Source: Bacteroidales bacterium
GTDB taxonomy: Bacteria > Bacteroidota > Bacteroidia > Bacteroidales > P3
DNA: 64,000 nucleotides
Assembly (NCBI GenBank): GCA_017616895.1
Contig: JAFZXE010000022.1
Location: forward strand, 1 to 64,000
Direction: 5' to 3'
Shown: positions 1 to 64,000 of the stretch, in pieces
Layout of the letters: every line of letters begins with the position of its first letter
Numbering within the stretch: position 1 is the first letter of the stretch
Program-made: the position numbers and the translations under genes
The notes under the pieces: model-generated
Databases searched by the model: none
Told to the model about the DNA's origin: nothing
Seen by the model: only the letters and a program-made list of their open reading frames with translations

Positions 1-26
1 CAGTATTCCTACATATATTAAAAGAA

Positions 27-917
27 TCAACATAAATTTTGAGGTTGCGACTCAGTATTTTGAATTTTGAATTTTGAATTGTGAGACTCCTCTTTGATGA
101 TTTTGCAGCAGCGGTTGAGGTGGTCGATATACACTTGGTCGGCACCTTTCGCATCAACGAGTTTTTTTGCTCTGCCCGAGCCGAGCTGCTCCGTCTCGTC
201 GCAGTTGATGATGAAGAAAGGCGATGATGGGATGCGGTCGATGGCTGCCGCTATGCGCTGCCGTAAGAAGTTGTATGTGGCTTCCTCCGAGGGGTTGAAG
301 TTGGCCTTCGAATCCATCATGTTCTGGTAGAACGGTATTCGGAGTGTCTTTTCGGCGTGGGCGAAGAGCTGCAGGTTGATGAACTCGTCGGGATGGGGTT
401 TGCATTTTGCGGCGTATTCGGGTGCCAGGTCGGGGTATTCGGCTTGGTATAGCGTGTGTTCGGTGTAGTAGTTGCAGAAGTTGTATTTCAACGCGTGGAG
501 CGTCATCCATTGGATTTGGCGGTATTCGGCATGCGGCACGGGACCTCGGCTTATGTCGTCCATCCATCCGCGCCATCTGTAAGCGGGCCAGTCGGTGATG
601 GCGACGCAGGGAAGGTTTTCGCCGTACAGTTGTTTCAGCTGGTTGAGGGTGAGATATGCGTTTTGTAAGCCCGGGGTTTCGACATATTGTATGGTTATGT
701 TTTTGGGTTCTATGACGAGCTTGTAGGCCTGGTCCTGGTTGGCCTCTGCGGGCAGTTGCGAGACTTTCTGCTCCTTGACTTTGGCTTTCGACGGGTTGCA
801 GGTGCCTTGCAGCGTTTCCACGCGCTGCGGTGTGGGTATGATGCCGAGGTTGGGTTGCTGCTGACAGAAAGCGGTGGCGCAGACGGCCATCAGGAGGAGG
901 ATGAAAGTGTGTTTCAT
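27..917 (-). pseudogene. Truncated GH20 beta-N-acetylhexosaminidase
   Basis: Exported glycoside hydrolase family 20 fragment, 296 residues. The ATG at 917 is preferred over an upstream one because it opens a signal peptide (MKHTFILLLMAVC..AFCQ). An N-terminal non-catalytic region (IIPTPQRVE) leads into the start of the TIM barrel (DWPAYRWRGWMDDISRG) and reaches the acid/base pair in FFIINCDETEQLGSGR (Asp-Glu seen). GH20 enzymes normally run on for about 150 or more residues to complete the barrel. Here the last ~15 residues are encoded by an intergenic-type AATTCAAAATTC repeat, followed by a stop, so the gene appears cut by low-complexity DNA. Family assignment is firm; whether the product folds or acts is doubtful. 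Confidence 0.7.
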
Positions 918-944
918 GGTGGCGTTATGGATTGTTATTCTTTG

Positions 945-952
945 CAAAAATA
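945..952 (-). promoter_or_regulatory. -7 box for the GH20 gene
   Basis: TATTTTTG on the minus strand, matching Bacteroidota TAnnTTTG, about 28 nt upstream of the GH20 start. No convincing -33 TTG is visible. Confidence 0.4.
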
Positions 953-962
953 CAGAAAGTTG

Positions 963-992
963 TTGGATAATAAAATTTTTTTAGTACCTTTG
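963..992 (+). promoter_or_regulatory. Bacteroidota promoter of lipoprotein 1
   Basis: -33 TTG at 963-965, 19-nt spacer, -7 TACCTTTG at 985-992, then the lipoprotein ATG at 1022. The promoter is nearly the same as that of the paralogue at 1950-1978 (both contain GTTGTTGGAT, a T-run, then CTTTGCGGTTGTTA). Confidence 0.75.
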
Positions 993-1021
993 CGGTTGTT
1001 AATTAACCAAATTATGAAATC

Positions 1022-1765
1022 ATGAAAAAGATTGTCTTTGTCATTTTGGCTCTTGCGGTTGTCGGCCTCTACTCCTGCAAGAAAGAGAACGTAGAAGAGG
1101 GTAACGCTACAACAACCACCAACACTGGAGGAAACCAGGGAGGCGGTAATCAGCCGGGCGGTGGCGGAGGAAATCAGCCAGGCGATGACCCGACTCCGCA
1201 GCGGACGGCGGATGAGTTTGTGGGACAGTGGAATATGGAGCTTTACGGAAACTCGAACGCACATGTGGTGGTGACGGTGAATCCGATTTTGAGTACGGCT
1301 CTGTCGGCGATAGGACAAGAACTGGCATTCGGCGACATGGATGAGATTGTGTCGTTTGCGGGGACGCCGATGGCAATGTCTATATCGCAGGGTTCGGGCA
1401 GTCAGATGACTGTGTCGGGTACGATAACACTGGATTTGAACTCAAGCATGGGAATCGATGTGGATCCGTTTGACGTTTCGTTTAACACAACGGCAGTGTT
1501 TACGGAAAACGGTCTTATGATACAGCCGGCTACGATAAGTGAGAGTGTGCCGTTTATGACGATGGGGACGATGGCTTTGGATGGACAAATCACTTTTGAA
1601 CAACAGACAGGATTCCCAACAGACGGAGTACTGGACGTGACGATAGCGACACTGGATATCAACGGTGTGGGTACGGTGACGATACCCCTAATTGGCCAAG
1701 AGATTCCGAATGCGGCGACAGTGACAGTGAACGGAGAACAGCTGAAGGCACATGGGACAAAATAA
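1022..1765 (+). CDS. Lipoprotein of unknown function, paralogue 1
   Basis: 247-aa lipoprotein. The signal peptide ends in the lipobox LYSC (Cys19), followed by KKEN, so it is probably anchored in the outer membrane. Residues ~30-60 form a Gly/Asn/Gln/Pro-rich flexible linker. The rest is a compact Thr/Val-rich domain starting EFVGQWNMELYG, possibly a beta-sandwich or lipocalin-like fold (inference only). It is a close paralogue of the next gene: both have the WxM motif near the start, paired FNTTA and MTIxPAxISE motifs, and end in an AVTVxGxxLxAxGT motif. Own promoter and terminator. No function recognised. Confidence 0.85.
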   Translation: MKKIVFVILALAVVGLYSCKKENVEEGNATTTTNTGGNQGGGNQPGGGGGNQPGDDPTPQRTADEFVGQWNMELYGNSNAHVVVTVNPILSTALSAIGQELAFGDMDEIVSFAGTPMAMSISQGSGSQMTVSGTITLDLNSSMGIDVDPFDVSFNTTAVFTENGLMIQPATISESVPFMTMGTMALDGQITFEQQTGFPTDGVLDVTIATLDINGVGTVTIPLIGQEIPNAATVTVNGEQLKAHGTK

Positions 1766-1820
1766 AAATGGAATTCCCAATGTGCTGAATACATATTAGA
1801 ATTCGGCAACCGTAAAAGAA

Positions 1821-1857
1821 AATACTCGCACATTGAATGGTGCGAGTATTTCTTTTC
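1821..1857 (+). terminator. Rho-independent terminator
   Basis: Perfect 11-bp stem (AATACTCGCAC / GTGCGAGTATT), 8-nt loop, then TCTTTTC. It lies 56 nt after the lipoprotein stop. Confidence 0.8.
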
Positions 1858-1949
1858 ATGGAGATAAGATTGAGGAGAAAAGAGTGTTGCAGAAGGGTTG
1901 AAACGTGAGGTTGATTACATGGAATGAATGCAGAAAAGGGAGAAAGTTG

Positions 1950-1978
1950 TTGGATGAAATATTTTTTTCGTATCTTTG
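1950..1978 (+). promoter_or_regulatory. Bacteroidota promoter of lipoprotein 2
   Basis: TTG at 1950-1952 and -7 TATCTTTG at 1971-1978, 35 nt before the start at 2013. It is a duplicated copy of the promoter at 963-992. Confidence 0.75.
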
Positions 1979-2012
1979 CGGTTGTTATTAAGCAACCTAA
2001 AACTTTACAAAT

Positions 2013-2690
2013 ATGAAAAAAATCTTTGTGGCATTAATGGCAATTGCACTTGTGGGACTTTTCTCCTGCAAGAAAGAAAATCTTGACGACCAGAATCAAA
2101 ACCAGACTCCGACCGACACGACTTCGCACGGCGGAGAGCCGGCAGCGGTGAACCCGTTCCTGGGAAGCTGGGATATGATGTTTGTTGAGGGAGCAACGGT
2201 GCACATGACCGTCACGTTCAGTGAGTCACTGCGCACAATTATGACTTTGGCTGGTCAGGAGGCACCAGATGATATGGATCAGGATGTTTCTATGGAAGGA
2301 ACCCTTCTCGGCTTTGTGGTTGAAGAGGGGAGCGGAAACCAATTAAATGTCATTGGTTCAATGACTGTGAACCTGGGAATGGGAGACCCTGTGACGTTCT
2401 CGTTCAATACCACAGCGACGTATGCAAACGGCACGATGTCGATAGCGCCGGCTGAAATCAGCGAGACGATAACGGTGGCTAATGCGGTTCCGATTGATTT
2501 GACCGGCACTATTACGTTCACACAGCCGACAGCGGCACCGGTGGAGGATAACCTGTCGATAGAGCTTGCCACGATGTCTATAAACGGTTCGGGAACACTC
2601 ACGTATCAGGGAATGTCCATTGCAAACGCAGTAGCGGTGACGGTGGAGGGAACCAACCTGCCTGCCAACGGCACGAGAGCAGAAGAATAA
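2013..2690 (+). CDS. Lipoprotein of unknown function, paralogue 2
   Basis: 225-aa lipoprotein with lipobox LFSC (Cys19) followed by KKEN, as in the upstream paralogue. A short polar linker replaces the Gly-rich one. The domain starts PFLGSWDMMFVEG and shares the paralogue's pattern of FNTTATY, IAPAEISETI and the C-terminal NAVAVTVEG block. Probably an outer-membrane lipoprotein, function unknown. The two genes are separate transcription units produced by a tandem duplication that included promoter and leader. Confidence 0.85.
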   Translation: MKKIFVALMAIALVGLFSCKKENLDDQNQNQTPTDTTSHGGEPAAVNPFLGSWDMMFVEGATVHMTVTFSESLRTIMTLAGQEAPDDMDQDVSMEGTLLGFVVEEGSGNQLNVIGSMTVNLGMGDPVTFSFNTTATYANGTMSIAPAEISETITVANAVPIDLTGTITFTQPTAAPVEDNLSIELATMSINGSGTLTYQGMSIANAVAVTVEGTNLPANGTRAEE

Positions 2691-2714
2691 ATAAAGAAGG
2701 GTAAACGATAAAGA

Positions 2715-2748
2715 AAAACGCTCACGGCTTTGCGGCAGTGAGCGTTTT
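2715..2748. terminator. Terminator between lipoprotein 2 and metK
   Basis: 11-bp stem AAAACGCTCAC / GTGAGCGTTTT around a 12-nt loop. It has A-rich and T-rich flanks and lies between convergent genes, so it may serve both strands. Confidence 0.75.
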
Positions 2749-2767
2749 CGCTTTGTAAAGGTATGGG

Positions 2768-4048
2768 TTAGAGTTTGAACGCTTTCTTGATTTTGTCAAC
2801 GTAGTCGAGTGCCTCCCAGCTGAAGAGCTTCATGGTACGCTTGACTTTCTTGCCGTTCACTTCGAAGGTTTTGGTGGCTAGCTTTGGGTCGCGTCCCATG
2901 TGGCCGTAGCGGGCGGTCTCTTTGTAGATAGGGTTCTTGAGGCCGAAACGCTGGACGATGGCGTAGGGGCGCATGTCGAAGATTTTCGATATGCGTTTGG
3001 CGATTTCGCCGTCGGTCATCTTGACATGGGCTGTGCCGTAGGTGTTGACGTAGAGTCCGACGGGTTCGGCTACGCCGATGGCGTAGGCGACCTGTACGAG
3101 CACTTCGTCGCAGAGACCTGCGGCGACCATGTTTTTGGCTATATGGCGTGTGGCGTAGGCAGCCGAGCGGTCAACTTTCGATGAGTCTTTGCCCGAGAAG
3201 GCGCCACCGCCGTGGGCACCGCGACCGCCGTAGGTATCGACGATTATCTTGCGGCCCGTGAGACCTGTGTCGCCGTGAGGTCCGCCGATGACGAACTTGC
3301 CGGTCGGGTTGACGTGGAGTTTGTATCCGTCGGGGTTCTTCTTGGCGTCATAGACACCTTTGGCGAAGAGTTTGCGGTTGGCAGCATTGAGTCGTTTGAG
3401 CACGCGCGGGATGAGGATTTTCTCGATGTCGGTGCGTATCTTTTTGAGCATTGCGGCCTCTTTGCCGAAGTCGTCGTGCTGGGTGGAGATGACGATGGCT
3501 TCGATGCGCTCAGGCTTTCCGTTGTCGCTGTATTGGACGGTTATCTGGCTCTTTGCGTCGGGACGCAGGTAGGGCATGAGGTCGGTTTTCTTGCGGATGT
3601 CGCTGAGCTCTAGAAGGAAAATGTGGGCGAGGGTGATGGGGAGGGGCATGTATTCGGCAGTCTCGTTGCAGGCATAGCCGAACATCATGCCTTGGTCGCC
3701 GGCACCTTGGTCCTCTTTCTTCTTGCGCTCAACGCCTTGGTTGATGTCAACCGACTGCTCGTGGATGGTGGAGATGACACCGCACGATTCGGCCTCGAAC
3801 TTGTATTCGCCTTTTGTGTAGCCGATTTCCTTGATTACGTCGCGGACGGTTTTCTGGATATCGACGTAGGCTTCGGATTTGACTTCGCCGCTGACGACGG
3901 CGAGGCCGGTGGTGACGAGGGTTTCGCAGGCAACCTTGGATTCAGGGTCCTGGTTGAGGAACTCGTCGAGGATGGCGTCGGAGATTTGGTCGGCCACTTT
4001 GTCGGGATGGCCTTCGGAAACGGATTCGGATGTGAAGAAGTAGCTCAT
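2768..4048 (-). CDS. metK: S-adenosylmethionine synthetase
   Basis: 426-aa cytosolic MetK making S-adenosylmethionine from methionine and ATP with release of PPi and Pi. It starts [21 protein letters not shown] with the N-terminal GHPDK motif (residues 13-17) and includes [12 protein letters not shown] and the ATP-binding [16 protein letters not shown] segment near residue 280. Length is slightly above the ~390-aa E. coli enzyme, as is common in Bacteroidota. It stands alone, convergent with the lipoprotein gene, with a long (~190 nt) leader. Confidence 0.97.
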
Positions 4049-4247
4049 GTTGTTTGTACTTTTAAATTGTTAATAATTTGACCGCGGTCGCCCGCAGCCG
4101 TGAACGATAACAATGTAAAAGATTTGAATGGTGATTGAAACTAATGTGTTTAGCATTTTTTTCGCAGGCGTAAAAGGTGCTGTTTGTTGCACGTAATCAG
4201 CTTGCTGTGGTTGCAATCATTACAAATCTGTCCACATTTACAATCGG

Positions 4248-4255
4248 CAAAGATA
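4248..4255 (-). promoter_or_regulatory. Putative -7 box of metK
   Basis: TATCTTTG on the minus strand, giving a leader of roughly 190 nt before the metK start. No good -33 TTG is seen. Confidence 0.45.
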
Positions 4256-4586
4256 CTTATTTTTGGAAATTAATTGGTAGAGCGGGGAATTTATTTGTAT
4301 TTTTGCAGACACGATAGAATGCGGTGAGAATGTGGAAGTGGGTGAAGATCAGGAGAGTGTGATGTTTGGCGAGATTTTATTTCCGGAAAATTATTTTTGA
4401 GAGTCATGCGGGGGATTTTTTTTCTCTGACAATTCTCCGACTTTTGTGTGACATTTGTATGAGAAAAACTGCTGAGTAGATGCTGTACAGATGCTGTCTA
4501 AGTGAGGTGCATAAGGTCGGATATGGGTTAGATGGTGATAATTTGGGCAAAAAAACATCAGTCAGAAGATATTTTAGAGGTTGGCT

Positions 4587-4617
4587 TTTGGAGATTTAAG
4601 ATTTTTTTGTATTTTTG
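4587..4617 (+). promoter_or_regulatory. Promoter of the three-gene surface operon
   Basis: -33 TTTG at 4587-4590, 19-nt spacer, -7 TATTTTTG at 4610-4617. The leader to the ATG at 4688 is about 65 nt. It is the best match to the Bacteroidota sigma consensus in this stretch. Confidence 0.75.
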
Positions 4618-4687
4618 TTTCGTATGTTCTGTGGTCAATAAGTGCCGTAGAACGATGTAGTATATTGATAAACTGACAATTATAATA

Positions 4688-6724
4688 ATGAGATTTGATT
4701 TCAAGAGGATTGTTATAGCCGCGTGTGCGATGTTGGTGGCTGTTTTGCCTAGCGGTCGTGCAGTGGCGCAGGAGACAATTTCGTTTCAGGATTCCTATAC
4801 GCAGAAGATGCAGTCGTTTTTGGCGTCCGACCCGTTGGTGATAACGGGAACACTGGGTGCTGACGTGAGCGCACAGTGGGCGACTGACGACGAATACACG
4901 GCGAGCCCGTTGGCGTTGGCCATGTATGCGAACATCAACCTGAAGATTTACAACTTCACGTTGCCTATTCACTTCAATTTCATGGATGTGAGTTTCATGA
5001 ACTTTACTGAGGATGTGAAGCAGAAGGGCTTTATGACGCCTACGATATCGGTTGGTATGACGCCTACGATAGGAAATTGGAAGTTCCACTTGGGTTTCAG
5101 CACCATGTCGTTCTCGAAATACACCTACAGCGGATTGCAGTTCCTGGGTCTCGGTTTCGAGTATCAAGGGAAACTGCTGCGTTTGGGCGGATTCGGCGGT
5201 ACGCTTAAGAGGCCGACGAGATATAGAGAGTTGGACAAGAGAAGTGCGTTCCAGAGGTATCTCGACGACTTGATGGGGCTTTCGGTGTATGACGACACTC
5301 CACAGTTCAGACGTAATGCCATTGGCGCGAAAATAGGTGTGGGTAACAAGAAGAACTATTTCGACGTGATGTTCCTGAAGGCGAAGGATGACATCAACTC
5401 GCTGGATTCAATCATACCGTACTTCGGTGAGCAGGTTTATAGGGATTCGGTGATACAGGCTAAGGAGAACTTGGCGGTTGGAGCTACGTTGAAAGTGACC
5501 CCTTGGAAGTGGATGGTGTTTACGGCTAACGGTGCGATGAGTGTGCTTACGGAAGACATCACCGACCCGGCGCTGAGCATAAGCGGCACGGTGGCGAGTC
5601 TTGGTGGCAGCGCCGAGGGGAACGAAAACATCAAACGTTTCGACAACCTTCTGACCGCGCTGAACAAGAGCAAGCTCTACACGGTGAGAGGTAATACTCA
5701 GGTGGCGCTTGCCGGAGATGCGGCGTTGAAGCTGTCGTTTGATAAATTCTCGGTGGGAACGGATTACAAGATTATAGGGGCGAACTATAAGTCGCTCGGT
5801 GTGATGTCGAAGCAGCAGAACCTGCAGAGTTTGGGTGCCAACGCATCGGTGAACATGTTCAAGGGCCATGCGACACTGAACCTTTCGACAATGGCGCAGA
5901 TAGACAACCTGAACAAACTGCAGAAATTCACGAACAAGGTATATACATACAACGGAAGTTTGAGTTCCACGATAGGCGATTATGTGGGATTGGCGGTGTC
6001 GGCCAACGTGGTGCAGCAGAAGCAGGGCGACGGAGTGCAGGAGCTCGATCCGACGAAGGCGGTAAACCAGCTGACCTATACGGCCAATATGACGCCGTCG
6101 GTGAACTTCTACACCGATAACTCGCACTCGGTGAACCTCAACTTCAACATGGTGGAAGCGAAGAACCTGAACAAGCTGGCGTCGTCCGACAACGATTCGC
6201 GTACCATAACGGTTGGTGCGGGCTATGAGGTTTCGTTTGACGCGTTGAACTTGGTGGTGAACGGATCGTATGACTACGGCATCTCGAGCAGTAAGTACAG
6301 CGTTTATAACTCACACACTTTGGGTTACGGTTTGACCTATCAGATAGTCGATGCGGCGAGGGTGAAGCTGGGTATGACGTTTGCCGGCTCGGTGGCGTAT
6401 AACGACATCAAGGAGCAGGGCGACATATCGGATTTGGAGGGCATAGACACGAAGTTGGGTTATGTGACAAAGAACACCTACACGATTTCGCAGATGCAGG
6501 AGTTTACCTTCAGCAACATGCTGGCGTTCACACTCGACACCAAAACAGGACATAGTGTGTCGCTGTCGGGTTCGCTGACAAACATGAGTAACCGCGAACT
6601 GATAGCGCAGGTGGTGAGCACCTCGCTGCAGGCGACGGTATCGTTGGGCTACAGCTACTCGTTTGCGAAGAAGATAATAAAGCACAGGAAGAACAAGGGC
6701 GCTAGAATAGATGAGGATCTGTAG
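4688..6724 (+). CDS. Exported, probably outer-membrane protein of unknown function (678 aa)
   Basis: Signal peptide of about 27 residues ending in VAQ. The mature protein is rich in alternating aromatic and hydrophobic strands with Gly/Asn turns (for example NLKIYNFTLPIHFNF, LSLSGSLTNMSN-like blocks) and ends in a Lys/Arg-rich tail after SLGYSYSFAKK. This is the pattern of a large outer-membrane beta-barrel, which I infer rather than recognise. First gene of an operon with the 1,883-aa and 731-aa exported proteins (54 and 44 nt gaps), so the three may form one surface machine. Confidence 0.75.
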   Translation: MRFDFKRIVIAACAMLVAVLPSGRAVAQETISFQDSYTQKMQSFLASDPLVITGTLGADVSAQWATDDEYTASPLALAMYANINLKIYNFTLPIHFNFMDVSFMNFTEDVKQKGFMTPTISVGMTPTIGNWKFHLGFSTMSFSKYTYSGLQFLGLGFEYQGKLLRLGGFGGTLKRPTRYRELDKRSAFQRYLDDLMGLSVYDDTPQFRRNAIGAKIGVGNKKNYFDVMFLKAKDDINSLDSIIPYFGEQVYRDSVIQAKENLAVGATLKVTPWKWMVFTANGAMSVLTEDITDPALSISGTVASLGGSAEGNENIKRFDNLLTALNKSKLYTVRGNTQVALAGDAALKLSFDKFSVGTDYKIIGANYKSLGVMSKQQNLQSLGANASVNMFKGHATLNLSTMAQIDNLNKLQKFTNKVYTYNGSLSSTIGDYVGLAVSANVVQQKQGDGVQELDPTKAVNQLTYTANMTPSVNFYTDNSHSVNLNFNMVEAKNLNKLASSDNDSRTITVGAGYEVSFDALNLVVNGSYDYGISSSKYSVYNSHTLGYGLTYQIVDAARVKLGMTFAGSVAYNDIKEQGDISDLEGIDTKLGYVTKNTYTISQMQEFTFSNMLAFTLDTKTGHSVSLSGSLTNMSNRELIAQVVSTSLQATVSLGYSYSFAKKIIKHRKNKGARIDEDL

Positions 6725-6778
6725 GAGTTTTGAGTTATGAGTTTTGAAAATAATTAAGTCAGACATAAAACAAGCATT

Positions 6779-9700
6779 ATGAAAATAAAACGTATCTGGT
6801 TGATTATGGTGTTGCTGTTCTCCATGGAGAGTGTCATGGCACAGGGGGAGATGCAGGTGTCGCTGACCAGGGCGACGGCTGCACCGTTCCCGACATCGGC
6901 TATGGCGTACTACAACAACCCGATGAATTATTTCAATCTGACCATCACGCCGCTCGACGGACGCGCGCACGACGTGTTCATCTCCATGACTCTGTCGTCG
7001 GAAGCCACGACGACGAGAATCTGGACGGACGACCGATGGGTGGGCACGATGCCCAAAATCAACATCCCGTCGATGGGTAAGAGGATAGGAAGCACAGAGT
7101 TTGTGCAGCATTTCTACCGTCGTCTTAACACCAACCTGTCGGAGTCGTACCGCGGAGTGAGCGACCTGACGCTGCCGGAGGGAACGTACCATATCTGTAT
7201 AGATGTGCACGACTACTTCGACACAGCACAGGTATTGGGCAGCAACTGTATCACTTTCGACATCTGCTACAGCGGAATTGCGCCCGAGTTGACATCGCCC
7301 AACCTGACGCCGTCAACTACAGGCGGATATGACAAGCTGGTGCCTGCCAAGAAGACCAACTTCGCATGGACGGGTGTGTCGAGCAGCTGCTTCGAGCCGA
7401 ACGCATTCGAGTATGTCATACAGTTTGTGGAGGTCTATCCCGGACAGAACGTGCAGGAAGCTGTGGATAACAACCCGGTGCTTACGGCATTGGATTGCGG
7501 ACGCCGCACATTCTTCACGTTTGACTACCAGACGAACCCATACCTGAAGCTGGACAGCGGCGGAGTGTATGCCGTAATGGTTGAGGCTGTGCCTGCTGAT
7601 GCGGACCGTGTGGTGAACCTGAGCAACGACGGAAAGAGCCAATATATGGTCTTTGTATGGTGTGGCCCGAACACAAGCGGTATAGCAGGCAACACTCGTA
7701 GTTCGTCGGGTGGAAGCGGTAGCGGCTCTACCACAGGCAACGGAGACGGTGTGACTGATACAAAGACAACGATGAAGGACAACAAGTCGGCGGTGTTGCG
7801 TTCGCTGAGAAAACCCAATATTGTGTCGCCAAGGCCGTTCGCCACAGTCGATGGCAGCGGGGCTTTGGGTATTACAGCCACATCGGTGAAGGGTGACTCG
7901 GTGAGCAAGGCCGACTATGTGATATCACTTTATGAATATGTAGGAGACACTTCGGTGTCGATGTCGCGTCCGCCTATGAAGCAGACGGTACTGCCGAACA
8001 TTACGGTGCACGACGGAAACCCGATAGAGATGGTGAGCGACTGGTCGTCCGATTTAGTGAAGGGCAACCAGTATATGGTGACGTTGAAAGCTGATGTGAC
8101 GTTCAGGTACAGCAATACCTACCACATCAGAAAGGTGGAATTTATAGACAAATTCCCCGAGATAAACCGCTACGACTCGGTTGTTGGTGCGGAAGGCCAC
8201 ACAGATATGACGAGTGTGTCGATATTCAAATGGGGTGAGAGCGCCGACGACTACAGTGTGCTGACGGCTCCCGAGATACTCAACTTTGGACGCAGTGCTG
8301 CAAACAACACGACTCTGAAGCTGAAGAAGACTGAGCTGAAAGAACTTGTGTGGAAAGAGTCGAAATTCGATGGTTCGCACTCGGATTTGGTTGTCTATGA
8401 CATATATGTATATGAACTGGGCAGCGAATCGACACCGATATACCAGGTGAACGGTGTGGATAAGACCGTCGCCAACATGAGAGACCTTCAGGAGAAAGTG
8501 TTAGCCGGACATACCTACAAGGTTGTTGTGAGTGCGAGGATGTACTACGACCAGGTCGGCTCGGAAAACAGCGTGGATTCGAAAGCGGTTCAGTTTGAAA
8601 TCAAGAACTCAAACGAATCGTCATACAACACCACAGGCGAGATGTTCCGACTCAAAGGCGGCATGCTTTTCGATGACGAACAGCCCGAGACAGTGATGCG
8701 TGGCCGCACGGCAATGGCTCCTGCGATGGAGCAGAAGTCGGAGCCCGACAGCGCAAAGATGTGTTTCGCCATAGGTGGTAAAGACCGTAACGGAAACGCA
8801 AGGAAGATAAGCGTTTATCGGGGTTTTAAGTCGGACCGTCTCATCAATGCCTCGAAAGGCGCGGCGTCGAAAGGTGAGAAATATCATCTTTCGGCCCAGC
8901 TCGACATGTTCACCGTTGAAGGCGAGCTGTCGCAGTTGCCTTTGGGCGGATGGGGCGGTCCTGTAAAGGTTACGGTAATGGACGGCGTCACGGCTACGAT
9001 GAATGTGGCATTCGGGACGTCGAAAGACAATAATGGCGAGCAGTTTGACTGGTGGTATATGTTCGGTGCAGAGCAATACGACCAGCCGGTCAAAGCCGGA
9101 GCACTCAGATGCGGCGGTTTCGGCGGCGTGTTCGCTTACAATATGGCCATCAACAACCCTGCGTTTTTGAACAAGTCGGCCAAAGAACTGGTATCGGGAG
9201 GCTACGCCGGTGTGGGTTTCACCCCAAAGAAAAACAGCTGGGTGGCCAAAGGCGGTATGCAGATGGCGCTCGAGAACAAAGAACTGCTAGACGCATACGG
9301 TGTGGTGGTACTGGCGTTGGAAAACGAGCATTTCTCGCGTATGTATGTGGATATGGGCAAAGAAAAATTGTCGGCTGGCAACAAGCTGATGGAAGGTGGC
9401 TGCCAGAAGATATTCGCATACGAGTTGATGCACGACAGCCATGTGCTTCACCTGATGCAGATGCCTGCTGGAGTGAACCATGAGTTTGAATATACGGGAA
9501 CCATACGCAAGGGTGAGTCGGTGAACGTGGGATTCAAGGGCAACAATGTCGAGGCAAAAGGTGCCGAAGCCGCGATGGGTGTGGTGATGGATATCGAGAC
9601 ATGGAGAAACGGCGGCGATGCACAAAGCTGTGTGAGAGTTAAAGGCGCTGAGGGCAAGACTGTGCTTGTCGGCAACGGCGAGGTTCGTGACCTCACCTTG

Positions 9701-12430
9701 ACCGAAGGCAAACGTCCGCAGCCCGACGCTTACAAAATGGATAAGGAACTGCAGTCGGCATTGCCGAGTGCGGCGAAGTCCGAAGCAATGCAGATGAAGC
9801 CGAGGTCGGCCGTTGCCTATGAGGTGAAAAACACCGATAAGCGAGAAGGACTCTCTATGTCTGACGTGCGGGTGGAGTCGGATATGAACAAAAAAGGCGA
9901 CGATGCTTTGCTTAACGGAGTGATGGGCGCAAGCGTCGATTTCGAAGGGTGGCATGGAAATGTGGCTATGGCGCAGAGTGTCACAGGCGCCGAAGTCAAG
10001 AAAAATGCCTCCAATGAGATGGAAAGCGTTGAGGCGCAGACAAAGGCAAGAATCAAATCTGACGAAGGCACTTTCGAGTTTTTCAATGATGTTGAGTTTG
10101 CTGGAACAAACAAGTCAATGGCTAAGGTCTCTCCGTTCTCGCAGTGTGAGTTTGGTACCGAGTTGCCTTTGTCACATAAGGAAAAAGGAAAGAACGCACA
10201 CGTCAACGATGTGATGATTGCCACCGAGAAAGCCGATGGAACCGTCGAGGCTCGTCGCTTCTGTGTGGCTGTGGGCAACGGACAGGACGATGTCCGCTAC
10301 ACCATTGGCAAAGAAGGTGACAAAATGTCGGCCGAAACCGCTGGTGGCGGATTCGCCTCAGGCGAAAAGAACGAGTTGACTCTGAAGGCCAACATGTATG
10401 AGAAACGCCATGGATTGGATGACTATAGCGACCGTTCCATTGATGTGTTTACGGGCAGGGAAGATGTCCCGATAAAGGAAAGCGGTGTAAAATGGGGATT
10501 GCCGACAAGTGGCGGTCAGGCCAAAGAGACTTCCGTGACTAAATCCATCAGCTTTGTGACTGACGACGCTCCTTGCACGCTGGCCAACCAGGTGCTTTTC
10601 ACATGGCCTTACAACGGCGACCCGTTTGTTCCGTGCGACGAGTTGGATTCGGCATGCTACATTTTCATAAAGCAGAATCGTGACGACATCTTCCGTTCCG
10701 ACAAACTGCGCAAAGAGGGCAAGGCTCTCCGTGTGTTCTTGGTCAATCAGGAGATGGGACACCCCCAGGCTGCAGTTTGCAGGTATGATTATGTTGCAGC
10801 CGGCAAGTCGGACGCCGATGCGGTACCTTATATAAAGGTGTATATGCCGAAAAACGTATATAAGGTGAAGAATGCCAGCGGCACTTTCTCACCCTGCGTG
10901 GTATCTATGATGGTTGTCGATACTGTGGCCTACGCCAAGGCCTACGACGAATACGTGCGCAAGGCTGTTTATACAGGAGAGCCTGTTTCTCAGTATGCGG
11001 TGTGCCGTCAGTCGGGCACCCCGGTTTATGATCTTTACTTCCGTCTCGACCACATGTATCCCACCTACAAGACCTTGATGGACACAATCTCGTCAGAGTC
11101 GGCAAGGATAGGGCAGGGGATAGGCTTCGGAGCCGACAAGGTTACCGTTGACCCGTCTAATGCCGTCATCACATCGCAGCTTTCTACCATCAACCTCAAC
11201 CGTTATTTCGCATTCAGAAACAGGTCCTACCTGTTCGACATCTACAAGCCGGAAAACCCCAACCAGTATGCCTCCGGGGTTGTACTGCCGCCGATTGCAG
11301 TGTTGGCAGTTAATGGACGCCAGACAATCGACGACTTCTACAACACGCAAATCCCCGAGTGGATGGCGGTGCACGAGTCGTTCTACTACCAGTATGCACA
11401 CCTGCTCTATTACCAGCAGAAAGCCAAGTGGGTGGTTCTCGAAAACAAACCCATACTTTACGACCCGTCGGTCTTGGTGAATGACCTCTCTATGTTGGCT
11501 CCGGCGTCGATGCGAGTCTCAAAGAAGCACGGCGGTTTCACAGCTATGACCGAAGCTGAACTCGGTGAGATTTTCACCCTCGGCAATTCTGTTGATCGCG
11601 GCAACCTCACGCCTATCCATGCGACCTACTGGTTCCATGAGGGCAGCCAGATGCGCGACGCCTACGACTGGTGTCTGCCTGCCGTGATGCAGGTGAGCAG
11701 CGACCAGGTGCAGCGCGTCAATGCCTCACATTTCACCACAAGCAACCATATCAAGTCGGTGGCTTTTGTGAAAGAAAAACCGGTGATTTGCATTAAGGAT
11801 GTGGTTTCGCCCGCCATTATGAAGGAGAACAAGGTCTTTGCTTCGTTCTTCGCACAGTTACACTCATACGCCGAGTGGTTTGCCAACCTCGACTCCAAGG
11901 AAAAGCGCGAGGTGCGTGAATCGCTCTATACCTTCGACAAGAACATATCCCTACCGGTCGTCAAGACACAGTATCTCACGATGGATGCGCCTTTCACCCT
12001 GCCCAAGGCATCGCTGGTCACAGCTTATGACAGCTGGTCCAACACCTTCTCGCAGTTTGTGAGTCGCGACTATTGGTTCGACAACTGGGTGCGTACCAAC
12101 GAGGTGCCGTCCTATCCAGGAATAAAACCCGCTTGGTCGTCGCCTTGGCTCTCTTCCAGCTTCAGCCCTGTGAACACCACGCAATACAAGCAGGCGGGCA
12201 GGCGCACCGAGTACCGCAACTATGTTGTGAACCCCTATTACCTGACCGTGAAAGGCAACGAGCGTTCGTTTCTCAACACGGTGTTCGGCATTTGCCACGA
12301 AATACAAAACGGCGAGCCTACCACGCTCCACCACAACGCCGCCGCCGATGTCAGGATATCCATCCACGTGCCTTACAACAAGGCCGTGAAGAGCTATATT
12401 TCTCCCAAAATGCAGTTTGTCAATCCTTGA
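6779..12430 (+). CDS. Giant exported protein of unknown function (1,883 aa)
   Basis: Signal peptide cleaved after SVMAQ (about residue 22). The N-terminal ~300 residues (VFISMTLSSE.., LPEGTYHICIDVHDYF) look like immunoglobulin-like beta domains. A Gly/Ser-rich linker lies near residues 303-322. The middle third (residues ~700-1200) is Lys/Glu/Ala-rich and repetitive, and the C-terminal part (~1210-1883) is Tyr/Trp-rich (YYQYAHLLYYQQKAKW). No T9SS sorting domain is visible at the C-terminus and no enzymatic motif is recognised. It is flanked by a putative barrel gene and an FN3-like protein in one operon. Confidence 0.8.
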   Translation: MKIKRIWLIMVLLFSMESVMAQGEMQVSLTRATAAPFPTSAMAYYNNPMNYFNLTITPLDGRAHDVFISMTLSSEATTTRIWTDDRWVGTMPKINIPSMGKRIGSTEFVQHFYRRLNTNLSESYRGVSDLTLPEGTYHICIDVHDYFDTAQVLGSNCITFDICYSGIAPELTSPNLTPSTTGGYDKLVPAKKTNFAWTGVSSSCFEPNAFEYVIQFVEVYPGQNVQEAVDNNPVLTALDCGRRTFFTFDYQTNPYLKLDSGGVYAVMVEAVPADADRVVNLSNDGKSQYMVFVWCGPNTSGIAGNTRSSSGGSGSGSTTGNGDGVTDTKTTMKDNKSAVLRSLRKPNIVSPRPFATVDGSGALGITATSVKGDSVSKADYVISLYEYVGDTSVSMSRPPMKQTVLPNITVHDGNPIEMVSDWSSDLVKGNQYMVTLKADVTFRYSNTYHIRKVEFIDKFPEINRYDSVVGAEGHTDMTSVSIFKWGESADDYSVLTAPEILNFGRSAANNTTLKLKKTELKELVWKESKFDGSHSDLVVYDIYVYELGSESTPIYQVNGVDKTVANMRDLQEKVLAGHTYKVVVSARMYYDQVGSENSVDSKAVQFEIKNSNESSYNTTGEMFRLKGGMLFDDEQPETVMRGRTAMAPAMEQKSEPDSAKMCFAIGGKDRNGNARKISVYRGFKSDRLINASKGAASKGEKYHLSAQLDMFTVEGELSQLPLGGWGGPVKVTVMDGVTATMNVAFGTSKDNNGEQFDWWYMFGAEQYDQPVKAGALRCGGFGGVFAYNMAINNPAFLNKSAKELVSGGYAGVGFTPKKNSWVAKGGMQMALENKELLDAYGVVVLALENEHFSRMYVDMGKEKLSAGNKLMEGGCQKIFAYELMHDSHVLHLMQMPAGVNHEFEYTGTIRKGESVNVGFKGNNVEAKGAEAAMGVVMDIETWRNGGDAQSCVRVKGAEGKTVLVGNGEVRDLTLTEGKRPQPDAYKMDKELQSALPSAAKSEAMQMKPRSAVAYEVKNTDKREGLSMSDVRVESDMNKKGDDALLNGVMGASVDFEGWHGNVAMAQSVTGAEVKKNASNEMESVEAQTKARIKSDEGTFEFFNDVEFAGTNKSMAKVSPFSQCEFGTELPLSHKEKGKNAHVNDVMIATEKADGTVEARRFCVAVGNGQDDVRYTIGKEGDKMSAETAGGGFASGEKNELTLKANMYEKRHGLDDYSDRSIDVFTGREDVPIKESGVKWGLPTSGGQAKETSVTKSISFVTDDAPCTLANQVLFTWPYNGDPFVPCDELDSACYIFIKQNRDDIFRSDKLRKEGKALRVFLVNQEMGHPQAAVCRYDYVAAGKSDADAVPYIKVYMPKNVYKVKNASGTFSPCVVSMMVVDTVAYAKAYDEYVRKAVYTGEPVSQYAVCRQSGTPVYDLYFRLDHMYPTYKTLMDTISSESARIGQGIGFGADKVTVDPSNAVITSQLSTINLNRYFAFRNRSYLFDIYKPENPNQYASGVVLPPIAVLAVNGRQTIDDFYNTQIPEWMAVHESFYYQYAHLLYYQQKAKWVVLENKPILYDPSVLVNDLSMLAPASMRVSKKHGGFTAMTEAELGEIFTLGNSVDRGNLTPIHATYWFHEGSQMRDAYDWCLPAVMQVSSDQVQRVNASHFTTSNHIKSVAFVKEKPVICIKDVVSPAIMKENKVFASFFAQLHSYAEWFANLDSKEKREVRESLYTFDKNISLPVVKTQYLTMDAPFTLPKASLVTAYDSWSNTFSQFVSRDYWFDNWVRTNEVPSYPGIKPAWSSPWLSSSFSPVNTTQYKQAGRRTEYRNYVVNPYYLTVKGNERSFLNTVFGICHEIQNGEPTTLHHNAAADVRISIHVPYNKAVKSYISPKMQFVNP

Positions 12431-12474
12431 CCGCTGCGAAAGGGATAGAACACTTTGTTTAGAACCACTATTGA

Positions 12475-14670
12475 ATGAAAAACGTGAATAAAAGGAACCT
12501 GTTTATATTAGCTATACTGACGGTGTTGTCGCTTACCGCATCCGCGCAGTCGTCCAGACGCGCCTCAGTTGTCCGTGAAAATACTTACAGTGTCGATTTG
12601 GATATCAGGTCGTATGGCGACAGTGTGGTCCTAAGGTGGACACCTGACGATGCCGCCCTGTGGTCGCTTGGCAACGCCTATGGCTGGCAGATTACGAGAA
12701 CCGGAGGCAAGAAAAATACCGCAAAGGTGGTTAAGGTTGTTAAACCTTGGGATCTTGCCCAGATACGTTCTTCGTTTGGCGCTTCCAATGTCGAGGCTGG
12801 CTTGTTGGCACAGTCGCTCTATGCGCCCACTTCGGTTTCCCGTGCGCTTGCCGACGACCCCTCCACACTTATAGAGTATGTCTGCCGTGTGCGCAACGAG
12901 CAGGCAGCCCGCCAGACACTTGTCACCATGTTGGCCGACAGGGATGTGCGCTACGCCGAGGCAGCCGGCCTTCGCTTTGTTGACCGCGATGTCGAGGAAG
13001 GTGTCGTTTACGAATATACCATCGCCTATGCAGGTGTGACCGATGTCTTCGAAAGCCGCGAAGTGTCTCATATTGTACGCAACAACAAGTTCCGCTACGA
13101 CCGCATGCCGTCGTTGGCTCAGCCTGCCGTCAAGCAGGTCGGCACATCGTGTGTGGCTGTCTATTGGCCCGAAAGCGACTATTGTGGCTACTATGTCGAG
13201 CGCAGCCTTCGTGGTGCAGGTGTTGCTGACACCGCATGGCACGCCCTCAACCGGGCACCTGTCCTAAAGCTCGACAAGTCCGAAACAACCGAATACCCCC
13301 TCATCCAGCTCTCCCGCGAGAACGTCGTCTATATTGACTCGTTGGTTCCCGGGCAGACCGCCCTCTACCGCGTGCGTGCCTACGACCGTTTCGCAGCCTT
13401 TTCCGGCTGGAGCACATCCGAGGCGTTCACCATGCCTGAATCTCGTCCGCTCGCCTCACCCGAACTCGTACAGCTCACAGCCGCCGACAGCAGTTCTCTG
13501 AACCTTCAGTGGCGTGCGCCCGAAGGCGTGGCCTACAGCGGATTCGTGGTGGCTTTCGCTAAATCTTTCGATGATGTATGGACCAAGGTCAGCGACAAAC
13601 TCAAAGCATCCGAGACCACTTTCACCGACACCCTGGCTGCTAGTCGTGGCATCGGATACTATCGTGTCTATGCTTTCGACTCGCTCGGCCGCCTCGCGTG
13701 TTCCAACATGATGCCCAACCTTGCGGTTGATGTCAGCGCTCCTGCCGCGCCTCAGGCTCTCAGAGCAAGTGCCTCTTTGGTCAAGACCGAGATGGCGGGT
13801 TTGCGTGTCAACAACGGCCTTGCCGCCGTTGCGCTTTCGTGGAATGCAGCAGGCAAGAACGCTCCCCACGACCTTATAGGCTATCTGGTTTTCTCGTCAG
13901 ACCATCGTGAGGGACCCTACGGTCAGGTCTCGTCAACTATAGTAACCGGCAATTCGACCACCGACACCGTAAGCGTCGAAGGCATCTCCTCCAGCGCCTA
14001 CTATTATGCGGTTGCCGTCGATAGCCGTTTCAATTACTCGCTACCCTCTGACACCATCGCGGTCCTGCTGCCCGATATCGTGAGCCCGGAGCCTTGCGTG
14101 TGGAAATCGACCACGCCTGCCGACGGCAAGACGGCCATCAAGTGGTATCGCAGCCCCTCTGCCGATGTGGTCAAGTACAACATCTACACACAGCCCGCAG
14201 GCACCTCTACATGGCAGTGGCTTGCCACCGTCGATACCACTGAGATTGGTGCATCTCCATACGTCACGTACAACGTGCCCAATGAAGGACTTGTATTCGC
14301 GTTGCAGTATGCCGTCGAGGCTATCGACCATTCCGGCAACTCGTCAGGACGCAGCGGCATCGTGTCTCTCGCACCAGACGCATCGGCGCAGGCCGGTGTC
14401 AAGCTGAAGGCCAAATACAACCGTAAGAGTTCCTCTGTGGCGCTCACGTGGCAGTATGCCGCCAAGCCGCAGGCCAATTTCTTCGGCATCATCTACCGCG
14501 CCGCTGACGGCGAAGCACCTGTGGCTGTAGGTTCATTCAAACCCTCACAGACCTCCTTCACCGACAGCCGCCTCCCGAACGCCAAGAGCGTAGCCTATCA
14601 CGTAGTCTTAAAGTCCTCGCGAAGCGCCGTGTCGAACCCCTCAAGCCCAGTCAAGGTGGCACTGAAGTAG
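12475..14670 (+). CDS. Exported fibronectin type III-like protein (731 aa)
   Basis: Signal peptide ending LTASAQ (residue ~25). At least four successive FN3-like units follow, recognised by VVLRWTPDD, LNLQWRAPEG, VALSWNAAG, AIKWYRSP and VALTWQY strand-B tryptophans, each paired with a later YxVxAxD strand (YRVRAYDRF, YRVYAFDS, YYYAVAVDS, YAVEAIDHSG). A likely extracellular adhesive or scaffold protein. Last gene of the operon, ending at a strong terminator. No T9SS sorting domain seen. Confidence 0.8.
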   Translation: MKNVNKRNLFILAILTVLSLTASAQSSRRASVVRENTYSVDLDIRSYGDSVVLRWTPDDAALWSLGNAYGWQITRTGGKKNTAKVVKVVKPWDLAQIRSSFGASNVEAGLLAQSLYAPTSVSRALADDPSTLIEYVCRVRNEQAARQTLVTMLADRDVRYAEAAGLRFVDRDVEEGVVYEYTIAYAGVTDVFESREVSHIVRNNKFRYDRMPSLAQPAVKQVGTSCVAVYWPESDYCGYYVERSLRGAGVADTAWHALNRAPVLKLDKSETTEYPLIQLSRENVVYIDSLVPGQTALYRVRAYDRFAAFSGWSTSEAFTMPESRPLASPELVQLTAADSSSLNLQWRAPEGVAYSGFVVAFAKSFDDVWTKVSDKLKASETTFTDTLAASRGIGYYRVYAFDSLGRLACSNMMPNLAVDVSAPAAPQALRASASLVKTEMAGLRVNNGLAAVALSWNAAGKNAPHDLIGYLVFSSDHREGPYGQVSSTIVTGNSTTDTVSVEGISSSAYYYAVAVDSRFNYSLPSDTIAVLLPDIVSPEPCVWKSTTPADGKTAIKWYRSPSADVVKYNIYTQPAGTSTWQWLATVDTTEIGASPYVTYNVPNEGLVFALQYAVEAIDHSGNSSGRSGIVSLAPDASAQAGVKLKAKYNRKSSSVALTWQYAAKPQANFFGIIYRAADGEAPVAVGSFKPSQTSFTDSRLPNAKSVAYHVVLKSSRSAVSNPSSPVKVALK

Positions 14671-14735
14671 TCGCACATCGTTTGAGTGCGTGAATGTGTA
14701 AGTGCGTGAATAATACAAACTACAGCCTAAAACAA

Positions 14736-14767
14736 AACAAGCCGCCCTTGTGGGGCGGCTTGTTTGC
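14736..14767. terminator. Strong bidirectional terminator
   Basis: 12-bp GC-rich stem AACAAGCCGCCC / GGGCGGCTTGTT with a 5-nt loop. It lies between the convergent FN3 protein and DUF6266 genes. Confidence 0.85.
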
Positions 14768-14785
14768 CATTGGAGTTAGTGGAGG

Positions 14786-15424
14786 TTAGACCGAGTAAAT
14801 CCCGAGCATCTTAGAATCACTCTCCGACGAACCACTGGACCACGCCACATAGAGGTAGGCGGTGTCGCCTGCCCAATCGGCGGGATAGGTGAAGGAGTAG
14901 GTCTCTTCGGCACGAGTGGCAGCGTTGGAGGCGTAAACACTCGTCTGCTTCGTCGCGTTGTATAATACATACATCAGCTTGTCTGTAGCAGAGGCTTCTC
15001 CCACCCCAGTGTTGTCCGACCACGAGATGGTGGCAGTCTGAGTAGATGGGGCGACGCTTGCCGCGATAGTGTGGCAAGGTGTAAGGTTGCCACGCGCAAT
15101 CAAGACTTTTGTGTAATCTAACGTAAAGCCGCTGGCGATATCGCCGGTGACAGCTTCGGTGTAGAGTTGATGGTAAAAGTTCGAGCGCTGCGTTTTGCGA
15201 GTGTTGTAGTGCTTGTAGCCATCCTTGTAGATTGGACCGATGTAACGTATCAATGTCGATACGAAAGCAAACAAAGCACGATGTTCGGTCTGCGCCTGAG
15301 AGCGCGGGTTGCGGACTGTCTCCGCGAGAGAACGCCAGTATGCGTTACCACGAGATGAGATGCCGACGAGGCCGCCGACCTGACCAATCCAGTGGATTTT
15401 CATGTTATTACTTATTTTCCCCAT
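14786..15424 (-). CDS. DUF6266 family protein
   Basis: About 212 aa, no signal peptide. The N-terminus MGKISNNMKIHWIGQVGGLVG followed by RGNAYWRSL has the start typical of DUF6266 proteins of Bacteroidota (glycine-rich start, VGxxRG pattern). The ATG at 15424 was chosen because this family begins with MGK; an in-frame codon nine bases upstream is possible. The C-terminal half resembles a beta-sandwich (TATISWSDNTG, YLYVAWSSG). Function unknown. Single gene, convergent to the upstream operon. Confidence 0.75.
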   Translation of the reverse strand: MGKISNNMKIHWIGQVGGLVGISSRGNAYWRSLAETVRNPRSQAQTEHRALFAFVSTLIRYIGPIYKDGYKHYNTRKTQRSNFYHQLYTEAVTGDIASGFTLDYTKVLIARGNLTPCHTIAASVAPSTQTATISWSDNTGVGEASATDKLMYVLYNATKQTSVYASNAATRAEETYSFTYPADWAGDTAYLYVAWSSGSSESDSKMLGIYSV

Positions 15425-15433
15425 TGTATTCAA

Positions 15434-15750
15434 TTTTTAAGGAAATTATTCAAATTTTGTGGTGTATTCTTAAGCCCCACCACTATATATTATAAAGGCT
15501 ATTGGTTTTGTGGGGGCGTTTGCTGTTACGGTGGTTTGTAGATGATTTTATGCATAGTGCTTTTCTTTTATTCTTTTATAATATAGTTTTGACGAAAAAA
15601 AATTTCAAATGCTTTTATAAATAAATAGTGTCTTGTTTTGAAAAGTGATTGAAAACGGGATGATTTTTCAAATATTTTTCGATTCTGTTTTAAAATATAG
15701 GGCAGGGAGGAAAGGAAAACAAGTTTTTGAGAAAAAAAGCACTAATAAAC
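15434..15750. other. AT-rich gap without genes
   Basis: About 315 bp, very A/T rich. I see no coding sequence; it holds the upstream region of the DUF6266 gene and of the 6S-like RNA promoter. Confidence 0.4.
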
Positions 15751-15781
15751 TTGGGGGAAAGCCAAAAGGTTTGTATCTTTG
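15751..15781 (+). promoter_or_regulatory. Promoter of the structured RNA and lipoprotein unit
   Basis: TTG at 15751-15753, 20-nt spacer, -7 TATCTTTG at 15774-15781. Predicted start of transcription is about 15788, some 290 nt before the first gene, which matches the extent of the folded RNA. Confidence 0.75.
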
Positions 15782-15787
15782 CACTCG

Positions 15788-16035
15788 CAAACCGCAAGAG
15801 AAATGGTTTGTCGAGAAAGTGCGTTTCTCTATTCCGCAGACGTGAACTTGGACACTTCACGAAGGCATTAAGTCGGAATAAGGGTGACCGATTGCTTGGA
15901 TTGTATTCGTATTGCAACGAAATACACCAAGTGGAGTCACACAAAGACCTTATCTACTTAATGCCAATTAAAGGGAGTCCAAGCCCTACGTCTGAGATGG
16001 GGGAACAGGATGGCTCCACTTTCTTTGTTGTGTTA
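15788..16035 (+). ncRNA. ssrS: Candidate 6S RNA (long rod with central bubble)
   Basis: A single extended hairpin is visible by eye, from the outer stem inwards: 15815-15821 with 16017-16023; a large internal bubble (15822-15836 facing 15995-16016); 15837-15843 with 15988-15994; 15847-15853 with 15977-15983; 15864-15873 with 15956-15965 (10 bp, perfect); 15878-15883 with 15948-15953; 15884-15888 with 15936-15940; 15895-15899 with 15927-15931; 15902-15910 with 15917-15926; apical loop 15911-15916. A ~210-nt rod with an open central bubble mimicking melted promoter DNA is the hallmark of 6S RNA, which binds RNA polymerase. A small 5' hairpin (15789-15793 with 15805-15809) precedes it. It has its own promoter. 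Could instead be an unknown structured leader of the downstream lipoprotein gene. Ends are approximate. Confidence 0.6.
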
Positions 16036-16074
16036 AACCAAAACCAGCTTGAGCCTCCTGGAGTGAACTACACA

Positions 16075-16671
16075 ATGAAAAAAACTCTTTTTATTCTAAC
16101 TGTCAGCCTGTTGCTATCCTCGTGCATGAAGGAGACCGACGACACGCTTTGGCTGCCGGTGCCTTACGGGAAGATACCCTACGAGGTGCTTTCGGCGGCT
16201 GAGCAGGACTCGTTGCGACAACACATGCCCATTTATGAGGGCGTCACGCCTCCAAACATCGTGGGCGACTATCTGGCGTCACCTATGACGCTGCAGTATG
16301 CCTCGGACGGGTACGAGGGTATGTTCTACGACATGCACTGGCGTGTGGAGAAGCAGAACGAGCGAAACATGGCCACATACAAGGAATGGCAGCGTACCGC
16401 CGCTGGCGACGGCAAGGAGGCACACGTGATAGGCTCCGAAGACAAGTTCACGGCCTACACCATAGAGCAGACCGTTGACGAGAGCCGCGGATGGAGCTGT
16501 GAGCAGGTGACTGTGATTTCGGGCACCAAGACCGCCGACGGCATCGAGGGCTACAGCTACGCCATCGTGATGCGCAACAAACAGGACGAGAACGGTGTCA
16601 TAATAGAACCCGACAGCTACAGAGTGTTCACCGACGGCGACGGAATATCGTCGCCAATAACCAGCCTGTGA
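16075..16671 (+). CDS. Lipoprotein of unknown function (198 aa)
   Basis: Start at 16075 gives MKKTLFILTVSLLLSSC, a lipoprotein signal with Cys17. The frame is open further upstream, but that stretch is the folded RNA. Mature part begins MKETDDTLWLPVPYG. No known domain recognised. It lies just downstream of the 6S-like RNA and 43 nt before the outer-membrane barrel gene, so it probably belongs to the same transcription unit as the next two genes. Confidence 0.75.
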   Translation: MKKTLFILTVSLLLSSCMKETDDTLWLPVPYGKIPYEVLSAAEQDSLRQHMPIYEGVTPPNIVGDYLASPMTLQYASDGYEGMFYDMHWRVEKQNERNMATYKEWQRTAAGDGKEAHVIGSEDKFTAYTIEQTVDESRGWSCEQVTVISGTKTADGIEGYSYAIVMRNKQDENGVIIEPDSYRVFTDGDGISSPITSL

Positions 16672-16714
16672 GATGGGAAGTTTAAGAGTTTAAAAGTTTA
16701 AGAGTTTAAAAGGG

Positions 16715-17680
16715 ATGAGTACAATTTTTATAAATAAACGAGCTGTTGTGACTGCGGTTCTGATGATGCTTGTATGCATTACGGCATCGGCGCAGAGACG
16801 GCTTTCGCTGCAGATGTTCTCAGCGGGCGTGAAAACGGGTGTCAGCGTGGGCGACTACCGCCTGACAGCCGACTGCTACGACGTGTATAAGCACCGCATG
16901 AGCGGCAACGGGGTGGCCGGGGCGTGGTTCCAGTACCGCACGAGTTTCGGACTCTCGGTGCGTCCGGAGATAGCCTACATGGGACGTGGCGTGACCCTTG
17001 ACTGGGCGGACGTGCACTACCGCCTGCGGGCGCACTGTCTGGACCTGCGCGTGGGCGTGACCTACAACTTCACGATACAGAAAACCCTGCTGTCGCCCTA
17101 TATCGTCGTGGCACCGACGTGGAACGCCACGCTTGGCGGCAGGGTCGATTACTCGGACGACTGGACGGGCGAGATAGAGATGCCGCTGTCGAAAAGCAAC
17201 ATGCGGATGCACGACTTCGACATGTTCTGCGGTGCGGGACTGGAATACCCGGTGTTCGGCAAAGGTTGGGCGATATACCTCTCGGGCGAGGTAGGCTACA
17301 ACTGGGGGCTGGTGCGTAACTTCTCCAAGCAAGAGACTTCCAGGAATATCAACGTCCTCAACGCCAGCCTTGACAAACAGCCACCCATGGGCGGACGTTT
17401 GGGTAGGGGGATAGAGATAACCGTGCGTGTGGGTGTGCCGTTCGGACAGAAAATCAAACGCAAGATAAAAACAGACGAAGAAGAGCAATGGACAGAAGAT
17501 TCAATAGATGCCCCGGCGGACACGCTGGAGGAGGAATCCATCGAAGAGGTGGAGCCGGAAGAGAAGCCACAGGAGGAGGTGAATCCAGAGAAAAAAGAAC
17601 AAGAACAAGAAACCTCGCAGCCCTCGCAGCCACAGCTGAAAGAAGAGGACTCGGAAGAACTGGAGGACTTACAACGATGA
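16715..17680 (+). CDS. Outer-membrane beta-barrel protein with acidic tail
   Basis: 321 aa. Signal peptide ending ITASAQ (residue ~26), then ~215 residues with PorT/OmpX-like barrel pattern (AGVKTGVSVGDYRL, FQYRTSFGLSVRPEIAYMGRG, LDLRVGVTYNF, YLSGEVGYNWG, ITVRVGVPFGQK). The last ~75 residues are extremely Glu/Pro-rich and would form a disordered acidic tail. The stop overlaps the next ATG (ATGA), indicating translational coupling with the T9SS-sorted protein. The substrate is unknown. Confidence 0.75.
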   Translation: MSTIFINKRAVVTAVLMMLVCITASAQRRLSLQMFSAGVKTGVSVGDYRLTADCYDVYKHRMSGNGVAGAWFQYRTSFGLSVRPEIAYMGRGVTLDWADVHYRLRAHCLDLRVGVTYNFTIQKTLLSPYIVVAPTWNATLGGRVDYSDDWTGEIEMPLSKSNMRMHDFDMFCGAGLEYPVFGKGWAIYLSGEVGYNWGLVRNFSKQETSRNINVLNASLDKQPPMGGRLGRGIEITVRVGVPFGQKIKRKIKTDEEEQWTEDSIDAPADTLEEESIEEVEPEEKPQEEVNPEKKEQEQETSQPSQPQLKEEDSEELEDLQR

Positions 17681-18168
17681 GAAAGACATTATTATTGGCA
17701 GCATTGCTGCTTACGGGTTTAAGTTTGAATGCACAGGAGACATTGTCCACCACTGGCGGCGACGCACAGTCGAATACCTGCAGCGTGAGCTACACCGTAG
17801 GGCAGATGGCGGTGAAAACCGCCTACGAAAGAGTCACAAACGGCGAGCGAGTGTCGGCCAACATGCGCGAGGGAGTGCAGCAGACCTACACGGTGGAAGA
17901 GTTGAAGATAGAGGGAGCAGAGCCTTTCGACTTCGACATCAAGGTCTATCCCAACCCGACGACAGACAACGTGACGGTCAGGCTTGACAAGGCAGTTGCA
18001 AACATGCAATATGAACTCTACGATGTTGACGGACGGCTGTTACTTAAAGAGAATCTCGACTCTGTTGAACAGTCGATAGACATGCGAGACTACGCTGCTG
18101 GGGCATATCTTCTGCGAGTAGTTGGCGACAAAGCCACGCAGTCGTACCGTATTGTCAAAGCAAAATAA
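17677..18168 (+). CDS. Small secreted protein with T9SS type A sorting domain
   Basis: 163 aa, start fixed by the ATGA overlap and a signal peptide (MRKTLLLAALLLTGLSLNAQ). A short central part (STTGGDAQSNTCSVSYTVGQ) is followed by a C-terminal Por secretion tail of about 75 residues: VYPNPTTDNVTVRL, then YELYDVDGRLL, and YLLRVVG..SYRIVKAK at the end. Such tails direct export through the type IX system and attachment to the surface. The small cargo and its coupling to a barrel gene suggest a surface pair. Confidence 0.8.
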   Translation: MRKTLLLAALLLTGLSLNAQETLSTTGGDAQSNTCSVSYTVGQMAVKTAYERVTNGERVSANMREGVQQTYTVEELKIEGAEPFDFDIKVYPNPTTDNVTVRLDKAVANMQYELYDVDGRLLLKENLDSVEQSIDMRDYAAGAYLLRVVGDKATQSYRIVKAK

Positions 18169-18298
18169 CTTATTTAACATGTAATTTCCACGAATTAACC
18201 ATTAATTATGTGCTTGAAAATTCATGGATGATTATATGGCAATTCGTGTTCATTCGTCAAATCAATATTCACTAGTCACTAATCACTTATTAAATATC

Positions 18299-21019
18299 AT
18301 GAAAAAGAACCTTCTTCTTTTCGTTGTGGCGATGGTTGCCACATTGTCGGTCTGGGCGCAGGTGCCGCAGACTTTGACCTACCAGGCCGTGGTGCGCGAC
18401 GCCAACGGACGGCTTATCTGCAACAGCAATGTGGGTGTGCAGCTTTCGATAGTGCAAGGCACGGAGGACGGCACAGCGGTATATACCGACCGCCAGACGG
18501 TACACACCAACGCCAACGGACTTTTTACCATGCTGATAGGCAGCGAGGAGAACAGCATCGGCGGCATCGACTGGGCGGCAGGGCCGTACTACCTCAAAAG
18601 CGAGATAGACCCCACCGGCGGCAGCAACTACACGCTTGAGACAGTGCAGCAGCTGTTCAGCGTGCCGTATGCTTTGCGGGCACACACGGTTGACAGTATA
18701 ATAGGCGGCGTGAACTACAACGAGACCGACCCAGTGTTTACGGCATGGGACAAAGACTACAACGACTTGATAAACCGCCCGACGATACCGACGGCTGTGA
18801 GCGAACTGGCCAACGACGCAGGATACCTAACATTCTTTACAGAGAGCCAGATATTGAGCATCAGCAACGACACGATTTTCCTGACTGGCGGAAGTTACGT
18901 GAAACTGCCAGCTGGTTTCAGCGGGGATTATAACGACCTTATCAATAGGCCAAACCTTGCCGACAGTGTGTCGCGGATTGTGAACGAGTATCATTTGGGT
19001 GATACTATCATCAACTACATTTCGCAGAACGGTTATGTTGACAGCAGTTACGTGATTAACTACAATACGCAGCAAGGATATGTTGATACGTCATATGTAA
19101 CGAACTATATCAACAACGGCGGAGCAATAACCACTGAAAGCGATCCTATATTCACAGCATGGGACAAAGACTATAATGACCTTATCAATCTACCTGCGAT
19201 ACCGACAGCCGTAAGCGAACTTTCCAATGATGCCGGATATCTGACCTCTTATACCGAAGTGCAGTCGCTCGGCGACGTGACGACGATAGGCAATGCCGCA
19301 AACTCGCAGTTGAAAGCCGTGAGCGACCCGACAGAGGACTTGGATGCCGTGAACTTGCGGACGCTGAACTTGACGATTAACGATGTTGTAGCCGATTGGA
19401 CGCATAGGTTCGATTCAATAACGAGCAGATTCGACTCTATCACGCACAGGTATGACTCAATAATACGTGGTGTCGATTCGATAATAGCCTATCAAGACAG
19501 CGTTATTGACACGCTGACTCAACAACTTGCCATACTTGGAATCACTACTGGCGACACTACAGCCGTGGAGTGCGAGATGTTCAACTGGTACGGCACAGAA
19601 TACACCGTGTCGGGCGACTACCAACATATATTAACGAACAGCTACGGCTATGACAGCATACTGACAATGCACCTGACCATCAACCACGGCAGCCACAATG
19701 CAGAAAATCAGACCGCATGTGAAAGTTACACGTGGCATGGCAACAACTACACAGCAAACGGCACATACACTTACGAGTACACCAACGGTGTAGGGTGTGC
19801 TAGCACAGACACACTTCATCTTTCAACCCAAAGTACGCATAACTCGATCACTCAGAGTGCCTGCGACAGATACACATGGCATAGCACATCATATTCATCA
19901 AGTGGTAATTATACATACTCATATACCAATTCATCGGGTTGTGCCAGTGTGGACACACTTCATCTTACTATAAAACAAAGTACGCATAACTCTGTCACAC
20001 AATCCGCTGCCAGCAGCTATACTTGGCATGGTACTACATACACAGCCAGTGGCAACTACACATATTCCTATACCAATTCAGCAGGTTGTGCAAGTGTGGA
20101 TACACTACATTTGATAATAGGAGGTTTTGACGCTAACGGAGCATCTTCTGCGTTGTTCTCCGTAAGTGCAACTAAGAAGGTTCGATTCTCGAAAGGTAAC
20201 TTGCAGTTCACTACAACTGGAACACATGCTGTGTCCGGCGGCAGTACCAAAACAGGCACTTGGCGCTTCGCAGAAAATCAGTATGACATTATTGGTTGGG
20301 GCAACTCCCTTATATCGTCAACCCGTACCGAATGGATAGATTTATTCGCATTAGGGACAAGTGGATGGCAATATGACCCATGGTATTCAAGTCATTTTAA
20401 TACAAGTAGTGCTACAGCCTCTTCGTTTAGGGGACCATATACTAATAAAGACATAACTGGCGAAAACGCAAAAGCAGACTGGGGTGTGTACAACGCTATA
20501 AGCAACGGAGGGAACTCCCCTGGGATGTGGAGGGTGCTAACCAAGGATCAAATGGAGTACCTTTTAAATACCCGCAACGCAAGTACGGTTGGAGGTACCG
20601 TTAATGGCCGTTATGCACGAGCGGCGGTTGCAGGAAGGAATGGTATAATAATCTTTCCCGACAGCTATACTCATCCTTCAGGAGTTACCGCACCGACAAA
20701 CGTAAATTCGTCTTCTTCTACATACGCATCTAACACATACAATGCCACACAATGGACTAAAATGCAAAATGCTGGAGCGATATTTCTTCCCGCTGCAGGC
20801 TTTCGGACCTGCTCATCAGATGACAGTGCAAATAACACAGAAATCAAGTACTACTATGGAACAGATGCTGTGGCGACATATTGGGTGTCGGGTACTTATA
20901 CTCGGACCTTTTCTTCTGTAGTCTATACCGTTAATTGGAACTTCTATTATAATTTCTTTCAGGGTGAGCTGGAAAATGCCATAGGTCGATCTGTGCGTTT
21001 GGTAATGGATGCAAATTAG
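18299..21019 (+). CDS. Modular stalk-like surface protein (906 aa)
   Basis: Start 18299 gives a signal peptide (MKKNLLLFVVAMVATLSVWAQ). Order of parts: (1) residues ~22-145, the Bacteroidota head VPQTLTYQAVVRDANGRL..FSVPYALRAHTVDS; (2) copies of DYNDLINRPxIPTAVSEL-NDAGYLT of the sort seen in tail-fibre-like stalks; (3) heptads HRFDSIT / SRFDSIT / HRYDSII, a likely trimeric coiled coil; (4) three ~45-50-residue units with TWHGxxYTxxGxYTYxYTN; (5) a C-terminal globular part starting FSVSATKKVRFSKGNLQ and ending GRSVRLVMDAN, reminiscent of Fibrobacter-type paralogous domains. No T9SS tail is evident. Probably a cell-surface adhesin; ligand unknown. Confidence 0.75.
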   Translation: MKKNLLLFVVAMVATLSVWAQVPQTLTYQAVVRDANGRLICNSNVGVQLSIVQGTEDGTAVYTDRQTVHTNANGLFTMLIGSEENSIGGIDWAAGPYYLKSEIDPTGGSNYTLETVQQLFSVPYALRAHTVDSIIGGVNYNETDPVFTAWDKDYNDLINRPTIPTAVSELANDAGYLTFFTESQILSISNDTIFLTGGSYVKLPAGFSGDYNDLINRPNLADSVSRIVNEYHLGDTIINYISQNGYVDSSYVINYNTQQGYVDTSYVTNYINNGGAITTESDPIFTAWDKDYNDLINLPAIPTAVSELSNDAGYLTSYTEVQSLGDVTTIGNAANSQLKAVSDPTEDLDAVNLRTLNLTINDVVADWTHRFDSITSRFDSITHRYDSIIRGVDSIIAYQDSVIDTLTQQLAILGITTGDTTAVECEMFNWYGTEYTVSGDYQHILTNSYGYDSILTMHLTINHGSHNAENQTACESYTWHGNNYTANGTYTYEYTNGVGCASTDTLHLSTQSTHNSITQSACDRYTWHSTSYSSSGNYTYSYTNSSGCASVDTLHLTIKQSTHNSVTQSAASSYTWHGTTYTASGNYTYSYTNSAGCASVDTLHLIIGGFDANGASSALFSVSATKKVRFSKGNLQFTTTGTHAVSGGSTKTGTWRFAENQYDIIGWGNSLISSTRTEWIDLFALGTSGWQYDPWYSSHFNTSSATASSFRGPYTNKDITGENAKADWGVYNAISNGGNSPGMWRVLTKDQMEYLLNTRNASTVGGTVNGRYARAAVAGRNGIIIFPDSYTHPSGVTAPTNVNSSSSTYASNTYNATQWTKMQNAGAIFLPAAGFRTCSSDDSANNTEIKYYYGTDAVATYWVSGTYTRTFSSVVYTVNWNFYYNFFQGELENAIGRSVRLVMDAN
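19720..20125 (+). repeat. Three in-frame ~140-bp repeats
   Basis: Units start near 19723, 19858 and 20009 and encode xSYTWHGxxYT..YTYxYTNxxGCASxDTLHL. They lie inside the 906-aa surface protein gene. The near-identical DNA of units 2 and 3 suggests recent duplication. Confidence 0.7.
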
Positions 21020-21080
21020 TTCATCGAATAGTTTATCCATCCATAAAACTAAGAAAAGTTTAACTAAAAAATCAAAGATA

Positions 21081-21221
21081 ATGGAAGGTGAAAAATCGTT
21101 TTTTTATAAAAATGATCCTGATGGGTATAATGACTTTGTGGCTTTCTGTCGCGCAACAAATTCGATTTACAAAGACAACCGAGATAAAATACAGAGAAAC
21201 CCCATTGTTGTGGAATATTAA
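21081..21221 (+). CDS. Small ORF (46 aa), uncertain
   Basis: MEGEKSFFYKNDPDGYNDF.. preceded by an A-rich leader, 61 nt after the stalk protein and 31 nt before the next gene. Rich in charged and aromatic residues; no signal peptide. It could be a real small protein of the same unit or the head of a decayed gene. Confidence 0.35.
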   Translation: MEGEKSFFYKNDPDGYNDFVAFCRATNSIYKDNRDKIQRNPIVVEY

Positions 21222-21252
21222 CAATTACTAATAATCAATTATTTATACGGAT

Positions 21253-21627
21253 ATGTACAAAATACCCACAAAAGAGCTCATGCAGGACACAACAGAACTC
21301 CACAAGGAATACCTGCACGAGGACAAAAACAAGTATGAACTGTTATTTGCAAGATATTTTCCTAACACAGAATATTACAGCATCTATTCTATTGATTTTT
21401 GTATAGCCAATTGGATTAACACAATATGCATTGTCGTAGATAGATACCCCCAAGTTGAGACATACTTCTGTTCATGTGTTGATTTAAACGCTTACGCTGA
21501 TGTTTTAAGAAAAGACCCAAAGATTCGAGAAATGACAAAACTATGCTTTTATATAAAAGAAAATATCAGTACCTACAACACGATAGACAAAGATTTAAAA
21601 GAACTAAATAATATACGAGAAATTTAA
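21253..21627 (+). CDS. Hypothetical protein (124 aa)
   Basis: Cytosolic by composition (no signal peptide), Tyr/Asn/Lys-rich, with AT-rich codons unlike the GC-richer core genes, which suggests acquired DNA. No family recognised. It ends 18 nt before a textbook terminator, which supports it being the last gene of a transcribed unit. Confidence 0.55.
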   Translation: MYKIPTKELMQDTTELHKEYLHEDKNKYELLFARYFPNTEYYSIYSIDFCIANWINTICIVVDRYPQVETYFCSCVDLNAYADVLRKDPKIREMTKLCFYIKENISTYNTIDKDLKELNNIREI

Positions 21628-21645
21628 TAGATCAAACATAGTTGA

Positions 21646-21673
21646 AGCGGACTTGCAAGTCCGCTCTTTTTTT
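21646..21673 (+). terminator. Rho-independent terminator
   Basis: Uninterrupted 10-bp palindrome AGCGGACTTG / CAAGTCCGCT followed by CTTTTTTT. It ends the 21253 gene unit. Confidence 0.85.
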
Positions 21674-21678
21674 ATCCA

Positions 21679-21774
21679 ACAATCCTATGGAACCATAGAT
21701 TCAAGCAGGGCAGCCGCAGTGCGGCTGCCTGCTTGTTATATATGATATCATTTACAACATTTCGTAATTTCTTG
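21679..21774 (+). repeat. ~90-bp direct repeat, left copy
   Basis: Contains the palindromes CTATGGAACCATAG and AGCCGCAGTGCGGCT and ends ACAACATTTCG. A nearly identical copy lies at 23104-23192. Together they bracket the broken PDDEXK nuclease gene. Confidence 0.75.
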
Positions 21775-21838
21775 ATATTACTGAGGCTATGGGTGTTCTA
21801 GGGGGATGGTGTGGTAGCGGTGGAAGATAGAACCAGTT

Positions 21839-21870
21839 GTGCCGGATTTGTAATTCGGCACTTCTTTTCT
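21839..21870 (+). terminator. GTGCCGGAT-type palindrome, terminator-like
   Basis: GTGCCGGATTTGTAATTCGGCAC followed by TTCTTTTCTT. Member of a repeat family also seen at 23069, 54184 and 63630. Confidence 0.5.
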
Positions 21871-21937
21871 TAGAGTGTAACGACGTACTTCTATCTGTGC
21901 CGGCAGCACGTTTCCATTGGTATGCAACGGCATATTA

Positions 21938-21967
21938 TTGCAGATAGGGAAAATTGTTGTATCTTTG
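21938..21967 (+). promoter_or_regulatory. Promoter of the PDDEXK nuclease gene
   Basis: TTG at 21938-21940, 19-nt spacer, -7 TATCTTTG at 21960-21967, 25 nt before the start at 21993. Confidence 0.7.
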
Positions 21968-21992
21968 CAACTATAATTAATTGTTGAAAATC

Positions 21993-23043
21993 ATGGCTAT
22001 AGAGGTCGCACATATAAATGAGTCGGAATACAATGAGATACTGCAACGGGCTGTCGCAGTTTTGGACAACGCGCGTGCTTTGGTTGCACGAAGCGTTAGC
22101 ACCACAGCCAATATGACATACTGGAACATTGGAAAGCTGCTTTATGAGAGAAAGTTGGAAGGGAAATACGGTGACAGTGTGGTGAAGCGTCTTGCTGTTG
22201 ACTTGAAACAGCGCTTTCCAAATATGGGTGTGGCTAAACGCAATCTGTGGAATATGAAGCGGTTCTACATCAGATTTTCCGATAGTGAGGAAAAAGTGCA
22301 ACGCTCCGTTGCACTTTTATCATGGTCTCATATTCTGATGCTTATGAGCAACGAGCTGGATGACGATGCCGTGCTATACTACGCCACCGAGACGGTTGCC
22401 AAGGGGTGGAACCGAGACTTGCTGCTGAACGCCATAAAGATGGAGTTGCACAGGTCGCATGCGGTTGCGACCACTGACAACAACTTCTCAACAGCGTTGC
22501 CCGCCACGCAGGCGATGTACGCCACAACGAGGTGTTCCGCAGCCGTTACAGTCTCGGGTTCCTTGGCGTCACGGAGCCGATGGCCGAGTTGGAACTGGAG
22601 CGTAGGCTGGTGGAGAAGGTGAAGCTGTTTCTGCTTGAGTTGGGTAAAGGGTTCACGTTCATCGGCGAGCAGTACGCTGTGGAATATAACGGCAAGGAGA
22701 GCCGCATCGATATGCTTTTCTACCACCGGGCCTGCGCTGCCTGGTGGCGTTTGAACTGAAAATCGGCAAGTTCAAGCCCGAATATGCCGGGAAGATGAAC
22801 TACTACCTGTCGGTGCTTGACCGCACCGAAAGGCAGGAGGGCGAAAATCCGTCGATAGGCATCATACTGTGCGCCGAGAAAGACAACGTGGAGGTGGAGC
22901 TGGCGCTCGAAGGGGTGACGAAACCTATAGGCGTGGCCGACTATCAGCTTATAATCCCGAAGAAGGAACTGCAAAAGATTGTTGCAGACGAAATATCGTT
23001 GTACGAGAGGGAGAAGCGCGATGAAACGGACGGCGACGAATAG
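21993..23043 (+). pseudogene. YhcG/DUF1016 PDDEXK nuclease, two frameshifts
   Basis: Conceptual protein of about 350 residues. The N-terminal DUF1016-type helical part (NMTYWNIGKLLYER, LAVDLKQRFPNMG, LSWSHILMLM) is intact. At about 22521-22527 the frame shifts (GCCACAACGAG where GCCAACGAG would restore NEVFRS), and the C-terminal part continues FLGVTEPMAELELERRLV.. GEQYAVEYNGKESRIDMLFYHR. Near 22730 one base is missing (GGGCCTGCGC), after which LVAFELKIGKFKPEY..GKMNYYLSVLD continues in a third frame. The PDDEXK residues (Asp in RIDMLFYHR, E-x-K in FELKIGK) are recognisable but split. Family members are accessory nucleases linked to defence loci. Sequencing error would also explain two indels. 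Confidence 0.8.
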
Positions 23044-23068
23044 CGACGATTGAATCAAGTACCCCGTT

Positions 23069-23098
23069 GTGCCGGATTTTGTGGTCTGGCACTTTTTT
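23069..23098 (+). terminator. GTGCCGGAT-type terminator
   Basis: GTGCCGGATTTTGTGGTCTGGCAC plus TTTTTT, directly after the nuclease pseudogene. Confidence 0.6.
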
Positions 23099-23103
23099 AG
23101 TCA

Positions 23104-23192
23104 AACAATCCTATGGAACCATAGATTCAATCAGTTCAGCCGCTATGCGGCTGCCTGCTTTTGTTCTATATGGCATCATTTACAACATTTCG
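23104..23192 (+). repeat. ~90-bp direct repeat, right copy
   Basis: Second copy of the repeat at 21679-21774, with the same CTATGGAACCATAG palindrome and a GCCGCTATGCGGC hairpin, ending ACAACATTTCG. Confidence 0.75.
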
Positions 23193-23254
23193 GAGGCTCC
23201 AGAGATTCCGGGGGGGCGTTATTTGTTATATCGGGATAGCAAACTGTTCTGCAT

Positions 23255-24610
23255 CTACAATAACGGCGTCATATACAGCGGCAGATACACAAGCCCCTCC
23301 TTCTGCTCCACGTCCTTCGTGTGCAGCACATACGGTGTGCTCAGGTACTGCCCGAACTTTTTGATGCACTTCTGGATAGACGTCAGCGTATAAGCCGTGC
23401 CGCTCTTCACCTCTATGGGCGAGATATTATGCCGAGAGGTCACCATCTCCTTCTGCACCAGGAAGTCCACCTGCATACGGTTCTCCGCTTTCACTTTGTC
23501 GTAGTTCGAGTAGAAGAACAGATCATGGCCAGCAGCCTTCAGCATCTGCGCCACGATATTCTCCACCAACATTCCCTCGTCAATCTCAAGCTTGTCGAAC
23601 ATCAGCTTCTGGTAAATCTCATTCGACACGATGCCCCTGGCACTGAACGCCAGCGATATCAGCAAGCCCGTATCGCAGTAGTAGCACTTCAGCACCGTAC
23701 GGTCTTCGTTCAGCTGCAGGCCGATGTTTGGAGCCGTGGTGTTATAGCAAATATTCACCATCTTCGAGTCCTCAAGCCAGAAAAACGCGCTGTCGTACTC
23801 CCGCATCCTTGCCTCGTCCTTCAGGGCCGACAGCATGAACTTCTTTTCTTTCTTCTGCAGCTGCCCGGGGATAGCATCGTAAATCGCACTAACACGTGCT
23901 GTGGCACCGCCCGCATACTTCTTGATGTCGTTCTTATACAAGCGCAGAATTTGCCGCTTCACGGCATCCACCTTGGTAAAGTCGCGCGATGCAGCATATT
24001 CCGCCACCGCCTGAGGCATACCGCCCACAATCAGATATTGGCGGAAATAGTGTAGTGCCTCGCGGTGGAACTCGTCCATAGGCTGCCGTTTCTCAAACCG
24101 ATCCCGGATATACGGCATCATCACCTCGTTGCCCATCGCCCACAGAAATTCCTCAAAGTCCATGGGGTACATGTCGATGCCATCCTCCTCCGACGGAATC
24201 AGGATGCCGCCCACATTCTTCTTGATAGATATCAGCGAGCCCGTCTCCAGATAGTCAAACCTGCGGTCTGCTACCAGCGACTTTATGGCCTCACGGGCAC
24301 GAGGGCATTTCTGCACCTCGTCGAAGATGATGAGCGAGCGCCGTGGTGTCAGCTGCCGCTTGTAGTGCAGCTGGATATTCTGCAGCAGAGTGTCCATGTC
24401 CTCCAGATACTCGTCAAACCAGTCCTTCACACGCTTGGGCGCCTTGCTGAAGTCGATGAGGATATACGAGTCATATTCGTTGCGGGCAAACTCCTCTGCT
24501 ATATAACTTTTCCCCACACGTCGTGCACCTTCTATCATCAAGGCCGTAGTGCCGTCTTTCTCCTGCTTCCATTGAAGCAGCTTGTCATATATCTTACGTC
24601 TCATAATCAC
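23255..24610 (-). CDS. AAA ATPase with DUF4143 domain
   Basis: 451 aa. N-terminal AAA_14-type P-loop ATPase: Walker A in IEGARRVGKSYIAEEF and Walker B in LIIFDEVQKCPRA. C-terminal DUF4143 region, with LVENIVAQMLKAAGHDLFFYS and the nuclease-fold-like VDFLVQKEM...PIEVKSG segment. These stand-alone ATPases are common in Bacteroidales accessory DNA; their physiological role is not established. Start at 24610 (MIM); the second Met at 24604 is equally possible. It neighbours the direct repeat, consistent with an island. Confidence 0.85.
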   Translation of the reverse strand: MIMRRKIYDKLLQWKQEKDGTTALMIEGARRVGKSYIAEEFARNEYDSYILIDFSKAPKRVKDWFDEYLEDMDTLLQNIQLHYKRQLTPRRSLIIFDEVQKCPRAREAIKSLVADRRFDYLETGSLISIKKNVGGILIPSEEDGIDMYPMDFEEFLWAMGNEVMMPYIRDRFEKRQPMDEFHREALHYFRQYLIVGGMPQAVAEYAASRDFTKVDAVKRQILRLYKNDIKKYAGGATARVSAIYDAIPGQLQKKEKKFMLSALKDEARMREYDSAFFWLEDSKMVNICYNTTAPNIGLQLNEDRTVLKCYYCDTGLLISLAFSARGIVSNEIYQKLMFDKLEIDEGMLVENIVAQMLKAAGHDLFFYSNYDKVKAENRMQVDFLVQKEMVTSRHNISPIEVKSGTAYTLTSIQKCIKKFGQYLSTPYVLHTKDVEQKEGLVYLPLYMTPLL

Positions 24611-24908
24611 GTTTCCTAAGAGTTCTAAAACCTATTTTATACACATTTCCGCGACAATAAATATACATTTTATTACCTATATATCAATGGTTTAATTTGT
24701 ATAATGCGCAATATTTTTCATATATTATTCAATTCACAAAACTACAAAATAAATCACGATAAAAGAAACATTACCCCAATATTTCACAAAAGAAGAATTT
24801 ATGAAATTATGGATTAATGGAGTGGGAATGGTAAGAAAAAATATATGACAGTGGCGTGTCTTCGACACGCCGGGTTGATGGGAGCGACTATAATGGAATT
24901 TTATTGAT

Positions 24909-24939
24909 GAGCTGTCATGCGTGACGGCTCTTCTTTTTT
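24909..24939 (+). terminator. Orphan terminator
   Basis: GAGCTGTCA / TGACGGCTC stem with TGCG loop and TTCTTTTTT tail. No gene lies upstream on this strand within 1.8 kb except the nuclease pseudogene. Confidence 0.55.
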
Positions 24940-24950
24940 ATGGATAAATC

Positions 24951-24981
24951 TTGCCGGTATCGGCAAAAAGTTATATATTTG
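24951..24981 (+). promoter_or_regulatory. Orphan promoter with palindromic operator
   Basis: Near-perfect operator palindrome TTGCCGGTATCGGCAA (24951-24966) overlaps the -33 TTG; -7 TATATTTG follows at 24974-24981. A half-site CTTGCCGATAA sits just downstream (~25002). This layout resembles autoregulated toxin-antitoxin (HipBA-like) promoters of Bacteroidales, but no such gene follows. Confidence 0.4.
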
Positions 24982-25214
24982 CAGTGTGTTTTAATAAAAA
25001 CTTGCCGATAAATTGAATCACGTCCGGTATTTATGGTTAGTTGATGTAAGAGGGCTTGTTGTCTTTGATTGCGAAAAGATGCAAAAGATAAAGTGGACGA
25101 AAAAGTTTGTCTTTGCTATTGAATCCAGTGGATTCCACGTTTGTGTGGGGATGATGGAATGGCAATATCCTACGCAGGATTGACTTGCGAGGTCGGTTAT
25201 AGAAATCTGAAGGA

Positions 25215-25703
25215 TTACTTTGGCCAGAAGCGGGCTGTTTTTTTGCAGTAGTTTTCATATTCTTCGCCGAAGTCGCGGCGCAGACGTTTCTCTTCGCTTC
25301 TTACTTGGAGGAGCATGATGGCTACGAAAACCACGAAGAACGCTACTGCCTGCCATGTCCACAGCCACACTATGCAGCCGATGAGGTAGAGGAATATGCC
25401 CGTAAGCATCGGGTTGCGGCTGAGACGGTAGGGACCGCCGGTCATCAGGTGCTTGGTGCGCGGCGCTACCTCGTGGTTGAAGGCGTCCATCGGGTTGCCG
25501 TCGCCTTTGCGGCGCATATACACTATCGCCCAAATGCTCATTGCAAGACCGCCAATCATCAGCAGGCCGGTGATGGAGGCACTCAGGGCTCCGATATGTT
25601 CTATTGGCGGCCTGCCGGAAAGCAGCCACATGACTGCCGGCATCGCGCCGACAAACACTACGCCTCCGAGGAGGTATCCGAATATTTCACGCAGGAGTTT
25701 CAT
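25215..25703 (-). CDS. Isoprenylcysteine carboxyl methyltransferase-like membrane protein
   Basis: 162-aa integral membrane protein with about four transmembrane segments (GYLLGGVVFVGAMPAVMWLL, ITGLLMIGGLAMSIWAIVYM, GIFLYLIGCIVWLW, AVAFFVVFVAIMLL). The ICMT/PEMT-family signature is present: GPYRLSRNPMLTG followed by EEKRLRRDFGEEYENYCK near the end. Family enzymes are SAM-dependent methyltransferases; the substrate here is unknown. Its start overlaps the upstream TfoX-like gene by 4 nt, so both are co-translated. Confidence 0.8.
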   Translation of the reverse strand: MKLLREIFGYLLGGVVFVGAMPAVMWLLSGRPPIEHIGALSASITGLLMIGGLAMSIWAIVYMRRKGDGNPMDAFNHEVAPRTKHLMTGGPYRLSRNPMLTGIFLYLIGCIVWLWTWQAVAFFVVFVAIMLLQVRSEEKRLRRDFGEEYENYCKKTARFWPK

Positions 25704-26020
25704 GTTTTCTTCTTGGGTTTGGGATCAGGCAGTTCTGCGCAGGTGGCTTTCACCAGCGCTGCCAGGTAGTCGTGGTCGTCAACATCTTCGATAAAGAAAT
25801 GTGGCTTCGCGCCAGGGTAGGGTGGTCGCATGTCTTCGCAACGCAGTATCTTGCGTCCCGCTTCAGTGGGTTTGACATAGAAACCGTTGTCGCAGATAAG
25901 ACCGAATGTCTTTCCGTTGCAATAGATGGCGTAGTCGCCGAACATCTTGCGGGTCACTATATCGCCGGCACCGGCACATTGGTCGGCTATGTATTGTACA
26001 AAATCGGGTTTGCTGGCCAT
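25700..26020 (-). CDS. TfoX/Sxy N-terminal domain protein
   Basis: 106 aa. TfoX-N fold signatures: VTRKMFGDYAIYCNGKTFGLI and LYVKP-like FYVKPTEAG. Ends in a short Lys-rich tail. Stand-alone TfoX-N proteins in Bacteroidota lack the C-terminal domain found in competence regulators, so a competence role should not be assumed. Confidence 0.85.
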   Translation of the reverse strand: MASKPDFVQYIADQCAGAGDIVTRKMFGDYAIYCNGKTFGLICDNGFYVKPTEAGRKILRCEDMRPPYPGAKPHFFIEDVDDHDYLAALVKATCAELPDPKPKKKT

Positions 26021-26099
26021 TGGCTGGGTTTTAAAGGTTGAAAAGGTTCGCTTCGCTTGAAAGGTTTAAAAGGTTTGAGGTGTTTGTTGTGGTCAACGG

Positions 26100-26651
26100 T
26101 TAACTGCATAGACCAACCTCTTCCAATTCGCCAGTTTCTGAGTCGATGATGAAGCCGCGCACTTCTATGTCTTTCGGCACGAGTGGGTGTGTGCGTATGG
26201 TCTCCACGGTGCGGCGCACCGACTCGGGAGTGTCCTTGAACCCTTCGAGCCAGTGGTTCAGGTCTATCCCGCATTTGCGTATTGTGTCGAGGGTCTGCTC
26301 GGTCACGCCACGCGAGAGCATCTCGTCGTGGAAATGGCTATAGTTCATGTGGCAGGCGCCGCAGTGCGAGTGTGCTACAACCATAACGTGTTTCACGCCA
26401 AGTTCATAGATCGCCACGATGAGGCTGCGCATGGCCGAGTCGAAAGCCGAGATGACGAGTCCGCCAGCGTTTTTTATAATCTTTGCGTCGCCGTTGCGCA
26501 AGCCAAGAGCCGCAGGCAGCAGCTCCGTAAGCCGTGTGTCCATACACGACAGCACCGCCAGCTTTTTGTCGGGATACTTGTCGGTGCGGTATTTCTCGTA
26601 GCCCTTCGAAGCCACAAACTCTTTGTTGTATTCTACAATACTGTCAATCAT
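26100..26651 (-). CDS. Beta-class carbonic anhydrase
   Basis: 183 aa, cytosolic. Zinc ligands of the beta class can be placed: Cys36 in LSCMDTRL (with the Asp38-Arg40 dyad), His94 and Cys97 in AHSHCGAC. Reaction: CO2 + water to bicarbonate. It sits in a minus-strand run with short gaps (31 nt to the upstream RNase-like gene). It is of the shorter YvdA-like type. Confidence 0.9.
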   Translation of the reverse strand: MIDSIVEYNKEFVASKGYEKYRTDKYPDKKLAVLSCMDTRLTELLPAALGLRNGDAKIIKNAGGLVISAFDSAMRSLIVAIYELGVKHVMVVAHSHCGACHMNYSHFHDEMLSRGVTEQTLDTIRKCGIDLNHWLEGFKDTPESVRRTVETIRTHPLVPKDIEVRGFIIDSETGELEEVGLCS

Positions 26652-26682
26652 GGTAGATGCGTAAAAGGATCAATTTCTCCGC

Positions 26683-28086
26683 TTATTTCAATTCCACCTC
26701 TTCGCGGAAGTCGGCTATGTGGACGTTTTGCCAGCCAGCCTCCTCGAGGGTGTCGGCGAAGTGCTGCTGGGTCTCGGCTTCGCCGTGAACGAGAAACAGT
26801 CGGCGCACCTTCGACTTGCTCTGGCAGTCGATATAGCGCATCATCTCGTTGTAGTCGCCGTGTCCCGAGAGTGAGTCGATACGTCTCAGGTCGCAGCGCA
26901 CCGTGTAAGGACGTCCGAATATCGACACCGTCTTGTCGCCGCGCATTATCTTGGCTCCGAGGGTGGTCGGCTCACAGTAACCTACGCACAGTATCGTGGT
27001 CTTAGGGTTTTCGATGTTGTTGGCTATATGGTGTTTCACACGGCCTGCCTCCATCATACCCGATGCCGAGATGATAATACAGGTCTTGTTGCGCACGTTG
27101 AGTGCTTTCGAGGCCTCGACGCTCTGTATGTACTGCAGGCGGTCGAACCCGAACGGGTCTTTGTCTTTCTCCATAAACTCCTTGATGTCGTCGTTGAAGC
27201 ACTCTTCGTGCAGCCGCATGATGTTGGTTGCCGACACACTCAGCGGGCTATCGACAAACACGTCGATGTCGGGCAGCAGTTTTTGGTGTACCAGTCGGTC
27301 GAGGGCATAGATTATCTCCTGTGCGCGTCCGATGGCGAACGAGGGTATGATGAGTTTTCCTTTCTTCTTGGTGCAGGTGTCGAGCACAGCCATCAGCAGC
27401 TCCTGCTCAGCGGTGTCGAGTGTCGTGTGCAGGCGGTCGCCGTAGGTCGATTCCATGATGAGATAATCCACCTGCGGGAACGGCTCGGGGTCTTTGAGTA
27501 TCTTCTTGTCGTAGCGCCCTATGTCGCCCGTGAAGCCCAACTTAATGATGCGGCGTCCCTCTTTGATTTCGAGATAGACGCACGCCGAACCGAGTATATG
27601 ACCTGCGTCGAAGAACTCCACCGTCACCTCGCCCTCGATGTTGAATTTCTTGTGATAGGGCACACTTATGAAGCACTGCATACATGCTTGCGCGTCCTCT
27701 TCGGTGTATATGGGCTCCACAGGTTCCAACCCTTGCGCTTTGCGCTTCTTGTTGAAGGTGTGGGTATCCGACTCCTGTATTCTGCCCGCGTCGGCCAGCA
27801 TGATGGCGCAGAGGTCGCGTGTGGCGGGTGTGCAGAGCACCGTGCCGTTGAATCCAAGCTTGTGGATGTAGGGTATCAAGCCCGAGTGGTCGATATGGGC
27901 GTGGGAGAGTATGAGGTAGTCGATCTCCGATGGGTTGAATCCCAGGTCGCGGTTCATCGCGTCCGTCTCAAGTCCCTTGCCCTGATACATGCCGCAGTCG
28001 AGCAGTATCTTCAATCCCTTCTTGGTTGTTATCAAGTGCTTGCTGCCTGTAACCTCTTTGGCAGCTCCCATAAATTGGAGTTTCAT
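26683..28086 (-). CDS. Beta-CASP metallo-beta-lactamase RNase-like protein
   Basis: 467 aa. Zinc motif SHAHIDHSG at residues 61-69; later MBL motifs FFDAGHILGSA, GFTGDIGR and MESTYG; beta-CASP signatures IIPSFAIGRAQE, ISASGMMEAGR and C-terminal SGHGDYNE. Such proteins are RNA-processing exo/endonucleases of the YSH1/CPSF-73-like group. It is in the same orientation as carbonic anhydrase. Confidence 0.9.
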   Translation of the reverse strand: MKLQFMGAAKEVTGSKHLITTKKGLKILLDCGMYQGKGLETDAMNRDLGFNPSEIDYLILSHAHIDHSGLIPYIHKLGFNGTVLCTPATRDLCAIMLADAGRIQESDTHTFNKKRKAQGLEPVEPIYTEEDAQACMQCFISVPYHKKFNIEGEVTVEFFDAGHILGSACVYLEIKEGRRIIKLGFTGDIGRYDKKILKDPEPFPQVDYLIMESTYGDRLHTTLDTAEQELLMAVLDTCTKKKGKLIIPSFAIGRAQEIIYALDRLVHQKLLPDIDVFVDSPLSVSATNIMRLHEECFNDDIKEFMEKDKDPFGFDRLQYIQSVEASKALNVRNKTCIIISASGMMEAGRVKHHIANNIENPKTTILCVGYCEPTTLGAKIMRGDKTVSIFGRPYTVRCDLRRIDSLSGHGDYNEMMRYIDCQSKSKVRRLFLVHGEAETQQHFADTLEEAGWQNVHIADFREEVELK

Positions 28087-28102
28087 GATGAATGGATTTT
28101 TG

Positions 28103-28167
28103 CGTTGATATGTTTACTGTTGATATGTTGATACGTTGATATGTTGATATGTTGAAATGTTGATATG
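28103..28167 (+). repeat. GTTGATATGTT near-tandem repeat
   Basis: About six imperfect 9-10-bp units in the gap upstream of the RNase-like gene; the same word fills the 30,860-30,985 gap. Confidence 0.7.
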
Positions 28168-28236
28168 TATTCTTGAACCTTGAACCTTGAACCATGAATC
28201 CCTATCGCCCTGCGCGGGCACGTACATAACCGCTAA

Positions 28237-29445
28237 TTACTGTATCGGCTGCACCAGTTGCCTCAGTTTCTCTATGTCCAACTCTCGGTATTGGTTGTTT
28301 GTCGGGTCTTGGAAGTATTTTTGGTTCGAGTTATAGTCGTCCACATCGTAGTTCGTGGCTTTGTCAAACAGTGCGTCGGCCACCTGATGTTTCAGTGTCT
28401 CCAGGTCGCTTTTCCCGTTCAGGTAGTCTTCCTGCTGTTTCTCGGTCAGGTATTTCGATACTTTCGCCCACTGTTTCTCGGCTATGCATCCTGTGCTGTC
28501 CACCGAGCGCTCCAACTCTGGGAAGTTCACCCATCCAGTCAGGGTGGTCTCAAGTAGCGCGATGTTTTTTCTGTTCTTGTCGGTATAATAACCCAGATAT
28601 GCGTGGCATGGTTCGACGAATATTACAGGTTTGAGCCCTATTCTGCGCATTATCGAGGCAAAGAACACACAGGCATCGACACAGTTGGCTTGGCGGTAGC
28701 GATACACCTCGTCGAAGAAGCGTATGTGCTGAGTGCTACTCCGTTTCGATGGGTTGGCGGTGCATGTAATCGACGAGTAGGTGATGCCTCGGTTCAGCGC
28801 ATAATACCATATAGCCCTTACCTGTTGCTGCGGTGTGTTGGCTTTGGTTTGGTAGCCGGTGAACCTGTTCACCACTCCTTGGTCGAGCATCTCGGCCAGC
28901 ATCGAGTCGATTTCTGTGTGGTCTTCGTTCACGTAGGCGCAGAACATCCATTTGAAATCCACCAACTCTCCAGACGTGTCTCTGACCGAAAGCAGACATT
29001 CGTTAACCGAGCGGTATGTAAGGTGCAGGTTGCGCACTCCCACACGTTCGTCGTCGAGGTAGCAGCTGAAGGTGAGGTCTATCGGTCCTGGCTGCCGTAG
29101 GTTGCGCAGCACGTCGTATTTCCACTTTGGACGAATTACAACAGAGTATTCGTTGCCGTGTTTGCCAAGCGTCTCCTGTATCTCGGTTTCGTAGTTCAAC
29201 GCCGACGAGTCGATTACTATCCTCATCACCGAGTTGTCTGTTGGTGGTGTGAGACGTGCCTCAAACAGGTCGAACTCGTCGTTGCCCGAGTAGTTGTTGT
29301 AGCCAAGTATCAGCGACGGGTAGAGTATGCCGTCCAGCAACGGCTGATAGCTTACTTGGAAGTTCGCCTTCCCCGGCCTCGACGCAGGGTTGCAACCCAC
29401 TAGCGCCATAAGCATAACCAGAACTATAATTTCAAACCTTTTCAA
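28237..29445 (-). CDS. Lipoprotein with transglutaminase-like domain
   Basis: 402 aa; lipobox LVGC (Cys18) after a hydrophobic leader. The N-terminal ~150 residues are beta-rich. The central region YRYRQANCVDACVFFASIMRRIGLKPV is typical of a transglutaminase-like (papain-like) core with Cys in NCVDA, followed by a His in EPCHAYLGYY and an acidic residue in IALLETT. Probably periplasmic or surface cysteine-type enzyme or a catalytically inactive binder. Substrate unknown. Confidence 0.65.
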   Translation of the reverse strand: MKRFEIIVLVMLMALVGCNPASRPGKANFQVSYQPLLDGILYPSLILGYNNYSGNDEFDLFEARLTPPTDNSVMRIVIDSSALNYETEIQETLGKHGNEYSVVIRPKWKYDVLRNLRQPGPIDLTFSCYLDDERVGVRNLHLTYRSVNECLLSVRDTSGELVDFKWMFCAYVNEDHTEIDSMLAEMLDQGVVNRFTGYQTKANTPQQQVRAIWYYALNRGITYSSITCTANPSKRSSTQHIRFFDEVYRYRQANCVDACVFFASIMRRIGLKPVIFVEPCHAYLGYYTDKNRKNIALLETTLTGWVNFPELERSVDSTGCIAEKQWAKVSKYLTEKQQEDYLNGKSDLETLKHQVADALFDKATNYDVDDYNSNQKYFQDPTNNQYRELDIEKLRQLVQPIQ

Positions 29446-29476
29446 AATTCAAAATTCGAATTTCAAAATTAAAATC

Positions 29477-30853
29477 TCACCCATTCAAAATTCCCGTTAT
29501 AAGCACTATAAGCAGTGCCGCTGGCGCCACGAAGCGTATCAGGAACATGAACACGCCTAAGTAGCCCGTCTTCAATGTTCCGCCGTTCGAGAGTTCATCT
29601 TTTATGATCTCTTTCTTCACCACCCAGCCGAGGAAAATCACCGCACAGAGCGAGCAGAGCGGCGGCAAGTATATAGAGTTCAGCTGATCTACGAAGCCGA
29701 ACAGAGTCTTGCCTCCAATCGTGAAGCCGTTCCACACTCCGTTCGACAACGACAGCACCGCCGACAGTACCAGCATCAGCCCGCAGAGTATGATGGTGTT
29801 GCGGGTACGGCTGCTGCGTTTCGTGTTATATTCGTTGCCCCACGCCACCAGCGCTTCGAGTAGCGAGATGGCCGAAGTCAGCGCCGCAATCACGAGCAGC
29901 AGGAAGAAAATGGTCTCGAATATCGTGCCTATAGGCAGCCCCTCGGCGGGGTTCATCGAGTTGAACACCGCAGGCAGCGTCATGAACACCAATCCCGGGC
30001 CGCCCGCCGGGTCTTGTCCGCAGGCAAACACCGCAGGGAAGATGGCGATGCCGGCCAGTATCGCAATCAGCGTGTCGCACACCGTAATCCATATCGAGGT
30101 CTTCAGCAGGTTGTCGTCTTTCGGCAGGTACGAGCCATAGACAATCATCACGCCCATGCCCACCGACAGCGAGAACAGCGCCTGGCCCAATGCGGCAAGC
30201 ACACCCTGCCCAGTGAGTTGGGTGAAGTCGGGTTTGAAGAGATATTCAAAGCCTTTCGCGGCGCCGGGCAGCGTAGCCGAGCGCACACACAGCGCCATGA
30301 GCAGCACCACCAACACGGGCATCAGTATCTTCGACACTCGCTCGATGCCTTTCTGCACACCGCCTATGATTACGGCAGCGGTGATGGCCAGGAACACGGC
30401 GATGAACACAATCGGACGCAGCGCCGAGTTGGAGAAGCTGTTGAAGTGTTCGGTTATCGCGTTGCTGTCGAGTCCCGCAAGCCGACCCACGGCCGATTCG
30501 GCGAAGTAGTTGGTCGTCCAACCCGAGATGACAAGATAGAGGGCGAGTATGAGAAAGCTGGTGATAAGTCCCAGCAAACCCGCATAGCGCCACCAGCGCT
30601 GTTTCGGCGAGGGCGCGAGGGTCTCGTAGGCGAATATCGGCGTCCGGCGCGTGTGACGTCCCATTACAAACTCAGTGATCATCAGCGCCATGCCGATAAA
30701 AAACACGAAGCACAGATAGACGAGCAAAAACGCTCCGCCGCCATACTGTCCGCAGATATATGGAAAACGCCAGATGTTGCCCAATCCCACGGCTGAGCCT
30801 ACTGCCGCCGCGATGGCACCGAACGAAGAAGTAAATCCTTTGGTTTCAGACAT
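29477..30853 (-). CDS. Sodium-dependent transporter, SNF (NSS) family
   Basis: 458 aa, inner membrane, about 11-12 helices. The family signature is at the N-terminus: AAAVGSAVGLGNIWRFPY (residues ~14-31), then GGGAFLLVYLCFVF. Members (LeuT, TnaT) co-import amino acids or related solutes with Na+. Substrate not predictable. The flanking gap to ruvC is filled with GTTGATATG-type repeats. Confidence 0.9.
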   Translation of the reverse strand: MSETKGFTSSFGAIAAAVGSAVGLGNIWRFPYICGQYGGGAFLLVYLCFVFFIGMALMITEFVMGRHTRRTPIFAYETLAPSPKQRWWRYAGLLGLITSFLILALYLVISGWTTNYFAESAVGRLAGLDSNAITEHFNSFSNSALRPIVFIAVFLAITAAVIIGGVQKGIERVSKILMPVLVVLLMALCVRSATLPGAAKGFEYLFKPDFTQLTGQGVLAALGQALFSLSVGMGVMIVYGSYLPKDDNLLKTSIWITVCDTLIAILAGIAIFPAVFACGQDPAGGPGLVFMTLPAVFNSMNPAEGLPIGTIFETIFFLLLVIAALTSAISLLEALVAWGNEYNTKRSSRTRNTIILCGLMLVLSAVLSLSNGVWNGFTIGGKTLFGFVDQLNSIYLPPLCSLCAVIFLGWVVKKEIIKDELSNGGTLKTGYLGVFMFLIRFVAPAALLIVLITGILNG

Positions 30854-30985
30854 TGTTTTGTTGATATGTTTTATGTTGATATGTTTTATGTTGATACGTT
30901 GATATGTTGATATGTTTTATGTTGATACGGTTTTATGTTGATATGTTGATACGGTTTTGTTGATAGGTTGATATGTTAATACGTT
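30854..30985 (+). repeat. TATGTTGATA near-tandem repeat array
   Basis: About 130 bp of imperfect TATGTTGATA/TTTTATGTTGATACG units between ruvC and the SNF transporter. Confidence 0.75.
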
Positions 30986-30996
30986 TAAACGGTTTT

Positions 30997-31051
30997 TGTT
31001 TTCGTTATCGTTTTCGTTGGCCGAAGGCTCGCTGACCGCTAACTGCTAAAC
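30997..31051. repeat. Dispersed repeat with CCGAAGG hairpin, copy 1
   Basis: TTTCGTTATCGTTTTCGTT then GCCGAAGGCTC and CTGACCGCTAACTGC. The reverse complement recurs at 54341-54428. Confidence 0.55.
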
Positions 31052-31621
31052 TCCCATCTTTTCCACGTATTCCGTCCAGCTTGCCCTTTGCGACTTCGCC
31101 TTGTGTTTCTTCGGTTTCAGTTCCTGGTGCAGCGCCGCCATCGGGTGGGTGAGTTGCAGGTAGTGGCAGTAGGCCGCCGCCAACGCGTCGGTGGCGTCGA
31201 GATATTTCGGCTCGTCGTCGAATCCCAGCTGCATCCTCAGCATCCCCGACACCTGCTCCTTCGAAGCGGCGCCGTTGCCCGTGATGTACTGCTTTATCAG
31301 ACGCGGTTCGTATTCCGTGAACGACAGGTCGCGGCTCATCGCCGCCGCTATCGCCACACCCTGCGCCCGTCCCAGCTTCAGCATCGACTGAACGTTCTTG
31401 CCGTAGAACGGAGCCTCTATCGCCAGGTGGTCGGGGTGGTAGCGGTCGATTATCTCCACCACGCTGTCGAAGATCTTGCGTATTCTGAGGTTGTAGTCTT
31501 CAATACGTTTAAGGTACAACACATCCATCGTCACCAACTGCGCGCGAGTCTCCTCCACACGCAGTATGCTATATCCCATTATCAAAGTTCCCGGGTCGAT
31601 CCCCAATACAATACGCTCCAT
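31046..31621 (-). CDS. ruvC: Holliday junction resolvase RuvC
   Basis: 191 aa starting MERIVLGIDPGTLIMGYS. The ATG at 31621 is preferred over the GTG at 31627, being about 14 nt from the predicted start of transcription. Acidic catalytic residues are visible: Asp in GIDPG (residue ~8), Glu in HLAIEAPFYGKN, and the Asp pair in KYLDATDALAAA. Endonuclease resolving Holliday junctions with RuvAB during homologous recombination. The C-terminal tail is Lys-rich. Confidence 0.95.
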   Translation of the reverse strand: MERIVLGIDPGTLIMGYSILRVEETRAQLVTMDVLYLKRIEDYNLRIRKIFDSVVEIIDRYHPDHLAIEAPFYGKNVQSMLKLGRAQGVAIAAAMSRDLSFTEYEPRLIKQYITGNGAASKEQVSGMLRMQLGFDDEPKYLDATDALAAAYCHYLQLTHPMAALHQELKPKKHKAKSQRASWTEYVEKMGV

Positions 31622-31641
31622 AGGCACGTCATAATATCTTG

Positions 31642-31672
31642 CAAATTTACGAACAATGCCGCTAATTGCAAA
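31642..31672 (-). promoter_or_regulatory. Promoter of ruvC
   Basis: Minus strand: TTTG (31669-31672), 19-nt spacer, -7 TAAATTTG (31642-31649). Confidence 0.8.
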
Positions 31673-31707
31673 ATATTTTTTTCACGCCCATGTTGATACG
31701 TCTCAAA

Positions 31708-34158
31708 TTACCTCAGCACCATCACCATTCCTACGCCATACCGTTTTTTGCCATATATATCTGTCATGTACCATTTGTAAACGTAGGTCGATTGTGGGAC
31801 GGGTTTCCCGTTGTGGGTGCCGTCCCAGGTGTCATGTATGTCGTCCGAATGCCAAACAAGCAGTCCCCCTCGATTATAGAGAAACAGTTCGAAATCGGCC
31901 ACCTTGCAAGTGGTGTAAGGCCCGAATCGGTTGTTTTGCGATTGGTCGGGTGTTATGATGTTGGGAAACCAGATAGAATTATTCTCTACTGGAAAATGGA
32001 AGATTGAGTCGGAACAGCAATATTCGTTGCACGAACGAAGCATTACGCTGATCGTGTCGGGTAGCGGAAGCTGAAATTCACGTTGAACGGCCCTGCCATA
32101 TAGTGTATCACCGTCAAAGAAACACCACATGGAACTCCGCGTGCCGTATGTGTGGTCATAGAGGGTTATGGCTGGGTTGTCGATGTCTATATAGTTTCGG
32201 TTGGGCCTGATTTCAAGATACGGTGGGCGTTTTATGACTATGGTTATCGATGCGACGATATTGCCGTTTACATCATGAAGACGATATGTGGTTGTGACCG
32301 TTGGATGTACGGTGATGGGAGATTGGTTTTGCTGTCCTTGCAGCTCTTCATCGTTCGGCGACGAACTCCAATAGGACTCAGTGATGCCGGTTGCGGTCAA
32401 GACAACCGCATCGCCTGGACATCCGCCCGTCGCACTGCTTGTTATTACAACCGGCGGCTGGCTTACATGAAGCGTCACGATGGAGTCGCATCCGTTGGCT
32501 GCCGTTAGGGTGAATCGGTAGTCGCCTGCCTCGTGAATCACGCTGCCGAGGAAAACAATAGAGTCGCCAACATTGACACTTACGTCCGCCTCGCTGGCGC
32601 TGTTGGCTATCACATGGAGCGTCAGCAGTTGGTAATGCACGACGGTGTCTCCAACCATTGTGGAGTCTATAAGATTCATTATGCCGACATTCGCGGTTTG
32701 CTGGCTGTTGACAACAAACCCATATCCCGTGTAATCGTTTCCTTGGCAGACGGTATCGTCATGTCTAACCGTGTCGCGACGTATGCCTGGAGGACAGCGT
32801 TCCAGCGTGTCCGTCATCATATCAATGTTATAAGCAAACCCTGACCATGAACCCAATCCGTAGGCTCGTGCAGCAAAGAGCCCACCGTCAAGTGTGTGTG
32901 CCCCGTATGCAATATGCATCCTTGCATGGCTATATGGCGTGCCGGCTATCGCGCTGAACTGTGAAGACGGTATTATCGTGCCGTCAAGGGCAAGAACGCC
33001 TACCGAGGAGGTCTCCGTTATGATGTTTATATACGGATTTGATATGTAGTGTACTTGAGAAGGGTTGTCGTTGTTTTGGTGCAACATAAAGTCGCTGTGG
33101 CATACCCATCGGTTTACAGGTGGTAACGAGGCGGCTCCGGGGTCGCCTAGTGTCCCGCCGTTTCGGTAGCTCACAAGATACAGGCATGCATAGGCGGGTT
33201 GTGTGGTTATTATATGCGCTGTAGAGTTTGCGTTTAGCGTATATTCGTAACTTTGTCCTCGCATTAGTGTGGTCGTTTCGTTGCCATTGATACTTACCAG
33301 GCAGTTATCTGCACCAGCGGTTATCAACACTCTGTCACCCTCCGTACGGTCAAGCGATGCATCGGCCACAAACTCCGTCCCCCATAGCGAGGTCGGCAAT
33401 GCTTGCTCCATAAAGTGGTCACGCCCGGTATTTGTGGCACTGTATCCGACTCGTCCCGCTCCGCAACCTTGGAAGAGTGCAAACGGTTTGCAATCAGAAA
33501 CAATCTCCATTCCTGAAAAGTGATTGTTTTGATTGGCTCTTAGCATCAAACTTTGTCCAGCATCGAGGCTTACCGTATATTGGCTTCCTATTGGTAGGTC
33601 AAGCCCTGTCACCTCACATGGAATCACCATCGAAATCTCGGTTCCGTCTTCTGTGGCAACTATAGCTATGTTGGCTGGATGGTCACTGTTGTTGGGGTAG
33701 TTCTGCACAAGATAGTTGTTACCTATGGTGTAGGTGGGAAGAACTAGTGCGAAATCCAACGAGCCTGTTTGATAATTGCTGGAATATAGAGTTATGGGAG
33801 CGGTTGAAGCAACATGGTATCCTATATTGTGTGGCTGACCTGATGGTATTGTGCTAGGTGTTGGAAGCATAATTTGAACCTTGCTTCCCGCATCCAAGTT
33901 CTCCGTCTGTGTCCATCCTGTCACTGGGTTTGTCACCGTCACCGATGCCTGTTGAGGTCCTGTTGCTATAATCGATAGAGCTGCATTTGCCGGGTCGTCG
34001 TCGTTGCAGAGAAAGGTGACCCAGAAATCGTCGCCAACAGAGGAGTTCCGCCCGCAGTTGTTGTTTTGGGCACTCGAGGAGTATGCTGCTAAAAAGGTAA
34101 TTGCAGCAAATAAACACCAGGTTGCGTATTTTCTTACTCCATTATTCATGCGGCTCAT
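31708..34158 (-). CDS. T9SS type B-sorted surface protein with IgGFc-binding-like head
   Basis: 816 aa. Signal peptide ending YSSSAQ (~residue 31). The N-terminal ~400 residues (VGDDFWVTFLCNDD, STAPITLYSSNYQ, LVLPTYTIGNNYLVQNYP, GSQYTVSLDAGQSLMLRA) match the pattern of IgGFc-binding-protein N-terminal domains in Bacteroidota surface proteins. Ig-like/PKD-like segments follow. The last ~90 residues are a gliding-motility-type (type B) C-terminal domain: FPNIITPDQSQNNRFGP, ELFLYNRGGLLVW, DTWDGTHNGKPVPQSTYVY, YGVGMVMVLR. Secreted through the type IX system and surface attached. Confidence 0.85.
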   Translation of the reverse strand: MSRMNNGVRKYATWCLFAAITFLAAYSSSAQNNNCGRNSSVGDDFWVTFLCNDDDPANAALSIIATGPQQASVTVTNPVTGWTQTENLDAGSKVQIMLPTPSTIPSGQPHNIGYHVASTAPITLYSSNYQTGSLDFALVLPTYTIGNNYLVQNYPNNSDHPANIAIVATEDGTEISMVIPCEVTGLDLPIGSQYTVSLDAGQSLMLRANQNNHFSGMEIVSDCKPFALFQGCGAGRVGYSATNTGRDHFMEQALPTSLWGTEFVADASLDRTEGDRVLITAGADNCLVSINGNETTTLMRGQSYEYTLNANSTAHIITTQPAYACLYLVSYRNGGTLGDPGAASLPPVNRWVCHSDFMLHQNNDNPSQVHYISNPYINIITETSSVGVLALDGTIIPSSQFSAIAGTPYSHARMHIAYGAHTLDGGLFAARAYGLGSWSGFAYNIDMMTDTLERCPPGIRRDTVRHDDTVCQGNDYTGYGFVVNSQQTANVGIMNLIDSTMVGDTVVHYQLLTLHVIANSASEADVSVNVGDSIVFLGSVIHEAGDYRFTLTAANGCDSIVTLHVSQPPVVITSSATGGCPGDAVVLTATGITESYWSSSPNDEELQGQQNQSPITVHPTVTTTYRLHDVNGNIVASITIVIKRPPYLEIRPNRNYIDIDNPAITLYDHTYGTRSSMWCFFDGDTLYGRAVQREFQLPLPDTISVMLRSCNEYCCSDSIFHFPVENNSIWFPNIITPDQSQNNRFGPYTTCKVADFELFLYNRGGLLVWHSDDIHDTWDGTHNGKPVPQSTYVYKWYMTDIYGKKRYGVGMVMVLR

Positions 34159-34346
34159 ATTTTTAACTTGATAGCGCTTTCTCGGGTCAATTCATGGCAG
34201 ATGAACGTTTGTTTGCTTGTATGGAATTAGTTGGCGGAAGGCGGTTCTGATCTGTGAGTGGGTTTTGGTGGGGTTGATATCCTATGGTGCGAGGGATTGT
34301 TGTCGGATATTTGTGGGATGGGTATAGAGGGTTATATAATTAGTTG

Positions 34347-34354
34347 CAAAAATA
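34347..34354 (-). promoter_or_regulatory. -7 box for the T9SS type B protein
   Basis: TATTTTTG on the minus strand, leader about 180 nt. No clear -33 element. Confidence 0.45.
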
Positions 34355-34574
34355 GACAAAAACCGTCATTGATATATAATATATAGACGCAAAGGGGGTA
34401 AAAAATTGACAATGGGGGTAAAATTTTAACATTTTTTTTCTGGGGAGAGGGTGGATTTGGGGACGCTTGTTGTACAGGTGGTTTTGTAAGTTGTTGGTTG
34501 GGTGTGAGATACCGAACTTTTGGGATTATGGGATTTTTTACGGTATAATATGCTGGTTAACAGTAATATTAGTT

Positions 34575-34632
34575 AGTGTCATTAGGTAGCCATTAGGTAG
34601 TCATTAGGTTATCATTAGGTAGTCATTAGGTA
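34575..34632 (+). repeat. TCATTAGGTAG tandem repeat
   Basis: Five copies of a ~11-bp unit (GTCATTAGGTA, GCCATTAGGTA, GTCATTAGGTT and so on). Confidence 0.8.
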
Positions 34633-34692
34633 GATAGTGCTTTTGTTGTGCGGCGGATGTGGGGTATTTGTGGCTTTTTTGATGTTTTTTTT

Positions 34693-34808
34693 AGGGGGGC
34701 TAGATGTTCTAGAGGGACTAGATTTACTAGAGGGGCTAGATTTACTAGAGGGGCTGGATTTGCTAGGGGGGCTAGATTTACTAGGGGAATTGGATTTGCT
34801 CGGGGGGG
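34693..34808 (+). repeat. GGGGCTAGATTTACTAGA tandem repeat
   Basis: About six 18-bp units drifting from GGACTAGATTTACTAGAG to GGAATTGGATTTGCTCGGG. Confidence 0.8.
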
Positions 34809-34831
34809 GGCTTGGTGTTTTTGGGGATATG

Positions 34832-34862
34832 AAAAAAGCCCGGACCTTGGGGGCTCGGGCTT
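34832..34862 (-). terminator. Terminator of hsp20
   Basis: Minus strand: AAGCCCGAGCCCCCAAGGTC then CGGGCTT and a T-run. It lies 40 nt downstream of the hsp20 stop. Confidence 0.75.
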
Positions 34863-34902
34863 GGATGTTTTGCCGTTTTTGTTTTGGCTTCGGAAGAGGG
34901 AC

Positions 34903-35334
34903 TTATTGGATGTCTATCTTCTGGGCGAGGGCTTTCTTCTCGTCTTCGGTGAACTTGGGCATCGTGATGGTCAGGATGCCGTGCTCGACCTTTGCCGAGA
35001 TCTGCTCGCGTTTGACGTTGTCGGGGAGCGTGAAGACTTGCTTGAACTGAGTGGAGCTGAACTCGCGGCGCAGCCACTTGCGTCCGTCTTTCTCCTCTTT
35101 CTTGTGCTCCTTGGACATCTCGACGACAAGCTGGTTGTCGGTGTCGATGCTGATGGAGAGGTCTTCTTTCTTGAGGCCTGGGACGCAGAGCTCCATCTCA
35201 TAGTCTTTGTCGGTCTCGCTGATGTTCATCTTCGGGGTGGCGCAATGCATCTCGGGTGCATAGCTGTTGCCCCAGTTGAGAAGCTCGTTGAACAATGACG
35301 GCATCAATTCGTTGTTGTTTCTTGTTACTAACAT
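34903..35334 (-). CDS. Small heat-shock protein, Hsp20/alpha-crystallin family
   Basis: 143 aa ATP-independent holdase. Alpha-crystallin domain from about residue 35 (PKMNISETDKDYEMELCVPG) to the conserved end VEHGILTITMPK (the A-x-x-x-n-G-v-L motif). A short N-terminal arm (LFNELLNWGN) precedes it. Unlike almost all neighbours, the gene has a perfect AGGAGG 8 nt upstream of the ATG, suggesting strong or stress-dependent translation. Confidence 0.93.
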   Translation of the reverse strand: MLVTRNNNELMPSLFNELLNWGNSYAPEMHCATPKMNISETDKDYEMELCVPGLKKEDLSISIDTDNQLVVEMSKEHKKEEKDGRKWLRREFSSTQFKQVFTLPDNVKREQISAKVEHGILTITMPKFTEDEKKALAQKIDIQ

Positions 35335-35342
35335 GGTTTTGT

Positions 35343-35348
35343 CCTCCT
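35343..35348 (-). promoter_or_regulatory. Canonical Shine-Dalgarno of hsp20
   Basis: AGGAGG on the minus strand, 8 nt before the ATG. Exceptional in this window, where starts generally lack such a sequence. Confidence 0.75.
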
Positions 35349-35616
35349 ATGATTTTTAATTGTGAATTTTGAATTATGAATTTTGAAGTTTTTCTTTCTT
35401 TTCGGGGCTCTTGCGAACCGTTCAAGGGGCTACGTGCAAGTTGTGTGCCCAACGGTTTATTGTGTCAAAATGACAGAAAATGTGCTTTTTTGACCGTTTT
35501 TTATTATGTCAAAATGACATAAAAGGGTGCTTGTTGGAGAGTTTGCGAGGGCGTTATTAATTGTTGTGTGTTGATATCTTTCGGCGTGGATGGGGGATAT
35601 ATATAAATAATTCAAG

Positions 35617-35624
35617 TAATTTTG
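35617..35624 (+). promoter_or_regulatory. -7 box of the glsA-like gene
   Basis: TAATTTTG about 28 nt before the ATG at 35652. No convincing -33. Its position argues against a start at 35622. Confidence 0.5.
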
Positions 35625-35651
35625 CAAGTGATTGAACCAACACGAGTGCCT

Positions 35652-36497
35652 ATGGAAAACGAACAACAGAATGTGCCTGAAATCGGCAGGGAATACATCA
35701 ACCTGAAGCGCCTGCTGGAGGCCAAAGGAGTGAAGACGGGGCGCCTGACGAGGGCGCTGCTGAGCCGTCTGCTCCACATCAAAGACCTGAACGCGGGCAT
35801 CTACGAGCACCGCGACAAGTTCGGCCTTGACTTTGTGGATGCGTTCTTCTACGGCGACCTGGGCATCACGGTCGATACCATCCACCCCGAGCGCATAACG
35901 CAGGAGGGATACCCCATCATCGCGGGCAACCACCCGCTGGGCGGACCCGACGGGTTGGCGCTGATGGGCGCGGTGGGGAAATATAGGAAGGACATACTGT
36001 TTCCGGTGAACGACTTTTTGATGCATCTGCCGGGCTTGAAGTCGCTCTTCGTGCCGATTGACAAGGTGAACAAAAACAAGAACATCGAGGCGCTGGAGAA
36101 CGCCTTTGCGGGCGAAAACACGCTGCTGTACTTCCCGGCGGGCATGTGCTCGCGGCTGCAGAAGGGTAAGATTCGCGACCTGGAGTGGAAGCCGACGTTC
36201 GTGAAGAAGGCCGTTCGCTATCAGCGGGACATCATACCCGTGTATTTCGAGGCGCGCAACCGCCGGCGCTTCTACTGGCTGGCGAACCTGAGGAAACGGC
36301 TGGGGGTGAAGTTCAACTTCGAGATGGCGCTGCTGCCAGGCGAGATGTACGCACAGAAGGGCAAGACCTTCAAGCTGGTGGTGGGCAAGCCGATTGCGTG
36401 GAGTCGCTTCGACAACAGCCACACGGCTAAGGAGTGGGCGGCGATGCTGCACGACTACGTCTATCGGCTGAAGGACAATCCGGATGAGGAGTTTTGA
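35652..36497 (+). CDS. glsA: GlsA-like lysophospholipid/glycine-lipid O-acyltransferase
   Basis: 281 aa PlsC-type acyltransferase. Motif I is AGNHPLGGPDG (His94, Asp100, spacing one longer than the usual HX4D); LFVPIDKVNK and the LLYFPAGMCSRLQ block correspond to later acyltransferase motifs. Followed after 48 nt by a GNAT-type N-acyltransferase, the same pair as GlsA/GlsB of Bacteroides thetaiotaomicron, where GlsB N-acylates glycine and GlsA O-acylates the product to make glycine lipids. Assignment rests on this pairing. An in-frame TTG at 35622 overlaps the -7 box and was not used. Confidence 0.75.
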   Translation: MENEQQNVPEIGREYINLKRLLEAKGVKTGRLTRALLSRLLHIKDLNAGIYEHRDKFGLDFVDAFFYGDLGITVDTIHPERITQEGYPIIAGNHPLGGPDGLALMGAVGKYRKDILFPVNDFLMHLPGLKSLFVPIDKVNKNKNIEALENAFAGENTLLYFPAGMCSRLQKGKIRDLEWKPTFVKKAVRYQRDIIPVYFEARNRRRFYWLANLRKRLGVKFNFEMALLPGEMYAQKGKTFKLVVGKPIAWSRFDNSHTAKEWAAMLHDYVYRLKDNPDEEF

Positions 36498-36545
36498 CGT
36501 TAGTGACCAGTGAGGAGTGAGGAGTTTGATTTTAAGTTTTGAACT

Positions 36546-37841
36546 ATGGAGAATATCGATATAAGTTACATTCGGGAGCCGGTTGAGAGGACTCTTTTGC
36601 TGCAGGAGCTGAAGCAACGGCACTTCCTGCGCAAGACGAACTACGGCGACAAGGAGATATACGTCACCACCGCGCACCGCTCGCCTAACATCATGCAGGA
36701 GATAGGCCGTCTGCGCGAGCTGAGCTTCGCGCTGCAGGGCGGCGGCACGGGCAAGTCGGTCGATATCGACGAATATGACCTGCTGCCCGACCCTCATTGC
36801 TACAAGCAGCTGTTCGTATGGAGCCCAGAAGATCAGGAAATCGTGGGCGCCTACCGCTTCATTCACGGCACCAACATACTGCAGCGTCCCGACGGCACCT
36901 ACGCCACCTCGGCGGCGTCGGAGTTCCACTTCAGCGAGGAGTTTGTGAAGGACTACCTGCCGTTTACGGTGGAGTTGGGCAGGGCCTTCGTGCAGCCGAA
37001 GTTCCAGCCGGTCACGAGCCTCAGCAAAGGGCTCTACTCGCTCGACAACCTGTGGGACGGTATCGGAGGCTTGGCGATGGAGATTCCCGAGACCAACTAT
37101 TTCTTCGGCAAGGTGACGATGTATTCGCAGATGAACCCCGAAGCGAAAGACCTAATACTCTACTTCCTAAAGAAACATTTTCCCGACCGTGACGGCCTCC
37201 TGTGGCCCTACGAGCCGCGGGAGATAGGAACCGACTTCAACAAGCTGCACCGCCTGTTCAAAGGGCGCAACTACAAGGAAGACTACCAGACGCTGGTGCA
37301 CTCGGTGAGGGAACTGGGTTCGAGCGTGCCGCCGCTGATCAACGCCTACATGAAGCTATCGCCCACGATGCGAACCTTCGGGACAGCGATGACGCACGGC
37401 TTCGGAAACGTCGATGAGACGGGCATACTGATAAAGCTGCGCGACATCTATCCAGACAAGCGGAGCAGGTATTTCGAGTCGTACGACAAACGCAACAAGC
37501 GTCTCGACCGCCGCAACCTATTCAACATCGACTTGGAGAAACTTCCTTGGTGGGGCAAGAGCGACGACGGCGAGCCCGAAAGCATTGCCGAACACTTGGC
37601 GAAGGTGAAAGAACGCCGGGAAGAACGCCGCCAGGAACTCATGGAGAAGCGCAAAGCCATACAGGCAGAACGCAAGGCCAAACAAGTGGAGCGTAAGGCC
37701 AAACGCGCCAAGAAGACCGAAACAAAGGCCAAGACCAAAGCGGAGCCGAAGGTAAAAGCAGAACCAAAGGTCAAGGCGAAGAAGGAAACAAAAGGGAAGA
37801 AAGCGGTTAGCGGTCGGCGTTCAGCAGTCAGTGATGATTAA
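36546..37841 (+). CDS. glsB: GlsB-like N-acyltransferase with basic tail
   Basis: 431 aa. The body (residues ~1-330) is a GNAT/OlsB-like acyl-ACP-dependent N-acyltransferase: ELSFALQGGGTGKSVDIDEYD, LFVWSPEDQEIVGAYRFI, VELGRAFVQPKFQP. The C-terminal ~75 residues are a Lys/Arg/Glu/Ala-rich repeat-like tail (KAKQVERKAKRAKKTETKAK), probably disordered and membrane- or nucleic-acid-seeking; the very end (SGRRSAVSDD) is encoded by intergenic-type repeat DNA. First step of glycine-lipid synthesis by analogy to B. thetaiotaomicron. Confidence 0.75.
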   Translation: MENIDISYIREPVERTLLLQELKQRHFLRKTNYGDKEIYVTTAHRSPNIMQEIGRLRELSFALQGGGTGKSVDIDEYDLLPDPHCYKQLFVWSPEDQEIVGAYRFIHGTNILQRPDGTYATSAASEFHFSEEFVKDYLPFTVELGRAFVQPKFQPVTSLSKGLYSLDNLWDGIGGLAMEIPETNYFFGKVTMYSQMNPEAKDLILYFLKKHFPDRDGLLWPYEPREIGTDFNKLHRLFKGRNYKEDYQTLVHSVRELGSSVPPLINAYMKLSPTMRTFGTAMTHGFGNVDETGILIKLRDIYPDKRSRYFESYDKRNKRLDRRNLFNIDLEKLPWWGKSDDGEPESIAEHLAKVKERREERRQELMEKRKAIQAERKAKQVERKAKRAKKTETKAKTKAEPKVKAEPKVKAKKETKGKKAVSGRRSAVSDD

Positions 37842-37903
37842 TTTTGAATTTTGAACTTTGAATTTTGAAGATAGGAAACCTATCAACGTAACAACGAATC
37901 CAC

Positions 37904-38500
37904 ATGACAATCAAGTCGGCTGAGTTTATAGTGAGCAACAGCACCTACAAGAAGTGCCCTACGGACGGGAAGCCCGAGTATGCTTTCATAGGGCGCAGCA
38001 ACGTGGGCAAGTCGTCGCTTATCAATATGCTCACCGGCGTGAAAGGATTGGCCAAGACGAGCGGGAAGCCCGGAAAGACGCAGCTGATTAACCATTTTCT
38101 GATAAACAAAGAGTGGTATATCGTCGATCTGCCCGGATACGGCTACGCCCGCACCGCCAAGACCTCGCGCAAGGCGTGGGCGAAGATGATTGAGGACTAT
38201 ATGCTCAAGCGCGAGACGTTGGTGAACGTGTTCCTGCTCATCGACTCGCGCATACCGCCGCAGAACATAGATATCGAGTTCGCCAACTTCCTCGGCTCGA
38301 ACGGCATACCGCTGACCATAGTGTTCACCAAGACCGACAAAGAGAACCAACGCACGGTGAGCGGCAATGTGAACGAGTTCAAAAACCGCCTCTTGCAGGA
38401 TTGGGATTCGCTGCCCGACATGATGCTCACCTCGTCGGCAACGGGCTACGGAAAGGAGCCCATGCTCGAATATATCGACAAAATAAACGAAAGCCTATGA
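37904..38500 (+). CDS. engB: Ribosome biogenesis GTPase YihA/YsxC (EngB)
   Basis: 198 aa. G1 GRSNVGKSSLIN, G3 DLPGYGYA, G4 FTKTDK and G5 SSATGYG are all present. Required for large-subunit assembly in other bacteria. The TGA stop overlaps the ATG of the next gene (ATGA), so EngB and the carboxypeptidase are coupled. Confidence 0.95.
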   Translation: MTIKSAEFIVSNSTYKKCPTDGKPEYAFIGRSNVGKSSLINMLTGVKGLAKTSGKPGKTQLINHFLINKEWYIVDLPGYGYARTAKTSRKAWAKMIEDYMLKRETLVNVFLLIDSRIPPQNIDIEFANFLGSNGIPLTIVFTKTDKENQRTVSGNVNEFKNRLLQDWDSLPDMMLTSSATGYGKEPMLEYIDKINESL

Positions 38501-39942
38501 AAAAACTGACAATCATAGCCGTCACGCTTTTGTTGGCGTACGGCATCAACGCACAGAGCACCGCTAAACTAGACCAGGCGGTGCGCGAGGCGCAGAATTC
38601 GGTACAACTCAGCCACGCCACGCTCTCGGTGAGTGTCTATAACATCACCAAGGACAAGAGCGTGTATTCGTACGATGGGCAGAAATCACTTGTGCCGGCG
38701 TCGATGCTGAAGATGCTCACAACGGCGGTGGGATTTGAGAAACTCGGCTCGTCGTTCCGATTCAAGACAGTGTTGAAATACACGGGCAAGATAGATAAGA
38801 ACGGAGTGTTGCACGGAGACATAGTGATTGTGGGTGGTGGAGACCCGATATTGGGTTCGTACCGATATAAGCAGACGACGCCTGACTCGGTGTTCGCATC
38901 GTGGATGAAGGCTATGCGCAACCACGGAATCAAGAGTGTCGAAGGGAGGGTGTGCTACGATGCCAGCGTGTTTGACGACAAACAGCACAACGACAGCTGG
39001 CAGTGGGGTGACATAGGCAACTACTACGGCTGTGGGGCATCGGGACTCAACTTTCACGAGAACATGTATTTCGTTTATTTCAATAGCGGTCAGAAACTCG
39101 GAGCCGCCGCTACGGTTGACCATACCGCCCCAAACGGGATAAAGGTGCACGGGCAGAACTACGTGACCACAGGTCCTGCCAACTCGGGCGACAATGTGGT
39201 GATATACGGTGACGCAACCAGTACGGTGCGCGTGTATGAGGGCACGGTGCCACTAGGTAAGCGCAACTTTTCTGTGAGAGGAGCCCTGCCCAATCCGGCC
39301 GAAAGCTGCGCGGCGATGTTTACGGCCTATCTCAAAGGGAAGGGTGTAAATGTGAGCGGAACACCGACACAGAACCTTCGCCACGCCGAGGGGAAAGAGA
39401 TGGTGGATTACCTGTCGAACACCTATTATGTAATTGCGCAATACACCAATCTGACGAGTAACAACCTCTATGCGGAGAGCATCTTGAAGTATTTAGGTTA
39501 CAAGATGTATAAAAAAGGTACCTCCGAGAACGGCACCAAGGCAATAATGGCCTACTGCTCGGAAGGCGGCTTGAACACCGACGGAGTAGTGATTAGAGAT
39601 GGCTGCGGCTTGTCGCGTGAGAACAAGGTTACGAGTGATTTCATGTGCCGTTTTCTGCGCAATGTGGCTCGCCGACCGATTTATAGCGACTTCAGCAAGT
39701 CGCTCGCAAAGGTGGGGGAGAGCGGTACCGCCAAGAACATGTTACCCAAGCTTCCAGCCAGCGTGGCTATGAAAATCAAGAGTGGTTCGATGGACGGTGT
39801 GAAAAGCTATGCTGGATACATCACCAACTCGAAGGGAGACCTGTATTGTTTCTCAATAATCGCGAACAACTTCACCTGTTCGCCGACTCAGGTTCAGCCG
39901 CACTTGGAGAAAATCATGATGCAGATGGCAACGATGCAGTGA
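38497..39942 (+). CDS. dacB: D-alanyl-D-alanine carboxypeptidase/endopeptidase (PBP4 type)
   Basis: 481 aa, exported (signal peptide MKKLTIIAVTLLLAYGINAQ). Penicillin-binding active-site motifs: SxxK in PASMLKML (Ser69, Lys72), SxN in TSNNLYAES, and KSGS near residue 427 before MDGVKSYAGYI. The large insert between the first two motifs marks the PBP4/class C group that cleaves peptidoglycan peptide cross-links in the periplasm. Start fixed by the signal peptide and ATGA overlap with engB. Confidence 0.93.
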   Translation: MKKLTIIAVTLLLAYGINAQSTAKLDQAVREAQNSVQLSHATLSVSVYNITKDKSVYSYDGQKSLVPASMLKMLTTAVGFEKLGSSFRFKTVLKYTGKIDKNGVLHGDIVIVGGGDPILGSYRYKQTTPDSVFASWMKAMRNHGIKSVEGRVCYDASVFDDKQHNDSWQWGDIGNYYGCGASGLNFHENMYFVYFNSGQKLGAAATVDHTAPNGIKVHGQNYVTTGPANSGDNVVIYGDATSTVRVYEGTVPLGKRNFSVRGALPNPAESCAAMFTAYLKGKGVNVSGTPTQNLRHAEGKEMVDYLSNTYYVIAQYTNLTSNNLYAESILKYLGYKMYKKGTSENGTKAIMAYCSEGGLNTDGVVIRDGCGLSRENKVTSDFMCRFLRNVARRPIYSDFSKSLAKVGESGTAKNMLPKLPASVAMKIKSGSMDGVKSYAGYITNSKGDLYCFSIIANNFTCSPTQVQPHLEKIMMQMATMQ

Positions 39943-39951
39943 GGACAAGAC

Positions 39952-39992
39952 AAAAAGGAAGGGGCTTTCAGACGAAAGCCCCTTCCTTTTTT
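39952..39992. terminator. Bidirectional terminator dacB/mreB
   Basis: Perfect 18-bp stem (AAAAAGGAAGGGGCTTTC and its complement) with 4-nt loop and T-runs on both strands. Confidence 0.9.
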
Positions 39993-40003
39993 GAAATGTG
40001 TTG

Positions 40004-41029
40004 CTATTTAATCAGGAACTGATACCTGTTGAAGTTCTTCAGAGCGATGCCTGTGCCGCGAGCCACTGCGCGTAGCGGATCTTCGGCGATATGGACCTGC
40101 AGTTTGGTCTTTGACGAGATGCGCTCGTCCAAACCGCGGAGCAGTGCACCGCCACCAGCCAGCCAGATGCCGGTCTTGTAGATGTCGGCGGCCAACTCAG
40201 GCGGGGTTTGAGCGAGGGTGTCAAGTATGGCCTGCTCTATCTGGGTGATAGATTTGTCGAGGGCATGCTGCATCTCTTTGTAGTTGATGGTGACCTCCTT
40301 GGGCAGGCCGGTCATCATGTCGCGTCCCTTGCAGGGGAAGTCCTCTGGCGGATCTTCGAGTTCGGACACTGCTGAACCAACGGCTATCTTCACGCGCTCG
40401 GCTGTCGGGATACCGATAATCATGTTGTGGTGTTTGTGCATGTAGTCAACCACGTTCTGGTTGAAGACGTCGCCAGCCACGCGTATGGAGTTGTTGCATA
40501 CGATGCCACCCAGTGATATGACGGCGATTTCGGCGGTACCGCCTCCGATATCGACTACCATGTGGCCGAACGGCTCGAGCACGTCGATGCCGATACCAAC
40601 GGCTGCCGCCATCGGCTCGTGTATCATGCGTATCTCTTTTGCGCCGGCTTGCTCGGCGGCTTCGCGTACGGCTCGTTCCTCGACGTTGGTGATACCCGAG
40701 GGTATGCAGATGACCATCTTCAGCGACGGAGGCATGAACGAGCGGCTTATGCTAGTCATGCCGATGAGTCGGCGTATGAGATGCTGAGCCATCTCGTAGT
40801 CGGCTATGACGCCGCCTTTCAATGGGCGTATTGTTTCCAGGTTGCGCTGGTCGGTACGACCCTCCATGAGCTGTGCCTCTTTTCCGACTGCCTTTATCTC
40901 GCCTGTATTGCGGTCATAAGCTACGATTGAGGGCTCGTCTATGACCACTTGGTCGTTGTAAATCACGATGGAGTTGGCTGTTCCCAAGTCCATTGCTATC
41001 TCTTTGTTGAAAAGCGAAAGAAGACCCAT
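40004..41029 (-). CDS. mreB: Rod shape-determining protein MreB
   Basis: 341 aa actin-like ATPase that guides lateral wall synthesis. Actin-fold signatures: phosphate-1 AMDLGTANSIVIYND, phosphate-2 MVVDIGGGTAEIAVI, adenosine motif WLAGGGALLRGLD. Last gene of a pfkA-purH-mreB minus-strand series and directly followed by a terminator. The usual downstream partners mreC and mreD are absent here. Confidence 0.97.
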   Translation of the reverse strand: MGLLSLFNKEIAMDLGTANSIVIYNDQVVIDEPSIVAYDRNTGEIKAVGKEAQLMEGRTDQRNLETIRPLKGGVIADYEMAQHLIRRLIGMTSISRSFMPPSLKMVICIPSGITNVEERAVREAAEQAGAKEIRMIHEPMAAAVGIGIDVLEPFGHMVVDIGGGTAEIAVISLGGIVCNNSIRVAGDVFNQNVVDYMHKHHNMIIGIPTAERVKIAVGSAVSELEDPPEDFPCKGRDMMTGLPKEVTINYKEMQHALDKSITQIEQAILDTLAQTPPELAADIYKTGIWLAGGGALLRGLDERISSKTKLQVHIAEDPLRAVARGTGIALKNFNRYQFLIK

Positions 41030-41172
41030 ATTTAGTTTTAAGTTTTAAGTTTTAAGTTTAAAGTTGCTAGTTCCAGGTTTTTAGTTTTATGTTTCTGGTT
41101 TCAGGTTCTTTGATTTATTAGTTCTTTTACGTTTTCTGCTGTCGTTTTGTTTCAAGCGCCCATACTTTCACA

Positions 41173-42699
41173 TCAATGCTTGAAATGACGTTTTCCTGTA
41201 ATCACCATTGCCATCTTGTTTTTCTCGCAGTAGTCGATGGAGTCTTGGTCGTGTATCGAGCCGCCGGGGTGTGCCACTGCGGTGATGCCTGCTTCGTGGG
41301 CTATCTCGACACAGTCGGCAAAGGGGAAGAAGGCGTCGCTGGCCATCACCGCACCGTTGAGGTCGAAACCAAAACTCTTGGCTTTGGCGATAGCTTGTTT
41401 CAAGGCGTCCACGCGTGAGGTTTGACCGGTGCCGCTGGCGTAGAGCTGGTGGTTTTTTGCCAGCACTATGGCGTTCGACTTGGTGTGCTTCACCAGTATG
41501 GTGGCGAAGGCAAGGTCGGCGGCTACATCAGGTGTCACGGGCGTAGAGGTTACGCTGGTGGTCATCTCTTCGGCTTTGGGCACCACGGTGTCGCGGTCTT
41601 GCACCAAAACGCCGTCAAGTACGCTGCGGAACATCTGTTGGTGCATCTTGAACGGATTGCGCTTCAGTATGATGCGGTTCTTCTTTCCTTTGAGAACCTC
41701 CAATGCGTCGGCGTCGTAGTCGGGAGCTATGCAAACTTCGAAGAATATCTTGTGCATCTCTTCGGCAACATCTTTGGTGATGGTGCGGTTGGTTATGAGC
41801 ACTCCGCCGAAGGCTGACACGGGGTCGCCGGCAAGTGCCATCTTCCAAGCGTCGAGCAGGGTGTCGGCGGTGGCCATTCCGCAGGCGTTGTTGTGCTTCA
41901 GTATGGCGAAGGCGGTGGCGTCGAAGTCGTCTATCAGCGAGCAGGCGGCATCGATGTCGCCCAGGTTGTTGTAGCTAATCTCTTTGCCGTTAAGTTTGGT
42001 AAAGTTGGCTTCCAAGTTGCCATAGTAAAAGCCTTTCTGGTGGGGGTTTTCTCCGTAACGCAGAGGCACCGCCTGCAGGCAGCTCTGCTTGAAGACGGGT
42101 ATCTCCTCAGTGCGGTTGAAATAGTTGAAGATGGCTGTGTCGTAGTGCGAGCTGACGTTGAAGGCGTAGGCGGCGAAACGGTGACGCTCTTCAAGTGTGG
42201 TTCCACCTTCGTTCTTTCGGTAGAGCTCGAGGAACTCGGCGTAGTGGTTCACAGCCGGTACGATGATGACATCTTTGAAGTTTTTGGCTGCTGCGCGGAT
42301 GAGCGAGATGCCGCCGATATCTATCTTCTCGATTATGTCCTGTTCGGATGCGTTGCTTGCCACCGTCTGCTCGAATGGGTATAGGTCAACGATTACGAGG
42401 TCTATCTCGGGTATCTCATACTCTTTCAGTTGCTCGTTGTCGCTGAAGATGTCGCGGCGGCTTAGTATGCCACCGAACACCTTGGGGTGTAGAGTTTTCA
42501 CTCGTCCGCCGAGTATCGACGGGTATCCAGTGAGCGATTCCACAGCCACGGGCTCTATTCCGAGGTCGTGGATGAACTTGTAGGTCCCGCCGGTGGAGTA
42601 GATGGTTACGCCGTTTTTGTCGAGTTCTCGTACAATGTCTTCAAGGCCGTCTTTGTAATAAACAGAAATTAATGCGCTTTTTATTTTCTTGGGTTCCAT
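41173..42699 (-). CDS. purH: Bifunctional AICAR transformylase/IMP cyclohydrolase
   Basis: 508 aa, last two steps of IMP synthesis. N-terminal IMP cyclohydrolase: SVYYKDGLEDIV, YSTGGTYKFI, ILGGRVKTLHPKVFGGIL. C-terminal AICAR transformylase: LRYGENPHQKG, LKHNNACGMA, KSNAIVLAKN and SDAFFPFADCVE. The ATG at 42699 (MEPKKIKSALI) was chosen; a longer reading frame to 42744 would run into the pfkA end. The gap of 28 nt to pfkA suggests an operon. Confidence 0.96.
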   Translation of the reverse strand: MEPKKIKSALISVYYKDGLEDIVRELDKNGVTIYSTGGTYKFIHDLGIEPVAVESLTGYPSILGGRVKTLHPKVFGGILSRRDIFSDNEQLKEYEIPEIDLVIVDLYPFEQTVASNASEQDIIEKIDIGGISLIRAAAKNFKDVIIVPAVNHYAEFLELYRKNEGGTTLEERHRFAAYAFNVSSHYDTAIFNYFNRTEEIPVFKQSCLQAVPLRYGENPHQKGFYYGNLEANFTKLNGKEISYNNLGDIDAACSLIDDFDATAFAILKHNNACGMATADTLLDAWKMALAGDPVSAFGGVLITNRTITKDVAEEMHKIFFEVCIAPDYDADALEVLKGKKNRIILKRNPFKMHQQMFRSVLDGVLVQDRDTVVPKAEEMTTSVTSTPVTPDVAADLAFATILVKHTKSNAIVLAKNHQLYASGTGQTSRVDALKQAIAKAKSFGFDLNGAVMASDAFFPFADCVEIAHEAGITAVAHPGGSIHDQDSIDYCEKNKMAMVITGKRHFKH

Positions 42700-42727
42700 A
42701 GATGTATTATCAGTACTCAATATTCGA

Positions 42728-43828
42728 TTAATCTCCAAATTCAATGCCTAACCCTTTGGCTGTGTGAACCAGTCGGCTGTCGGGGCTTACGAGGTTCTGC
42801 TCGCGCACGGCCTCCTCCAAAGGTATTCCAACCACATCCGGGTGGTGGTAGGCAACCATCTGTCCGAATTTGCCTTCGAGCACAAACTCCATAGCACGTA
42901 CTCCGAACTCGCTGGCCAGAACGCGGTCGAAGGCGATGGGAGTGCCGCCGCGTTGCAGGTGTCCGAGTATGGTGCAGCGTATGTCGTGCTCCACGCCCGA
43001 TGCTTTCAGGTCGGCCGCAAGCTGCTCAGCTATACCGCCCAGTTTGATGTGCTGGTATCCCACCTCGCCGGTCACAGTACCTGTGACGGTCCCTCCCGCA
43101 GGTACGGCTCCTTCGGCCACCACGATGATGCAGTAGCCGTGACGTTTGTTGTAGCGTTGTTCTATCTTCTGCTTGATTTTATCGATGTTGTAGGGTATTT
43201 CTGGTATGATGCACACGTCAGCACCTCCGGCGATGGCACTGTGTAGTGCAATCCAACCGGCGTCGCGTCCCATCACCTCCATGATGAACACACGGTTATG
43301 TGAGGCTGCGGTGGTCACCAGCTTGTCGATGGCTTCGGTGCAAATCTGTACCGCCGTTTGGAAGCCGAAGGTGTAGTCGGTCAGCGATAGGTCGTTGTCG
43401 ATGGTCTTGGGTACACCGACTATCTTCAATCCTTTCTGAGCTAAGCCGAGTGAAATACGCTGTGACCCGTCACCACCGATGTTTATCACAGCATCGATGC
43501 CGAGGTACGAGAGTTTGCGTATCATCTCGTCGCTGCGATCTACCGTTGTCCAACTGCCGTCGGGGTTCTTCACCGGCCATGCAAACGGGCCGCCTTTGTT
43601 GGTGGTGCCGAGTATAGTGCCGCCTTGTATCTGCAGCCCTTCAACCGTTTTCTCGTCGAGAACCTGGATTTCGGTGGGCTCGCGCAACACTCCGTTGAAG
43701 GACTCGATGCAACCTACCACTTCCCAGTCGTTTTCTTGTGAGGCGCGTTTTACTATGCCTCTTATCACTGCGTTCAAACCAGGGCAGTCGCCGCCGCCGG
43801 TTAGAACCATAACTCGCTTCAGTGCCAT
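42728..43828 (-). CDS. pfkA: 6-phosphofructokinase
   Basis: 366 aa. Starts MALKRVMVLTGGGDCPGLNAVIRG. Catalytic PKTIDND (Asp144) and the nucleotide-site GGDGS (residues 118-122) are visible, as are MEVMGRDAGWIAL and the later ILGHLQRGG. Residue after GGD is Gly (as in ATP enzymes), whereas the PKTIDND lysine is typical of the PPi-dependent or mixed group. Glycolytic phosphorylation of fructose 6-phosphate; the phosphate donor is most likely ATP but not settled by sequence. Confidence 0.94.
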   Translation of the reverse strand: MALKRVMVLTGGGDCPGLNAVIRGIVKRASQENDWEVVGCIESFNGVLREPTEIQVLDEKTVEGLQIQGGTILGTTNKGGPFAWPVKNPDGSWTTVDRSDEMIRKLSYLGIDAVINIGGDGSQRISLGLAQKGLKIVGVPKTIDNDLSLTDYTFGFQTAVQICTEAIDKLVTTAASHNRVFIMEVMGRDAGWIALHSAIAGGADVCIIPEIPYNIDKIKQKIEQRYNKRHGYCIIVVAEGAVPAGGTVTGTVTGEVGYQHIKLGGIAEQLAADLKASGVEHDIRCTILGHLQRGGTPIAFDRVLASEFGVRAMEFVLEGKFGQMVAYHHPDVVGIPLEEAVREQNLVSPDSRLVHTAKGLGIEFGD

Positions 43829-43909
43829 AGGTGATTGGAGTTTATTTGTTTAAGTTATACATTTGTTTATCAGTTGGCTTATGAGAAGAGCCAACAAATT
43901 CAAGACGAA

Positions 43910-43940
43910 CAAAAATACATATTTTTTCGTAATCAGGCAA
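43910..43940 (-). promoter_or_regulatory. Promoter of pfkA-purH
   Basis: Minus strand: TTG (43938-43940), 20-nt spacer, -7 TATTTTTG (43910-43917). The ~75-nt leader contains a hairpin GTTGGCT/AGCCAAC (43873-43895). Confidence 0.65.
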
Positions 43941-44077
43941 GTGCATTTTTTAACAATGTGTTCATTTTATTGTTCCAACATCGTGAGGCTTTGGGTTTGT
44001 TCGGTGTGAATGGGGACGAGGGTTATCAATGTTAAGGTGTTGAAAAATGATTGTTTTCGGGTTGTTTTTGCTGGTTG

Positions 44078-44093
44078 TATATTTGTACTTTTG
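44078..44093 (+). promoter_or_regulatory. Overlapping -7 boxes of the ftsE-like gene
   Basis: TATATTTG (44078-44085) immediately followed by TACTTTTG (44086-44093); TTG motifs lie at 44051 and 44062. Leader ~80-90 nt. Confidence 0.5.
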
Positions 44094-44180
44094 CATTTTG
44101 AAAAAGCGTGTGGGCAAGGCTCTGCCAGCCTTTACCCGCAACAGTTTAATCAAGTGTTCAAACAATCAAGCAGTAATACA

Positions 44181-44861
44181 ATGTCGGAAGAAGAAATAAT
44201 CCACCTGAAAGATGTGCTGATAAGCTACGATGAGGATGCGCCGATACTGTCGCATGTGAACCTGTCGCTGAAGAAGGGCGAGTTTGCCTACCTGATAGGC
44301 AAGAGCGGTGCGGGCAAGACTTCGCTGCTGCGGTCGCTCTATGCGCAACAGTCGATAGAGGGTCTGGAGGCGACGGTGTGCGGGTTTGACCTGCTGAAGA
44401 TGAAACGGCGCCGGCTGCCGCTGCTGCGGAGGAAGATAGGCATCGTGTTTCAGGATTTCAACCTGCTGAACGACCGCAACGTGTATGATAACCTCTACTT
44501 CGTGTTGAGGGCGACGGGGTGGAAGAAACGCAAGATGATTGACCAGCGGATTATGGAGACTCTGGAGTCGGTGGGGTTGGCTGGCAAGGCTCAGTCGAGG
44601 ACGCGCCAGCTGTCGGAGGGAGAGCAGCAGCGTGTGGGCATAGCGCGGGCGCTGATAAACAACCCCGAACTGATTTTGGCAGATGAGCCTACGGGCAACC
44701 TCGACCCCATCACGTCGTCGGAGATAATGCAGCTGCTGACGGACATCAACAGAAACTCGGGCATCCCGATGCTTATCTCGACGCACGACTTCATGATGAT
44801 AGACAAGTTCCAGGCGAGGGTGATATGCTGCGAAAACGGTACTGTAGTGGATCCGCAATAA
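44181..44861 (+). CDS. ftsE: ABC transporter ATPase, FtsE-like
   Basis: 226 aa. Walker [13 protein letters not shown] (residues ~36-47), Q-loop IVFQDFNLL, signature [15 protein letters not shown], Walker [14 protein letters not shown] and switch His in ISTHD. Length and motif spacing fit FtsE, which with the membrane protein FtsX activates peptidoglycan hydrolases at the septum. No ftsX follows; instead a MITE-like repeat lies directly at the stop codon. Could instead serve another MacB/LolD-type exporter. Confidence 0.8.
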
Positions 44862-45024
44862 GAAACTGTTTTGAATTTATTCAATAACCTTCTTATGCCA
44901 TATTATCGGTGCTTTTTTCACGGTACTTCGGTTACAATGGACCCCCATTGCGCCCTCAGAACCGCAAAAAAATCCCTCGATACTATGACCAATAAGCCTT
45001 ATCAATAAAATCAAAACAGTTTCT
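44861..45024. mobile_element. 164-bp MITE-like inverted-repeat element
   Basis: The two ~80-bp halves are imperfect reverse complements throughout (left GAAACTGTTTTGAATTTATT.. versus right arm read backwards GAAACTGTTTTGATTTTATT..), with terminal inverted repeats AGAAACTG / CAGTTTCT and a central CAATGGACCCCCATTG. No coding capacity. It abuts the ftsE-like stop codon, and flanking TA/AA bases could be a short target duplication. It would also form a very long RNA hairpin and may act as a terminator. Confidence 0.6.
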
Positions 45025-45094
45025 AAATGGGCCAGAATGGTTACTAAACAATAAAACGGCTCGGTAGGCGTTAATAATATAAATTGGAAAAAGC

Positions 45095-46021
45095 ATGAAA
45101 AAGATACTCTTAATAGTCCTCGCGGTATTGCTTGTGGCACCGGCGGTGTCGGCTCAAAACAAAGACAAGAAGGGCAAGAAGGTGGTGTCGCCCATAATCG
45201 AAGGCCGTCAGAAAGTGCGGCAGACAGATTACGACTCGGTGTGGAAATTTACGACCTTCGACAACAAGAAGAAATACTATTGCAATTTCGACTATACAAC
45301 AGTGGTCGATATTGTGGCGCAAAAGAAACCCGACTGGGGGACTTTCAAGCCGGTGATGAACTACCTGCTCACAGTGCCTCGTGCGCCGCTTCGTATCTGC
45401 GCTGTTTTCGCCATAAACCCCAACATAACAAACGAGGAACATCGCAACGCCCTCGTCGAAGCTGCCCGTTATGATGCAAAAGAGGCATATGCCCTGTTCA
45501 CAGATTGGGCGCAGGAACAGGAGATGAAGAACAAATTCTCGTTCAATGTGGCACAGGTGGATTACCGCTACTGGAAAGGCAATAGCTATTTCCTGTCAGA
45601 GCCGCCCACGGACGATATTATCGTCATAGGCTATGTGCTATATTTCGGCACGAAGAAAGTCGATTTGTTCCCCAATGCGACTGCGGATGCGCAGACTTTC
45701 AAAGACATCAAGTTCTTCCCGAACGATGCAACTATAGTTGATTCGTATATACCTGTAATTGACTCGTTGGCCAGTTATCTGAACGCACATGACAATTACG
45801 AGGTATTGCTGACAGGATATACCGACAACCAGGGGACCTCGGCCTATTGTACCGGCTTGGCCCGCCAACGCGCCACGGAGGTGAAGAAGCTGTTGCTGAA
45901 GCGCGGTATTGCAGAGTACAAGATAGAGATTGACCCCAAAGGCTCCGCCGACCCAATAGGCGACAACAGTACCTACGAGGGTCGAATTGCCAATAACCGT
46001 GTGGCTATTAAGATACAGTGA
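45095..46021 (+). CDS. OmpA-family exported protein
   Basis: 308 aa; signal peptide ending APAVSAQ (residue ~20), followed by a Lys-rich stretch. Residues ~190-308 are an OmpA-like peptidoglycan-binding domain: ATIVDSYIPVIDSLASYL, EVLLTGYTDNQGTSAY, LARQRATEVKKLLLKRGI, RIANNRVAIKI. The N-terminal domain (residues ~30-185) is not a recognisable barrel. Likely periplasmic, linking to the cell wall. Alone in its unit, 74 nt before the GNAT gene. Confidence 0.8.
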   Translation: MKKILLIVLAVLLVAPAVSAQNKDKKGKKVVSPIIEGRQKVRQTDYDSVWKFTTFDNKKKYYCNFDYTTVVDIVAQKKPDWGTFKPVMNYLLTVPRAPLRICAVFAINPNITNEEHRNALVEAARYDAKEAYALFTDWAQEQEMKNKFSFNVAQVDYRYWKGNSYFLSEPPTDDIIVIGYVLYFGTKKVDLFPNATADAQTFKDIKFFPNDATIVDSYIPVIDSLASYLNAHDNYEVLLTGYTDNQGTSAYCTGLARQRATEVKKLLLKRGIAEYKIEIDPKGSADPIGDNSTYEGRIANNRVAIKIQ

Positions 46022-46094
46022 TGGTTTTAGGTTAAAGGGTTGAAAGGTTGAAAAGTTTAAGAGGTTGAAAAGATAAAAAGGTTCAAGGTGATTA

Positions 46095-47060
46095 GTGGGA
46101 AGTAATAAAGACATATATAGACATCTATGCGAGACAGAGGGCGAGAAAATCCCTCTGTTTTTGCAATATTGGTGGATGGAGACGGTGTGCGAAGGCAAGG
46201 AATGGGATGTGGCTATTGCTTATGCCAAATACGGTACGGTTTCAGGGGCGATACCATATCTGATTGGTTCAAAGTTTGGCCTGCGTTATATAGTACAGCC
46301 TCAGCTGACCCAGTATAACGGCCCGTGGTATAACTACCCAGACGGGTTGGATATGCGGAAGCGAATTCAATTCCAATATGATGTGGATGCGCAGCTGATT
46401 GCACACCTGAAAGGGTTGAAACTGGCGTTCTTCAGCCAGAATTTTGCACCCAGTGTGAAAAACTGGCTGCCATACCACTGGGCTGGGTTCAGACAGACGA
46501 CTAGGTACAGCTATCGATATGAAGACATATCCGACACCGAATCGCTGTTGGAACTTATGAGTCCCAAGAACAGGAGGTACAAGATAGAAACGATGATGCC
46601 GTCGGTGGAAGTGGAAGATATTGAATCCGACGAATTGGTGGCGATGCACCGTGACTTTCTCAATCACCAGGACAAGCGCAGCCTCTTTTCGAAGGAGTTT
46701 CTCAAAAGGGTATGCGACACGTCGGTAAAGCGTGGAAACGGTACGGTGATAGCTCTCCGCGAAAAAACGACAGGCAATCGGATAGGGGCGGCTTTTGCGG
46801 TATATGACAGTAACTGCGCATACGCCCTTGTGACCGCATACGACAAGGCTGGCGATGCTGCAGCGGTGAACACTTGCCTCTTCTGGGCGCTGATGAAAAC
46901 TCTTTCGGGACGCACCAAGGCTTTCGATTTTGAAGGCAGCATGGACAAAGGAATAGAGTATTTCTTCCGCTCTTTCGGCGCTACGCCTATCGCCTATCAC
47001 CATGTCTGGAAGGTGAACAATCCTTTGCTGAAACCCTTTTTGGAAAGGCGGGGTATATGA
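46095..47060 (+). CDS. GNAT/FemAB-like acyltransferase
   Basis: 321 aa. GTG at 46095 is the only start before residue 28 because an in-frame TGA sits at 46089. The sequence EGEKIPLFLQYWWMETVC and the C-terminal GNAT-like half (TVIALREKTTGNRIGAAFAVYD, YALVTAYDK, FDFEGSMDKGIEYFFRSFGA) match the FemAB/GNAT_acetyltransf group that transfers amino acids or acyl groups in envelope synthesis. Its stop overlaps the rlmH ATG (ATGA). Substrate unknown. Confidence 0.75.
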   Translation: MGSNKDIYRHLCETEGEKIPLFLQYWWMETVCEGKEWDVAIAYAKYGTVSGAIPYLIGSKFGLRYIVQPQLTQYNGPWYNYPDGLDMRKRIQFQYDVDAQLIAHLKGLKLAFFSQNFAPSVKNWLPYHWAGFRQTTRYSYRYEDISDTESLLELMSPKNRRYKIETMMPSVEVEDIESDELVAMHRDFLNHQDKRSLFSKEFLKRVCDTSVKRGNGTVIALREKTTGNRIGAAFAVYDSNCAYALVTAYDKAGDAAAVNTCLFWALMKTLSGRTKAFDFEGSMDKGIEYFFRSFGATPIAYHHVWKVNNPLLKPFLERRGI

Positions 47061-47527
47061 AAATCACTTTGTTGGTTGTGTCCAAGACCGACGTCTCTTA
47101 CGTCAAAGCAGGTCTTGACGACTATGTGTCGAGGCTGAAACACTATGCCGACTTCGAGATAGTTACCGTGCTACCGAAGACGGCCTCGTCGGCTTCGCCT
47201 GAGATGGTGAAAAAACAGGAGGGTGAGTTAATACTGAAACAGCTGCAGAAGGCCGACCGGATAGTGCTGTTGGATGAACGTGGTAAGGAATTTCGTTCCG
47301 TAGAATTTGCCGACTACATTCAGCGACAGGCCAACGCCGCAGTGCGCCATCTCTGCTTCGTCATAGGCGGTGCCTACGGTTTCTCGGAGGATGTCTATAA
47401 GGCAGCCCACGACAAGGTTTCGCTCTCCAAGATGACCTTCAACCACCAGATGGTGAGGCTTTTCTTTGCGGAGCAGCTCTACCGGGCCTTCACTATACTC
47501 AACCACGAGAAATACCACAACGAGTGA
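47057..47527 (+). CDS. rlmH: 23S rRNA (pseudouridine1915-N3)-methyltransferase RlmH
   Basis: 156 aa SPOUT-class methyltransferase acting on helix 69 of 23S rRNA. Signatures: VLLDERGKEFRSVEFADYIQ, the SAM-binding knot loop FVIGGAYGFSEDV, and the C-terminal MTFNHQMVRLFFAEQLYRAF with HEKYHNE. Length exactly typical. Translationally coupled to the GNAT gene. Confidence 0.96.
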   Translation: MKITLLVVSKTDVSYVKAGLDDYVSRLKHYADFEIVTVLPKTASSASPEMVKKQEGELILKQLQKADRIVLLDERGKEFRSVEFADYIQRQANAAVRHLCFVIGGAYGFSEDVYKAAHDKVSLSKMTFNHQMVRLFFAEQLYRAFTILNHEKYHNE

Positions 47528-47697
47528 TTGCGTTAATGTGTTATTGCGTTAATGTGTTAATGTGTTATTGCGTTAATGTGTTAATGTGTTAATGTGTTAT
47601 TGCGTTAGTGTGTTATTGCGTTATTGTGTTAATGCGTTATTGTGTTAATGCGTTATTGTGTTAATGTGTTATTGTGTTAATGCGTTGATGTGTTAGA
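47528..47697 (+). repeat. GTGTTATTGCGTTAAT near-tandem array
   Basis: About 170 bp made only of TGTGTTAATG and TGCGTTATTG units between rlmH and the tRNA. No gene. Confidence 0.85.
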
Positions 47698-47774
47698 GGG
47701 GGGGCTTAATAAAAAAACTATATCCATACACAATAATATTTATTTCCAGTGGTTATTTATATGTTGATTAGATT

Positions 47775-47850
47775 GCGACAGTAGCTCAGTTGGTAGAGCG
47801 GCGGCTTCCCAAGCCGCAGGTCGCGGGTTCGAGCCCCGTCTGTCGCTCCA
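47775..47850 (+). tRNA. tRNA-Gly (anticodon CCC)
   Basis: Cloverleaf by eye: acceptor GCGACAG/CTGTCGC, D arm GCTCAGTTGGTAGAGC, anticodon stem GCGGC/GCCGC with loop TTCCCAA (anticodon 47808-47810), T arm GCGGGTTCGAGCCCCGT-type, encoded CCA at 47848-47850. Reads GGG. The sialidase start codon is only 7 nt downstream. Confidence 0.95.
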
Positions 47851-47856
47851 AAGGTT

Positions 47857-49002
47857 ATGAAAACTCCGAGCAAAGTCTTGAAAGGAAGCTTGCCTGCAAA
47901 GGTCTTGCTTCTTTTCTTTTTTATATTTTCGTTTCCAGGACTTCGGATTGAGGCTCAGGAACTAAAGGTGGTTAAAGAGACGCGGCTTTTCTCCCCCGGC
48001 GACGAAGGCTGTTATTGGCGCATACCCGCTGTCTTGTGTCTCGACGACGGCACCCTTATAGCCACCTGCGACAGGAGGAAAGCAGACGAGGGCGACCTGC
48101 CCCATGATATCGATGTGGTGATGGTACGCAGCACCGACAACGGAGTCACCTGGAGCCGGCCGCTGACGGTGGCAGAGGGGAAGGGTATAGGCAAGGGGTA
48201 TGGCGATGCCGCATTGGTGCAGTGCGCTAACGGAGAGGTGATATGTACCTTCGCCGGAGCTGCGGGTTTCTGGGAATCGACGGAGGAGAACCCCATAAGG
48301 ACATACGTGTGCCGCAGCGCAGACAGAGGTCTCACCTGGAGCGAGCCGGAAGACATAACCGCCACGCTGTGGGGCAGCAAGGCGGTGCAGCCACAGGCCC
48401 GAGTCTATCGTGGTTCGTTCAATGCCTCTGGCAACGGACTTCGTCTTAAGAAAGGCAAGCATAAGGACCGCATCATGTTCGTCGCCGCCATGAGGCGTAA
48501 GGATGTGTGGGCAGCTGACAACTTCGTGGTATTTTCGGACGATAATGGACATACATGGCAAGTCTCCGGGTGTGCTTTCGATGGAGGCGACGAGGCGAAG
48601 GTGATAGAACTGCCTGACGGCACTATCCTCATGAGTACACGCCAGAACGGTGCGAGGGGATTTGCGCTCTCCGATGATGGAGGACAGACATGGCAGAGTC
48701 ACGGGCATTGGGATGATATGAAGACCAACGCCTGCAACGGCGACATGCTTCTGCTGAAAAAATACAACGGCAGGAAGAGCGTACTCCTGCACTCGTTGCC
48801 GAACTCTATGCAGCGCGAGGATGTGTCGCTCTTCGTGAGTTACGACGGGGGCAAGACCTGGCCGGAGAAAACGCTCGTCATGCCTGGCCCGTCGGCTTAC
48901 AGCTCTATGACGCTGCTTAAAGACGGCACAATCGGGATGTTTGTGGAGAAGATTGTGGAGGGGAAGACTGAGCTGTGGTGGGTGGTGGTTAGTGGTCGGT
49001 AG
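47857..49002 (+). CDS. Exo-alpha-sialidase (GH33, BNR repeats)
   Basis: 381 aa exported neuraminidase. Signal peptide up to RIEAQ (residue ~34). Arg of the catalytic triad in CYWRIPAVL; Asp boxes STDNGVTW, SADRGLTW, SDDNGHTW, SDDGGQTW and SYDGGKTW; Asp residues in DGTLIATCDRR. Releases terminal sialic acid from host glycans. It begins 7 nt after the tRNA and may be transcribed with it. Its 3' end overlaps the convergent hydrolase by 14 nt. Confidence 0.93.
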   Translation: MKTPSKVLKGSLPAKVLLLFFFIFSFPGLRIEAQELKVVKETRLFSPGDEGCYWRIPAVLCLDDGTLIATCDRRKADEGDLPHDIDVVMVRSTDNGVTWSRPLTVAEGKGIGKGYGDAALVQCANGEVICTFAGAAGFWESTEENPIRTYVCRSADRGLTWSEPEDITATLWGSKAVQPQARVYRGSFNASGNGLRLKKGKHKDRIMFVAAMRRKDVWAADNFVVFSDDNGHTWQVSGCAFDGGDEAKVIELPDGTILMSTRQNGARGFALSDDGGQTWQSHGHWDDMKTNACNGDMLLLKKYNGRKSVLLHSLPNSMQREDVSLFVSYDGGKTWPEKTLVMPGPSAYSSMTLLKDGTIGMFVEKIVEGKTELWWVVVSGR

Positions 49003-50410
49003 TCAGAATCCAGTGGGTTATAAATTCTAGAACTTCGGGGGAGATGGTTTCTTCGATAAGCATATACTCGCTGGGTAGGCCTGTGTCGCAGTGTTGGAAC
49101 AGGTGGTTGAGACCGTCAAACTGTTTTGTGGTCAGCAGCTCGGCTTTCACCGATTTGCTTATTGCGCTGAGGTTTTCCGAAGCCGACACCTGCAGGTCTT
49201 TCGACCCGTTGAGCGCCAGCACCGGGCATCGCACTTTCTTCAGGTAATCGGTGGGGGATAGCTCAATGAACCGCCGCATCCAGGGTATCTGCATCTGCTG
49301 GGCCATCTGCGAGGCTTCGTAAACGGTGAGGCCCACCTTCTTTCTGTCGGCTTTTGAAAGCCCTTTCGAGTGTTGGTTGGCGAAAGTTTTAAATTTTGAG
49401 TCGAGTTCGCTGTCTTTGTATTTCGGTAAGGCGTCGAAGCAGTCTTTCAGGAAAGCGTCGCGCATGGACACCAGCGAGCTGTTAACCCCGTTGGCGAGGT
49501 ATAGGTCGCGGTTCTGCAGACGCAGTATCTCACCGCCGTCGATACCGGGACCTGCAAGCATGACGATGAAGGCGACCTTGCGGTTGCGCGAGGCTATCAT
49601 CGGTGCGATGCATCCACCTTCGCTGTGTCCGACAATGCCCACACGATTGGCGTCTATGCCGGGCTGTCTTCTCAGCCAGTTGAAAAGCCATTCAGCATCG
49701 TCGGCAAGGTCGTCGGTGGTGACGCTTTTTATATCGCCAGTGCTCTCGCCCGAGCCTCTGTCGTCATAGCGCAGCGAGGCGATGCCGTTCCGCGCCAGAT
49801 AGTCGGATATTACAAGAAACGGCCTGTGTCCTAACAGTTCCTCGTCGCGGTTCTGCATACCCGAACCCGACACCATCAGCACGCACGGCACTTTCCCGTA
49901 TCCTCCGTCCGGCATCGTTAGCGTCGCACCCACGTTTATCATTTCCCCATGGCCGTCCTTGTGCTTCAGCACCAGTCGCTGTTCGCTGTACGGGAACGGT
50001 GGCTGCGGCTCCTGCGGACGGTTCAGCTTGAACAGCCCTTGTGTGGGCTTGAAGGAGATGTCGGTCACAAGCAGTCCTTGTTTGAACCGCCCTGAGAAAA
50101 CGCTGTCGTCAGGCTTGTAGGACAGAGTCATCTTCAGTCCGATGTCTTTCAGCTGCAGGCGCAGCGTGTCGTTGGAAAAACTCCATGAAGATGGGTGCAT
50201 CGGCTCGGCACTCTGCACGGGGCTGTACAACACAGGCTCCAAAGCCCCGTTTGCATCTTTGTCAAACGTGATGTTCAGCGGCAGAGAGGCTTCTTCCAGC
50301 ATCCCCAGCCACCAGCGTCCGTCGAATTGAGACGGCATCTGGGCTTGCGACATTACAGAGAGGGCAGTAAAAAGTCCAAGAGTCAGGATTCTTGAAAGGA
50401 GCGATTTCAT
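48989..50410 (-). CDS. Secreted alpha/beta hydrolase
   Basis: 473 aa. Signal peptide ending SQAQ (~24). The N-terminal ~130 residues are a beta-rich domain (FDGRWWLGMLEEASLPLNI). The C-terminal hydrolase has nucleophile elbow GIVGHSEGG, oxyanion-loop VSGSGMQNRDE, acid in ALNGSKDLQV and a later His in FDGLNHLFQH. Resembles Bacteroidota serine-peptidase/esterase-like (S9/S33) hydrolases. Downstream of and overlapping rsgA by 4 nt. Confidence 0.85.
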   Translation of the reverse strand: MKSLLSRILTLGLFTALSVMSQAQMPSQFDGRWWLGMLEEASLPLNITFDKDANGALEPVLYSPVQSAEPMHPSSWSFSNDTLRLQLKDIGLKMTLSYKPDDSVFSGRFKQGLLVTDISFKPTQGLFKLNRPQEPQPPFPYSEQRLVLKHKDGHGEMINVGATLTMPDGGYGKVPCVLMVSGSGMQNRDEELLGHRPFLVISDYLARNGIASLRYDDRGSGESTGDIKSVTTDDLADDAEWLFNWLRRQPGIDANRVGIVGHSEGGCIAPMIASRNRKVAFIVMLAGPGIDGGEILRLQNRDLYLANGVNSSLVSMRDAFLKDCFDALPKYKDSELDSKFKTFANQHSKGLSKADRKKVGLTVYEASQMAQQMQIPWMRRFIELSPTDYLKKVRCPVLALNGSKDLQVSASENLSAISKSVKAELLTTKQFDGLNHLFQHCDTGLPSEYMLIEETISPEVLEFITHWILTTDH

Positions 50411-51327
50411 AGGAGGTCTTCTTGTATTTGGCTGAGTATGCCGAGGTAGTTGGTGTAGCGTTCTTCCGAGATCTCCCCGTTATCGACAGCCTGCTTCACG
50501 GCGCATCCAGGCTCGTGGGTGTGCGTGCATGTGTTAAAGCGGCAGCCGTGCAGCCTCTTGCGAATCTCTGGGAAGAAATGCCCCAGCTCTTCGGGCTTTA
50601 TATCCACCATGCCGAACTCCTTGATGCCAGGCGTGTCTATCAGGAAGGCGTCGGAGGCAGGCAGAGGGAATATCTCGGCGAAGGTGGTGGTGTGTTTTCC
50701 CTTCTCGCTCCATTCCGACACCTCGCCCATGCGCAGGTTGAGCGAGGGCTCTATGGCATTGAGCAGAGCCGACTTGCCAACACCGCTGTGTCCGCTGAAA
50801 AGCACCGTCTTGCCGCAGATGGTCTCTCTCAGTTGCTCCAAGCCGGTCTTTTTTAAGGCGGAAGTGACGAGCACAGGATATCCGGCGGCCTCGTACATTG
50901 CTTTCAGGGAAGAGAGCATGTCGAGCAGCTCTTTGTCGTAGAGGTCCACCTTGTTAAACACCACGCAGGCAGGGATATGATAGGCTTCGGCGGTGACGAG
51001 CAGGCGGTCGATGAATCCCGTCGAGGTGCGAGGGAATCCAAGTGTGGCTACGATGCAGAGCAGGTCGATATTGGAAGCGATGACGTGAGTCTGTTTTGAG
51101 AGTTTGGTGGCTTTGCGCACGATGTAGTTACGGCGGTCGAGCACGTTGTTTATCATACCCGTTCCGTCGTCCTGAAGTTCAAACTCCACCCGGTCGCCCA
51201 CAGCCACAGGGTTCGTCTGCTTGTTGCCACGCAGACGGTAGTTGCCACGCAGACGACAGTCGAACGCGGCGCCGTCGGAGAGCACCTTATACCAACTACC
51301 CGTGGTGCGTGTTACCAAACCTTGCAT
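50407..51327 (-). CDS. rsgA: Ribosome small-subunit GTPase RsgA
   Basis: 306 aa circularly permuted GTPase for 30S maturation. N-terminal OB fold (GDRVEFELQDDGTGMI), G4 NKVD appears before G1 SGHSGVGKSALLN, then G3 DTPGIKEFG. Zinc finger CRFNTCTHTHEPGC near the C-terminus. 4 nt after the DUF1846 gene and overlapping the hydrolase gene, so this is a three-gene operon. Confidence 0.96.
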   Translation of the reverse strand: MQGLVTRTTGSWYKVLSDGAAFDCRLRGNYRLRGNKQTNPVAVGDRVEFELQDDGTGMINNVLDRRNYIVRKATKLSKQTHVIASNIDLLCIVATLGFPRTSTGFIDRLLVTAEAYHIPACVVFNKVDLYDKELLDMLSSLKAMYEAAGYPVLVTSALKKTGLEQLRETICGKTVLFSGHSGVGKSALLNAIEPSLNLRMGEVSEWSEKGKHTTTFAEIFPLPASDAFLIDTPGIKEFGMVDIKPEELGHFFPEIRKRLHGCRFNTCTHTHEPGCAVKQAVDNGEISEERYTNYLGILSQIQEDLL

Positions 51328-51331
51328 TCTG

Positions 51332-52792
51332 TCAGACTTTCACAGGGTCGGTGGTGAACTCTATGCCCAGGCGTTTGAATATTTTTCTATCCACCTCGCT
51401 GAGCATCTTGGTGGCGTGCACCTGGCAGCCTTTCAGCTGTGGCAGGCAGTCGAGAGCCTTGCGGCAGTTGGGGTCGGATAGGCTCAGTATCGAGAGCGTC
51501 ACCAGCACCTCGTCGCTATGCAGGCGCGGCGCCTTGCTGTGCAGCATCTCCACTTTGGTTTTCTGTATAGGAGCGATGGTCTGCTGCGGTATGAGTTGCA
51601 GCGAGTGGTCGATGCCAGATAGGTGTTTCAGCGCGTTGATGATGAGAGCCGCACTTGCCGAAAGCAGGCTGCTTGAATGAGCTGTGATGATTGTGTCGTC
51701 GGCCAGCTGTATCGCAGCCGAGGGCGCGTTCTCCTGTTCCTCGCGTTTGTGGGCGGCTACGGTCGTGGGTCTGTCGTCGGTGGTCAGCTTCAGCTGCTTC
51801 ATCAGCAACTTTATCTTGTTTATCTCGCTCTCCGTGGCGCGTCCGTCGGCAAAGTTGCACAGGGTGTTGTAGTAGCGGCGTATTATTTCGTCTTTCGACG
51901 CCTCGCTGCACACCTCGTCGTCCGAGATGCAGAAACCTGCCATGTTCACTCCCATGTCGGTAGGCGACTTGTAGGGGTTCTCGCCGAAGATGCTCTCGAA
52001 TATGGCGTTCAGCACGGGGAATATCTCTATGTCGCGGTTGTAGTTCACCGTCGTCTTGCCATAGGCCTCGAGGTGGAACGGGTCGATCATGTTCACATCG
52101 TTCAGGTCGGCGGTGGCCGCCTCGTAGGCCACGTTCACAGGGTGCTTCAGCGGGATGCTCCAGATCGGGAAGGTTTCGAATTTGGCGTAGCCGGCTTTCA
52201 CGCCGTGCTTGTTTTCTAGATAGAGTTGGCTGAGGCATACAGCCATCTTGCCACTTCCGGGTCCCGGCGCCGTCACCACCACCAGCGGGTGTGTCGTCTC
52301 GATATATTCGTTCTTGCCGAATCCCTCGTCCGAGCAGATATGTTCAACATCTGTCGGATAATTTTTTATAAGGTGCAGGTATGCCACCTTTATGCCCATG
52401 CGCTCCAGCCGCTCACGGTAGGCGACGGCGCCGCTCTGTCCGTTGAAATGGGTGATGGCCACCGCTCCCACCTGCAGGCCGCGGCTCTGGAACTCGTCCC
52501 TCAGGCGCAGCACGTCGGCGTCGTAGGTGATGCCTAGGTCGGCGCGCACCTTGTTCTTCTCAATGTCCTCGGCGTTGATGGCGATGATGATTTCGAGTTG
52601 GTTGCTGAGCTGCATCAGCATCCTCAGTTTGCTGTCGGGTTGGAAGCCCGGGAGAACACGACTGGCGTGGTAGTCGTCGAAAAGTTTACCGCCGAATTCA
52701 AGATAGAGTTTGTTGCCGTACTGCGAGATGCGCTCACGGATGTGCTCTGACTGTATCCTAAGATACTTGTCGTTGTCGAAACCTTGTTTCAT
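51332..52792 (-). CDS. DUF1846 family protein
   Basis: 486 aa, cytosolic. MKQGFDNDKYLRIQSEHIRER and LYLEFGGKLFDDYHASRVLPG are the characteristic start of DUF1846 proteins; the P-loop-like TAPGPGSGKMAVCLSQLYLE suggests nucleotide binding (inference). Function in cells is not known. First gene of the operon with rsgA. Confidence 0.93.
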   Translation of the reverse strand: MKQGFDNDKYLRIQSEHIRERISQYGNKLYLEFGGKLFDDYHASRVLPGFQPDSKLRMLMQLSNQLEIIIAINAEDIEKNKVRADLGITYDADVLRLRDEFQSRGLQVGAVAITHFNGQSGAVAYRERLERMGIKVAYLHLIKNYPTDVEHICSDEGFGKNEYIETTHPLVVVTAPGPGSGKMAVCLSQLYLENKHGVKAGYAKFETFPIWSIPLKHPVNVAYEAATADLNDVNMIDPFHLEAYGKTTVNYNRDIEIFPVLNAIFESIFGENPYKSPTDMGVNMAGFCISDDEVCSEASKDEIIRRYYNTLCNFADGRATESEINKIKLLMKQLKLTTDDRPTTVAAHKREEQENAPSAAIQLADDTIITAHSSSLLSASAALIINALKHLSGIDHSLQLIPQQTIAPIQKTKVEMLHSKAPRLHSDEVLVTLSILSLSDPNCRKALDCLPQLKGCQVHATKMLSEVDRKIFKRLGIEFTTDPVKV

Positions 52793-52854
52793 GTGATTGC
52801 TTATTTGAATGATTATGAAAAATATATGATGGATTAATCAGTCAATTAAGCAAG

Positions 52855-52886
52855 CAAAAATAGGAAATATCCACTAAAATGCCAAA
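52855..52886 (-). promoter_or_regulatory. Promoter of DUF1846-rsgA-hydrolase operon
   Basis: Minus strand: TTTG (52883-52886), 20-nt spacer, -7 TATTTTTG (52855-52862). A second TATTTTTG overlaps at 52883-52890. Confidence 0.65.
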
Positions 52887-53024
52887 AATAAGTTATGAAC
52901 AACACCCCCAAATGACCAAGTGAATATCATAAATGACGGAAGATGTATTTGTTTGTGTCGGTGCGTTTGTATAATGTGAAATAAAAAATCAACAATATCA
53001 TTTTTTGTATTCCGTTAATAAATT

Positions 53025-54185
53025 ATGAAAAAATCACTAATGATATTTATTGTTGCTGTACTTTGCATAGGACAGGTGTTTGGGCAGCAGGGTATGGCGA
53101 AGATGACCTATTATGGGCATCTCTATTTAGAGTCGAGTATCAACGGGAAGCCCGCCCGTATGATTTTTGACACGGGTTCGCCATATACATGCTTGGATAG
53201 CATATTTGTGGCCGAGAGTGGCCTTGAGTTCGACTCTATTGAATGGGTCACGGCGAGCGGTGCTGGAGACGGTGTGGTGGAGGTGCCGGTGGTTCTCAAC
53301 AAACTGTCCTACACGTTTGGAGAGAGGGAGTTCATAAACGAGATGACCCCTGTTATGCAAATCAAGCCCATCGTTGGCGACTTTGCCGACGGCATTATAG
53401 GCATGTCGCATTTGAGCGACAAGGTAATTTCGATTGACTATGTCGCTGATCAGATGCGAATTTCGGACAGTTTGGGCGACACTGCTGGATACACAGCCAT
53501 ACCCATACGTTACGAGAACAACCATATATATGTGCCGATTACTTTAGGCATTGCCGACAGCAGATGGATGTCGGGCGATGTCATGCTGGATCTCGGCAGT
53601 GGCAATTCGGTGTCAATCCCTGGTTGGGAAGAGGTGCGTGAAATCTCGCCGCGCATTTGCTATACCGACATCAATGCGGGTGTCGGCGGTGGGTCGTCGG
53701 GATGTTTTTTCAGGGCGAAAAGTGTGACGGTTGGACCGTTCACATTCGACAGCGTGACTATGGATTACAGGAACAATACAGTCGGTGCGCTTTCGACAGG
53801 GAGTGACTGTCTTGGTATCGCGGGGAACGCTATCTGGGAACGGTTCGACATGATAATCGACATGCCAGGCAGGATGTTGTACCTGAAAAAGAACGCCCAC
53901 TATGGCAAGCCGTTCGGAAGTCCTCTAACAGGCTTCTTCCCTTCCAACCGTAGCATAACCCTTGGCTGCTGGATTGTGAACGGTATCTGTACAGGGTCCA
54001 ACGCCGAAAAGGTGGGTCTCAGATGCGGCGACCATATCATCGCAGTCAACGGGCGCAGCGTGAGAGAGATAGGTTTCGATGAAATGCGCACCTTCTTCGA
54101 CGGGATGAAAAGCATCACGCTGACCGTCCAAAGGGACGACGGCACTGAGGAGATAAGTTTCGATTTTGACAAGCCTAAGATATAA
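53025..54185 (+). CDS. Exported retropepsin-like aspartyl protease with PDZ domain
   Basis: 386 aa; signal peptide ending QVFGQQ (~21). First Asp motif MIFDTGSPYTCLDS (Asp49); second lobe DVMLDLGSGNSVSIP, where DLGS replaces DTGS; DGIIGM and DCLGIAGN are the matching flap/hydrophobic motifs. Residues ~305-386 are a PDZ domain (SNAEKVGLRCGDHIIAVNGRSV). Proteins of this architecture are common in Bacteroidales but their substrates are unknown. The stop codon lies inside a 20-bp-arm palindrome. Confidence 0.85.
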   Translation: MKKSLMIFIVAVLCIGQVFGQQGMAKMTYYGHLYLESSINGKPARMIFDTGSPYTCLDSIFVAESGLEFDSIEWVTASGAGDGVVEVPVVLNKLSYTFGEREFINEMTPVMQIKPIVGDFADGIIGMSHLSDKVISIDYVADQMRISDSLGDTAGYTAIPIRYENNHIYVPITLGIADSRWMSGDVMLDLGSGNSVSIPGWEEVREISPRICYTDINAGVGGGSSGCFFRAKSVTVGPFTFDSVTMDYRNNTVGALSTGSDCLGIAGNAIWERFDMIIDMPGRMLYLKKNAHYGKPFGSPLTGFFPSNRSITLGCWIVNGICTGSNAEKVGLRCGDHIIAVNGRSVREIGFDEMRTFFDGMKSITLTVQRDDGTEEISFDFDKPKI

Positions 54186-54224
54186 TACCCGTTGTGCCAG
54201 ATTTAATCTGGCACAACGGGTATT
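54184..54224. terminator. 20-bp perfect palindrome over the protease stop
   Basis: Arms AATACCCGTTGTGCCAGATT (54184-54203) and complement (54205-54224). Long member of the GTGCCGGAT palindrome family; includes the TAA stop and probably acts as terminator. Confidence 0.75.
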
Positions 54225-54340
54225 ACTCTTTAGAGGGTGTTGAAATCTTATAGAAATGTCAGGAAGTATGAGGGAGTGTGTTAACCGAAATGATAGCGAA
54301 TTAGTGTTCTGTAGTCAGTAAACGGTCGAGGGGTAATTAA

Positions 54341-54428
54341 CAATAACGAAAACGATAACGAAAAGCGGTTAGCAGTCAGCTGTTAGTGAGCCTTCGGCTA
54401 ACGATAACGAAAACGGTAAACAGTAAAC
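54341..54428. repeat. Dispersed repeat with CCTTCGG hairpin, copy 2
   Basis: AACGAAAACGATAACGAAAA, AGCGGTTAGCAGTCAGC, GAGCCTTCGGCTAACG; inverse of 30997-31051. Confidence 0.55.
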
Positions 54429-54756
54429 CTGTAGCAATATCCTATCTCTTTGAAAAACAGAGCTTTATATAAAGACTCTATGGCAATTTACAAAATGCTG
54501 ATTTTCAAACATTAAGCTTTAGATCCTTCGGCGATCCTTCGGTGACCATTCGGTGGTCGGTCGGCAGACCGTTTTTTCTGCCAAAAATTGTGGTTTGCTG
54601 TGTGGTTTGCTGATTTAGGTTTTCACTTTTGAGTCCTGCGACTGGATTAAGTTGACGGGTTAATAACTATCGACTGTTTTTTGTTGTCAGCCACCCGCAG
54701 TTGCGACTAAAAACAGTTTACTCTGATCAGGAGCCAGAGCTTTCGGTTTGCCTCTG

Positions 54757-54879
54757 CGTCAGGTTTGAAATCAAGCGCAACAGGAATCTTATGTGGCGTT
54801 CGTGTATTAGTTCTGTCGAGGTTGAGTATTACAAATTCTCTTGTTCCGTTGTTGCGGATGATACATCCGCAACAACGGG
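54757..54879. repeat. 123-bp RHS-locus intergenic repeat, copy 1
   Basis: Begins GCGTCAGGTTTGAAATCA and ends with the palindrome GTTGCGGATGATACATCCGC AACAACGGG. A same-length copy lies at 57937-58059. Confidence 0.75.
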
Positions 54880-54884
54880 CAATC

Positions 54885-55424
54885 TTAATGTTTTATTCTA
54901 TTGTTCACCTTCTCTAAAATATCAGGGTAATGTTGTATCGTACAAAGCAGATTCATTAGAGCTGTCACGCTGTTGTCATAATTGCAATTTGGTTCTTCAA
55001 TAATACGGACTGTTCGCATTTCTCTACTATTGAAAAAAGTGAAATCAATAATTTGTTTTTCCGTTTCAATAAAAGGACCATCACACTTTTGAGGTAATAT
55101 CTGATCTTTATTATATAAACCACATAACATTGTTGTTAAACTATCAACGATATCGGTTCTACCAATTTGAAAAGAAGTGGTTTGAACTTCCTTAACCCAT
55201 AATATCTTTCGCGAGAGTGAATCCTCTATAAAACGTTTGGTAATATGGTTTTCGCCCACAACAGTAATAGAACTACCCGTCACCGTATATTTGTAGTATC
55301 GTTCATCGACATTGTTACGATAATCGACAACCACACTATCAAAACAAGATGACATACTTTGAGCAGACGCCAACATACCGCATAAAACGAATAGTAAAAC
55401 TAAAATTATCCTATCGGCCTTCAT
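54885..55424 (-). CDS. Putative immunity protein A (exported)
   Basis: 179 aa. ATG at 55424 opens a signal peptide MKADRIILVLLFVLCGMLASAQ. No known domain: SMSSCFDSVVVDYRNNVDE.., RDMRTVRI-like EMRTVRIIEEPN. It overlaps the end of RHS cassette A by 14 nt, so it is co-translated with it. As the gene directly behind a polymorphic-toxin tip it is best read as its cognate immunity protein, placed in the periplasm or outer membrane (inference). Confidence 0.6.
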   Translation of the reverse strand: MKADRIILVLLFVLCGMLASAQSMSSCFDSVVVDYRNNVDERYYKYTVTGSSITVVGENHITKRFIEDSLSRKILWVKEVQTTSFQIGRTDIVDSLTTMLCGLYNKDQILPQKCDGPFIETEKQIIDFTFFNSREMRTVRIIEEPNCNYDNSVTALMNLLCTIQHYPDILEKVNNRIKH

Positions 55425-56253
55425 ACTTGTCAATTTGTTTATTTATAAATTTTTTATACGATTCTGTGGTCTTCTCCCAATACGGTCCGTTCACTACGTT
55501 AAGATACGCCTGCTGATGATTCCTATCCTTATCGGAACACCCTTGAATTTTGTGGCTAAACCATTCGTGGCATATCAGGCTAGAAGCAATGTTTTCAACT
55601 GTAGCATCATATGCTTTATACAAATTGTCCGTCGCATAAATAATACTGTTCTCACCCATTTTTCCTTCCAAACCATAAACAGTTGCAAAATTGCAGAGAC
55701 CATCTTTATAGTAAACCTTTCCATCTGCAACATCAGACATGGAAAATATGGTTCCTAAAACCTCGTCACCTTCAAAATATGACATTATGCTTGTGAAAAT
55801 TCTTGATTTAGCATCACCGGACATTTTTCCATATTCCAGATCCAACGGATTGGCACTTTCATCGCTTCTATATAGTTCTTCAACACTCATGCCATTGAAT
55901 TCCATACTTCCATCATATATAACCACGGCTCCGGTGAAACCTTCTTTTGTACAGCCTCTGAATCCCCCATCGGAACCAAATACAGGATTAATTTCCTCCC
56001 CCTCCGGATCCACAATCTTCATCGGATTCCAGGCACAATAGTTGTAGGGGGACAGACTTGGGTATTTATCACTCATCGGATCAACGCTTAACCACAAACT
56101 CAGGTCGGAGTTATAATACCTCGCACCGAAGTAATGGTAGCCCGTTTCTGAGTCTTTCTCTTTGCCCGAGGAGTCTGGGTGAAAAACAGGGGTGTTTTCG
56201 AGACTGATTTGGCTCGAAAAAGTGGTGGTTTTATATGTGGATTGATAGGGCAT
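55411..56253 (-). CDS. Orphan RHS tip cassette A: HExxxH metallopeptidase-like
   Basis: 280 aa, no signal peptide. Residues 1-85 are the end of an RHS core (TPVFHPDSSGKEKDSETGY, FGARYYNSDLSLWLSVDP, DKYPSLSPYNYCAWNP, VDPEG). Residues 86-280 form a unique tip with ICHEWFSHKIQG (His229, Glu230, His234) and a following HQQAYLNVV (His246), a likely zinc site. Upstream, ATGACAGAACCACCCCTG-TAA runs straight into the ATG. Predicted secreted toxin tip; lacks the RHS shell and is probably a recombination donor or is expressed as is. Confidence 0.75.
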   Translation of the reverse strand: MPYQSTYKTTTFSSQISLENTPVFHPDSSGKEKDSETGYHYFGARYYNSDLSLWLSVDPMSDKYPSLSPYNYCAWNPMKIVDPEGEEINPVFGSDGGFRGCTKEGFTGAVVIYDGSMEFNGMSVEELYRSDESANPLDLEYGKMSGDAKSRIFTSIMSYFEGDEVLGTIFSMSDVADGKVYYKDGLCNFATVYGLEGKMGENSIIYATDNLYKAYDATVENIASSLICHEWFSHKIQGCSDKDRNHQQAYLNVVNGPYWEKTTESYKKFINKQIDKYEGR

Positions 56254-56437
56254 TTACAGGGGTGGTTCTGTCATATTTTTAGTGGAGTGCCGGATTCGGA
56301 AATCCAGGGGGATGGAGTTGCGGATGACACATCTGCAACAACTTTTTTTTCACCCTGTCATTTTGTTTTGTGAATAGTTTATCTTTAACATCTTTTCTTT
56401 TGAACGTTCGTGATTGTAAATCCAGCATAACAGAGGC

Positions 56438-57007
56438 TCAATCATTAATTCCATGGTATTTTAGCAATTGAACAGCGCCCCTTGAATAACTTATATCCCA
56501 TTGGGGTGCACGATCATCGCCCATATCTTCAAAATAAAATACACGTCCATTATATTCCCCTAAGATGAGCTTGTGGCTTATATAAGAAAAAGATGTAGTG
56601 CTCTTTGTCGGGGTCATGAAAGGCGGTATAACGCCGATTATCTGAACATAGTGACCGTCTATCAAACAACAACCTCTAAGATTTTCTTGCATGTATGGCA
56701 AATCTGAGTAGTATGCGTGACAAACGAGTGTGTCGTCACCGACTTGCTCAAACTGCATTGTTAAAATGTAAGTTACTTTTTCGCTTTTCCTGCGTATGCT
56801 ATCGGCAATTGGATTGAGTGATAAAATACACATGGTTTTTCGAAGGATGGCGGTGTCTGAAAACTCGTATAGACACAACCTATAGTTCACCCGTTCCACC
56901 TTTTCGGTTTTAGTCCTCCTAAGCACTTTTCTATGACAAGACACAACTTGAGCTTGAATAATCGATGCTGAAAGGGAAAACAATATCAATATGACAATTT
57001 TTCTCAT
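56438..57007 (-). CDS. Putative immunity protein B (exported)
   Basis: 189 aa. Signal peptide MRKIVILILFSLSASIIQAQ. The mature part carries LKKS-like basic patches and motifs DTAILRKTMCILSLNP and LVCHAYYSDLPYMQ; no family recognised. Starts 11 nt after RHS cassette B stops. Confidence 0.55.
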   Translation of the reverse strand: MRKIVILILFSLSASIIQAQVVSCHRKVLRRTKTEKVERVNYRLCLYEFSDTAILRKTMCILSLNPIADSIRRKSEKVTYILTMQFEQVGDDTLVCHAYYSDLPYMQENLRGCCLIDGHYVQIIGVIPPFMTPTKSTTSFSYISHKLILGEYNGRVFYFEDMGDDRAPQWDISYSRGAVQLLKYHGIND

Positions 57008-57018
57008 TGTTGGTGGCT

Positions 57019-57885
57019 CTAATAGGGAATATATCGGTTTTCCTTAGTGAAATAAATTGAAAAGCTTGGCGGCAATAAGTGTTTGGCAGAAAATAGATCA
57101 CGTATTTGGTCGGCGAATAACCTATCGCTATTACTAGGGACACCTTTTAAAGGGTGACTATGATTCATTTCTCGTATGGTATACCCATATTGCAATCTAC
57201 CCAAAAACAAATAGGACATACTCGGTTCTGCGGCAATATGGTGTAACTTACCATCTTCCTGAATTTCATTATATGGTTTAAAATGTGCAGTAGATACAAA
57301 ATTTAGACCCCGTTTCCCTTCCATACCACATTTTGCATGGGACACTTCCATTTCTTGGTCAGCTACAGTATTGGCAAAAAACTTGAAAAGCTTTTCGCCA
57401 TTGTCATCTCCGCGAACCTGAAATACATCGTATGCTCCTTTCTGCTCTTTGTAAGAGAAACTATGTTTCTTGTGAGATTCTATTGTCCCATAATTAAACT
57501 CCACGGAATTGCCTGGTCCTTCAACACGATCTCCGTTATCATCAACCCGATAAAAAGCATCCTTATCGTTATTCTTGATTCGATTAACCACTTCCCCATA
57601 TTTATTAATTTCCCAATCATCCATCTCAGCCCCATCTGGGTCCACCAACTTCACCGGATTCCAAGCACAATAATTGTACGGACTCAAACTGGGGTACTTG
57701 TCTGCCATCGGATCAACACTTAACCACAAGCTCAAATCGGAGTTGTAATATCTTGCTCCGAAATAGTAATAGCCTGTTTCTGAGTCCTTCTCCTTGCCCG
57801 AGGAGTCTGGGTTAAAAACAGGGGTGTCTTTCGGACAGTTTTGGTTCGAAAAATTGGTGTTTTTGTATGTGGTTTGCGACGGCAT
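57019..57885 (-). CDS. Orphan RHS tip cassette B: JAMM-type metallopeptidase-like
   Basis: 288 aa. Residues 1-85 share the RHS core end (TPVFNPDSSGKEKDSETGY..VDPDG). The tip (86-288) contains NHSHPLKGVPSNSD (His242, His244, Ser251, Asp254), the JAMM/JAB pattern HxHx6SxxD, with an upstream Glu in DQEMEVSH as candidate general base. JAB-fold tips are known among polymorphic toxins. Leader peptide-like ATGACAAAACAAAACCAG-TAA precedes the ATG. Confidence 0.75.
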   Translation of the reverse strand: MPSQTTYKNTNFSNQNCPKDTPVFNPDSSGKEKDSETGYYYFGARYYNSDLSLWLSVDPMADKYPSLSPYNYCAWNPVKLVDPDGAEMDDWEINKYGEVVNRIKNNDKDAFYRVDDNGDRVEGPGNSVEFNYGTIESHKKHSFSYKEQKGAYDVFQVRGDDNGEKLFKFFANTVADQEMEVSHAKCGMEGKRGLNFVSTAHFKPYNEIQEDGKLHHIAAEPSMSYLFLGRLQYGYTIREMNHSHPLKGVPSNSDRLFADQIRDLFSAKHLLPPSFSIYFTKENRYIPY

Positions 57886-57936
57886 TTACTGGTTTTGTTT
57901 TGTCATCTGTTACCCTTGTTTCTGTTGTGTTTGGAA

Positions 57937-58059
57937 GCGTCAGGTTTGAAATCAGGTGCAACGGGAGTCTATGTAGCGTTCGTATGTTTGTTCTGTCGAG
58001 GTCGATAATTACAAATTCTCTTGTTCAACCATTGCGGATGTGTCATCCGCAACAACGGG
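57937..58059. repeat. 123-bp RHS-locus intergenic repeat, copy 2
   Basis: GCGTCAGGTTTGAAATCA .. TTGCGGATGTGTCATCCGC AACAACGGG; copy of 54757-54879. It lies between RHS cassette B and partner C. Confidence 0.75.
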
Positions 58060-58123
58060 TTTTTATTCAGCGGCGATTAAGGTCGAGACCTGCGGTCAGG
58101 TGGGCAAATCTGTCACAACAAGA

Positions 58124-58783
58124 TTATCTATCAAACCAATTGGGAAGCTCCTTATCTTTAATTCGTAGCACTTTTTTTATCTGCTTTAATCTATATCGAT
58201 ACGAATAATGATACATACTGTAGTTATATTGAAAATCCGTTGTACTTTCTATCCTTTCATAGGGAACCACATAATAATCAATTACCACCTTGCTTACATA
58301 TACTGATATGGAAACATTTGCCACAATTGTGTCTGCAAATTCATAACTAAAAAAACGTGTTTTGCTTATGTCGAAATGTGTGTGTTTCCTGTTGCGATGC
58401 TGTTTTAATTTATAGTCTTTTTTTAAAAAGTCATTAAACATTGTGTTTCGGTATGATTTTGAAGAGTCAGGGGCACAAATGGACCAATAGCTTTGCTCTA
58501 TATCATGCAATAAATTATTAACGATAATTCCGTTGGAGAAAAACACATCCATAAAACCCAGATAACTCGAGGTGTCGGGTGTTATATTCTTCAAATTTTT
58601 CATCCAGAATGATCCAAAATTAGGTTCCATGGCTCTATTCCCATGCGACAACACGTTTTCACTCTCCACAACAGTTACTATATACATTGTGTCAGTATAT
58701 ACTGTGCAGTCGGTTTGCGAATATATAATTTGATTGAGAGTCAAAAGAAGTATTAATATTGCTGTAGCCCTCATTTTATTCAT
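58124..58783 (-). CDS. Putative immunity protein C (exported)
   Basis: 219 aa. ATG at 58783 (MNKMRATAILILLLTLNQIIYSQ), which overlaps the end of RHS cassette C by 8 nt; the ATG at 58774 is an alternative. Signal peptide then TDCTVYTDTMYIVTVVE. Tyr-rich C-terminal end with YYVVPYERIESTTDFQ. No known family. Confidence 0.55.
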   Translation of the reverse strand: MNKMRATAILILLLTLNQIIYSQTDCTVYTDTMYIVTVVESENVLSHGNRAMEPNFGSFWMKNLKNITPDTSSYLGFMDVFFSNGIIVNNLLHDIEQSYWSICAPDSSKSYRNTMFNDFLKKDYKLKQHRNRKHTHFDISKTRFFSYEFADTIVANVSISVYVSKVVIDYYVVPYERIESTTDFQYNYSMYHYSYRYRLKQIKKVLRIKDKELPNWFDR

Positions 58784-59615
58784 CAATTAGTACTTTCTGC
58801 AAATTAGGATTGTTTATCATTTTGTTAATGTCATTTTGGTTAGGATAATCTGTTCCTGGTGTATAATTTCCAATTCCATCTGGTGCGTCATCGTTATCAT
58901 AGAATAGTGTATGAAATATTTCATGAACACGACTCCTCTTGTTGTCATATTTACTGTTCATTATTATTCCTCGGTGTTTATCGGTTTTTCCTACGGCGAG
59001 TCTGTCATTCTCATCTCCGAAGAACTCACCGTCTGGAAGCTTTTCGAAAGAATTGCCAATGTTTACGCCCTCAAAGTAATCGTGTAATCCAATTGAGGCT
59101 CCGTCATAGTCAGATTTATCAACGGAAATAAAATTCAGCTCAAAGGAAACCGAATATCCAGAATATTCTCCATCTGTAACTGTATAATTGGCATTGTTTA
59201 GTTGTTCGTTTATGCTTTTTTGTATCTTTTTTACGTCTTTAGGACTATATAGATATCGCATTTCTTTATTAGTCCTTAATTCTGGTCCAGTCCTAACATA
59301 ATAATTAGCTGTAATTACCAGTTTTTTATCTCTATTATTAACTTTACAAACTCCATCCCTTCCATCCGGATCCACTATTTTCATCGGATTCCATACACAA
59401 TAGTTGTAAGGGCTTAGTGAAGGGTACTTGTCACTCATTGGGTCAACACTCAACCACAAACTCAGGTCGGAGTTATAGTACCTCGCACCGAAGTAGTGAT
59501 AGCCTGTTTCGGAGTCTTTCTCTTTGCCCGAGGAGTCCGACTGAAAAACAGGGGTGTTTTCAGGCCTTTTAGAGGGTCTGGAATAGGTTTTTTTATATGT
59601 GGGTTGTATCGGCAT
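58776..59615 (-). CDS. Orphan RHS tip cassette C: HExxH zincin-like
   Basis: 279 aa. RHS core end in residues 1-85 (TPVFQSDSSGKEKDSETGY .. YCVWNP .. VDPDG). The tip has RVHEIFHTLFYDNDDAPDG (His231, Glu232, His235, then Asp residues 240-243 as third-ligand candidates), the classic zincin motif. The preceding GIIMNSKYDNKRS and GVNIGNSFEK segments are Asp/Asn-rich. Overlaps partner C. Leader ATGATAGAACCGACCCAG-TAA precedes the ATG. Confidence 0.8.
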   Translation of the reverse strand: MPIQPTYKKTYSRPSKRPENTPVFQSDSSGKEKDSETGYHYFGARYYNSDLSLWLSVDPMSDKYPSLSPYNYCVWNPMKIVDPDGRDGVCKVNNRDKKLVITANYYVRTGPELRTNKEMRYLYSPKDVKKIQKSINEQLNNANYTVTDGEYSGYSVSFELNFISVDKSDYDGASIGLHDYFEGVNIGNSFEKLPDGEFFGDENDRLAVGKTDKHRGIIMNSKYDNKRSRVHEIFHTLFYDNDDAPDGIGNYTPGTDYPNQNDINKMINNPNLQKVLIDE

Positions 59616-59703
59616 TTACTGGGTCGGTTCTATCATGTTTTTAGTGGATTGCTGGATTGCAAATCCGGCATGACGGGTGATTATTTGTGTGTTAGTCATC
59701 TTT

Positions 59704-60231
59704 TTATTGTTCTTTAAATAGCACTTTGCTGCTACCTTTTAACGAGTAGTCCTCAAATCTCAATGAACATATACTTCTGTATTTATACGTTTTATGTCTC
59801 ATGATCTGGGGACCACAATATGCAGACTCATACCCCTGAAATAATGTTACGTTGTTTCCACAATGCAATTCAACAGTTCCAATCGGCAACAAGGATACAG
59901 TGTCCGAAATATGATGTGTATTATAGAGGGGTTTAAATATATCCCATCTTCTTTTTAAATGCACATCAATAAATACTGTGTCTTCATAATAGAATCGGTA
60001 TAAACCTCTTGACATCTTGTGTCCGGTTATTGTTTCTTTGTTATTTCCAGAATCATACAACAAAACAAGAATTCGATTTTTTTTGTTTTTTACTGAAAAG
60101 AATGATATGTTACATTTCATTGGGGAAATCCTATCGACATCTCCATTAGCTTGCGAATAGGCATCTTTTGTGGGATGCCAAAGTATTATTAATAAACTCA
60201 ACCCCAAGATTATTTTAATACTTTCTCTCAT
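59704..60231 (-). CDS. Putative immunity protein D (exported)
   Basis: 175 aa. ATG at 60231 gives a signal peptide MRESIKIILGLSLLIILWHP..YSQ; upstream in-frame codons were rejected because they put a Lys-rich stretch before it. Overlaps the end of RHS cassette D by 17 nt. Mature region Asn/His/Tyr-rich, no recognised domain. Confidence 0.55.
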   Translation of the reverse strand: MRESIKIILGLSLLIILWHPTKDAYSQANGDVDRISPMKCNISFFSVKNKKNRILVLLYDSGNNKETITGHKMSRGLYRFYYEDTVFIDVHLKRRWDIFKPLYNTHHISDTVSLLPIGTVELHCGNNVTLFQGYESAYCGPQIMRHKTYKYRSICSLRFEDYSLKGSSKVLFKEQ

Positions 60232-61045
60232 GATATGGTAGCATATATTGTGAATCTGTTTTGATTTTTTCTTCGTTTTTGTTGACCTCACTTATTTTAG
60301 ACCAATTACTATAACCGTTTTGATTGGAAAGATGATTTATCTTAGTCTGAACATCCCCCTGCCATGAATTTCGAACATTATCTTTTTTAGGATTCATTAT
60401 TAAACCCTCAAAACCAAAGTCTCTTGCTTTTACCTCATCATACAAGTCAACATTTACACCGGATGACTCCCATGACTTATTTGGACTCTTACTAATGTCA
60501 AATCCAATTTCGCCATATTCGAATTGAACAGCATGTTCTGTTTCGTGTTTAAGGTTCACTATAGAATTTGTTCCCTGTTTTTCATTTTTCCACATATTGT
60601 AATTTATATACAATTTATTTCCATCTGTTGTAAATTCTCCACCGCTACCACCATCCTCAGTATAACCATTGAATACGTATGTTTCTGTGGATTTTTTCAA
60701 ATCGTTAAAACGAAGCCTAAATCCTTTATTAAATACCCTTTCAATAAAAACCAGTATCCTGTCAGCAAATGATGAATATTCAACCTCCATACCATCAGGA
60801 TCCACCAACTTCATCGGATTCCAAGCACAATAGTTGTAAGGACTCAACGAAGGGTATTTGTCACTCATCGGATCAACGCTTAACCACAAACTCAAGTCCG
60901 AATTATAATACCTCGCTCCGAAGTAGTGGTAGCCAGTCTCTGCATCTTTCTCTTTGCCCGAGGAGTCTGGGTGAAAAACAGGGGTGTTTTTCGGGCTGTT
61001 TTGGCTTGAAAATGAGGTGGTTTTATATGCGAATTGAGAGGGCAT
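60215..61045 (-). CDS. Orphan RHS tip cassette D: HExxH zincin-like
   Basis: 276 aa. RHS core end in residues 1-85 (TPVFHPDSSGKEKDAETGY..VDPDG). Tip motif NLKHETEHAVQFEYGEIGF (His167, Glu168, His171) with DLYDEVKARDFG (Glu204) as likely third ligand, i.e. an HExxH + E gluzincin-like arrangement. The tip resembles cassette E's (HxxxHAxQFxxGExGF in common). Overlaps partner D. Confidence 0.8.
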   Translation of the reverse strand: MPSQFAYKTTSFSSQNSPKNTPVFHPDSSGKEKDAETGYHYFGARYYNSDLSLWLSVDPMSDKYPSLSPYNYCAWNPMKLVDPDGMEVEYSSFADRILVFIERVFNKGFRLRFNDLKKSTETYVFNGYTEDGGSGGEFTTDGNKLYINYNMWKNEKQGTNSIVNLKHETEHAVQFEYGEIGFDISKSPNKSWESSGVNVDLYDEVKARDFGFEGLIMNPKKDNVRNSWQGDVQTKINHLSNQNGYSNWSKISEVNKNEEKIKTDSQYMLPYHERKY

Positions 61046-61082
61046 TTATTGGGTTGGTTCTGTTATGTTTGTAGAGTACTTA

Positions 61083-61829
61083 TTAGTACTGAGTATTATC
61101 TCTATTTGTTTGATTATATAATCCCCAATAACGATTAGCTAGATATTTGTAAAACTGTAATTGCGAGTAAAGTGTTGATATGTCATAATCCCCTTTGGAA
61201 AAAAACTGGAGGGCACATAAATCATCCTCATTATCGTTAACCCGCAGTAGAAAAAGATTGTTTTTTTTGCTGCTCATACACCTCTTTAGGACGCTGATTT
61301 CCTCATGATATACAATCATTTTAATATAGCGTATTTCCGATTTTTTTCGTACAATGGAATCTATTTGTTCTAACGTATGGCTATATGCTTTATGCACTCC
61401 GGAAAATTCCTCCGGCTCAATCCTATCCGGAATCCAATAATCTAGAATATATGGGGAAAAATAATAACCATTTGATAGCACGGTTGCGTGTAGTACATAC
61501 AGACTCGAATCAATGGTATATTTACTCATCGAGTTCAAACTCACAATCGAACATAATAAATATCTTGCTGGATCTTTATGGGGAAAAGGGGGCCTATATA
61601 AATCCTTAAAAGTGTATATCGGAGTCAGGTCATAGACACCCTCGGTGCAATCGCAGAAGTCGAAATAGTCATTAGGGATTTTTGCTGGTGTTGTATCATT
61701 TATAATGTTGTGAGCCACGTCCACAACATCATAGGATATGCGAAAAGGAACCTCTTTTATGGTTTTACAAGAGATAAACAATACACTAAACCCAATGATG
61801 CCCAAAACAATTATACTCTTAATCTTCAT
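61083..61829 (-). CDS. Putative immunity lipoprotein E
   Basis: 248 aa lipoprotein: MKIKSIIVLGIIGFSVLFISC, lipobox Cys21. Start codon overlaps the RHS-E stop by one base (TAATG), indicating reinitiation. Mature part Tyr/Asp-rich, no known family. The lipid anchor would hold it in the outer or inner membrane facing the periplasm. Confidence 0.6.
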   Translation of the reverse strand: MKIKSIIVLGIIGFSVLFISCKTIKEVPFRISYDVVDVAHNIINDTTPAKIPNDYFDFCDCTEGVYDLTPIYTFKDLYRPPFPHKDPARYLLCSIVSLNSMSKYTIDSSLYVLHATVLSNGYYFSPYILDYWIPDRIEPEEFSGVHKAYSHTLEQIDSIVRKKSEIRYIKMIVYHEEISVLKRCMSSKKNNLFLLRVNDNEDDLCALQFFSKGDYDISTLYSQLQFYKYLANRYWGLYNQTNRDNTQY

Positions 61830-62683
61830 TATTTAGCCCTTTTAAAATAGTAATTGCTGGATGAATGCAGCCCATTTATATCGTAACCAGGTGTTTTACC
61901 GCTCCGTTCTTCTGGATAGTGTCCTCTCCATCCATCTTCTGCTGAAAAAGATTTTGAGCCTATGCTATTTTTGTATTCATTTAGGTTATATCCAGCGGAT
62001 GTTCCACTAACGCGAGCTGCCCATGCATGCGCAACTTCCTCATCGGATTCATCATAGCCCATATATCGCCACCCAGGTAAATTTACAAAAATAGTAAAAC
62101 CAAATTCTCCATCACAAAACTGTTTGGCATGGTATATCTCCTCGCATAAAGCCCTTTCTGGGGCTAAATTTGAACTCACTAATTCTGTTTCACGTCCCAG
62201 AGTAAAACCGATAGTCAGAATCCGTTCGTCTGATAAAGACACTGCACCCGAAATTTCCTGACCTTTACTATTTATGCGGAAATCTTCCCATTGGTCAAAT
62301 CTATAAACGGTGGATTTATCGGCATCTAAATACTTATACACAGAAGCGAACTCATCATTATAACACTCATGGGATGGATTTATCATATTTTTAATCTCCT
62401 GTGTAACGCTGGCACTATCGATAATCATCCCATCTGGATCCACCAACTTCATTGGATTCCAAGCGCAATAATTATAAGGTGACAAACTCGGATACTTGTC
62501 GCTCATCGGGTCAACCGATAACCACAAACTCAAATCCGAATTATAGTACCGTGCTCCGAAGTAGTGGTAGCCTGTCTCCGAGTCTTTCTCCTTGCCCGTG
62601 GATAACGGCTGAAAAATATGGGTGTTTTCAGGCCTTTTGGAGGTTATGGAACTGGCAATTTTGTATGTGAATGGAAGTTGCAT
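61829..62683 (-). CDS. Orphan RHS tip cassette E: degenerate EExxH metallopeptidase-like
   Basis: 284 aa. RHS core end in residues 1-85 (more diverged first 30 residues: QPLSTGKEKDSETGY..VDPDG). The tip aligns by eye with cassette D: LCEEIYHAKQFCDGEFGF (Glu181, Glu182, His185) replaces HETEH, with YDESDEEVAHAWAA in the place of D's DEVKAR. The first zinc His is Glu, so catalysis may be lost or use a different metal site. Overlaps partner E by one nucleotide. Confidence 0.75.
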   Translation of the reverse strand: MQLPFTYKIASSITSKRPENTHIFQPLSTGKEKDSETGYHYFGARYYNSDLSLWLSVDPMSDKYPSLSPYNYCAWNPMKLVDPDGMIIDSASVTQEIKNMINPSHECYNDEFASVYKYLDADKSTVYRFDQWEDFRINSKGQEISGAVSLSDERILTIGFTLGRETELVSSNLAPERALCEEIYHAKQFCDGEFGFTIFVNLPGWRYMGYDESDEEVAHAWAARVSGTSAGYNLNEYKNSIGSKSFSAEDGWRGHYPEERSGKTPGYDINGLHSSSNYYFKRAK

Positions 62684-62730
62684 TTATTGTGTTTCATCCT
62701 TTAATCTGTTTTATCGAAATGGGCCATTGT

Positions 62731-63483
62731 TCACCGAAAAGGTGGAGGTGTTTCAGATGGAATAAGCGTGACACCATAATGTTGCATAATCATGTTATGA
62801 TGTTCTCGATAAACATTTTTTTCAAAAGTGTCATTTATCATATTTGTGTCATTTATATGCCAACAGGCTATTGATTCTATGGCATCCAAACACATTGCAA
62901 TATTCTCATCAATATTATCCGATAACATATTGGCAAAAATATGTGATATACAAGTTCCATCATAGGTAGACAATGAAGAATATCTTGTATGGTTTTCTGC
63001 TGAGCGTTTGTCGGCTTTGACATAACTCGTCGTTGGCAATTGCAGTAGCAACATATTTAAAAGTGATGATTCTAAGTTGGTTAGGGAAAATCTGTATTCT
63101 CCTTGTTTTTCAATGGGATAGTATACGAAAGCATGGCAAGAGTCATCCTTAAAGATAGCGTCTAATACAATGCAATAGCGACCATCGGTATCATTAGAGT
63201 AACATATAGAATCAAAATGTGGTTTTATCTTTTTATTTATTTTCAGTTTGATACATGTGTCCTCTTGTAAATCGGGTCTAAAACGACTGCAAAGCTGTTG
63301 CTTTTCATCAAAAAAAAGTGTAGAATCTAAAAAGCTGTTGTATATATGCCCCCCCATAGAATAACACCATGTATTCTTACTATCCGCAATTTTATGGATA
63401 GATACAATCGGCACACTGCCCTCATTGTTAGCACATGATTGTAATAATACTATAATAAGTACTGACAAATATGTTTTGTTCAC
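62731..63483 (-). CDS. Orphan putative immunity lipoprotein F
   Basis: 250 aa from a GTG at 63483: MNKTYLSVLIIVLLQSC, lipobox Cys17, then ANNEGS. No toxin gene precedes it; only a short ORF remnant does. Mature region has repeated Cys/His-poor beta segments, no recognised domain. Same size and export mode as partner proteins A-E, hence the interpretation as a stranded immunity gene. Confidence 0.55.
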   Translation of the reverse strand: MNKTYLSVLIIVLLQSCANNEGSVPIVSIHKIADSKNTWCYSMGGHIYNSFLDSTLFFDEKQQLCSRFRPDLQEDTCIKLKINKKIKPHFDSICYSNDTDGRYCIVLDAIFKDDSCHAFVYYPIEKQGEYRFSLTNLESSLLNMLLLQLPTTSYVKADKRSAENHTRYSSLSTYDGTCISHIFANMLSDNIDENIAMCLDAIESIACWHINDTNMINDTFEKNVYREHHNMIMQHYGVTLIPSETPPPFR

Positions 63484-63487
63484 TGTT

Positions 63488-63613
63488 TTATTGTCTAAGA
63501 TGGTTATACATCCCCATTCCGGAGTTTATTAATTTTATAATTTGGGAGTCTGTTCGTGGAGACTTTGTTGAATTATAGTATTGCCTGAGAATTGGAACTG
63601 TTTCATTCATCAT
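63488..63613 (-). pseudogene. Short remnant ORF (41 aa) before lipoprotein F
   Basis: MMNETVPILRQYYNSTKSPR..GMGMYNHLRQ, stopping 4 nt before the GTG of lipoprotein F, the same spacing relation as RHS tips have to their partners. I read it as the last part of a deleted toxin tip; it could be a chance ORF. Confidence 0.35.
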
Positions 63614-63629
63614 TCTTTTATTACCCGTT

Positions 63630-63652
63630 GTGCCGGATTTGTAATCCAGCAC
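63630..63652. repeat. GTGCCGGAT-type palindrome
   Basis: GTGCCGGATTTGTAATCCAGCAC, followed by a related TGGGATTTGAAATCCCGTCA element. Confidence 0.55.
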
Positions 63653-63764
63653 TCCATTTTATTGGGATTTGAAATCCCGTCATTAGGCTAATCACCCTTT
63701 TATTTTTATCGATACAAATTTTTAATTTAAGTTTCATTTTTTAGCAATCCTCATCTGAATTTGA

Positions 63765-63866
63765 TCAATTCCACGAGGCTCTGCCAAGGTGGTCGGGGTG
63801 GTAGAAGTAGCGCTGCGGTTCTGCTCCGAGATCCGTGCGGGCGTTGTCAATTGCGCTTGAAACTAG
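63765..63866 (-). pseudogene. RHS core fragment
   Basis: 33 codons: SAIDNARTDLGAEPQ then YFYHPDHLGRASWN and a stop. YFYHPDHLG is the hallmark of the RHS core a little upstream of the cassette homology. In normal RHS proteins it continues SASWITD; here it ends in stop. It shows a full-length RHS gene once stood upstream of the cassettes on this strand. Confidence 0.65.
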
Positions 63867-63902
63867 AATTGTACACACCTCTCTACATAACCACAAATGT
63901 GG

Positions 63903-64000
63903 TCATTCAGGGTTAGTTGACTTGAGCAGAGGTATTTCCTGATGTTCGATTTCGAGGGCTTGTTTATCTTTGGCATTGAGTGGGCTGACAACAGATTGAC
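63903..64000 (-). CDS. 3' end of an unidentified protein (partial)
   Basis: 31 sense codons running off the window edge: QSVVSPLNAKDKQALEIEHQ..IPLLKSTNPE, stop TGA at 63903-63905. In the same frame as the RHS fragment downstream. Balanced composition suggests real coding; identity unknown. Confidence 0.45.
   Translation of the reverse strand, partial: QSVVSPLNAKDKQALEIEHQEIPLLKSTNPE

What the first reader, a model, noticed from the sequence alone, without database searches (positions are those of the whole stretch)
54885..62683. Bank of five orphan RHS tips, each with its own exported partner
Five minus-strand genes share residues 1-85 (end of an RHS core through VDPDG) but have unrelated or distantly related C-terminal domains of about 190-200 residues. 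Each is followed by a gene overlapping or within 11 nt of its end. None has the RHS shell or a signal peptide. Known biology: RHS and other polymorphic toxins swap tips by recombination between conserved cores and orphan tip-immunity pairs. Inference: this is a donor library for a full-length RHS gene nearby. Five tandem pairs is a large bank.
Basis: partly seen in the sequence, partly recalled or inferred. Interest (0 to 1): 0.9.

Follow-up and report, generated by a model that had tools for sequence, protein, structure and literature searches.

The report
Bank of spare bacterial toxin tips
A gut bacterium carries a stack of interchangeable toxin ends, each with a probable antidote gene, apparently left over from a large toxin gene of which only a scrap remains nearby; related species visibly swap such ends.

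Summary
The five tip + exported-partner pairs are real, but only residues 29-85 are RHS core; residues 1-28 are a separate leader. A sixth tip lies 1.6 kb past the window, and the draft genome holds 21 tips in five loci. Relatives show the predicted exchange: near-identical toxin end plus partner on different cores, and identical leaders with unrelated ends; in 9 of 9 leader-sharing pairs the fitted breakpoint falls inside the 171-nt core. The two closest relatives have no bank at this site. No full-length RHS was found in the draft; a 17-residue fossil of an RHS body sits at the head of the window's arm. So "donor library" is supported, "for a full-length RHS gene nearby" is not: that gene appears destroyed, unless one is unassembled (two contigs end inside RHS cores). 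Unlike described orphan tips, the cores are diverged, displaced tips keep a start codon and open frame whose peptide is unconstrained, and arms diverge from promoter-bearing heads. By motif the window's tips look like metal-dependent hydrolases; nothing was assayed. Verdict: new variant of RHS C-terminal displacement.

The parts
61829..62683 (-). tip 5 (284 aa): leader 1-28, RHS core 29-86, C-terminal domain with EExxH, alignable with tip 4
61083..61829 (-). partner of tip 5, lipobox-like N-terminus, probable immunity
60215..61045 (-). tip 4 (276 aa): HExxH, weak Peptidase_M91 likeness (14.1 bits, cut-off 25); family also on an RHS ORF with 638 aa before the core in L115
59704..60291 (-). partner of tip 4, signal-like N-terminus (from an internal Met)
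58776..59615 (-). tip 3 (279 aa): HEIFH, the same in L081 and L107 (the fourth row of A4, L111, is the L107 gene again); orphan homologue in G014
58124..58786 (-). partner of tip 3, signal-like N-terminus
57019..57885 (-). tip 2 (288 aa): Toxin-JAB1 (PF15659, 57.7 bits, cut-off 21)
56438..57007 (-). partner of tip 2, signal/lipobox-like N-terminus
55411..56253 (-). tip 1 (280 aa): HExxxH motif; look-alike tips in G046 and G055 (compared by eye only)
54885..55433 (-). partner of tip 1, signal/lipobox-like N-terminus
62731..63483 (-). partner-like protein with signal-like N-terminus and no intact tip before it; inferred to be the immunity gene of a lost head tip
63771..63821 (-). fossil of an RHS body: 17 residues, 14 identical to residues 2801-2817 of the 3107-aa RHS of G041, whose core begins at residue 2853
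62600..62683 (-). example (tip 5) of the 84-nt leader, codons 1-28, present on 5 of 5 window tips; conserved as DNA, not as protein
63903..64000 (-). 3' end of a Bro-N gene (contig C4:63903-64766) in the centre of the two-armed bank; a truncated tyrosine recombinase and a sixth, + strand tip follow beyond the window

Best explanation
It is one arm of a two-armed bank of RHS tip-immunity cassettes. Shown by sequence: a cassette consists of leader, 57-codon RHS core, variable end and a partner with an export signal; in relatives such cassettes have been exchanged between species with breakpoints inside the core; the site is without a bank in the two closest relatives (gain here, or loss in both); an RHS-body fossil lies at the head of this arm. 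Inferred: each time an RHS gene (or a shortened head copy) took up a new tip at its core, the old tip and its immunity gene were pushed downstream, and the stack grew outward. Displaced cassettes carry a leader that supplies a start codon and open frame, so that the tip, and by coupling its overlapping immunity gene, can still be translated from read-through transcripts. In the window the RHS gene itself has since been destroyed, leaving a reservoir of tips and periplasmic immunity proteins without a detected delivery gene. The ends are probably envelope-acting metal-dependent hydrolases.
For: Exchange: G055 and G046 share end plus partner at 95-100% DNA identity on cores only about 70% identical; a G046 tip and L113 share 99.5% of the end with unrelated leaders; four pairs have an identical 84-nt leader and unrelated ends; fitted breakpoints at +5 to +101 of the core in 9 of 9 leader-sharing pairs. 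Displacement: in G041 a 3107-aa SpvB/RHS gene is followed by a partner and then by a leader-bearing tip, cut to 122 aa. RHS-body match at the heads, in residues of the G041 RHS: all 2852 in G041 C33, 2649-2852 in G014 C2, 2807-2852 in G000 C24 and C25, 2801-2817 in C4. Site: neighbours of the bank adjoin in G041 and G014. Constraint: core pN/pS 0.09 with diverged synonymous sites; end pN/pS 0.19 between orphans of two species. Translation: 14 of 14 leaders keep ATG and an open frame; a neutral simulation never exceeded 12 of 14 in 20,000 runs. Heads: box TAnnTTTGC before 5 of 6 G000 heads by position (the exception is window tip 5) and 0 of 13 displaced tips. Export signal or membrane segments in 21 of 21 partner genes, 0 of 21 tips.
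Against: No expression or activity data. The promoter contrast is weaker in other genomes (9 of 28 heads, 3 of 40 displaced), and the window's own arm has no such box in 63484-64099, so its cassettes may be silent. The fossil is short (tblastn E 5e-4 against the five loci). The frame just before 62731-63483 that might be the end of the lost tip has no significant match. The simulation assumes a star tree. Constraint on the cassettes could have acted while they sat on RHS genes in other hosts. One of 21 tips (C10:160082) has no partner among the ORFs listed.
Confidence: 0.72

Rival explanations
1. Immunity store: selection acts mainly on the exported partners, which protect against the same tips fired by neighbours; the tip genes survive because the overlapping immunity genes depend on their translation. 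It does not exclude the main reading.
For: Export signal or membrane segments in 21 of 21 partner genes; four of five window pairs overlap; only 2 of 21 tips hold a TAnnTTTG box in their last 250 nt, so partners probably depend on the tip's transcript; a partner-like gene without a tip is intact at 62731-63483. Orphan immunity as protection is proposed for CDI (PMC3150448, passages seen).
Against: Ends are more constrained than partners (pN/pS 0.19 against 0.34 for tip 3; 0.22 against 0.52 for the C24 tip), which a passenger tip would not need. In the between-species pairs compared, partners are 23-77% identical, so cross-protection is unproven.
Confidence: 0.3
2. Stand-alone small effectors: the 280-aa proteins are themselves exported and act without an RHS shell.
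For: Start codon and frame are kept; 5 of 6 G000 heads have a promoter-like box; 7 of 19 genomes of the genus with at least five core matches have no RHS_repeat match (tallied).
Against: A signal-like N-terminus in 0 of 21 tips; the leader peptide is unconstrained (pN/pS 0.84; differences 750/799/750 over codon positions), unlike a secretion signal; the core stays strongly constrained, as if it still had to fit an RHS shell.
Confidence: 0.12
3. Decaying debris of old RHS loci without function.
For: An RHS body is reduced to a fossil and the central recombinases of C4 and C24 are cut short.
Against: 21 of 21 core matches have no stop inside; core and ends show purifying selection; exchange between species is recent in relatives.
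Confidence: 0.06

Closest known systems
RHS C-terminal displacement with arrays of dissociated tips (Jackson et al. 2009, PMC2935791; passages seen)
   Same: Core fragments with variable C-termini stacked by displacement; exchange by homologous recombination in the core, there proposed to run through circular intermediates.
   Different: There, in the E. coli strains compared, attached and dissociated cores are identical and displaced tips lie silent downstream of an intact rhs gene. Here cores differ at 52% of four-fold codons, no intact gene was found, arms diverge, and displaced tips have their own start.
Orphan CdiA-CT/CdiI and Rhs-CT/RhsI modules (Poole et al. 2011, PMC3150448; passages seen)
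   Same: Toxin/immunity pairs without the delivery part; up to eleven pairs in one E. coli cdi locus.
   Different: [quoted passage not shown] here 14 of 14 leader-type tips have ATG and an open frame.
Polymorphic toxin cassettes, including TcdB/TcaC (SpvB) RHS systems and Tox-JAB-1/Imm65 of Bacteroidetes (Zhang et al. 2012, PMC3482391; passages seen)
   Same: Arrays of stand-alone toxin-immunity cassettes; SpvB-type RHS systems that include Bacteroidetes; Tox-JAB-1 whose immunity protein has a signal peptide and lipobox.
   Different: In the passages I saw there is nothing on a leader, promoter-bearing heads, RHS fossils or mapped breakpoints. Whether the partner of tip 2 is Imm65 was not shown (no relevant family match).

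Membership tests
Orphan rhs-CT/rhsI module (displaced RHS tip) | fragment of RHS core up to the conserved DPxG, then a variable C-terminal domain | tested here: met
   TIGR03696 on residues 29-85/86 in 5 of 5; 86 tips from G000 and relatives fall into 58 C-terminal clusters, singletons included
Orphan rhs-CT/rhsI module (displaced RHS tip) | cognate immunity gene directly downstream | tested here: inconclusive
   a partner gene follows 5 of 5 window tips; neutralisation cannot be tested here
Orphan rhs-CT/rhsI module (displaced RHS tip) | same toxin domain found fused to long RHS elsewhere | tested here: met
   C24 tip with the RHS of G014 (2673 aa before the core, open at the contig end; ends 53% identical); window tip 4 with L115 (638 aa; 61%); C28 tip with L095 (267 aa, contig-cut; 73%), G002 with 2726 aa in the same cluster
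Orphan rhs-CT/rhsI module (displaced RHS tip) | lies downstream of an intact rhs gene | tested here: not met
   none found in the draft; fossil at 63771-63821; draft 88% complete, two contigs end in RHS cores
Rhs array as in Jackson 2009 | core fragments within a locus identical | tested here: not met
   five window copies 71-86% identical to the reference; four-fold codons differ in 52%, two-fold in 35% of comparisons among 14 tips of the genome
SpvB/TcdB-type RHS toxin | SpvB domain and RHS shell in the protein | tested here: not met
   window tips of 276-288 aa show only the core among RHS features
Integron-like cassette array | site-specific recombination at one defined site | tested here: not met
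   fitted breakpoints spread from +5 to +101 of the core
Acquired interbacterial defence (orphan immunity) cluster (definition recalled) | immunity genes without toxin genes | tested here: not met
   21 tips kept without stops

The most novel reading that the evidence does not exclude
Shell-free tip banks are mobile, self-sustaining units: a dedicated 72-84-nt leader acts as a portable translation-initiation and homology arm for each cassette, heads carry their own promoter, and the pool of tips and exported immunity proteins is kept and traded between gut Bacteroidales even in genomes that have lost every RHS delivery gene.
Probability: 0.25. Interest if true: 0.72.

Novelty: new variant of a known kind. 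Interest (0 to 1): 0.52.

Why it matters
It gives sequence evidence, between species, for how polymorphic toxin tips move: breakpoints can be placed inside a 171-nt core, and 'what selection sees' can be split into leader (frame only), core (protein) and toxin end. A genome with 21 tips and no detected delivery gene makes testable whether orphan tip banks serve attack, immunity or DNA trade. The genus offers a natural series from intact RHS gene to fossil.

Tried and rejected
TEN_YD-shell (PF25023) as a probe for full RHS genes: dropped, because it gave nothing over cut-off in 118 genomes although RHS ORFs of 2000-3100 aa are among them. Site-specific recombination at the leader/core joint by the neighbouring tyrosine recombinase: suspected from three pairs with a break at +5 to +11, rejected when all nine pairs were fitted. 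That fit uses two fixed identity rates (0.98, 0.72), and the nine pairs are not all independent. Leader as a secretion signal: rejected. pS of 0.70 as proof of saturation: withdrawn, since two-fold codons inflate it; fractions at four-fold and two-fold codons are used instead. One search counted some G000 tips twice (26 rows for 21 tips); one search replaces it. Leader distance against core synonymous distance: no correlation (Spearman 0.02). Shared flanks between G000 banks and the first set of fetched relative loci: none beyond partners, recombinase, a two-gene passenger unit and one weak (25%) match of a 369-aa gene. Structure: tip 3 model mean pLDDT 49, best PDB match E 0.13, though several top rows are metzincins (class recalled); tip 4 model pLDDT 31, useless. 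A profile of tip 4 and relatives matched solved structures only through the RHS core, apart from one chance-level row (E 0.75). Plasmid and phage records: 17 and 1 with partial matches, 0 of them covering 80% of tip 4. Literature: in the rows listed (titles and starts of abstracts only) I saw no paper on such banks in Bacteroidales; three papers were opened, for passages only. The library holds open-licence papers only.
Full report
What is there. The shared part is a five-copy 283-nt repeat, 71-86% identical to its reference copy. Residues 29-85/86 match Rhs_assc_core at 1.9e-15 to 3.9e-16 in 5 of 5; residues 1-28 do not. Four partners overlap the tip's end, one starts 11 nt after it. The bank is AT-rich: 0.36-0.41 G+C in the 2-kb blocks from 54 to 64 kb, 0.46-0.57 in the others except 20-22 kb at 0.40.

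Whole genome. The window is contig C4:1-64000 of a 2.61-Mb, 31-contig draft, 88% complete. Rhs_assc_core has 21 matches in five loci: C4 six, C10 two, C24 three, C25 five, C28 five; none has a stop inside. The sixth C4 tip is on the + strand at 65558-66487, with a partner at 66484-66963. Loci C4, C24 and C25 have two arms that diverge from a centre. The centre holds a truncated tyrosine recombinase in C4 and C24 (Phage_int_SAM_5 only) and a Bro-N gene in C4; other genes there were not scanned. C10 and C28 are cut by contig ends inside an RHS core.

Delivery gene. In G041 of the same genus (Tb.RUG.96, by its contig length) a 3107-aa RHS with SpvB, TcdB-mid and RHS repeats stands at a head; its neighbour has a Por_Secre_tail domain. 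After it come a partner and a leader-bearing tip cut to 122 aa. SpvB is found in 23 of 99 genomes searched and not in G000; RHS_repeat in 61 of 118 and not in G000 (the only sub-threshold hit is in a 305-aa ORF without an RHS core). The RHS shell of G041 finds nothing in G000, but this search had no positive control. Of the 71 same-genus genomes (own included), 51 have core matches, 19 have at least five, and 7 of those 19 lack an RHS_repeat match (tallied; core counts include the cores of full RHS genes). The genomes are in many contigs, so absence is not proven.

A fossil. Between the partner-like gene 62731-63483 and the Bro-N gene, minus-strand 63771-63821 encodes 17 residues, 14 identical to residues 2801-2817 of the G041 RHS, whose core starts at 2853. 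Other heads keep more of the same RHS body: matches to residues 2807-2852 in G000 C24 and C25 and 2649-2852 in G014 C2, and the whole body in G041 C33. I infer that the window's arm was stacked behind an RHS gene that is now destroyed. An open frame just before 62731-63483 might be the end of its tip, but it has no significant match.

The site. In G041 and G014, the closest relatives by the sigma-54 gene, the 486-aa gene at window 51332-52792 (95-96% identical) and the sigma-54 gene at C4:67442 (72%) adjoin with about 0.5-0.7 kb between them. In G000 14.6 kb lie between them, including the bank and an aspartyl-protease/PDZ gene (53025-54185) that may or may not belong to it. This is a gain here or a loss in both relatives.

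Exchange. A G055 head tip and a G046 displaced tip share end and partner at 95-100% DNA identity; their cores are 70% and leaders 43% identical. A G046 tip and L113 share 99.5% of the end, 97% of the second core half, 80% of the first half, 85% of the 600 nt after the tip, and have unrelated leaders. Conversely, 8 pairs share at least 90% of the 84 nt before the core with unrelated ends, four of them 100%, three without a mismatch over 130 nt. For the nine pairs with at least 95% identity in the last 60 nt, chosen without regard to the ends, the fitted breakpoint is at +5, +5, +11, +32, +38, +44, +66, +80 and +101 of the 171-nt core. Some tip families of G000 recur on large RHS proteins in relatives.

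What selection sees. G000 has 21 tips: 14 carry the leader, 5 are heads with other starts, 2 are cut by contig ends. Among the 14, the core has pN/pS 0.09, with differences at 52% of four-fold and 35% of two-fold codons; its first ten codons are less diverged (29% of four-fold, 32% of two-fold). The leader has pN/pS 0.84 and even differences over codon positions (750/799/750), yet differs at only 30% of sites against 66% in the 84 nt upstream. Still 14 of 14 keep ATG and an open frame; a star-tree neutral simulation gave at most 12 of 14 in 20,000 runs, and all 14 without a stop with probability 0.002. In other species a second leader family (10 rows, two pairs of them identical) has NTG at the same place in 10 of 10 and near-even codon-position differences (0.34/0.40/0.30); these rows were picked by a protein pattern, so their open frame is no independent test. 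So the frame, but not the peptide, is kept. Between an orphan of G000 (tip 3) and an orphan of G014 the end has pN/pS 0.19 and the partner 0.34.

Transcription. A box TAnnTTTG (the Bacteroidetes -7 box, recalled) precedes 5 of the 21 G000 tips: the five heads with their own starts, and 0 of the 14 leader-type tips; the two contig-end tips could not be judged. By position alone it is 5 of 6 heads, window tip 5 being the exception, and 0 of 13 displaced tips. In other genomes 9 of 28 heads and 3 of 40 displaced tips have TAnnTTTGC (Fisher p 0.02), a weaker contrast under a crude rule for heads. The window's arm has no such box in 63484-64099.

What the tips are. Tip 2 is Toxin-JAB1 above cut-off. 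Tips 3 and 4 have HExxH, tip 1 HExxxH, tip 5 EExxH. Over 86 distinct tips 31 have HExxH or HExxxH, against a mean of 1.2 and a maximum of 6 in 500 shuffles. Elsewhere in the genome one Toxin-JAB1 and one Ntox44 are above cut-off; M91, M12 and DUF5675 matches are below it. Of 21 partner genes (20 beside tips plus 62731-63483) 17 score as signal- or lipobox-like and 4 as membrane-anchored, and of 21 tips 0 do, by a home-made rule without a benchmark; so the targets are probably in the envelope.

Against what is known. Arrays of displaced tips, exchange by core recombination and circular intermediates were proposed in 2009 (PMC2935791, passages); toxic orphan modules were shown in 2011 (PMC3150448, passages); cassette arrays and SpvB-type RHS systems, Bacteroidetes included, were catalogued in 2012 (PMC3482391, passages). 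Different here: diverged cores, kept starts with unconstrained leaders, two divergent arms with promoter-like heads, and no intact RHS gene found. That makes it a new variant of a known kind.

Noticed in passing
contig C4:67442-69763 (L022:13943-16264), beyond the window: A sigma-54 factor fused in frame to Peptidase_M23 and LysM domains. Of 40 same-genus genomes with a match to the sigma-54 part, 34 have an open frame of 757-906 aa there, so the fusion may be genus-wide; domains were checked in G000 only.
   Followed up: partly
window 54848-54876, 58034-58056, 59654-59666, 63635-63677: Short palindromes (GCGGATGnnnCATCCGC, GGATTnnnAATCC) between cassettes and near gene ends, two of them inside a 90-nt repeat; possibly REP-like elements or terminators.
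   Followed up: no
L025:7731-9349 (contig C25:91730-93348): A two-gene unit in the centre of another bank (AbiEi/AbiEii-like, name recalled, not scanned) is 94% identical in G041, where it lies between tips, and in L104 (DBXB01000068): recent transfer of passenger genes.
   Followed up: partly
L066:13392-14735: The gene next to the full-length RHS of G041 carries a type IX secretion sorting domain, a hint at how this RHS protein may be displayed.
   Followed up: no
L167:206-2465 and L168:1-1908: Two contigs from a viral collection carry RHS tips of this core type; L167 shows tip-partner-tip order, L168 an RHS end beside collagen-like repeat genes.
   Followed up: no
L066:15299-16333, L022:11361-12005, L024:10945-11472, L063:6379-6684: A tyrosine recombinase sits in several banks: 344 aa with Phage_integrase domain in G041, cut to 214, 175 and 101 aa elsewhere.
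   Followed up: partly
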